This document shows positions 1-25,331 of a DNA stretch of 25,331 nt, piece after piece (the stretch's first letter is position 1; the number at the start of each line of letters is the position of its first letter). Position numbers and translations under genes: made by a program. The notes below the pieces were generated by a model. That model was not told the DNA's origin and did not search any database. It was given only the letters and a program-made list of their open reading frames with translations. Origin of the DNA: a virus. The stretch covers positions 1 to 25,331 of IMG/VR virus record IMGVR_UViG_3300025141_000674; one strand, written 5' to 3'.

Positions 1-1
1 A

Positions 2-172
2 ATAATCGGTAGCGGAAGATTGGGGCTCGCCGCCGACATTACGCCCGAAAAATTAACGGGTCGTCTATCTTTGACGCACCGTGTCTCTGAAGATCTAATA
101 GCTTCCGCTGATGCTTGGACTGATACTCTTGGTGATTTTGGAGCGGGAGTTAAAGTAAAATGGAAGTGGTAA
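2..172 (+). CDS. C-terminal part of an unidentified protein with a beta-barrel-like end
   Basis: An open frame enters from the left edge and stops with TAA at 170-172, giving 56 residues that end in VKVKWKW. The last residues alternate hydrophobic and polar, with W at -1 and -3, V at -5 and -7 and A at -9. This is the pattern of the C-terminal beta-signal of outer-membrane barrels. The preceding part (GRLSLTHRV, SED, LIASADAW) could form a beta-hairpin. Sited just before the lysis genes, it may be a phage-coded envelope protein, but the N-terminus is missing and the family is not recognised. The frame is well supported by the abutting downstream ORF; the role is inference only. Confidence 0.6.
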   Translation: MIGSGRLGLAADITPEKLTGRLSLTHRVSEDLIASADAWTDTLGDFGAGVKVKWKW

Positions 173-322
173 TTGAAGCTAAGAATACTAGCAAGAGAGG
201 TTAAGCAGCTGGTGGACCTGTTGGTGAACACCACGGACGAGAACGAGATTGCTACCATTCACGGTGCAATCAGAATTAAGCTCAAAATGATTAGGGAGAT
301 TCTAGATGGGCAACGTATCTGA
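173..322 (+). CDS. Small helical protein of unknown function
   Basis: A TTG start directly follows the stop codon of the preceding gene, with GGAAGTGG upstream as a possible ribosome site. The frame gives 49 residues, about KLRILAREVKQLVDLLVNT..., that look amphipathic and alpha-helical, with charged K/E/R faces and no cysteine or membrane segment. It overlaps the first 17 bases of the endolysin gene, so translation may be coupled. The tight packing between two genes is the main support. The start is uncertain and the product is unrecognised. Confidence 0.45.
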   Translation: MKLRILAREVKQLVDLLVNTTDENEIATIHGAIRIKLKMIREILDGQRI

Positions 323-722
323 ACACTTCTCAGGAAGAGAATTTGCATGTAAATGCGGCTGCAAGTCTGAACTTAAGCTGGCTCGCTCCTTGGTTGATTT
401 GCTAGAGGGAATACGCAAAGCTGCTGACGGTGATGCGATTAGAATTACATCTGGAGCTAGATGTAAAAAGCATAATCTTGAAACACCCGGGGCCGCAGGT
501 AATTCATGGCACATTCCTAGAGATGGTGTTCTTTATGCGTCTGACATTACCTATGCCAATAGAGCCAAGATAAATAAGATAAGCATATTAAGACTTTACG
601 TCTTGGCGGATAAGCTAGGCGCTAATGGTCTTGGTCTTTATAACGGAAGAATTCATGTAGACCAAAGGCCTGACGGTAGGGCAAGATGGATTCATAATGG
701 AGTCACTTGGGAGTCAGAGTGA
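306..722 (+). CDS. M15-family peptidoglycan peptidase, likely endolysin
   Basis: The 138-residue product resembles the phage M15 (D-Ala-D-Ala carboxypeptidase-like) zinc peptidases that cut peptide cross-links in peptidoglycan. Visible motifs are SGARCKKHN (49-57), H69 in NSWH, D80 in YASD, and H117 with D119 in RIHVDQ, matching the H, D, H zinc-ligand pattern. The spacing between H69 and D80 is longer than the usual seven residues. There is no signal peptide and no wall-binding domain, so a holin or similar is needed for access. The start is set by AGGGAG nine bases before ATG. The N-terminal CKCGC may be structural. An assembly-related peptidase cannot be excluded. Confidence 0.82.
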   Translation: MGNVSEHFSGREFACKCGCKSELKLARSLVDLLEGIRKAADGDAIRITSGARCKKHNLETPGAAGNSWHIPRDGVLYASDITYANRAKINKISILRLYVLADKLGANGLGLYNGRIHVDQRPDGRARWIHNGVTWESE

Positions 723-851
723 TTTCCAAAGCCAGAAAACAATAACTCCTACTGTTGCTCCGATTCCAATTGCAAAAAGACGATCCATTAGTTTCTTCTT
801 TCTATATTGTCGATAAATTAGCTTCCTGCTGTCTTCGTCAAATAGTACCAT
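714..851 (-). CDS. 45-residue single-span membrane protein, possible holin-like factor
   Basis: On the minus strand ATG at 849-851 lies one base beyond the stop codon of the RusA-like gene (GATTAAAATG), with GGGGA as a ribosome site, so the two are translationally coupled. The product has a basic N-terminal half (RKLIYRQYRKKKLMDR) and one hydrophobic span, about residues 25-42 (LFAIGIGATVGVIVFWLW), with a short KSL tail. It is too short to be listed by most gene finders. Its 3' end overlaps the convergent endolysin gene by nine bases. The size and single span fit a small holin, antiholin or other inner-membrane factor, but being on the opposite strand from the endolysin argues against simple co-expression. 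The function is not known. Confidence 0.6.
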   Translation of the reverse strand: MVLFDEDSRKLIYRQYRKKKLMDRLFAIGIGATVGVIVFWLWKSL

Positions 852-852
852 T

Positions 853-1266
853 TTAATCCCCGTTAACATCACATTTACGAATTTCTATTGCTACTCTAGG
901 GTTTTCCCAATCACGCTTCCTAGAGCTTATGAGGCATCTTACCCAATAATCATTCTGATAGATACCTGCCTTCTGAAGGGCATCCATAGGGGCTGAGGCC
1001 AGGTTATCAACGTCTATAGACTGTCCTTTGGCAAGGTAGGAGATAACTCTGACTTCCATGGGTGTTTTTGGTGGAATTTCTGGATAATCCCCGGACTCCA
1101 ACTGGTCTGCCAATTGGGACGCTGCATCCTTGTGCCACTTCTTAACGTCTGCCGGGGTGTATATATAGGCCCTGCCCTTTGCTATGCCTACTCGCTTAGA
1201 GTTCTTTTGGCTGACAGGTTTACCAAGGATGGTAAATTTCCAGATGAAGTCATCGTCCATCTTCAT
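853..1266 (-). CDS. rusA: RusA-like Holliday junction resolvase
   Basis: The 137-residue product has the RusA family signature: KPVSQKNS near the N-terminus (16-23), then D85, D87 and N88 in SIDVDN, D95 in MDAL, and D106 in YQND. In this family the acidic residues bind metal and cut four-way DNA junctions formed in recombination and replication, which lets the DNA be packaged. The length is close to the usual 120-140 residues. AAGGGAGGACAATA before ATG is a strong ribosome site. An internal ATG at codon 3 is an alternative start. It is the penultimate gene of the minus-strand block. Confidence 0.85.
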   Translation of the reverse strand: MKMDDDFIWKFTILGKPVSQKNSKRVGIAKGRAYIYTPADVKKWHKDAASQLADQLESGDYPEIPPKTPMEVRVISYLAKGQSIDVDNLASAPMDALQKAGIYQNDYWVRCLISSRKRDWENPRVAIEIRKCDVNGD

Positions 1267-1381
1267 TATTGTCCTCCCTTATGTATGGATCGTAGTCACC
1301 AGGGCATGAACAAAAAAAGCAGCCTTTGTCGTTGCACTCATCGCACTCAGGCTCATCCTTCATGTGGTCTTCAATTTCCAC
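1250..1381 (-). CDS. Cysteine-rich microprotein, candidate zinc binder
   Basis: GTG at 1379-1381 shares its G with the TAG stop of the upstream microprotein gene. The frame runs 43 residues and overlaps the RusA start by 17 bases. The middle holds C13xxC16 and then C21xxC24xC26, a spacing that could hold one zinc ion. The rest is acidic (DEPECDE, REDNNEDGR). The stop/start overlap, the cysteine pattern and the lack of any other frame on this stretch support it. The function is unknown; small phage zinc ribbons often bind host proteins. Confidence 0.55.
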   Translation of the reverse strand: MEIEDHMKDEPECDECNDKGCFFCSCPGDYDPYIREDNNEDGR

Positions 1382-1530
1382 TATTGCTCCCCCTCCTCTT
1401 CCTCTTCCTCTTCTTCCTCTTCTTTATTCTCACCAAATAAATCAGCGAGGTTCTCTTTCCAGGTGCCAGGATAGCAGTAACGACAATCCAAAGCTCCGCA
1501 CAAACAAGGCTCTCGGTATCTCCCCGCCAT
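1381..1530 (-). CDS. Small PCLCG-motif cysteine protein with poly-acidic tail
   Basis: ATG at 1528-1530 is preceded by AAGGAG and lies two bases from the stop of the upstream gene. The 49-residue product starts MAGRYREPCLCGALDCRYCYPG, with C9, C11, C16 and C19 as a likely metal site. Residues 36-46 are almost all glutamate. I recall similar PCxCGxxxC small proteins from other phages, without known function. The acidic tail is coded by a GAG/GAA tract visible on the plus strand as CCTCTTCCT repeats, so its length may vary between relatives. Confidence 0.65.
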   Translation of the reverse strand: MAGRYREPCLCGALDCRYCYPGTWKENLADLFGENKEEEEEEEEEEGEQ

Positions 1531-1531
1531 T

Positions 1532-1720
1532 CTAGTGCTCCTTATTGGCTTCTTCTATTTCGTGCTCTTTGTGCATTTCGGCAGCTAGGTTCCAAGTCAT
1601 TGCCATCATCATATGGGCAACCGCCTTTTCGCTTCCTTGGAATCTGTCTGCAATCTCCTGCAACTCTTTTATTGATCCTGGCGTTGCGAATAGATTGCTC
1701 TTTGTAAATAATTTGCTCAT
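1532..1720 (-). CDS. Small protein of unknown function
   Basis: The 62-residue frame starts with an ATG that overlaps the TGA stop of the helicase loader gene (ATGA), a classic coupled junction. It looks helical, with a methionine-rich centre (HMMMAMTW) and a charged C-terminus (EMHKEHEIEEANKEH). No cysteine, signal or membrane span is seen. Its coupling to the helicase loader suggests a role near replication, but that is inference only. Confidence 0.65.
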   Translation of the reverse strand: MSKLFTKSNLFATPGSIKELQEIADRFQGSEKAVAHMMMAMTWNLAAEMHKEHEIEEANKEH

Positions 1721-2391
1721 CTTTGTGTTCTCATAGATGCGTCCGATAGCTCCATGAAGGCTCCTCCTGAATGAAAACCTTCTCTGATTCTATCTGCAAC
1801 TCTTTCTCCATAACGCTCTTTGAACGCTTGGGTGTTTAGGTTTGTTGTTATTATTGTTTTTCTAAAGTTAGAGTATCGTTCATCAATTAATTCGTCTAAC
1901 CTCTGCAAGAAGTTTCCGTTCTTATCCAGGTATTCAACCCCAAGATCATCAATCACCATATAGCGAGATTCCATCATCTTCTCGAATTCCTTAGCGTAAC
2001 CATTAGTTCTGGCTATCCTAGTCCCACTCCACCAGTATCGCTTAAGATATGTTGGGGCTTCTAGGGCCATATCATAAAGCCATGTTGCAGCTGCGGTAGA
2101 CTTACCAGTTCCCTTGTCTGCTGAGAGTATTAAGCACCAGGCCTCTCTCGGAGTATCACTCCAATTTTTAACAATGTTAACTGCCTTGGTAGTTTTTAGA
2201 TTTTCGAGATTCTTTATTATTCTCTCAGGGACACCCCAAGCACGTAGGCAGTTAAGCTTAGCGGTTGGTGTGGTTTCCTCTGATGGAAGTATAAAGTCTT
2301 CAGACTGGCTAGCTGCCTCTGACTTCTCCATCATTCTTTTGGCAATTTGCATGTAAGGGTCGCTTTCAAAATTCGGATGACTGGTCCCCAT
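1717..2391 (-). CDS. DnaC-like helicase loader, AAA+ ATPase
   Basis: The 224-residue product has an AAA+ core of the DnaC/IstB type. The Walker A motif is ADKGTGKST (91-99), Walker B is VIDD (146-149), sensor 1 is ITTN (181-184), and GERVADRIREG (195-205) is the box VII/arginine-finger region. DnaC-type loaders open the replicative helicase ring onto DNA. No phage helicase is seen in the window, so it probably recruits host DnaB. It overlaps the end of the replisome organiser gene by 26 bases, the usual O/P-like gene pair. The N-terminal 60 residues are polar and probably bind helicase. Confidence 0.88.
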   Translation of the reverse strand: MGTSHPNFESDPYMQIAKRMMEKSEAASQSEDFILPSEETTPTAKLNCLRAWGVPERIIKNLENLKTTKAVNIVKNWSDTPREAWCLILSADKGTGKSTAAATWLYDMALEAPTYLKRYWWSGTRIARTNGYAKEFEKMMESRYMVIDDLGVEYLDKNGNFLQRLDELIDERYSNFRKTIITTNLNTQAFKERYGERVADRIREGFHSGGAFMELSDASMRTQR

Positions 2392-3040
2392 CTTTAAACT
2401 CCTCGCTTCCTTTATGGTGGCCTATTTGCTCTTGCTGAACTCCATTGTTAGCAAGCTCGATAAAGCCTTCTACCTTCGTTCCGTTTCTGAAGATGTATTC
2501 TGCTGAATGTCCTGCCGGATGCTTTGAATGCCAAGGGCAAATCCTGTTCCCATCAATAGCCTTCAATAAGTCACCCTTCGTGAATCCATCTTCCTTTATT
2601 CTTGCTCTGATTCTTTTCCAATCCCTAGAGCCGGGGCGTAGCATTTTTCCGCGAGTAGGATGCACTGTCCTATAATAGTTAACGATTTCAAGAATTGATT
2701 CAGAGATAGGAGCGCTAAGGGGGATATCAGCACTCTTAGCTCCTTTTCGTTTTCCATTATATCGCGTCCAATTATGGACAGTAAGCATCCCCTCGGTAGC
2801 ATCAAGCAGTCGAAGCTCCACAAGGGTGTGAACGAAACCCTCATAACAGCCATCGTAATCTGCCGCTTCTGCTACATCAACATCCTCCATGCCTACCAGT
2901 CTGCCATCCTGCTTGTATTCAATACAGAAGCACCAAAGATTGTAGAGCGCTAACACTCCTTCAGGTCCAAGCTTGTTACGTAACCTTCTAATCTTTGGGT
3001 GAATACGCGTAGAAGTGCATAACCTTAACTCTTTAGGCAT
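2366..3040 (-). CDS. Replisome organiser (DnaD/O-like) with N-terminal winged helix
   Basis: I place the start at the ATG at 3038-3040, because AAGGAG lies five bases upstream. The longer frame to 3106 has no ribosome site. The 224-residue product opens MPKELRLCTSTRIHPKIRRLRNKLG. Residues 15-100 resemble the winged-helix N-terminal domain of phage replisome organisers (HPKIRRL, ALYNLWCFCIEYKQDG, VHNWTRYNG). The C-terminal part (RDWKRIRARIKEDGF, WHSKHPAGHSAEYIF) resembles the part that contacts the helicase loader. It likely binds the phage origin and brings in the loader coded next door. The exact subfamily is not certain. Confidence 0.78.
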   Translation of the reverse strand: MPKELRLCTSTRIHPKIRRLRNKLGPEGVLALYNLWCFCIEYKQDGRLVGMEDVDVAEAADYDGCYEGFVHTLVELRLLDATEGMLTVHNWTRYNGKRKGAKSADIPLSAPISESILEIVNYYRTVHPTRGKMLRPGSRDWKRIRARIKEDGFTKGDLLKAIDGNRICPWHSKHPAGHSAEYIFRNGTKVEGFIELANNGVQQEQIGHHKGSEEFKDGDQSSEF

Positions 3041-3066
3041 GAAGACTCCTTGATCGGTGTTATTGG

Positions 3067-3141
3067 CTAGTGAGGCGTTGGGACCAGGAGATAAGCATGG
3101 CACCAAATACCCTTGGGGAGAAATATATTCACCTCACTAGC
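3067..3141. repeat. Ten-base inverted repeat ahead of the replisome organiser
   Basis: GCTAGTGAGG at 3067-3076 is matched by its exact reverse complement CCTCACTAGC at 3132-3141, with 55 bases between. It lies in the gap between the DUF669-like gene and the replisome organiser, both read leftward. It could close a large RNA loop or be a pair of protein-binding half-sites. There is no U-run, so a simple terminator is unlikely. Confidence 0.4.
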
Positions 3142-3145
3142 ACTG

Positions 3146-3547
3146 CTAGAATCGCAGATCATTACCCTCGTCGTCAACCTGATGTGCAGCTGCATCTACA
3201 GATAAATAATTATCTGCCTGAAGGTATTTCTCTCCTGGCTTGCGCGTCATTTCGAGCTTGCCCTTTTTGTCCTTAAAGTCATCGGTGTCTAGGCTTTCGT
3301 TATCGAAATCAACACCAACACTTGCACAAAATTCCTTAAGCTTCCATTTCGCTTTCGGTGCAGTGGTGACAATATTCTCTCGAGTTGTGAACCCAACCCC
3401 ATCGTCATTCCAGATATCAAGCTCTAGAGCCATCCCCTGGTTGCCCGTACTAAAAGTTACAAGCTCGCACGAGGCGATTTTAAAGTTATAGACACCTTCT
3501 GGATATCCTTCATCAATCTCAGTTGGGTTATGATTTAATGCTACCAT
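3146..3547 (-). CDS. DUF669-like protein, probable ssDNA-binding partner of recombination
   Basis: The start is at 3545-3547, where AAAGGAGAGAACA precedes ATG; the longer in-frame extension runs inside the upstream ATPase gene. The 133-residue product opens MVALNHNPTEIDEGYPEGVYNF and carries the pattern seen in phage DUF669 proteins: an early beta-strand block, GNQGMALELDIWNDDG, and WKLKEFCASVGV. Members sit beside Sak4/AAA ATPases and RecB/Cas4-like nucleases and are thought to have an OB-like fold binding ssDNA. The acidic C-terminus (QVDDEGNDLRF) is reminiscent of SSB tails. The ssDNA role is inferred from context, not shown. Confidence 0.75.
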   Translation of the reverse strand: MVALNHNPTEIDEGYPEGVYNFKIASCELVTFSTGNQGMALELDIWNDDGVGFTTRENIVTTAPKAKWKLKEFCASVGVDFDNESLDTDDFKDKKGKLEMTRKPGEKYLQADNYLSVDAAAHQVDDEGNDLRF

Positions 3548-4325
3548 TGTTCTCTCCTTTAAGTTGGTAGGCCTGATAGACCTCCATGTAATTTCCATAT
3601 GTAAAATCAATTTTTTCTGGCATTTCGTAACCCGCTCGGCTTTTTGCATCTCGACCAGGGCCACCTTCAAAATAACAAACTCTTTTATTGTCTCCTTTTT
3701 GCTTGGCGATTCTGTCGCCTTGCTTTAATACGGAAACAAAATCTTTGGTGATGTGACCTACTTGGTCTGACCATTCCAGGGTTGATTGCCATATGAACTT
3801 ATGCATGGCTGCACCAATCTTCTGAAAGTCATCCCCAAGAGCATTCCCGTGTCTATGTAAACCTTCGTGAGCTAAGAGAACAATCCACATTCCTTTCTCT
3901 CTCCGAAGAATATCAAGACCCTTTAAAAGCCTCATGAACTCTATCGAAGCAAGCTTGTCTCCTTCAGCCCACTGGTTGAATCCGGGCTTACCTCTCTCTG
4001 AGGTCCAGCGACCACCGAAATGTTCTTTGCAGACATATTCCCGACAAAGCTTCTCGGCCTGATTTACAACATCAAGGATTAATGTTTCTCGATCATGATT
4101 AGTTTCGATTAAGAATTCAACAGCACCAAGGATATCCTGCCATTGCTCAATCTTTCCTACTTTGGGAATCTTGGGAACCTTTGCTGTGCATCCTTCCTCA
4201 GTCATAATGAAGACCGGTAAAGGTGTTTTAACTCCAAAGGTTGTCTTTCCTAATCCAGGGCCACTAACTAAAGTCAGTCTTGGCATTGGCTTAGGATCTT
4301 CAGACACCGTTAAGTCATACTCCAT
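3528..4325 (-). CDS. Sak4-like RecA-fold ATPase (phage nucleotide-binding protein, AAA_24 type)
   Basis: The 265-residue product has Walker A GPGLGKTT (22-29) and a likely Walker B LILDVVN (82-88, D85), followed by WIVLLAHE, the strand that ends with a conserved histidine in this family. Sak4-type proteins are single-domain RecA relatives that anneal single strands and usually act with a phage SSB. Here the next gene is DUF669-like and the previous one is a Cas4-like nuclease, so the three form a recombination set. The gene starts two bases after the stop of the nuclease gene. The weak site AGAAAG suggests coupled translation. Confidence 0.8.
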   Translation of the reverse strand: MEYDLTVSEDPKPMPRLTLVSGPGLGKTTFGVKTPLPVFIMTEEGCTAKVPKIPKVGKIEQWQDILGAVEFLIETNHDRETLILDVVNQAEKLCREYVCKEHFGGRWTSERGKPGFNQWAEGDKLASIEFMRLLKGLDILRREKGMWIVLLAHEGLHRHGNALGDDFQKIGAAMHKFIWQSTLEWSDQVGHITKDFVSVLKQGDRIAKQKGDNKRVCYFEGGPGRDAKSRAGYEMPEKIDFTYGNYMEVYQAYQLKGENNGSIKS

Positions 4326-4327
4326 AG

Positions 4328-5425
4328 TTACTTTCTCTTTTCTAGTTGAAGTGTTGTTTCCTGATTGCTTGACAGTTCAGGATGTGAATTTTCAATTTGA
4401 ATTAATTTCTCAGAACTCTCCAGGCTCTCTCTTCCTATGCAAACATTTAAGTAGTCGCATCCTCCGAAATTAAAACAAGCAGAGCTATTTCTAATATTGA
4501 GCAAAGAACTTGAATCTGGGCTGTGTTTCTTTTTGCCCTCCTCAAGAAGCTCGACAAAGGATGTAAGCTCATTGAACCTTTGATTGTGCTGATCTTCAGT
4601 ACACATGACTTCATAACGAACATACTTCTCAGGGTGCTCCAGATAGTATTCCATTATTCGTTTATCAAATTCCTCGAGAGATTCCTGATTCTCAGCTTTT
4701 CTCTCTGCATACTCCTCATCAGTCTCAGATTTTCGTTTAGCAATCTTCTTCTTCTGTTTTGGCGAAGCCTTAGAAGTACCAACAACATCATAAACCAAGT
4801 TAGGGAACCCACTTCCTAGCCTCCATCCTGCTTCTCTATAGATAGTGCATTGAATATCCATTGGTAGTCTTGCGAAGTAAGTGCCAGTCACAGACTCTAA
4901 AGATACTGAGGTTGTCTTGTGCTCTAAGATTACAGGTAGTTCTGAGCCAAGTGTAATTGCATCAAGCTTTCCTCTGATGGTTATTTCCCCGTGTGCTGTA
5001 TCGAGCTTAAAGCTGAACTCTTGCTCTACTAGCCATTGGGTCTTAGCATCTTGAATATCCTTTAGTTCTGACTGGTATCTCTTGTAGTACCCTGCGACAT
5101 ACGCCTTGCACCTGGAGAAGTTTATTCTCCCTTCTTCCGATTCCCAGTACGAGACATCACCAATGTAATCAAAGACATCTCCAGGAATTATGGTCCCATG
5201 CTTCTGCACGTCGAACTCATGCCATCCGACTGTGCTTTCATACATCATGATGAGGGCGTTTTTGTAGCTTAATCCCTGATGGAACGCCTCAAGGCCTCGA
5301 TGAACTAAGGAGCCCGCCATCATTGCTGGTGATCCTCCTGCTGGCCTGTACATATCCATGTAGCGGTATCGGTATTTCCTTAGGCATCCTTGTGCTGTAC
5401 TTAGACTGCTTGACGTATAAGCCAT
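4328..5425 (-). CDS. Cas4/RecB-like PD-(D/E)XK nuclease with iron-sulfur cysteines
   Basis: The 365-residue product has C14 in QGCLRKY near the N-terminus. H42 in GSLVHRGLE follows, then D155 in RGKLDAI, and E168 and K170 in ILEHKTT as the PD-(D/E)XK centre. Three further cysteines, C317, C323 and C329, lie in ACFNFGGCDYLNVC. One N-terminal plus three C-terminal cysteines is the 4Fe-4S pattern of Cas4/AddB-type nucleases. A charged insert at about 220-260 (KQKKKIAKRK...) is probably a coil. It likely resects DNA ends for the ATPase coded downstream. AAAGGAG precedes the start. Confidence 0.85.
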   Translation of the reverse strand: MAYTSSSLSTAQGCLRKYRYRYMDMYRPAGGSPAMMAGSLVHRGLEAFHQGLSYKNALIMMYESTVGWHEFDVQKHGTIIPGDVFDYIGDVSYWESEEGRINFSRCKAYVAGYYKRYQSELKDIQDAKTQWLVEQEFSFKLDTAHGEITIRGKLDAITLGSELPVILEHKTTSVSLESVTGTYFARLPMDIQCTIYREAGWRLGSGFPNLVYDVVGTSKASPKQKKKIAKRKSETDEEYAERKAENQESLEEFDKRIMEYYLEHPEKYVRYEVMCTEDQHNQRFNELTSFVELLEEGKKKHSPDSSSLLNIRNSSACFNFGGCDYLNVCIGRESLESSEKLIQIENSHPELSSNQETTLQLEKRK

Positions 5426-5448
5426 TTATTAATTCTCCTTTTTTTCTC

Positions 5449-5682
5449 CTAGTTTAAGGTTCTGTTTTTTTCTGAATTTATTTCTTGAATTATTTTTTCA
5501 ATATTTCCAATCAGCTCTCCTTTCATGAAAAGCTGTCGCTGCCTTGTTTCATTTGGATGTTCTTTCTTCACAACCTTATCCACCTCGCTGTATATAAGTG
5601 CGCGAGCTATTGGCTTATCACTCGTCAATAGTGGATTAGATTGGAGAAATTGTTTTAACTTCTTCCGCTCATAGGTATTCAT
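5449..5682 (-). CDS. Small basic protein of unknown function
   Basis: The 77-residue frame opens MNTYERKKLKQFLQSNPLLT and is helical and lysine-rich, with no cysteine or membrane span. GAGGGG lies about a dozen bases before the ATG, a rather long spacing. It sits directly before the nuclease gene, with a 23-base gap that carries the nuclease ribosome site. The family is not recognised. Confidence 0.6.
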   Translation of the reverse strand: MNTYERKKLKQFLQSNPLLTSDKPIARALIYSEVDKVVKKEHPNETRQRQLFMKGELIGNIEKIIQEINSEKNRTLN

Positions 5683-5698
5683 TGTATATTCGGCCCCT

Positions 5699-5998
5699 CT
5701 AACCTTTAGTTAAATTTGAATCTTCCTTCGCTGCCGTGATGCTACGCTCTGTCTCTTCCAGTAGTTTCTCAAATCTATCCAGACTCTCCCTAAACGATAT
5801 CAGCAACGACCCAACCTCTTCACTTACCTCTGCTGCATCGACCCACTCTTTGGTCCCGATTAAGCTTCTTTCAAATTCCTCTGCCTCTTCAAGCTCCTCA
5901 GTTTCTTGAGCAGTGAAGATATATTCCATTCTTCTTTTTTCTCTTGGGGTAGGTTCTAATTCCTTTAACCCGTCGAATCCATCATGCTTGTTTTTCAT
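5699..5998 (-). CDS. Acidic coiled-coil protein of unknown function
   Basis: The 99-residue product is strongly acidic in the middle (QETEELEEAEEFERS) and has a likely coiled coil at about residues 60-92 (VGSLLISFRESLDRFEKLLEETERSI). The start overlaps the last 17 bases of the ArdC-like gene, with AGAGGG as a ribosome site. It may be a partner of the anti-restriction protein or a general early host-interaction factor; the sequence does not decide. Confidence 0.6.
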   Translation of the reverse strand: MKNKHDGFDGLKELEPTPREKRRMEYIFTAQETEELEEAEEFERSLIGTKEWVDAAEVSEEVGSLLISFRESLDRFEKLLEETERSITAAKEDSNLTKG

Positions 5999-6863
5999 AG
6001 GTTGTCCCTCTTATGCAGTCACAGGCTTTCTCTGCGCGTTGTGCTGCTTGCATTAAAAACTTTCTGTCGCTCTTTAGCTTTCCTAACCAATGCTCAATAT
6101 ATCCTGCTGAATTATTAAAACATTTATCTAAAGTTTCTTCAGGCACCCCTATGTCTGCAAGAAGGAAGCAATTTCCCATTTCAGCAACCAGCTCCTCTTC
6201 CGAGTAAGCATGATCACCGAAGAGACTTTTCATCCCTTCTTTTCTATTTAGTCTTGTCGTGTGTCCTGTGCTGTGAACAGCTTCGTGAAATCTTGTTGAC
6301 CAATATTCTCCCCGTAAGGAAAACCTTTCAGGTGATGGCATCTTGATAATGTCTAGGGTTGGAGAGTAGGATGCGCCGTTGTAGCCGTGCTTGGTTACAG
6401 GCCCTCCGTCCTCTTCATATCTTGCAACGATGTCCATTGCATTTTTATCCCAATCTTCAGGAGGGACTGACTCTTCTTTTTCTTTTGGCCAGATGGTTTC
6501 ATGATTCTCAATTTGGTTTCGATTAAAGATTTTATAGAATCGAGTAAATCCAAACCTTTTCTTTTCTCCGCCCTCAACCTTTTCGCCATGACCCCAGAAG
6601 ACAATAGGGGTATATCTCTCACCCTCGCTGAGCTTAAAGCCCATCTTGTTAAGCTGCTTGGCTGTTAGCCAGTAGGAACAGTCAAAGCCGGAAACTAAGG
6701 GGCTTGTTATGAGTGCGTTGATTCCTCTGTAAGGACGCTTGGTTATAAAGTTCTGAGGTCTTCCTCCCCTCGAGGTGGACCAAGGCTTTTGCCAAGGCAC
6801 CGTTCCGCTCTCAAGTAGTTCTACTATTTTCTCTGTAACAATCTTATTGACCTTCTCGCTCAT
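5982..6863 (-). CDS. ardC: ArdC-like anti-restriction protein (ssDNA-binding plus zincin domain)
   Basis: The 293-residue product has the two-part ArdC layout. Residues 1-125 resemble the ArdC N-terminal ssDNA-binding domain (VPWQKPW, RPYRGINALI, SYWLTAKQ, PIVFW, FYKIFNRNQI). The C-terminal domain has the metallopeptidase motif HEAVH (193-197), followed by TGH, and E228 in SEEELVAEMG as probable third ligand. ArdC proteins coat incoming single-stranded DNA and shield it from host restriction enzymes. The length and motifs are complete. AAGGAGGCAGACA precedes ATG. Early expression fits protection on entry or during replication. Confidence 0.88.
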   Translation of the reverse strand: MSEKVNKIVTEKIVELLESGTVPWQKPWSTSRGGRPQNFITKRPYRGINALITSPLVSGFDCSYWLTAKQLNKMGFKLSEGERYTPIVFWGHGEKVEGGEKKRFGFTRFYKIFNRNQIENHETIWPKEKEESVPPEDWDKNAMDIVARYEEDGGPVTKHGYNGASYSPTLDIIKMPSPERFSLRGEYWSTRFHEAVHSTGHTTRLNRKEGMKSLFGDHAYSEEELVAEMGNCFLLADIGVPEETLDKCFNNSAGYIEHWLGKLKSDRKFLMQAAQRAEKACDCIRGTTYEKQA

Positions 6864-7101
6864 TGTCTGCCTCCTTCCTTAGCTCCTGAATACGGTCCCA
6901 AGAGCAATGCCAAGCATACTTAACGACAGACTCGAACGCATTTATCCATTCGTGATAGTCTTTATCACCAGGATACTTTCCTTCCTTGGTCCGAATGTTT
7001 TCGAGTAAATCAAAGAGATGTCTGCCAACAAAAAAGTCTAGCTCTATTGTTCTTGCAGATTCGTTAACGTATTTAATGTGGTCTTCTGAGTTATACCTCA
7101 A
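6844..7101 (-). CDS. Small protein of unknown function, TTG start
   Basis: The frame begins at TTG (7099-7101), chosen because AAAGGAG lies nine bases upstream; no ATG has a comparable site. The 85-residue product (RYNSEDHIKYVNESARTIELDF...) is helical, with a Trp/His-rich middle (WHCSWDRIQELR). It overlaps the ArdC-like start by 20 bases, so both are probably made from one message. It directly follows a structured untranslated stretch (7102-7253). The family is not recognised. Confidence 0.65.
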   Translation of the reverse strand: MRYNSEDHIKYVNESARTIELDFFVGRHLFDLLENIRTKEGKYPGDKDYHEWINAFESVVKYAWHCSWDRIQELRKEADNEREGQ

Positions 7102-7253
7102 GGTCTTATCTCCTTTTGCTGCGGCTCTCCCAAGCCGATTCTAATGGCAGACTATTGAACGGCGGTCTGCCAGCGCCAGGTGAGCCTTAAACTCCACCAT
7201 CAGTGATGGCTATCCAGAGAAGGATTAGCCAATTCTGTTTATAATTTTTTCTT
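7102..7253 (-). other. Structured intergenic RNA region with four dyads
   Basis: This 152-base gap has no convincing gene but a dense set of inverted repeats. A hairpin at 7207-7231 has a nine-pair stem with one bulged base. There is a 13-base palindrome CCATCAGTGATGG at 7197-7209. A perfect seven-pair hairpin GGCAGAC/GTCTGCC spans 7146-7171, and CGGCT/AGCCG spans 7122-7137 just ahead of the ribosome site of the TTG-start gene. No U-run follows any of them. It may be a leader, processing site, small RNA or operator; the sequence does not say which. Confidence 0.5.
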
Positions 7254-7412
7254 TTATTTCTTAGACGAGGCTTTTTTAGCTTCATCACTTTGCTCCCATA
7301 CAGTTACGCGTTGAATGTATTTCCCAGAACAGAAGGAAGAACAGAAAGGATGGTCGTCAACGGTTTCGCCCTGGTGGGTGAAGGACGTCCCGCAATCGTA
7401 ACACTGTTTCAT
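7254..7412 (-). CDS. 52-residue zinc-ribbon protein
   Basis: ATG at 7410-7412 follows CAGGAG with seven bases of spacing. The product has C4xxC7 (KQCYDCGTSF) and C24xxxC28 (PFCSSFC), a typical two-pair zinc ribbon, then a basic tail (DEAKKASSKK). It overlaps by 56 bases the end of the 88-codon frame upstream, in a different frame. The strong ribosome site and cysteine spacing favour it as real. A role in binding DNA or a host protein is possible but not shown. Confidence 0.7.
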   Translation of the reverse strand: MKQCYDCGTSFTHQGETVDDHPFCSSFCSGKYIQRVTVWEQSDEAKKASSKK

Positions 7413-7620
7413 TTTTTATCTCCTGGTCACTAGTATTACTAGTGCTACTGAGTGAGTTAACTAATAGTTTCTCCCTGGCTGACTCACTAGTTAATATGTC
7501 TGCTAATTGAACGATGATGTCAATAAGCAAACGGTCATTTTTTGCGAGTTTGTGCCCACTTAATGATCTTTTAAGTTCACTTATCTTCCGTTTAAGTACA
7601 TTTATATTATTTATTGGCAT
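7357..7620 (-). CDS. Small helical protein of unknown function, 3' end overlaps zinc-ribbon gene
   Basis: The 87-residue frame from ATG at 7618-7620 starts MPINNINVLKRKISELKR. A GTG one codon earlier overlaps the upstream stop and is an alternative start. The first 55 residues look helical (LLIDIIVQLADILTS). The last 30 residues (SSTSNTSDQEI...PPGRNR) cross a CTAG-rich palindrome and then run into the zinc-ribbon gene. The upstream gene is coupled. No clear ribosome site is seen. The tail may be poorly conserved or the frame may have drifted. Confidence 0.5.
   Translation of the reverse strand: MPINNINVLKRKISELKRSLSGHKLAKNDRLLIDIIVQLADILTSESAREKLLVNSLSSTSNTSDQEIKNETVLRLRDVLHPPGRNR
7428..7444. 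repeat. 17-base CTAG palindrome
   Basis: CACTAGTATTACTAGTG reads the same on both strands except for the central base. Its first thirteen bases recur inverted at 11081-11093 in the divergent control region. It lies just upstream of the zinc-ribbon ribosome site, inside the tail of the overlapping frame. A perfect dyad shared by two distant control positions suggests an operator for a dimeric protein. Confidence 0.4.
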
Positions 7621-7622
7621 CA

Positions 7623-7835
7623 CTAAACCGCACGACGGTACGATCTTAGGTGATTCTTAGCTATATTGGCTGCTTCTTCTTTGATAGCTTTGACGGCGAT
7701 AGTGCCTAGTTCGTTTGCCAGGAATTGGCTTAGCGTAAACAACTCATCTCTCGCCTCATTGGATAGGGCATTATCGTCTAACGTTACCTCATAGACGATG
7801 GCCTGATATTGCTGAATAGCATCGACCAATCTCAT
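7623..7835 (-). CDS. Small helical protein of unknown function
   Basis: The 70-residue product (MRLVDAIQQYQAIVYEVTLD...) is helical, with an acidic first half and a basic C-terminus (KNHLRSYRRAV). GGGGGAGGAACCT before ATG is a strong ribosome site. The untranslated stretch upstream is 110 bases and carries an AT-rich promoter-like element, so this may be the first gene of a sub-operon running down to at least 7254. The family is not recognised. Confidence 0.65.
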   Translation of the reverse strand: MRLVDAIQQYQAIVYEVTLDDNALSNEARDELFTLSQFLANELGTIAVKAIKEEAANIAKNHLRSYRRAV

Positions 7836-7876
7836 AGGTTCCTCCCCCGAGGAATATGGTTTATGCTAAATGCAAT

Positions 7877-7894
7877 ATAATATTATTTCGCAAG
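7877..7894 (-). promoter_or_regulatory. Degenerate third copy of the 18-base early element
   Basis: This stretch matches the pair of 18-base repeats at 9059-9076 and 9301-9318 at 14 of 18 positions and has the same orientation. It lies 42 bases before the start of the gene ending at 7623. A TGTGTA/TACACA dyad (7901-7918) sits just upstream on the minus strand. The AT-rich core could serve as a promoter for leftward genes. Confidence 0.35.
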
Positions 7895-7945
7895 TAATTA
7901 TGTGTATGCGTCTACACACATCCTTGCAGGTTATCCTACTTGTAG

Positions 7946-8167
7946 CTACCCTAATTCCTCTTCCTCCTCTTCAGGCTCACGGATGTATGTATCCCATTCA
8001 TCCCCCCAAGCTCCCGTCAAAAGATACTCTCGTTGAGCAGCGGTCAGGGTTGGGAAAGCATCTTGAATAAGGGTTCCGTTGTTCCAGTCCGCAAACTGCT
8101 CCGGTGTGCAAGGCAGCTCAAGCTCCCTTATCTCCCCGGTGAACATGCTTCTTTTTGTTACTTTCAT
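7946..8167 (-). CDS. Small conserved phage protein with LIQ-AFP-L motif
   Basis: I choose ATG at 8165-8167, since AAGGGA lies just upstream; a GTG seven codons earlier has no site. The 73-residue product has the pattern TKRSMFTGEIRELELP, then W28 in ADWNNG, LIQDAFPTLTAAQREYLLTG, and EWD. I recall small proteins with the same LIQxAFPxL...REFLxTG...EWD motif in many unrelated phages; no function is known to me. The C-terminus is poly-acidic (EPEEEEEELG). Its wide spread suggests a conserved target such as host RNA polymerase, but that is inference. Confidence 0.75.
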   Translation of the reverse strand: MKVTKRSMFTGEIRELELPCTPEQFADWNNGTLIQDAFPTLTAAQREYLLTGAWGDEWDTYIREPEEEEEELG

Positions 8168-8169
8168 TT

Positions 8170-8382
8170 TCAGTCCCTTCTGGCCCACATTTTTCTGTAG
8201 GTCTTATGGTTGTCCATGAAGTCTTTCCATATTTCGCGCGGGACGAGAGGGGTTATCTCCATGACATTCTCGAATTTCTTAATATTAATTCCCGAGTTTT
8301 CTATCGAGAGGAGGATTCTTACGTGCCTCTTCTCCGCATACTTCTGATTCAAGGGTCCGATTAGTGGGCTGAATAGTCCCAT
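8170..8382 (-). CDS. Small basic protein of unknown function, overlapping frame
   Basis: The 70-residue frame (MGLFSPLIGPLNQKY...) starts inside the upstream small gene and overlaps it by 98 bases. AAGAAGAG lies near the ATG. The second half is basic and aromatic (PREIWKDFMDNHKTYRKMW). Its stop is two bases from the next ATG, which supports the 3' end being coding. A shorter product starting further inside is possible. Confidence 0.5.
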   Translation of the reverse strand: MGLFSPLIGPLNQKYAEKRHVRILLSIENSGINIKKFENVMEITPLVPREIWKDFMDNHKTYRKMWARRD

Positions 8383-8488
8383 TTAGCTCTTCTTTCTTTT
8401 CGATGTTTGAATTTCTGAGTTCTTGCTCGAACTGGCGAGTGAAGTATTCTTCTCTCTCCCATGACCTGTTGCTGAATGGAGAATACAT
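8285..8488 (-). CDS. Small charged protein of unknown function
   Basis: The 67-residue frame (MYSPFSNRSWEREEYFTRQ) has AGGAAGGACAAA directly before ATG, a good ribosome site. The first 35 residues look helical and charged; the C-terminal half is polar and low in hydrophobics. It shares 98 bases with the next frame, which is long even for phage. One of the two may be partly non-coding. The family is not recognised. Confidence 0.5.
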   Translation of the reverse strand: MYSPFSNRSWEREEYFTRQFEQELRNSNIEKKEELNGTIQPTNRTLESEVCGEEARKNPPLDRKLGN

Positions 8489-8498
8489 TTTGTCCTTC

Positions 8499-8702
8499 CT
8501 AGTTAGTTTTATCCAATTTGAGCTTTATTCTAGATCTTAGCTTCTTTATTTCCTCTTGAGACATCTTTACTGCTTGTTTCGCTTCGCTTCCTTCTAGTTT
8601 GTGGGCCATGCTGTGGAATCCTTCTCCTCTTTTCATTGTATTATCAATGATTCTTTTCATTTCTGGGCTTAGTTGGTTGTGGTTTCGGAGTCTTTTACGC
8701 AT
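8499..8702 (-). CDS. Small highly basic protein of unknown function
   Basis: The 67-residue product is lysine/arginine rich from end to end (MRKRLRNHNQL, EEIKKLRSRIKLKLDKTN) and mostly helical. GGAGGAGAAAAGAG before ATG is a strong ribosome site. The charge suggests nucleic-acid contact, but no known fold is visible. It lies between the coiled-coil gene and the charged protein gene, with short gaps on both sides. Confidence 0.6.
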   Translation of the reverse strand: MRKRLRNHNQLSPEMKRIIDNTMKRGEGFHSMAHKLEGSEAKQAVKMSQEEIKKLRSRIKLKLDKTN

Positions 8703-8721
8703 CTCTTTTCTCCTCCACGCC

Positions 8722-9036
8722 TTATATCCTTGAAGACTTTTTATAGAAGTTTGCCATATTGGTTAGTTGTTCTTCCTCTTCTTTCTCCCTCGCGGCTATT
8801 TCTGTGAGGCAGGATTGAAGATCTTGTTCGAGCAGCGCCAAGTTCTGGGTTAGCTCGTCGCATTTTGCTTTGTAGTAATGGGACTTTGCCTGTTCCAGCT
8901 TTAGAAGTTTGAAGAATTTTTCAGCGTTGTCCCATTCTAGCTTGGCCATCTCGACGAGCCTCTCCTTTGAGGTGTTCTTAAACTCCTCGCTGCTTGGCTC
9001 ACCGACGACTCTGGTTAATGGAATTCGTAAATGCAT
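8722..9036 (-). CDS. Coiled-coil protein of unknown function
   Basis: The 104-residue product begins MHLRIPLTRVVGEPSSEEF. From about residue 25 to 95 it is one long heptad-like helix (LEWDNAEKFFKLLKLEQAK, LTQNLALLEQDLQSC, EIAAREKEEEEQL). GGAGGTCAC before ATG is the closest to a consensus ribosome site in the block. One copy of the 18-base repeat (9059-9076) lies 23 bases before the start. No catalytic motif is seen. Confidence 0.65.
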   Translation of the reverse strand: MHLRIPLTRVVGEPSSEEFKNTSKERLVEMAKLEWDNAEKFFKLLKLEQAKSHYYKAKCDELTQNLALLEQDLQSCLTEIAAREKEEEEQLTNMANFYKKSSRI

Positions 9037-9058
9037 GTGACCTCCGTGTTTTATTCAA

Positions 9059-9076
9059 TTAATAGAATTTCGCTAG
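9059..9076 (-). promoter_or_regulatory. 18-base early element, copy 1
   Basis: Plus-strand TTAATAGAATTTCGCTAG is 17 of 18 identical to 9301-9318. It overlaps the stop codon of the tryptophan-rich gene and lies 23 bases before the coiled-coil gene. The same orientation and the same place relative to a start codon suggest a promoter or regulator site for leftward genes. Confidence 0.45.
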
Positions 9077-9288
9077 AGTGCGGTTAGAAAAGATGCGATG
9101 CCGCGGTGGGCTGAGACAAAGAGTTCCCATTGAAGCCAAGCAGAGTGTTCTTTGGCCGGTGATAGCTTCCAGGCTCCCCACGGCCAAGCCTGGCAACATT
9201 CCCATGGCATTCCTTCCCAAGCTTGATCAATTTCCCACGGTTTGCGCTGTTCAATGTATGTTGAAATCATGTATTCTTCGTAGCTCAT
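9073..9288 (-). CDS. Tryptophan-rich microprotein with an eleven-residue tandem repeat
   Basis: AAAGGAGATAAGGC precedes the ATG. Eight of the 71 residues are tryptophan (W18, W24, W29, W35, W37, W40, W51, W54). Two tandem units, PWEIDQAWEGM and PWECCQAWPWG, share the pattern PWExxQAW. There are two adjacent cysteines (C31, C32). There is no signal peptide. The C-terminal part is mildly hydrophobic (ELFVSAHRGIASFLTAL) and could contact a membrane. No family is recognised. A terminator and an 18-base element stand just upstream, so the gene may be controlled on its own. Confidence 0.55.
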   Translation of the reverse strand: MSYEEYMISTYIEQRKPWEIDQAWEGMPWECCQAWPWGAWKLSPAKEHSAWLQWELFVSAHRGIASFLTAL

Positions 9289-9300
9289 GCCTTATCTCCT

Positions 9301-9318
9301 TTAATAGAATTTCGATAG
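9301..9318 (-). promoter_or_regulatory. 18-base early element, copy 2
   Basis: Plus-strand TTAATAGAATTTCGATAG lies between a rho-independent terminator (9324-9347) and the ribosome site of the tryptophan-rich gene, the place where a restart promoter is expected. It is 17 of 18 identical to copy 1. The AT-rich part next to the gene could act as a -10 box, but then the leader would be almost absent. Confidence 0.45.
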
Positions 9319-9323
9319 AAAGA

Positions 9324-9347
9324 AGAAAGGGGGCTTTCGCCCCCCTT
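9324..9347 (-). terminator. Rho-independent terminator, leftward
   Basis: On the minus strand GGGGGC, a GAAA tetraloop and GCCCCC form a G/C-only stem extended by A-T pairs, followed by TTTCTTCTTTCT. It begins just after the stop codon of the gene at 9351-9863. It should end or reduce transcription coming from the right, before the downstream microprotein genes. Confidence 0.8.
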
Positions 9348-9350
9348 GGG

Positions 9351-9863
9351 TTATTCACCCAGAGTCAGGTTCCGGATGCTCCGGGCTATTTGACCGAATG
9401 TCATGTATTCCGTGTTGCCTCCGTGTTGGTCTAACTCGCGTTGTCCGTAGAGTGCGGCCCACACGAACTTGACTTGCTTATTCTCAAAGCAACCTAGCTG
9501 CTCCTTCTGGTCCATCTTGACTTGATCAAGCTGCTCTCTCAGAGGACAGTAGAGGTCGTTATCGGTATCCTGGTTGGTTCGCCAGGCTGTCATGACCATC
9601 TTAAGGGTTTGACCGTCAAGCGGTCCCCCGTTGAGGGTGATGAACTCGGCTACCTTCTCGTTCCCGATAATCTCCATCGCGTCGTCGCTCTGGATGATGA
9701 TATCGAGGATTTCTTGAAGGTCCTCGCTGGCGACGAACTCTTTGTAGAATCTCGTCACAGTCTGTGCTCGTCCTACTAACTTCTTGGCTTGAAGCCAGTC
9801 TCTTGTTCCCACTTGGTGGTCGTCTACTTCACGTTCTAGACTTTGGATTAGTTGGTTGTACAT
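9351..9863 (-). CDS. 170-residue protein of unknown function
   Basis: The product begins MYNQLIQSLEREVDDHQVGTRDW. It is mainly helical in the first 90 residues and acidic overall. Two cysteines (LYCPLREQL, LGCFENKQ) lie in the second half, without a metal-site pattern. AGGAGATAAGCAAAC precedes ATG, and a UUCG hairpin (9880-9898) stands just upstream of that site. A strong terminator follows the gene, so it seems to be expressed as a separate unit from the downstream block. The family is not recognised. Confidence 0.7.
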   Translation of the reverse strand: MYNQLIQSLEREVDDHQVGTRDWLQAKKLVGRAQTVTRFYKEFVASEDLQEILDIIIQSDDAMEIIGNEKVAEFITLNGGPLDGQTLKMVMTAWRTNQDTDNDLYCPLREQLDQVKMDQKEQLGCFENKQVKFVWAALYGQRELDQHGGNTEYMTFGQIARSIRNLTLGE

Positions 9864-9879
9864 GTTTGCTTATCTCCTG

Positions 9880-9898
9880 TTAAAGCCGAAGCTTTTAA
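9880..9898 (-). promoter_or_regulatory. UUCG hairpin next to a ribosome site
   Basis: On the minus strand TTAAAAGC, TTCG and GCTTTAA form a stem with one bulge, ending just before AGGAG of the gene at 9351-9863. It may protect the 5' end of the message or keep the ribosome site open. It lacks a U-run and is not a standard terminator. Confidence 0.45.
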
Positions 9899-9923
9899 GT
9901 TTAGATTGTCTCCCTCAAGGAAG

Positions 9924-9960
9924 AAATCTTTTTGGTTGCACAAGCAAAACCAAAAAATTT
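9924..9960. repeat. AT-rich imperfect inverted repeat
   Basis: CTTTTTGGTTGC and GCAAAACCAAAAA pair across four bases with a two-base bulge. The surrounding 9899-10102 stretch holds no convincing gene on either strand and is purine-rich on the plus strand. The dyad has no U-run outside the stem in either direction. The function is unknown. Confidence 0.35.
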
Positions 9961-10102
9961 CAATGCAGAGGGAGCAGATGACGAATCGCTAGGCTTGACT
10001 GGGGATAAGATGGACGGCCAGCGAAGCCGGAGTAGTGAAGGAGGCCAACGAGGAGGGAGCAAGAGAGGATGAATCTTGCCCCTCATCGAAGGCGAAAGGG
10101 CC

Positions 10103-10118
10103 GAAGCCCGAAGGCTTC
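10103..10118 (-). terminator. UUCG hairpin after a stop codon, possible terminator
   Basis: On the minus strand GAAGCC, TTCG and GGCTTC form a six-pair stem with the very stable C(UUCG)G loop. It overlaps the TGA of the gene at 10117-10269. Downstream T residues are few (CCCTTTCGCC), so it may terminate weakly or only protect the 3' end. Confidence 0.45.
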
Positions 10119-10269
10119 ATGAGCCTGGAAATGGTGGCAACTCAATGCTGTCATCCATGCCACAGTCACATATCCATGAGTTACATCCTTCACATATGTA
10201 ATCGTCGGTGGTGAATTCTAGGGATTCATCGGCTAGACGGGCCTGAGGTGAGTTAGTTTCGCAATCCAT
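10117..10269 (-). CDS. 50-residue cysteine-rich acidic microprotein
   Basis: The start is ATG at 10267-10269, with AAAAGGAGATAACC upstream; a TTG 24 codons earlier lacks a site. The product holds C3, then C27xxC30 (ICEGCNS) and C35xC37 (ICDCG), a likely metal knuckle. It is acidic (DESLEFTTDD, GMDDSIELP). It ends in a UUCG hairpin. It is one of four cysteine-rich small proteins in the early block. The function is unknown. Confidence 0.65.
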   Translation of the reverse strand: MDCETNSPQARLADESLEFTTDDYICEGCNSWICDCGMDDSIELPPFPGS

Positions 10270-10351
10270 GACGGTTATCTCCTTTTCTTTCGGGTCGAGA
10301 ATGTCGACGATGAGCCGTACGGCCCGTTTGGTTGTTGGCAAGTGTGGTGAC

Positions 10352-10395
10352 GGAGCCCCGAGGAGCCCCGACGAAGCCCCGAGGAGGAGCCCCGA
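10352..10395. repeat. Four GRAGCCCCGA direct repeats, GC-rich
   Basis: GGAGCCCCGA occurs at 10352-10361, 10362-10371 and 10386-10395, with a variant CGAAGCCCCGA at 10372-10382. This is far richer in G+C than its surroundings and lies between two minus-strand genes. A six-pair AGGGCC/GGCCCT hairpin (10400-10414) is next to it at a stop codon. It may be an iteron-like binding array or an expression punctuation mark. Confidence 0.55.
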
Positions 10396-10412
10396 AGGGA
10401 GGGCCAGAGGCC

Positions 10413-10604
10413 CTAGAAGGGCACCTCCATCTCGTCGAGGGGAGGCGGCACTAGCGGCTCGTGGTAGGCCGGGTGTTCGCCGTCGGCGTCAGGAATGAGT
10501 CCGATAATCATGACTTCCCAGGCACCAAGCTCGTCAGGGTCGTGGTTTAGGTCGTAGGCAACTTCAACATAAGGTAGTCGCATTTGGTAATCTGTAGTGT
10601 TCAT
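10413..10604 (-). CDS. 63-residue protein of unknown function, first gene of the leftward block
   Basis: The product (MNTTDYQMRLPYVEVAYDLNHD...) is acidic and proline-rich at the C-terminus (HEPLVPPPLDEMEVPF), with a hydrophobic middle (WEVMIIGLIPDADG). The ribosome site is ambiguous: AGAGG touches the ATG and AAAGG is 14 bases away. It is the rightmost minus-strand gene and would be the first message read leftward from the divergent region. The family is not recognised. Confidence 0.55.
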   Translation of the reverse strand: MNTTDYQMRLPYVEVAYDLNHDPDELGAWEVMIIGLIPDADGEHPAYHEPLVPPPLDEMEVPF

Positions 10605-10748
10605 CCTCTGTAACCTTTCGTAGGTGAATAATTAGCTCTCGCCCCCGCCGAGCTGATTTTCACTGGAGGAAGGTGGAAGAGGATGAATACGTTAAGCAGA
10701 TTGCCGAAGGTGACGGATTAATGTGTGAAGGTGTCGGAGACCTGAACC

Positions 10749-10937
10749 ATGAACCCTAGCGCAGGTGACGGAAGATCAATGAGTTACGGGCTAAATGACG
10801 AAGCCAAAGGCGTATTTAGGCTGGACACGATTGAGCGTATGTGGACGTGTGGGGGAAGGAAGGCCTGGAGGGACTGGAAGGAGCCACGCTTGTCAACAGC
10901 CAAGCGGGTCGTTCGGCGTCAAATTGAGAAGAATTAG
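10749..10937 (+). CDS. Doubtful 62-residue ORF in the divergent region
   Basis: ATG is preceded by GGAG at nine bases. The product (MNPSAGDGRSMSYGLND...) is basic at the C-terminus (STAKRVVRRQIEKN) and has two W residues and one C. It is isolated from the late block by 300 bases, and the region has the composition of the other non-coding purine-rich stretches. It could be a small DNA-binding regulator, but chance is as likely. Confidence 0.25.
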   Translation: MNPSAGDGRSMSYGLNDEAKGVFRLDTIERMWTCGGRKAWRDWKEPRLSTAKRVVRRQIEKN

Positions 10938-10990
10938 AGTCGAACGAAATCCTTGATTAACTCTAGGGGGGTAACGCTCCGGAAGAATAA

Positions 10991-11029
10991 CGCGCAACGC
11001 GCAAGATACTCTCTATGAATTTTTGCGCG
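10991..11029. repeat. Tandem and inverted CGCGCAA repeats
   Basis: CGCGCAA occurs twice in tandem (10991-11004), and its reverse complement TTGCGCG lies at 11023-11029. One tandem copy can pair with the inverted copy to form a seven-pair stem with an 18-base loop. The layout fits a protein-binding site or origin structure. Confidence 0.45.
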
Positions 11030-11136
11030 ATTTGGAAGGTCCGACAGTTATATATGGGACTGGAGCAAGTCTAGAATCATAGTAATACTAGTGCGCCTGA
11101 TAGTAGTAAGAGGGGATAAAAGAAGTATGTACTTAT

Positions 11137-11166
11137 TTGTGACCCTATGTCAAATAATTTTATAAG
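11137..11166 (+). promoter_or_regulatory. Candidate sigma70-like promoter for the late block with internal dyad
   Basis: TTGTGA (11137-11142) and TATAAG (11161-11166) are spaced by 18 bases; they match the -35 and -10 consensus at four and five of six positions. A dyad (TTATTTGTGAC at 11133-11143, GTCAAATAA at 11149-11157) covers the space between the boxes, so a bound regulator would block polymerase. Transcription would start about 70 bases before the first late gene. Confidence 0.35.
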
Positions 11167-11220
11167 TGCCGGATATTGCTAGGGTGCTCTACCGAGATAA
11201 TGCTTGACAAGTATCTCATA

Positions 11221-11241
11221 ATTGACAAAATCTAGGTCAAT
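11221..11241 (+). promoter_or_regulatory. Inverted repeat at the start of the first late gene
   Basis: ATTGAC and GTCAAT frame the only AGG-like ribosome site (in TCTAGG) and end directly before ATG. In RNA the six-pair stem would hold the ribosome site in its loop; in DNA it could be an operator. A second TTGAC lies at 11203. Confidence 0.4.
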
Positions 11242-11544
11242 ATGGCGAAAGATCACACAGTAACGGTCTATCAAAATGCGGATAATCACAAGTTGCTGCA
11301 TGACTTGTATATGATTACTCGGAAGCAGATTGAGGGACTTCGCCGCAAAGTTGAGGACGATGAGGATCTTACAGCAAAAGATTTAAAAACTCTCGACCTA
11401 TGTTATGATGGACTCAAGAAACTAATTGGTGTCGAGAAGGAGCTGAAGACTGACGCTCTTGCCTCGATGACCGACGATGAACTTCGGGCTCTCGCTAGAA
11501 AAACCATTAGAGAGGGACTAGCATCCAGTAAAAAGGGTAAGTAA
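11242..11544 (+). CDS. Terminase small-subunit candidate
   Basis: The 100-residue product (MAKDHTVTVYQNADNHKLLHDLYMITRKQIEGLRRKVEDDE...) is helical and highly charged, with a coiled-coil-like middle and a C-terminal tail SSKKGK. It is the first gene of the late block and comes before the large terminase, the usual place for the small subunit, which recognises the pac or cos site and forms a ring. Its length is a little short for the family and no clear helix-turn-helix is visible, so the call rests on position. It overlaps the next start by one base (TAATG). Confidence 0.45.
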   Translation: MAKDHTVTVYQNADNHKLLHDLYMITRKQIEGLRRKVEDDEDLTAKDLKTLDLCYDGLKKLIGVEKELKTDALASMTDDELRALARKTIREGLASSKKGK

Positions 11545-12374
11545 TGGCCAAGAATCCACCAAAGAACGCCGCAGCAACCATACTGCTAAGTAGTCTTGCG
11601 CAGGATCCAGTCCACGCGGGCCATTCCGTTGAGGAACTGGCGCAATTGTTTTCTGGGCACCTTGATCTAGAAGGTAAGTCCCTGGATGATGCTATTGACC
11701 AGGCTATTAATAAAAGGTTGCTCCATCAAGAGGTGTCCAGTTGGGGGCCTTACCGAGATGAAGTGCGTCGGCGCGGTGACGAACCTGCTGGATTATCTCC
11801 TGCAACTGGCACAATCACCACTGGTCACTACGGGCCTCCTGGCCCCGGAGAAGCTCTCGCCCCTGAATGGGCAATCAAGGAGAAGTCCTTACCTAATTAT
11901 CCTGATAGCATCCCGATAATAGATCGAGAAGCCTGGGAAAATTATCGCCCCGAGCGTAGAAATCCTCTCTCGGCGGGGTTTGAAGATATGAGCGATGAAG
12001 CCTGGGGAAAATACTTCGACGCGAATCGTGCCGATGAGAAAAGATGGCTTAAGCGATTCCGTGAAAGGGATGCAATAGAGAACGAGGCGTATAGGTCCAA
12101 GCTGGATTATGAAAGACGACCTGGCGGGCAAAGCTACATGCAGCCTAGTCAGGCAGAAAAAATCCTAAAGGATGCAGCAGGCGATCCAGGCAAGAAGAAG
12201 CAGACTAATGGGCAACCATCGGGTCCTTGGTTCGGGGTTCCTGAACGCCCGATGACCGAAAATGAGTTTCGCAACAGCCTAATCCATCCTTGGAACCCAC
12301 CGGCTTCAATGCGGCAAAGCCAAATGACCCCGGAGCAAATCGAAGAAATCATGCAGACTAAAAAGAAGAAATGA
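11544..12374 (+). CDS. Hydrophilic 276-residue protein of unknown function in packaging module
   Basis: TAATG couples it to the previous gene, and AAAGGG is the ribosome site. Residues 25-65 (HSVEELAQLFSGHLDLEGKSLDDAIDQAINKRLLHQE) look like a small helical domain, possibly helix-turn-helix-like. The rest is rich in P, G, R and E (PPGPGEALAPEWA, YRPERRNPL, PWNPPASMRQ) and seems largely extended. It ends in a lysine run (TKKKK) with an ATGA junction to the GNAT-like gene. It could be a second packaging factor or a minor head protein; no family is recognised. Confidence 0.65.
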   Translation: MAKNPPKNAAATILLSSLAQDPVHAGHSVEELAQLFSGHLDLEGKSLDDAIDQAINKRLLHQEVSSWGPYRDEVRRRGDEPAGLSPATGTITTGHYGPPGPGEALAPEWAIKEKSLPNYPDSIPIIDREAWENYRPERRNPLSAGFEDMSDEAWGKYFDANRADEKRWLKRFRERDAIENEAYRSKLDYERRPGGQSYMQPSQAEKILKDAAGDPGKKKQTNGQPSGPWFGVPERPMTENEFRNSLIHPWNPPASMRQSQMTPEQIEEIMQTKKKK

Positions 12375-12817
12375 TTAAGATTAGAGCCTATAAGCCCTTG
12401 GATGAAGATTTTATCTATCATTCCTGGTTATCGTCAGTTGATTACAAAATCCCTGGTGTTCAGAAGGTTACTCGGTTAGTTATTGATAGTTGTGTGAGGG
12501 ATGGTACTATTCTAGTGGCTTGTTCGGATGAAGATGCAGACCATATCCTTGGTTGGCTATCCTACTCCGAGAAGCTTGGTTTCCCGGTTGCTCTTTATAC
12601 TTTTGTTAAAAAGCACCTAAGAAATCATGGGATAGGGGCCGCATTAATCAAGTCGAAGTTTAAAGAGGATACTATCCCGACAGCTTATTGGTCCTTTTGG
12701 TGCCAGAAGTTTAGCCTGAAGAAGAAGTGGGGCCTTAAGTTTAATTCGTTATTTCTACCGATATTAGTGGACAAATTGCATGGCGAAGCAGAACCTATCA
12801 CCAGAAACGAAAGCTAG
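12371..12817 (+). CDS. GNAT-like acyltransferase
   Basis: The 148-residue product has the acetyl-CoA-binding motif of the GNAT fold, LRNHGIGAAL (82-91, R/Q-x-x-G-x-G/A type). It follows a strand pair (ADHILGWLSYSEK, FPVALYTFVKKHLR) and an N-terminal IRAYKPLDEDFIYHSWLSS typical of phage members. GNAT enzymes move an acyl group from acyl-CoA to an amine. GNAT-like genes beside terminase occur in several phage groups with no known target. It starts by ATGA overlap and overlaps the terminase start by 38 bases, so all these are co-translated. The C-terminal strand set is short. Confidence 0.72.
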   Translation: MIKIRAYKPLDEDFIYHSWLSSVDYKIPGVQKVTRLVIDSCVRDGTILVACSDEDADHILGWLSYSEKLGFPVALYTFVKKHLRNHGIGAALIKSKFKEDTIPTAYWSFWCQKFSLKKKWGLKFNSLFLPILVDKLHGEAEPITRNES

Positions 12818-14312
12818 GCGTAAGGCACAGTCCCGAAAGCCCAAGCTGAATCTCACTGGTCGTGAGGTCCTGGAAGCCGCTGTTGGCCGCTTTGGAATCC
12901 CTGAAAAGACTAAAGTAGTTAGAAGAACTGCTGATATTACGCTTAACTTTAAGCGCCACCTATTCAAAGAGCAGCTAGACTTTATTAATGATCCGTCCAA
13001 GAGGAAAGCAGCGCTGTGTACCCGGCGAGCAGGAAAATCCTTTGCAGTCTCGCGATACTTGATCCAAGAGGCCATAGATAACCCAGAAACACTGTGCGTC
13101 TATATTGCACGAACAAGAGAAGCCGCGAAGCGGATTCTGTGGAACATGCTCAAGCAGGCTGACAAGCAATATCGGCTCGGGCTCAAATTCAATAACGCCA
13201 CCCTGATAGCGCGATTCCCCAATGGGTCTGAAATTATATTCACAGGGGCAAACGATGCCTCTGATGTCGATAAGTTACGCGGTGCAGCATTTTCGCTGGC
13301 AGTTCTAGACGAAGCTGCCTTCTTTAACATCAACGTCAAGGAACTGGTCCGTGATGTACTCAGTCCGGCGCTATTAGATAATGATGGCACTTTGGCCATG
13401 ATTAGCACTCCCAACGAAGTTTGCGCCGGATTCTTTTTCGATATTACCGAGCTGGAGAAGTACGGTTACTCTACTCATAAGTGGTCTATCAAAGACAATC
13501 CCTACATGACGCAAGCGGTCAAAGCCATCGAGCGTGATGTTAGAGCCGGGATCCTGAACCCAACCGAGCCATCCTATAAGCGTGAGTATGAGGGGTTATG
13601 GGTAAAGGATGACCGGTCCATCGTCTATAAGTATACGGATGCGAATGTCTATGACCAGCTTCCCGAGAATTGCTTCTGGGAATATATCATGGGGGTTGAT
13701 TTAGGATATCATGACCCTACGGCAGTTATTGTTGCTGCGTTCTCCGATGACCATGAAGAACTCTTTATCGTCGAGCAGTTTAAGAAAAAGAATATGCTCA
13801 CCCATGATGTCGAAGACCTTATCCGTGAATACCAGGCTCGCTATAATTTCAGCAAAATAGTGATGGATACGGGCGGTGGTGCGAGTCGTATGGTCTTGGA
13901 AACATTCAAAGAACGAACAACCCTCCCTATCGAGCCAGCCAAGAAGAGTGGCGATAAGGTTGGGCTTATCACTATGATGAATGCGGATATCGCAAGGGGC
14001 CTCATTAAAGTGAGGGCTGGTTCAGAATTGCTTCAGGAATGGGATAAGCTTCAGTACAACATGGCTGGAACGGCTGAAGATAAGCGATTCGACAATCACC
14101 TTAGTGACGCGGCGCTCTATGCCTGGATGGAGTCTCGGCATTTCCTTTATGAGGAAAAAGCCAAGGCCCCTAAGTTCGGAACTGCTGAATATTACAAAAA
14201 ACTCGAAGATGATATTGAAGAGCGATTACTAAGAGAGCAAGAAAAAGAAGGCGGCTTTGACGAGGAACTGTGGGGAACAGGGTACTCCAACGAAGATGCT
14301 TTTTATAATTAA
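12780..14312 (+). CDS. terL: Terminase large subunit
   Basis: The 510-residue product is the packaging motor. The ATPase half has a Walker A variant TRRAGKSF (81-88), Walker B LAVLDEAA (173-180, with D177 and E178), and the coupling motif ISTP (208-211). The nuclease half has the RNase H-like acids D308 in MGVDLGYHD, D364 in IVMDTGGG and D444 in NHLSDAAL. All catalytic residues are present and the length is typical. The ribosome site is weak (GTGGACAAATTGC), in line with coupling to the overlapping GNAT-like gene. The C-terminal acidic coil (KKLEDDIEERLLREQEKE) probably contacts the portal. Confidence 0.95.
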   Translation: MAKQNLSPETKARRKAQSRKPKLNLTGREVLEAAVGRFGIPEKTKVVRRTADITLNFKRHLFKEQLDFINDPSKRKAALCTRRAGKSFAVSRYLIQEAIDNPETLCVYIARTREAAKRILWNMLKQADKQYRLGLKFNNATLIARFPNGSEIIFTGANDASDVDKLRGAAFSLAVLDEAAFFNINVKELVRDVLSPALLDNDGTLAMISTPNEVCAGFFFDITELEKYGYSTHKWSIKDNPYMTQAVKAIERDVRAGILNPTEPSYKREYEGLWVKDDRSIVYKYTDANVYDQLPENCFWEYIMGVDLGYHDPTAVIVAAFSDDHEELFIVEQFKKKNMLTHDVEDLIREYQARYNFSKIVMDTGGGASRMVLETFKERTTLPIEPAKKSGDKVGLITMMNADIARGLIKVRAGSELLQEWDKLQYNMAGTAEDKRFDNHLSDAALYAWMESRHFLYEEKAKAPKFGTAEYYKKLEDDIEERLLREQEKEGGFDEELWGTGYSNEDAFYN

Positions 14313-14342
14313 AACAATCAGTTGCACTAAAGGAAGTTAGGC

Positions 14343-14645
14343 ATGGCGCAGGATCCTAGAAAATTACGAAAGTTATTAGATATTTTAACGCAATTCGGAG
14401 TAACCAAATACGAGTCAGAAGAACTCAAGATAGAGATAGTTAATCCTGTCACTTTAGCGCAACGTCTGTACGGAACTGGCCAAGAACACGTAGTTTCGGT
14501 TGCAAATGAGGGCTTTTCTATGGATAATTACGATAAAGAGGGGGCAGCTGACATCGAAGAGGAACAAAGTAGTAAGCTAGTTGACTCTCCCGACGGCTAT
14601 CTCGGCTATTCCGACAAAGAAATCTTAAATTGGAGCGCAGGTTAA
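14343..14645 (+). CDS. Small protein between terminase and portal
   Basis: AAAGGAAGTTAGGC before ATG is a clear ribosome site. The 100-residue product opens MAQDPRKLRKLLDILTQFGVTKYESEELKIEI, a helix-turn-strand region, then an acidic linker and a C-terminal GYLGYSDKEILNWSAG. Its place hints at a packaging accessory or a minor head protein. No enzyme motif is seen. Confidence 0.65.
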   Translation: MAQDPRKLRKLLDILTQFGVTKYESEELKIEIVNPVTLAQRLYGTGQEHVVSVANEGFSMDNYDKEGAADIEEEQSSKLVDSPDGYLGYSDKEILNWSAG

Positions 14646-14647
14646 TC

Positions 14648-16558
14648 ATGTATGGGATTTACGACGATGTGTTTTGGTGGCAAGCCAAGAAAGACCCGCA
14701 TGTTCCGATAGAGAAGTATATCCGGGTCTTGCGTGACGAACAGAGCGAGTTTTATAGCGATTTAAGCACTTATGTAGGGCTTTATGGCGGAAAACCGCTA
14801 AATGCTGCCGATGATTCCTTTAAATATCGCAATAATCGACCAAGATTGACCTTTAATATTATCCACTCCCTCTGTCAGGCAGCTACCGCAAAGATAGCAA
14901 AACATCGGCCTGGAATCTCTTTTCTTACCTCTGGCGGTGATTGGTCACAGCAAAGAAAGGCTAAAAACCTTGATAAGTTTATGCAGGGGCAGATTTATTC
15001 AACAAAAGCCTACGCCACTGCCCAAAAAGCATTTCTGGATGCCTGCATTGTAGGGACAGGAGTAATCAAGGTTTTTATGGAGCATGGGAAAACTAAACTC
15101 GAACGGGTTCCCCTGATTGAGTTAACGCTTGATAGCGCGGAATCCCAGACTTCAGAGCCAAGGCAGATCTTCCAGACTAAAATGGTTTCCCGTCACGTCC
15201 TAGCTGCAAAATTTCCAGAGCATAAGCAGGAGATTCTAGATGCAGTCGAAGAAAAGGATGAGTATGAAGAACACGAGCACCGGTATTCTGACATGGTTAA
15301 ATGCCATGAAGCTTGGCACCTTCCGTCTGGACCTGATTCTGCTGATGGTCGTCATATTATCTCCATCGCAACAGCAACTCTTCTCGATGAAGAGTATGAA
15401 AAAGACTATTTCCCATTTATATTTATCCGATGGACAGAATCCCCTATTTCATTCTGGGGCAACGGCCTTGCCCGAGAGGTTAAAGGAATTCAGGTAGAGA
15501 TTAATAAGTTACTGGCCCAGATTCAACAGCAGATGCATCTTGGGACTCCAAAGGTCTTCATTGACGAGTCCAGTAAGATTGTCAATGCTCACTTGAATAA
15601 TCGAGTCTTTGGCGCAATTCGATACAGAGGAAAGCCCCCTCAGTTCTTTGTTCCTCGAACTGTATCGGGGGAAATGTTTTCCCACCTCGACAGGTTGGTT
15701 AATCAGGCATTTGAGCAGACAGGAATTTCTCAGTTGTCGGCGCAAAGTAAGAAACCGGCTGGCCTTGATTCAGGACGTGCTCTTCGTGAATTTTCTGACA
15801 TAGAATCTGAAAGATTTATGGTTGTTGGTCAGGCCTATGAGGGTGTTTTCATCGAGATTGCCCGACAATTGATCTCCTTGGTTAAGGATGCTGTTGCAGA
15901 GGGAGAAGAGTATTTGTCTATCAGCTTCTCTCCTAATTCGGGAGTGGAGCATATCAAGTGGAAAGAAGTGAATATGAAGGATGACCAATACGTGATGCGT
16001 ATTCAGCCTATTGGGTCACTTCCCCAAACACCGGCAGCAAAGTTATCGAGCGTGACTGAGATGCACATGAATGGAATGTTCACTACCGAGGAGGCTCACC
16101 AGCTTCTTGAATTTCCAGACTTAGACAGAAGCAATAAGCTCAAAAATGCCCACATAGAACTAATCGACAAGATTATCGACGATATGATCGATAAAGGAAA
16201 TTACACGCCTCCTGAGCCCTATTTCAATTTGGGGCTTGGGTTAGAGCGCGTTCAGCAGGCCTACAACTTAGGCAAACTTGAAGGAGTTCCTGAGTCAAGG
16301 TTAGAGCTTCTGCGTAGGTGGATGACTCAAGCCGTTTCGACTATGGACCTAGCAAAACCAGAACCACCTATGATGATGCCACCAGGGGAAGGGGCTATGC
16401 CTCCTGGTGCTCCGGCTGGAATGCCGCCGGGTATGCCTCCAGGTATGCCTCCCGGCCCTCCTCCTGAAGCGCCAATGGCAATGCCGCCAGCGGGGGCTCC
16501 GGCCTTACCGTTAGGCGGTCCTCCAGGGGCAGCACCTATGGGTGGGTTACCAAGCTAA
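14648..16558 (+). CDS. Portal protein with Pro/Met/Gly-rich tail
   Basis: I start at the ATG at 14648, with GCAGG upstream; a TTG six codons earlier is in frame but less likely. The 636-residue product follows terminase and has portal-like features: an early WWQAKKDPHVPIEKYIRVL, NRPRLTFNIIHSLCQAATAKIAKHRPG, and a long helical stem region near IQVEINKLLAQIQQQMHLG. It forms the twelve-fold vertex ring through which DNA passes. The last 65 or so residues (from about 570) are almost only P, G, M and A, with repeated PPGMPPG units, an unusual flexible tail. The N-terminal core is typical. Confidence 0.88.
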   Translation: MYGIYDDVFWWQAKKDPHVPIEKYIRVLRDEQSEFYSDLSTYVGLYGGKPLNAADDSFKYRNNRPRLTFNIIHSLCQAATAKIAKHRPGISFLTSGGDWSQQRKAKNLDKFMQGQIYSTKAYATAQKAFLDACIVGTGVIKVFMEHGKTKLERVPLIELTLDSAESQTSEPRQIFQTKMVSRHVLAAKFPEHKQEILDAVEEKDEYEEHEHRYSDMVKCHEAWHLPSGPDSADGRHIISIATATLLDEEYEKDYFPFIFIRWTESPISFWGNGLAREVKGIQVEINKLLAQIQQQMHLGTPKVFIDESSKIVNAHLNNRVFGAIRYRGKPPQFFVPRTVSGEMFSHLDRLVNQAFEQTGISQLSAQSKKPAGLDSGRALREFSDIESERFMVVGQAYEGVFIEIARQLISLVKDAVAEGEEYLSISFSPNSGVEHIKWKEVNMKDDQYVMRIQPIGSLPQTPAAKLSSVTEMHMNGMFTTEEAHQLLEFPDLDRSNKLKNAHIELIDKIIDDMIDKGNYTPPEPYFNLGLGLERVQQAYNLGKLEGVPESRLELLRRWMTQAVSTMDLAKPEPPMMMPPGEGAMPPGAPAGMPPGMPPGMPPGPPPEAPMAMPPAGAPALPLGGPPGAAPMGGLPS

Positions 16559-16567
16559 GGAATTAAA

Positions 16568-17497
16568 ATGTCAGAAGCAGCAGAATCAGTGGTGGAAGCA
16601 CCAGAAGCAACAGCAGATGTAGAAATATCTTCAGAAGAAGTATCGTATGATAACGTGCTTCCTGATGATTTGCCGGAGTTCAATATTTACTCGGAGGAAG
16701 AATCGGAGGATTCTCAAGTTGAGGCAGCGGAGGAAACGCCCCAAGTAAAAGAAAAAAGTGAATCAGAGAATACTTGGAGCGCTAGGGTAAAGAAGGACCG
16801 GCAATTACGTTCAAGAGAGATCGCGCATAAAAAGAGAGAGCAACATCTTAGTGCTCGTGAGCAAAAAATAGCGGGGATGGAGAATCTAAGGCAAAGTCTT
16901 TTGGATGATCCCAACGCATTTCTTAAGTCTCAAGGGATTGATCCATTAGATTTTTATGCTGATTGGACAAATAGAATTGCATCTGGGAAGAATGAAGCTT
17001 CTCCCAGAATGCGATTGGATAGTACGGAAAAAGAATTAAGAGAATTAAAGAACGAGTTGGCAAGAAGAGATCAATACAATGCAGAATCTCATGCTGCTCA
17101 ACAGCAGCAACAGATTATTAATCAGTATTATGGGGAGATTAATTCCTTTAGAGAGACTGCAACAGACTATCCGCTTACCCAAGAGCAATGTTCAACAGAG
17201 GATATTGCAGAAGGAATAGGCGCTTATTATAAACAAACCGGCATTGAGCTAGGTTTCGATGAAGCATTTACCAAAATAGAAGAAGGCTTAAGGGCGAAAG
17301 AAGATGAAATCTTTAGCAACCCTGCCATCATAGCAAAATTTAAAAAATTTCATGGATTAGACGCATCAAAGAAAATGGGCAGACGAACGCAAACAACATT
17401 GTCCAATAAATTAGGAACTCCAGTAACCAAAGCTCCTGCGGATGAAATGTCCGATGAGGAAATTTATGATTACTGGAAAGGAAAACTGTTCACTTAA
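16568..17497 (+). CDS. Scaffolding protein
   Basis: AAGGAATTAAA precedes ATG. The 309-residue product is acidic for the first 65 residues (EAPEATADVEISSEEV). It then has a charged coiled coil (about 75-105 and 150-185: RLDSTEKELRELKNELARRDQYN) with a glutamine run QQQQQ, and a basic region near 260-290 (KKFHGLDASKKMGRRTQ). The position directly before the major capsid gene and the charge layout match phage scaffolds, which guide shell assembly and then leave. The family is judged by position and composition. Confidence 0.75.
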   Translation: MSEAAESVVEAPEATADVEISSEEVSYDNVLPDDLPEFNIYSEEESEDSQVEAAEETPQVKEKSESENTWSARVKKDRQLRSREIAHKKREQHLSAREQKIAGMENLRQSLLDDPNAFLKSQGIDPLDFYADWTNRIASGKNEASPRMRLDSTEKELRELKNELARRDQYNAESHAAQQQQQIINQYYGEINSFRETATDYPLTQEQCSTEDIAEGIGAYYKQTGIELGFDEAFTKIEEGLRAKEDEIFSNPAIIAKFKKFHGLDASKKMGRRTQTTLSNKLGTPVTKAPADEMSDEEIYDYWKGKLFT

Positions 17498-17517
17498 ATT
17501 AGAAAGGAATACTTGCT

Positions 17518-18780
17518 ATGCCAAGTTTTAATTTATCGAACTTCGATGCGGCCATGAAACACATGTATCCGTATAAGAAGGTCGAAAATCTTGTTTACAA
17601 AAATAACCCTCTACTGGCGATGATCCCAAAGGAAACTAAGTTTCCAGGGAAGAACGCCACCTATGCCGTTGAATACGGACTTACTCCTGGCCGTAGTGCT
17701 AATTTTGCTACAGCCCAAGCCAATCGTGGCGGAACGCAGTTGCAAGAATTTGTTGTAACCCGCGTTAAGGATTATGCAGTTGTATCCGTAGACAACGAAA
17801 CTCTTTTAGCTGCTGATGGTAATGAAGGTTCATTGCTTGATGTTGCTAAGGTTAAGACAGACTCAGCCCTACATGCGCTTTCTCGTGCAATGGGTCGAGA
17901 TGTTTATGGCTCTGGTCATGGTGACATTGGGCAAATCAATAACTCAACAGCGGCGACAGGGACATCTATTACCCTGACCACTCTTTCTGATGCGGTTAAC
18001 TTTGAAAAAGGAATGCGTATCGTCTGTGGTACCGCTACTGCTGGTTCTGCACTGAATAACAACGGCGCTTCTGTTGAAGTTACCGCAGTTAATCGGGACA
18101 CCGGAGTTCTTACCATCTCTACGGCGATGGAAGCTGCATGGGGAACCATTAGTGGTCAGTTTCACCTTTATCCTGAAGGCGATGCTTCAAACAATGTTGC
18201 AAAGGTGAAGATTGCAGGGCTGGACGCTTGGCTTCCTGCTTCTGTTTCATCTACAGCATTTTTTGGTGTTGACCGTACCTCAGACGTAACTCGTCTTGGT
18301 GGTCAGCGGATTGCTTGGGCGAGTACCAATATCCGGGAGCAGTTAATTGATGCTGGTGTTCGGGTAGCTCGTGAAGGTGGTCGTCCTGATTCTGTATTCT
18401 TGAATCCTCTTGATTGGGCAGAATTGGCCAAAGATCTTGAGGGAACTACATTGATTGCTTCAGCGGCGTCACATAACCGTCGTCGCTATGGTCCTAAGGA
18501 TACTGCTGCCGCCTTTGGTTTCTCCAGTCTCCAGTTGGCTACGCCTACAGGCATGGTTGACGTTTATGCAGATCACAACTGTCCTGAGAATGTTGCATAC
18601 ATGCTTCAAATGGACACTTGGAAATTTAAGAGTCTTGGGGCTGCTCCTCGAATCTTGGACTTCGATGGTCTTAAGGGTATTCGTGAAGCTAATTCGGATG
18701 GAGTTGAGTATCGGTGGGGTTACTATGGTAACATGCTTTGCACTGCTCCAGCCTTTAACTGCCGCGTTGCATTGGCATAG
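17518..18780 (+). CDS. Major capsid protein
   Basis: The 420-residue product opens MPSFNLSNFDAAMKHMYPYKK and has the balanced, G/A/T/V-rich make-up of a coat protein. An N-arm (ENLVYKNNPLLAMIPKETKFPGK) is followed by mixed alpha/beta sequence and a C-terminal strand set (SDGVEYRWGYYGNMLCTAPAF). It probably has the HK97-like fold common to tailed phages. Codon use favours highly expressed choices. It is preceded by AGAAAGGAA and followed, after one small gene, by a strong terminator, as expected for the most abundant protein. Confidence 0.85.
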   Translation: MPSFNLSNFDAAMKHMYPYKKVENLVYKNNPLLAMIPKETKFPGKNATYAVEYGLTPGRSANFATAQANRGGTQLQEFVVTRVKDYAVVSVDNETLLAADGNEGSLLDVAKVKTDSALHALSRAMGRDVYGSGHGDIGQINNSTAATGTSITLTTLSDAVNFEKGMRIVCGTATAGSALNNNGASVEVTAVNRDTGVLTISTAMEAAWGTISGQFHLYPEGDASNNVAKVKIAGLDAWLPASVSSTAFFGVDRTSDVTRLGGQRIAWASTNIREQLIDAGVRVAREGGRPDSVFLNPLDWAELAKDLEGTTLIASAASHNRRRYGPKDTAAAFGFSSLQLATPTGMVDVYADHNCPENVAYMLQMDTWKFKSLGAAPRILDFDGLKGIREANSDGVEYRWGYYGNMLCTAPAFNCRVALA

Positions 18781-18789
18781 GAGGATTAA

Positions 18790-19170
18790 ATGTCTAGTTT
18801 AAATGGGGGAAGCCCTAAGAATTTGATTATGGTTGCAGGATCGTTTCGCGATGACCTTGCAAACCAAAAAGGTCATGGTTACTCCGTAACTGTCTCAGGT
18901 GGTATTTATACAATTAAGCTTGATAAAGCTTATGACGGTCTTGTATCGGCTACTGCTTCAGTCCTGAATGCTAGTCCCGCTACTGGTGAGTCATTGATTG
19001 CGGTTGTTATCTCGTACTCTATCACTGATGGTACTGCTGGCGGAACTGTTGTTATTCAGACTGTTGATGATGCTGGTAATCCTGAGACTACTATGACTAA
19101 TGACGCTGAGATCCATTTCTGTATTGTCCTTGAAGAGGATACTGCTGTTTATGGATATGATGCAGTTTAA
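18790..19170 (+). CDS. Beta-rich head decoration or head-fibre candidate
   Basis: TAGGAGGATTAA before ATG is a near-perfect ribosome site. The 126-residue product is rich in G, T, V and D and reads as alternating beta strands (YSVTVSGGIYTIKL, LIAVVISYSITDGTAGGTVVIQTVDDAG). It stands between the capsid gene and a terminator and so should be made in amounts close to the capsid protein. This is the usual site for a decoration protein. No specific family is recognised. Confidence 0.6.
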   Translation: MSSLNGGSPKNLIMVAGSFRDDLANQKGHGYSVTVSGGIYTIKLDKAYDGLVSATASVLNASPATGESLIAVVISYSITDGTAGGTVVIQTVDDAGNPETTMTNDAEIHFCIVLEEDTAVYGYDAV

Positions 19171-19180
19171 ATAATTCTGT

Positions 19181-19208
19181 GGGGGGCTTCGGCCCCCTGC
19201 TTTATTTT
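19181..19208 (+). terminator. Rho-independent terminator after the capsid genes
   Basis: GGGGGC, TTCG and GCCCCC form a six-pair G/C stem with the stable UUCG loop, followed by TGCTTTATTTT. It lies between the decoration-like gene and the next start. It probably reduces read-through so that head-shell proteins are made in excess over connector and tail genes. Confidence 0.85.
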
Positions 19209-19219
19209 CGGAGAAGCTT

Positions 19220-19474
19220 ATGGCTAAAAAAGGTAAAAACGTATTAGCAATTATGCTTGGCGGTAAGGGTGGTAAGCCTCCAAAAAAGGAAGCGCCAGAA
19301 GATGATTACGAAGATGATTACGAAGAAGAAGCGGAAGATTCTGGCTACAGCGAGGCATTTTCGGAATCTGCTGAAGCGGCGTTTGAGGCGGTTGGCGCGG
19401 GAGATAGTGAAGGCTTTGGGGTGGCATTAAAGGATGCGATCCTAACTTGCCTGGAAGAGCATGGGGATGAGTAA
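19220..19474 (+). CDS. Small acidic protein of unknown function
   Basis: CGGAGAAGCTT precedes ATG. The 84-residue product has a basic G/K start (MAKKGKNVLAIMLGGKGGKPPKKE). Next comes an acidic D/E/Y stretch with a repeated DDYE unit (about 26-42), then a helix (AFEAVGAGDSEGFGVALKDAILTCLEEHG). I recall similar short D/E-rich proteins after capsid genes in other phages, without a role. It overlaps the next start (TAATG). Confidence 0.65.
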   Translation: MAKKGKNVLAIMLGGKGGKPPKKEAPEDDYEDDYEEEAEDSGYSEAFSESAEAAFEAVGAGDSEGFGVALKDAILTCLEEHGDE

Positions 19475-19872
19475 TGCCTGATTATGCGAAGCTAGAATTA
19501 AAAGGTGTTTACTCAACTGTTTCGGACTATAGCACTCCGCGAACAAAGTTTAAGCCTGCATCTTACACGGTTACTCCTGACGAGTATTTCCATTGCGAGG
19601 TTCAAGCGAATATTTCTTCGGATACTCCAGGGCATACGACAATAGATACCTCTATATTGGCTTCTGCTACGTTACTTGTAATTAAAAATAAAGACGCAAC
19701 CAACTACGTCACGGCAACATTTGATTGCGCCGGGATGGGAAGCACTGACACTAGCGTAAGAATTCATGCTGGTGGGTTTTTTGTTACAACTGATTTCACC
19801 CCAGGGGAAAAGCTTAAGCTAGTCGCCAACTCAGCGGTGGTTGAGTGCGAAGTATTTGTAGTTGGGACGTAA
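19474..19872 (+). CDS. Beta-rich virion protein, paralogue 1
   Basis: The 132-residue product starts MPDYAKLELKGVYSTVSDYS and is almost all beta in character. It shares with the next gene the motifs YGTFS/YSTVSDYS near the N-terminus, IDTSI..S..LL.IKN, and IH.GG.FVTTD.TP..K towards the end. It starts with TAATG overlap and ends in TAATG with its paralogue. A minor head or connector surface protein is likely; no family is named. Confidence 0.7.
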   Translation: MPDYAKLELKGVYSTVSDYSTPRTKFKPASYTVTPDEYFHCEVQANISSDTPGHTTIDTSILASATLLVIKNKDATNYVTATFDCAGMGSTDTSVRIHAGGFFVTTDFTPGEKLKLVANSAVVECEVFVVGT

Positions 19873-20288
19873 TGGCTGATAAATTCAAGGTTGAAGTCTA
19901 TGGGACATTTTCAGAAAACTCTGATTATTCAGATCCGGGTACTGAGCTTATCCCCGAGGCTTACGGCTTAGAGTATGATGAATTTATTCAGATGATGGTA
20001 GAAGGTGAAGTTTCGGTAGGGACTGATATTGATACAAGTATTTTTAACAGTATCTCCTTATTGATTGTGAAGAATACGGACACTGGGGCCGGAAGAGTTG
20101 GGCAGGTAACGGTAGCCAACGCTACTCATACAGATCCTTCTAGCGGCGCAGGATTCGTGAGCCTCATTCATCCTGGCGGAATATTTGTTACAACAGATGT
20201 AACTCCTTCCGGCAAGGTAAATGTTGGGCGTCAGTTTGGTGAGCCCGGACCTCCGGTGATGTTTGAAGTTACTATAATTGGCTCATAG
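19872..20288 (+). CDS. Beta-rich virion protein, paralogue 2
   Basis: I start at the ATG at 19872, which overlaps the stop of paralogue 1; the in-frame extension to 19845 lies inside that gene. The 138-residue product (MADKFKVEVYGTFSENSDYSD...) aligns along its full length with paralogue 1 and carries a longer insertion around GQVTVANATHTDPSSGAGF. Tandem duplication and divergence is the simplest account. It probably shares a fold and site in the virion, with a different partner. Confidence 0.7.
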   Translation: MADKFKVEVYGTFSENSDYSDPGTELIPEAYGLEYDEFIQMMVEGEVSVGTDIDTSIFNSISLLIVKNTDTGAGRVGQVTVANATHTDPSSGAGFVSLIHPGGIFVTTDVTPSGKVNVGRQFGEPGPPVMFEVTIIGS

Positions 20289-20297
20289 GGGAAACGA

Positions 20298-20993
20298 ATG
20301 GCAACGGATTTATCGACACTAAGAAGCAGGGCGAGAATTAGGGCCGATGCTGTTGGCAATAACTTCTTTTCCGATTCTGAGATTGATCGTTATATCAATG
20401 TCGGTCTTGGTGAGCTGCATGACATCCTCGTTCAAAAATTTGAGGATTACTATGTCACCTCTAGGGAGTTCAATCTTGTTGGCGGCCAGACTACATATAC
20501 CTTTGACGAGCTGGGAATTAGAAATTTCTACAAGTGTTTAGGTGTGGATGCTACTGATTCTGGTGAAACAATTAGGATCCGTCGATTCTCATTCGCAGAA
20601 CGAGACAGATACACTGCAACTGCGATCACTGGTCGCGGTGGCTACACGGATTACCAGTATCAAATTAGAGGGGATGGCCTTGAATTCATTCCTGAGCCAA
20701 ATACAACTTCAACTATTAAGCTTTGGTATATTCCTGCATTCTCAGACCTTGAAGAAGACGATGACGAGATTAATAGTTTCATCATGTCAAACTGGGAAGA
20801 GTATGCAGTCATTACTGCTGTTTATAAGATGAAGGAAAAAGAGGAGCTTAGTACCACTGTTATTGAGCGAGAGCTTGAAGCAATTAGAGTGAGAATAGCG
20901 GAAGCAGCAGCAAACAGAGATGCCGGTGAACCTGGAGGTATTTCTGACGAGCTAACGGGCACACGCTCTGGTTGGTTGAGAGCTTTTGAATGA
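20298..20993 (+). CDS. Head-tail adaptor protein
   Basis: The 231-residue product has the layout of phage connector adaptors that dock under the portal: an N-terminal helical part (TLRSRARIRADAVGNNFFSDSEIDRYINVGLGELHDILV), a beta region (GGQTTYTFDELG, FYKCLGVDATDSGETIRIRRFSFAERDRYT), then a C-terminal helix pair (EEYAVITAVYKMKEKEELSTTVIERELEAIRVRIAEAA). I recall the RARxRAD...SDSEI..YIN signature from podovirus head-completion proteins. GGGAAACG is a weak ribosome site. The C-terminus overlaps the next start (ATGA). Confidence 0.75.
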   Translation: MATDLSTLRSRARIRADAVGNNFFSDSEIDRYINVGLGELHDILVQKFEDYYVTSREFNLVGGQTTYTFDELGIRNFYKCLGVDATDSGETIRIRRFSFAERDRYTATAITGRGGYTDYQYQIRGDGLEFIPEPNTTSTIKLWYIPAFSDLEEDDDEINSFIMSNWEEYAVITAVYKMKEKEELSTTVIERELEAIRVRIAEAAANRDAGEPGGISDELTGTRSGWLRAFE

Positions 20994-21322
20994 AACGGTT
21001 TGATGCTTCTTTTGGATCCAATGATGAGGTGAATAGGGCACAGTCCACACTTCAAGAGTCAATAGGTATTCTTAGGGATAAGGATATTATTGATGGAAAA
21101 CTTATTGTCATTGATGTCCCGAGCGGAACTACGGTAGCAGCAGGTCATGGGCTAGGTCGAAAATTCAAAGGTGCCTTCCCTGTCTTGATTAGGAATAAGA
21201 AAACAGGGGTTATCCAGACTTTTGATCATTTTGTTCCTCAAGCAAGTAGTGATGAATCACTTTATTACAACTTGAGCATACTAGGTGGTAACGAATTAAC
21301 TGTTTCACTTTGGATATTCTAA
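20990..21322 (+). CDS. Small virion protein of unknown function
   Basis: An ATGA overlap joins it to the adaptor gene. The 110-residue product has a helical N-terminus (NDEVNRAQSTLQESIGILRDKDIID) and then beta strands with IVIDVPSGTTVAAGHGLGRKFKGAFPVLIRNKKTG, a pattern like a small beta-barrel head-tail or fibre-joining protein. It ends directly before the large nozzle-like gene (stop and start abut). No exact family is recognised. Confidence 0.65.
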   Translation: MKRFDASFGSNDEVNRAQSTLQESIGILRDKDIIDGKLIVIDVPSGTTVAAGHGLGRKFKGAFPVLIRNKKTGVIQTFDHFVPQASSDESLYYNLSILGGNELTVSLWIF

Positions 21323-24300
21323 ATGCCATTAAGAAAACAAAAGGCGAGTATCAAATTCATGAGTGGTTTACAGGGCAAGGTAGACCATAAGGTAATGCCC
21401 CAAGAGCATTTGGTTACTCTTGAGAATGGGCGATTCGATAAGATAGGTGCGATAAATAAAAGGCGTGGCTGGACAATTGTAGACCAAGCAAGTGGTGACT
21501 TAATTGATTATAAAGGGTCACTCGTTTCAAGAAATATAGAGAGAAGCGATAGGTCTGGAACTGGTGTGCTTCATTCTGGGACGGTCTTTGCTCATGGTTC
21601 TCAAAAGTTTATAGGCGATAAAGGCTATTCTGATGGAATAGACTATACGATGACTCCTGTCTCAAAGGGATCTGAATACCGCCAAGAGGATGCTAATACT
21701 GCATTTAGCTCTGATGGCAAATGGGCTTGCGTAACCTTTGTTGATGTATCTTGGGATTTAGCCAACAATAAAGCCGTCTACACTAAGAGATTATCCATTG
21801 TTGATAGGGAAACAAATGCTCTTGTTGCCTCAGACCTCAAAGTAGGAACAGCGGTAAATAGCGGAAACAATGGGCGTCGAATGCGCCCCCTGTGGCTCGA
21901 TAGCAAGTTTTATATTTTTGGTGAAGACGAGAAGGCTTTGAAGTTTTGGATTATTGATCCAACCGAAGCTAGTCCATCTCTAAAAAATGCGGCTAGTGCT
22001 GCCTCCGAAGGAGGAACAACGCTTCTTGCCCCTGGTTCCAGTAGCGGATACCCATTGGATGTAGATAGCGACTACGTTACTACTGAGGCAAGCTTTGATG
22101 TGTGCAATGCCTCTACTGGCAGATATGCACATGTTTGGACATCTAGGAAGACCTCTGCAACACACGAAATGTGCTGGTATGTTCTTGATACCGATAATCA
22201 TTCATTCTCAATAAAGTACACGAGAAATTTATCAGGAGCGTTGGAGGATATCAGCGGAGCCAGTGCCCATCTTAAAGTACACAGAGCCGGAGTTACTGGA
22301 ACTCACGCAAACAAGTTAGCCTTTTATGGGCAAGACGGTGTAGCAGTATTTATAGACACCGCCCCTGAAAGCGTTGATACCTCTGATGCGTCTTCATCAG
22401 TTGTGCTAAAGGTTAGTTTTAGCATTGGGGTAAATATTGCTCGTTGCGTCTTGAGAGATTCTATTAATCCTTGGTACGGAACAGACCAGGACGTTCAGGC
22501 ATTTATAGAGTATGGGCAGGGATCTCCATCAGGAACTTCAGGCCAGTTTGCACTTCTTCAGTGGACAATGATCCACAGCGGGACAACCTCTGGAGATTAT
22601 AATGTTAAGATACTAAGCTCAAGGGCGAGGCTGGCGTTTGGCATGGGAAGAGGACCATGCACACTTGGGTATTATCATGATGACAACTCAACGGCTAACA
22701 CCGACACCTCTGAAGCTCCGATAAATACAATCTCATTATGCGAGACAGATACAAATGATTATTCAAAGAGATACAGCCGAAACGTAACGAATAATGCGAA
22801 CAACCCCTCAAATATGTTTTCAGGCTATAGCCTTGTTCAGCACTATACGCAGTCAACATCCAATGAAAAGCTCACGGTTACGTTTGATCCTCCTTTGATT
22901 GTTGCATCGGAATTCTCGTTTCATCAGGTTGCCGGTACTAGTCTTGAATATGCGCATAACGGCGGAAGCCTTACGAGCACAGGCTCTACCAGTAGCACCG
23001 AGATCTCTGTCTCCTTTACAGGCGAATTATCAAAGCTCGAGTTTTTTAAGTCTGGCGGACAAATAAGTATCTATGGAATTGAGGTTGATACCGTTCTTCT
23101 TGTTGATGCCGTTCTTCCCTTGTGGGAAAGAGATAATCTCCCTGTGTCAACATTCGTTCCAGACTGGATACCAGATACAGTACAGACAGCATCCGTTACA
23201 GGGGCTTCGGCTCACCTGAATGGAACAGGGGTATCAATGCCCATTGGTCACTCTTTTGACCGATTTGGTACTGCTGGAGACTTGATCTTAAACTCGACGA
23301 CGCATTTGTTTGACTTCAGAAGATACAATGAAGAGCGGATTGATATTCCTTCGCCAAGCAGGTCTATGCTTCATGATATTTTGTATGTGGCAGATAAGGG
23401 GCTGTTTCAATACGATGGTGAGAAGTTCTACACCGTTGGTTTTTTAGATAGACCGATGATTGGGGCAACCATTGTTGCTTCTTCGGGAAATCTTAGCAAT
23501 GGAGTGTATTACTATAAGGCTGTTTACGAATGGGTTGATGCTCAAGGGAACCTCCACCAGAGCGAGCCTTCTGATGCTGTGACGGTTACATCTGACTCAA
23601 CCCCGAAGAATCAGACAACCATAGACATAGCTGACTTGGATATTTTCTCAATCGCAGGCATAGAGTATAGACAGGATACTCGTGTCGCCATCTACAGAAC
23701 TCAGGTTAATGGCTCTATCTATAATCATATAGCAACAATGCCATTAGGCATTCAGACAACTCCGCCATCGGGAGTTAGTTCTGGGCTCTTGACCTTTACG
23801 GATAATATTTCCGATGCCGTAGCTGCGACAGGAAAGTTTCTCTACACGGATGGCGGGGAGCTATCGAACAAGCAGCCTCCATACTCTGCAAGATATGTTG
23901 TTGCTCACAGAGATAGACTCTTTGTGATTGGAAAGAATGACGTTATCCACTACTCCAAACTTGCTCGCGATGGATTTGGTATTGGGTTTAACGAGGGGCT
24001 CTATATAAAAACCCCTGATAATATTTCAGACCCACCCAATGCTCTTGGAAGTATGGATGGGAATTTATTTATCTTTACAGAGCGCTCTATATTCATTGTT
24101 GCTGGAGAAGGCCCTGACAATCTAGGGGCTAGCGGCTTCTACGACACAAAACGAGTCCCTAGTCCTGTTGGGGCTATGCGTGGTTCCCCTGTTAAGCTTA
24201 CTGCCCAAGGGCTTATATTCGTGTCTAAAAATAAGACAGGGTGCAAGATCTGGCTTCTTGCTAGGAATATGCAAGTCCAATATATCGGAGCAGCAGTAGA

Positions 24301-25009
24301 AGAGGTTCTTAATCCAACCGGCGGCAACCCCTATATTGTTCGAGATATCGTCAGTGACCCAAAACAAGACTTACTCTTGTTTCTTCTTTCGCAGGTTAGC
24401 GGAACTCCATCCAAGGTTAAGATGCTCACCTACAACCAAACAACAAACCAATGGGGTGTTGATATTGTTGAAGGCACCTATGGCTCTGGGGCTGGTGGCT
24501 CAATAGCTCTGACTAGCATAGCTGGCGATAAGCAGATGTACATGGGGATAAAAGAGGCAACCTCTCAAGATCCTATCACCTATGGCCAGGCAGAAACTTA
24601 TGCTGATGATGGCGAGTATATCCCTCTTAAAGTTAAGACTGCCTGGATTAATCTTGCGGGCATTCAGTCTTACCAGAGAGCCTATGCTTTCCATGTCCTT
24701 GGTGAGTCCAAGGATGCAGTTACGCTAACCGTCAATGTTTATTATGACTATGACTCAACAACTCTACCGGCTACAAATACATATACATTTTCTGCCGGAA
24801 GCGCCGGAGAACTCCAGTTCAGAGGGCTCCTGTCAAAACAAAAGTGCCAAGCTATTCAATTTGAAATTGTTGATTCAGATAATAGTGGCAGCACTGATAG
24901 TGGATATACTTTATCGGAGATAGCGCTTGAGCTTGGCTTGAAGTCTGATGGCTATCGAGACTCACATGCAAAGCTAGCCAGTACCTCAACGATAGGCTCT
25001 AACAGCTAG
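21323..25009 (+). CDS. Very large tail-nozzle-like virion protein
   Basis: The 1228-residue product opens MPLRKQKASIKFMSGLQGK, then ENGRFDKIGAINKRRGW, a start I associate with podovirus nozzle or tail-tubular-B-type proteins. Residues about 700-840 look like an Fn3-like beta domain (LSNGVYYYKAVYEWVDAQGN). About 850-1015 looks like blades of a beta-propeller (AHRDRLFVIGKNDVIHYSKL, MDGNLFIFTERSIFIVAG, LIFVSKNKTGCKIWLL). The length is far over that of usual nozzles (600-800), so extra domains at 100-650 may be host-facing or receptor-binding. No intramolecular chaperone or peptidase motif was seen. Confidence 0.5.
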   Translation: MPLRKQKASIKFMSGLQGKVDHKVMPQEHLVTLENGRFDKIGAINKRRGWTIVDQASGDLIDYKGSLVSRNIERSDRSGTGVLHSGTVFAHGSQKFIGDKGYSDGIDYTMTPVSKGSEYRQEDANTAFSSDGKWACVTFVDVSWDLANNKAVYTKRLSIVDRETNALVASDLKVGTAVNSGNNGRRMRPLWLDSKFYIFGEDEKALKFWIIDPTEASPSLKNAASAASEGGTTLLAPGSSSGYPLDVDSDYVTTEASFDVCNASTGRYAHVWTSRKTSATHEMCWYVLDTDNHSFSIKYTRNLSGALEDISGASAHLKVHRAGVTGTHANKLAFYGQDGVAVFIDTAPESVDTSDASSSVVLKVSFSIGVNIARCVLRDSINPWYGTDQDVQAFIEYGQGSPSGTSGQFALLQWTMIHSGTTSGDYNVKILSSRARLAFGMGRGPCTLGYYHDDNSTANTDTSEAPINTISLCETDTNDYSKRYSRNVTNNANNPSNMFSGYSLVQHYTQSTSNEKLTVTFDPPLIVASEFSFHQVAGTSLEYAHNGGSLTSTGSTSSTEISVSFTGELSKLEFFKSGGQISIYGIEVDTVLLVDAVLPLWERDNLPVSTFVPDWIPDTVQTASVTGASAHLNGTGVSMPIGHSFDRFGTAGDLILNSTTHLFDFRRYNEERIDIPSPSRSMLHDILYVADKGLFQYDGEKFYTVGFLDRPMIGATIVASSGNLSNGVYYYKAVYEWVDAQGNLHQSEPSDAVTVTSDSTPKNQTTIDIADLDIFSIAGIEYRQDTRVAIYRTQVNGSIYNHIATMPLGIQTTPPSGVSSGLLTFTDNISDAVAATGKFLYTDGGELSNKQPPYSARYVVAHRDRLFVIGKNDVIHYSKLARDGFGIGFNEGLYIKTPDNISDPPNALGSMDGNLFIFTERSIFIVAGEGPDNLGASGFYDTKRVPSPVGAMRGSPVKLTAQGLIFVSKNKTGCKIWLLARNMQVQYIGAAVEEVLNPTGGNPYIVRDIVSDPKQDLLLFLLSQVSGTPSKVKMLTYNQTTNQWGVDIVEGTYGSGAGGSIALTSIAGDKQMYMGIKEATSQDPITYGQAETYADDGEYIPLKVKTAWINLAGIQSYQRAYAFHVLGESKDAVTLTVNVYYDYDSTTLPATNTYTFSAGSAGELQFRGLLSKQKCQAIQFEIVDSDNSGSTDSGYTLSEIALELGLKSDGYRDSHAKLASTSTIGSNS

Positions 25010-25018
25010 GAGACAGTT

Positions 25019-25331
25019 ATGCTACCTAAACGAAATATGGCACCAAATAGAGATCCAAACGCTTTTGGGGGAGCTTATAAAGCAGATAGACCTGTTCCCA
25101 AAGGCGCTGACCCTCATGACCCGTCTGAAAGAGAGACTGCTCCTGCCCTGAAGCCCGTGTCGCCAGCGCCTAAATGGTATGTAGAGGATCCTAAATCAGG
25201 AGCCGCAGGAAGAGAGGCGCAGATAGGGAAATTGCAGGGAGGCGGGGAAGGTACACGTTGGGGTGTAGGAAGGCCAGAAACTCAGGGGTCTCAATTTGAG
25301 TCCGCGACTGTTGGTGATTCCGCTCAAATCG
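25019..25331 (+). CDS. N-terminal part of a virion gene cut by the window end
   Basis: AGGAGACAGTT precedes the ATG at 25019-25021, and the frame stays open to the edge (104 codons). The visible part (MLPKRNMAPNRDPNAFGGAYKADRP...) is rich in P, G, K and A and looks unstructured, like the N-termini of internal virion or tail proteins that are threaded through the portal. The role cannot be set from this part. Confidence 0.75.
   Translation, partial: MLPKRNMAPNRDPNAFGGAYKADRPVPKGADPHDPSERETAPALKPVSPAPKWYVEDPKSGAAGREAQIGKLQGGGEGTRWGVGRPETQGSQFESATVGDSAQI

Follow-up and report, generated by a model that had tools for sequence, protein, structure and literature searches.

A tryptophan-rich 71-residue gene in the leftward unit of a tailed phage is kept in one distinct relative and bears the marks of purifying selection

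The window (the whole stretch of DNA analysed, 25,331 bases) is a record of a tailed phage in which the terminase, P22/SU10-like portal and SU10-like capsid genes are read rightward, and Sak4-like, PDDEXK, ArdC-like and DnaC-like genes are read leftward. The gene under study, W71, occupies positions 9073–9288 on the minus strand, and its assignment is supported by an open reading frame call with an ATG start, by a homologue in a second phage and by the ratio of nonsynonymous to synonymous change. The initial annotation had placed an open reading frame at exactly this interval and left its strand unstated; the plus-strand frame over the same positions is interrupted by stops. The product has 71 residues, eight of which are tryptophan (11.3%), and this composition proved as rare as had been claimed. 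Among 358 open reading frames of at least 50 residues preceded by a ribosome-binding site, listed mechanically from the window together with 11 related loci, 12 sources in all, only W71 and its homologue exceed 5.2% tryptophan, and the median content is 1.3%. A Shine-Dalgarno-like AAAGGAG (9296–9302, minus strand) lies 7 nt before the ATG, in agreement with the strong ribosome site reported earlier. The GC content of W71 is 50.5%, that of the window 45.1% and that of the upstream neighbour, g170, 50.7%.

Both flanking genes are also read from the minus strand. The upstream gene g170 (9351–9863) encodes a 170-residue protein related to a 198-residue protein in another phage locus, L017, while the downstream gene (8722–9036) encodes a predicted protein of 104 residues with no relative in 55 loci found by a terminase search. 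Elsewhere among the leftward genes, an ArdC-like anti-restriction protein with a zincin-like domain (5982–6863, minus strand) is conserved in the leftward block of the relatives at about 45–58% in full-length matches, and a small predicted protein (1381–1530, minus strand) ends in a C-terminal run of about ten glutamates.

The 55 loci were obtained by searching viral contigs with the terminase; the close relatives are uncultured viral contigs, and the listed isolate phages reach about 26% terminase identity at best. A tblastn search with W71 over 58 loci gave four matches, three of which belong to the same virus. L001 is the window itself, and L002 and L003, which come from one other contig (3300025131_006858), were rejected as independent homologues because they are 100% identical to the window over the 6051 nt compared. 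The fourth match, in the distinct phage L016 (IMGVR_UViG_3300038314_000531), is a homologue at 1550–1756 on the minus strand, with 66% identity over 68 residues; the terminase of this phage is 84% identical to that of the window, and the gene has the same place in both genomes. A profile search found W71 in one of 49 related records, which do not include the window. When the sources were restricted to those with at least 2.5 kb of leftward DNA, the window included, 2 of 14 carried it, and the carriers are two distinct viruses only.

Besides its position and sequence, the L016 copy shares with W71 a terminator in front and seven of the eight tryptophans. It differs in its GTG start, which is preceded by AAAAGGAG, in the change of the second PWE to PRE and in an extra tryptophan near the N terminus; its locus differs in having a second terminator behind the gene and in being without the 17-nt repeats that flank W71 in the window. 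The neighbours differ as well, as the upstream genes of the two phages show no detectable relation (E 0.52), the downstream gene of the window has no relative in L016, and a search with the L016 upstream neighbour matched its own contig only. The lack of relation between the upstream genes led us to reject the idea that W71 travels with its upstream gene; the relative of g170 lies in L017, a locus without W71. Since the neighbours differ between the two phages, W71 and its terminator are what is shared, as a moron-like unit.

That a second, distinct phage keeps the gene at the same place indicates that W71 is real and selected, and the codon comparison of the two copies points the same way (dN 0.24, dS 1.21, NG86; dN/dS about 0.2), with mismatches at codon positions 1, 2 and 3 numbering 18, 10 and 30. 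When the same 58 substitutions were randomly placed, a mean of 31.5 identical residues remained (maximum 41) versus the 45 of 68 observed; none of 5000 simulations matched the observed identity and 96% contained a stop, which the observed pair does not. The tryptophans were kept in seven of eight cases versus 3.8 in the simulation (P 0.014), and the other residues in 38 of 60. DNA identity is 72% in the gene, versus 51% and 47% in the 150-nt flanks under forced alignment. The initial annotation had proposed looking for conserved tryptophan positions and comparing synonymous with nonsynonymous change; neither loss of the frame nor free variation of the tryptophans was seen. By one pairwise comparison, the number that two known distinct members allow, W71 is a protein-coding gene under purifying selection. 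The absence of any library match for W71 would suit a chance open frame that is no gene. However, the antisense frame, open in the window, is broken by two stops in L016, where the W71 frame is kept, and the codon comparison together with the substitution simulations refutes the chance reading, to which we assign next to no probability.

The leftward genes, W71 among them, lie downstream of a sigma-70-like promoter (TTGACA-18-CATACT, 11124–11153, minus strand) that is conserved upstream of g100, the first rightward gene (11242), in the relatives. A leftward promoter-like site at this place, defined as a near-TTGACA, a spacer of 17 or 18 and a near-CATAGT, was present in 20 of 22 sources (18 distinct sequences), with L027 and L028 failing these criteria, versus a mean of 3.2 and a maximum of 7 in 200 base shuffles. 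In the window and in L016 alike, the distance from this site down to W71 is about 1.8 kb. This conserved promoter, together with the absence of W71 from most relatives, supports an early, accessory position; an early role had been suggested before. The same region (window 11060–11245) appears as a divergent promoter-like region at the same place in L005, L006, L008, L010–L019 and L021–L025. The g100 message probably has no leader, or almost none, since the rightward TTGACA of this region is so near the start codon and a clear Shine-Dalgarno sequence is missing. GC-rich short tandem-like repeats (GACGAAGCCCCGAGGAG) occur at 10349–10390, close to where the leftward unit begins.

An intrinsic terminator (9326–9347, minus strand; core hairpin 9329–9344, dG −13.3) is located between g170 and W71, as the initial annotation had observed, and is the sole strong leftward terminator detected in 11.2 kb. 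In L016 a terminator at 1802–1785 stands directly before the W71 copy, and the two terminators lie 1838 nt (window) and 1835 nt (L016) from the same reference point. Under strict criteria a strong leftward terminator was found in 4 of 13 sources, namely the window, L016, L017 and L030, of which L017 and L030 are without W71. L016 has its second terminator (1540–1525) right behind the gene; no strong leftward terminator was found behind W71 in the window. That the early unit ends here is clear for L016 alone, because the window has replication genes downstream of the same terminator.

Several other elements were observed around the L016 copy. Two perfect DnaA-box sites (TTATCCACA) occur at 1499–1507 and 4887–4895, one of them beside the W71 terminator, and a looser DnaA-box pattern gave three matches versus 1.0 expected in L016 and none in the window. 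Behind the gene, a 600-nt stretch without a clear gene contains three 35-nt direct repeats (1116–1294), each with a near-palindrome, AAAACTTT(N)GAAAAGTTTT; these are possible operators or a possible origin.

Two 17-nt direct repeats bracket W71 in the window. The upstream copy (TATCGAAATTCTATTAA, 9301–9317, minus strand) overlaps the ribosome site with its last two bases and is the repeated element that had been reported upstream of the gene, while the downstream copy (TAGCGAAATTCTATTAA, 9059–9075, minus strand) starts with the W71 stop codon and lies upstream of the next gene. The copies differ by one mismatch, and a third match, a weak one, occurs elsewhere (mean expected by chance 0.09). 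The exact 14-nt core was found in no locus examined except copies of the same virus, and since L016 lacks it, the repeat does not count as a conserved element in the control of W71. Lying on either side of the gene, the copies may be the trace of a recombination seam.

From the terminator and the upstream repeat, separate control of W71 had been proposed. The gap between terminator stem and start codon is 40 nt in the window and 28 nt in L016, and a scan of this gap for sigma-70-like sites, the one promoter type covered, found none in either phage; with this and the absence of the repeat from L016, an own promoter is not supported. Attenuated read-through is preferred, since 28–40 nt can hardly hold a promoter in addition to a ribosome site, above all in L016. 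From this lack of room we infer that transcription of W71 begins at the distant leftward promoter and is attenuated at the terminator.

The protein itself had been described as carrying a tandem repeat of a PWExxQAW unit. In W71, a pair of neighbouring 11-residue units agrees at 6 of 11 positions, a score reached by 0.03% of residue shuffles for 11-mers and by 0.3% if unit lengths of 6–15 are allowed. This part of the description stood, but the repeat is not conserved: in L016, where PRE replaces the second PWE, the best adjacent pair agrees at 4 of 11 positions, which 30% of shuffles attain (unit lengths 6–15). Since it is not above chance in L016, the repeat is no defining feature of the protein, and it resembles a remnant or local helix motif, not a conserved tandem array.

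Searches for further relatives were performed in protein family, structure and contig collections. W71 matched no family in Pfam (E up to 1 and 10), in PHROGs (up to 1) or in NCBIfam and PADLOC (each up to 10), these four collections giving no known defence or anti-defence match either, and the sole sub-threshold Pfam match of the L016 copy was DUF3237 (E 0.23). Five weak matches in a sequence search of the PDB, the best to envelope glycoprotein gp160 (E 0.067), were read as tryptophan composition and set aside. Neither copy gave a tblastn match in isolate phages, and W71 against plasmids gave only E values of 5 and 7. Among exact patterns, AWLxWELF occurred in eight stretches of the viral contigs, two of them the known copies; another, in L062, had a profile E value of 0.0027 and was taken as a chance match because it lies out of frame inside a 100-residue gene. 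The pattern PWExxxAW(E/D)G gave six stretches, comprising the two known copies and four unrelated ones, and AWPWxAW at least 120, with profile E values above 0.05 only, beyond the known copies, among the matches listed. Across 2.9 million viral contigs, no further homologue was thus found within reach of the exact patterns among the matches listed. The genome contigs contained 151 pattern stretches and no relative of W71; one match in an Acidobacteriaceae MAG was rejected as a 35-residue open frame unlike W71 beyond the pattern. Rfam and tRNA scans found nothing, and the parts of the literature available to us held nothing on W71 under tryptophan-rich phage proteins, early-gene terminator read-through or W71 peptide strings. 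By sequence comparison, W71 and the L016 copy are a new orphan family of two.

AlphaFold was run twice, with each copy as query and a two-row alignment, and gave the same order of helices at low confidence (mean pLDDT 64 and 69, pTM 0.46 and 0.56). These low-confidence models place helices near the N terminus, over PWEIDQAW and over ECC, followed by a long C-terminal helix. Foldseek gave best E values of 3.6 and 6.9 in BFVD and no match in the PDB, and VIA, which aligned only two chains, gave 3t4r alone (Z 3.1, rmsd 3.6, 66 aligned); because the model is helical and of low confidence, these fold matches are within noise. The net charge is −4 in both copies, which disfavours a cationic lytic or tryptophan-rich antimicrobial peptide. 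No transmembrane-like segment was found in either copy (best Kyte-Doolittle 19-mer 0.67 and 0.89), and the C-terminal helix is amphipathic in both (moment 0.50 and 0.51).

Our leading explanation, held tentatively, is that W71 is an accessory early gene encoding a small, acidic, helical protein whose tryptophan face binds one partner, most likely from the host. Host RNA polymerase would start at the leftward promoter and transcribe W71 early, reaching it by read-through or antitermination past the terminator, and the level of the product would thereby be damped or delayed. Each PWExxxAW unit may fold as a short helix, capped by Pro-Trp-Glu and packed against the long amphipathic C-terminal helix, and the tryptophans could form a hydrophobic face for the partner. 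Position and accessory status suggest a host protein, bound in host takeover or counter-defence. A bolder form of this explanation, which we regard as unlikely, would make W71 the founder of a new family with a new small fold (Pro-Trp-Glu-capped short helices, interleaved tryptophans and one long helix), acting early on the host in a dose that the preceding terminator controls; a Cys-Cys pair and two histidines, conserved between the two copies, would perhaps bind metal.

The position behind a terminator, in a leftward unit leading to replication genes, could also be that of a small regulator of phage transcription or replication acting on a phage partner or nucleic acid. This is an unlikely explanation, as most relatives have the same promoter and replication genes without W71, and the protein is acidic and matched no DNA-binding family. 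Next in our ranking, and unlikely too, is a peripheral membrane protein with its tryptophans and C-terminal helix at the inner-membrane interface, serving for example superinfection exclusion or lysis timing. The best 20-residue Wimley-White interfacial sums (−3.9 and −3.8) and the helix moments favour it, but transmembrane-like segments are absent and the negative charge disfavours anionic lipid surfaces. Below the bolder form given above we place a selfish or moron-like cassette in which W71 would serve as a small toxin or as the antitoxin member of a pair. A single terminator-bounded gene with non-conserved neighbours, flanked in the window by direct repeats, would fit such a cassette; however, no second small gene is conserved alongside W71 in both genomes, PADLOC gave no match up to the same E of 10, and we consider this origin improbable. 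Finally, a short tryptophan-rich frame that a terminator follows at once in L016 recalls a tryptophan-sensing leader peptide that controls the following terminator by attenuation, as in trpL. This is highly improbable: the window has no terminator after W71, the tryptophan codons are dispersed over 71 codons, purifying selection acts on all residues and not on the tryptophans alone, and no biosynthesis gene is among the leftward genes put through family searches.

The preferred reading, an early protein with a host partner, can be set beside two known kinds of phage gene. Early host-takeover and counter-defence proteins are a general kind of phage protein, and W71 resembles them in that it is small and acidic, is an accessory gene, follows an early-type host promoter and has no wide family; it differs in resembling no named member and in a tryptophan content far above that of the other open reading frames of these phages. 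Phage morons are described, in the part of the source consulted, as accessory genes between phage genes, usually with their own promoter, operator and/or terminator and a GC shift (PMC2920897). W71 is similarly inserted among phage genes and absent from close relatives, and has a terminator before it in both genomes and one behind it in L016 only. Its GC content of 50% against 45% for the window would fit as well, but g170 has a like value. No promoter of its own is visible, and it occurs in one kind of phage only, for which reason we do not claim membership, and the window is not known to be a prophage.

Taken from raw sequence, a tiny orphan open reading frame is here a selected gene and not noise, and one that is short, expressible and dense in tryptophan. 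Accessory early phage proteins are common, and W71 is one of very many unexplained ones, its oddity being the tryptophan density. Should it act as a host inhibitor, the target would mark a weak point that a phage has picked out in a bacterium.
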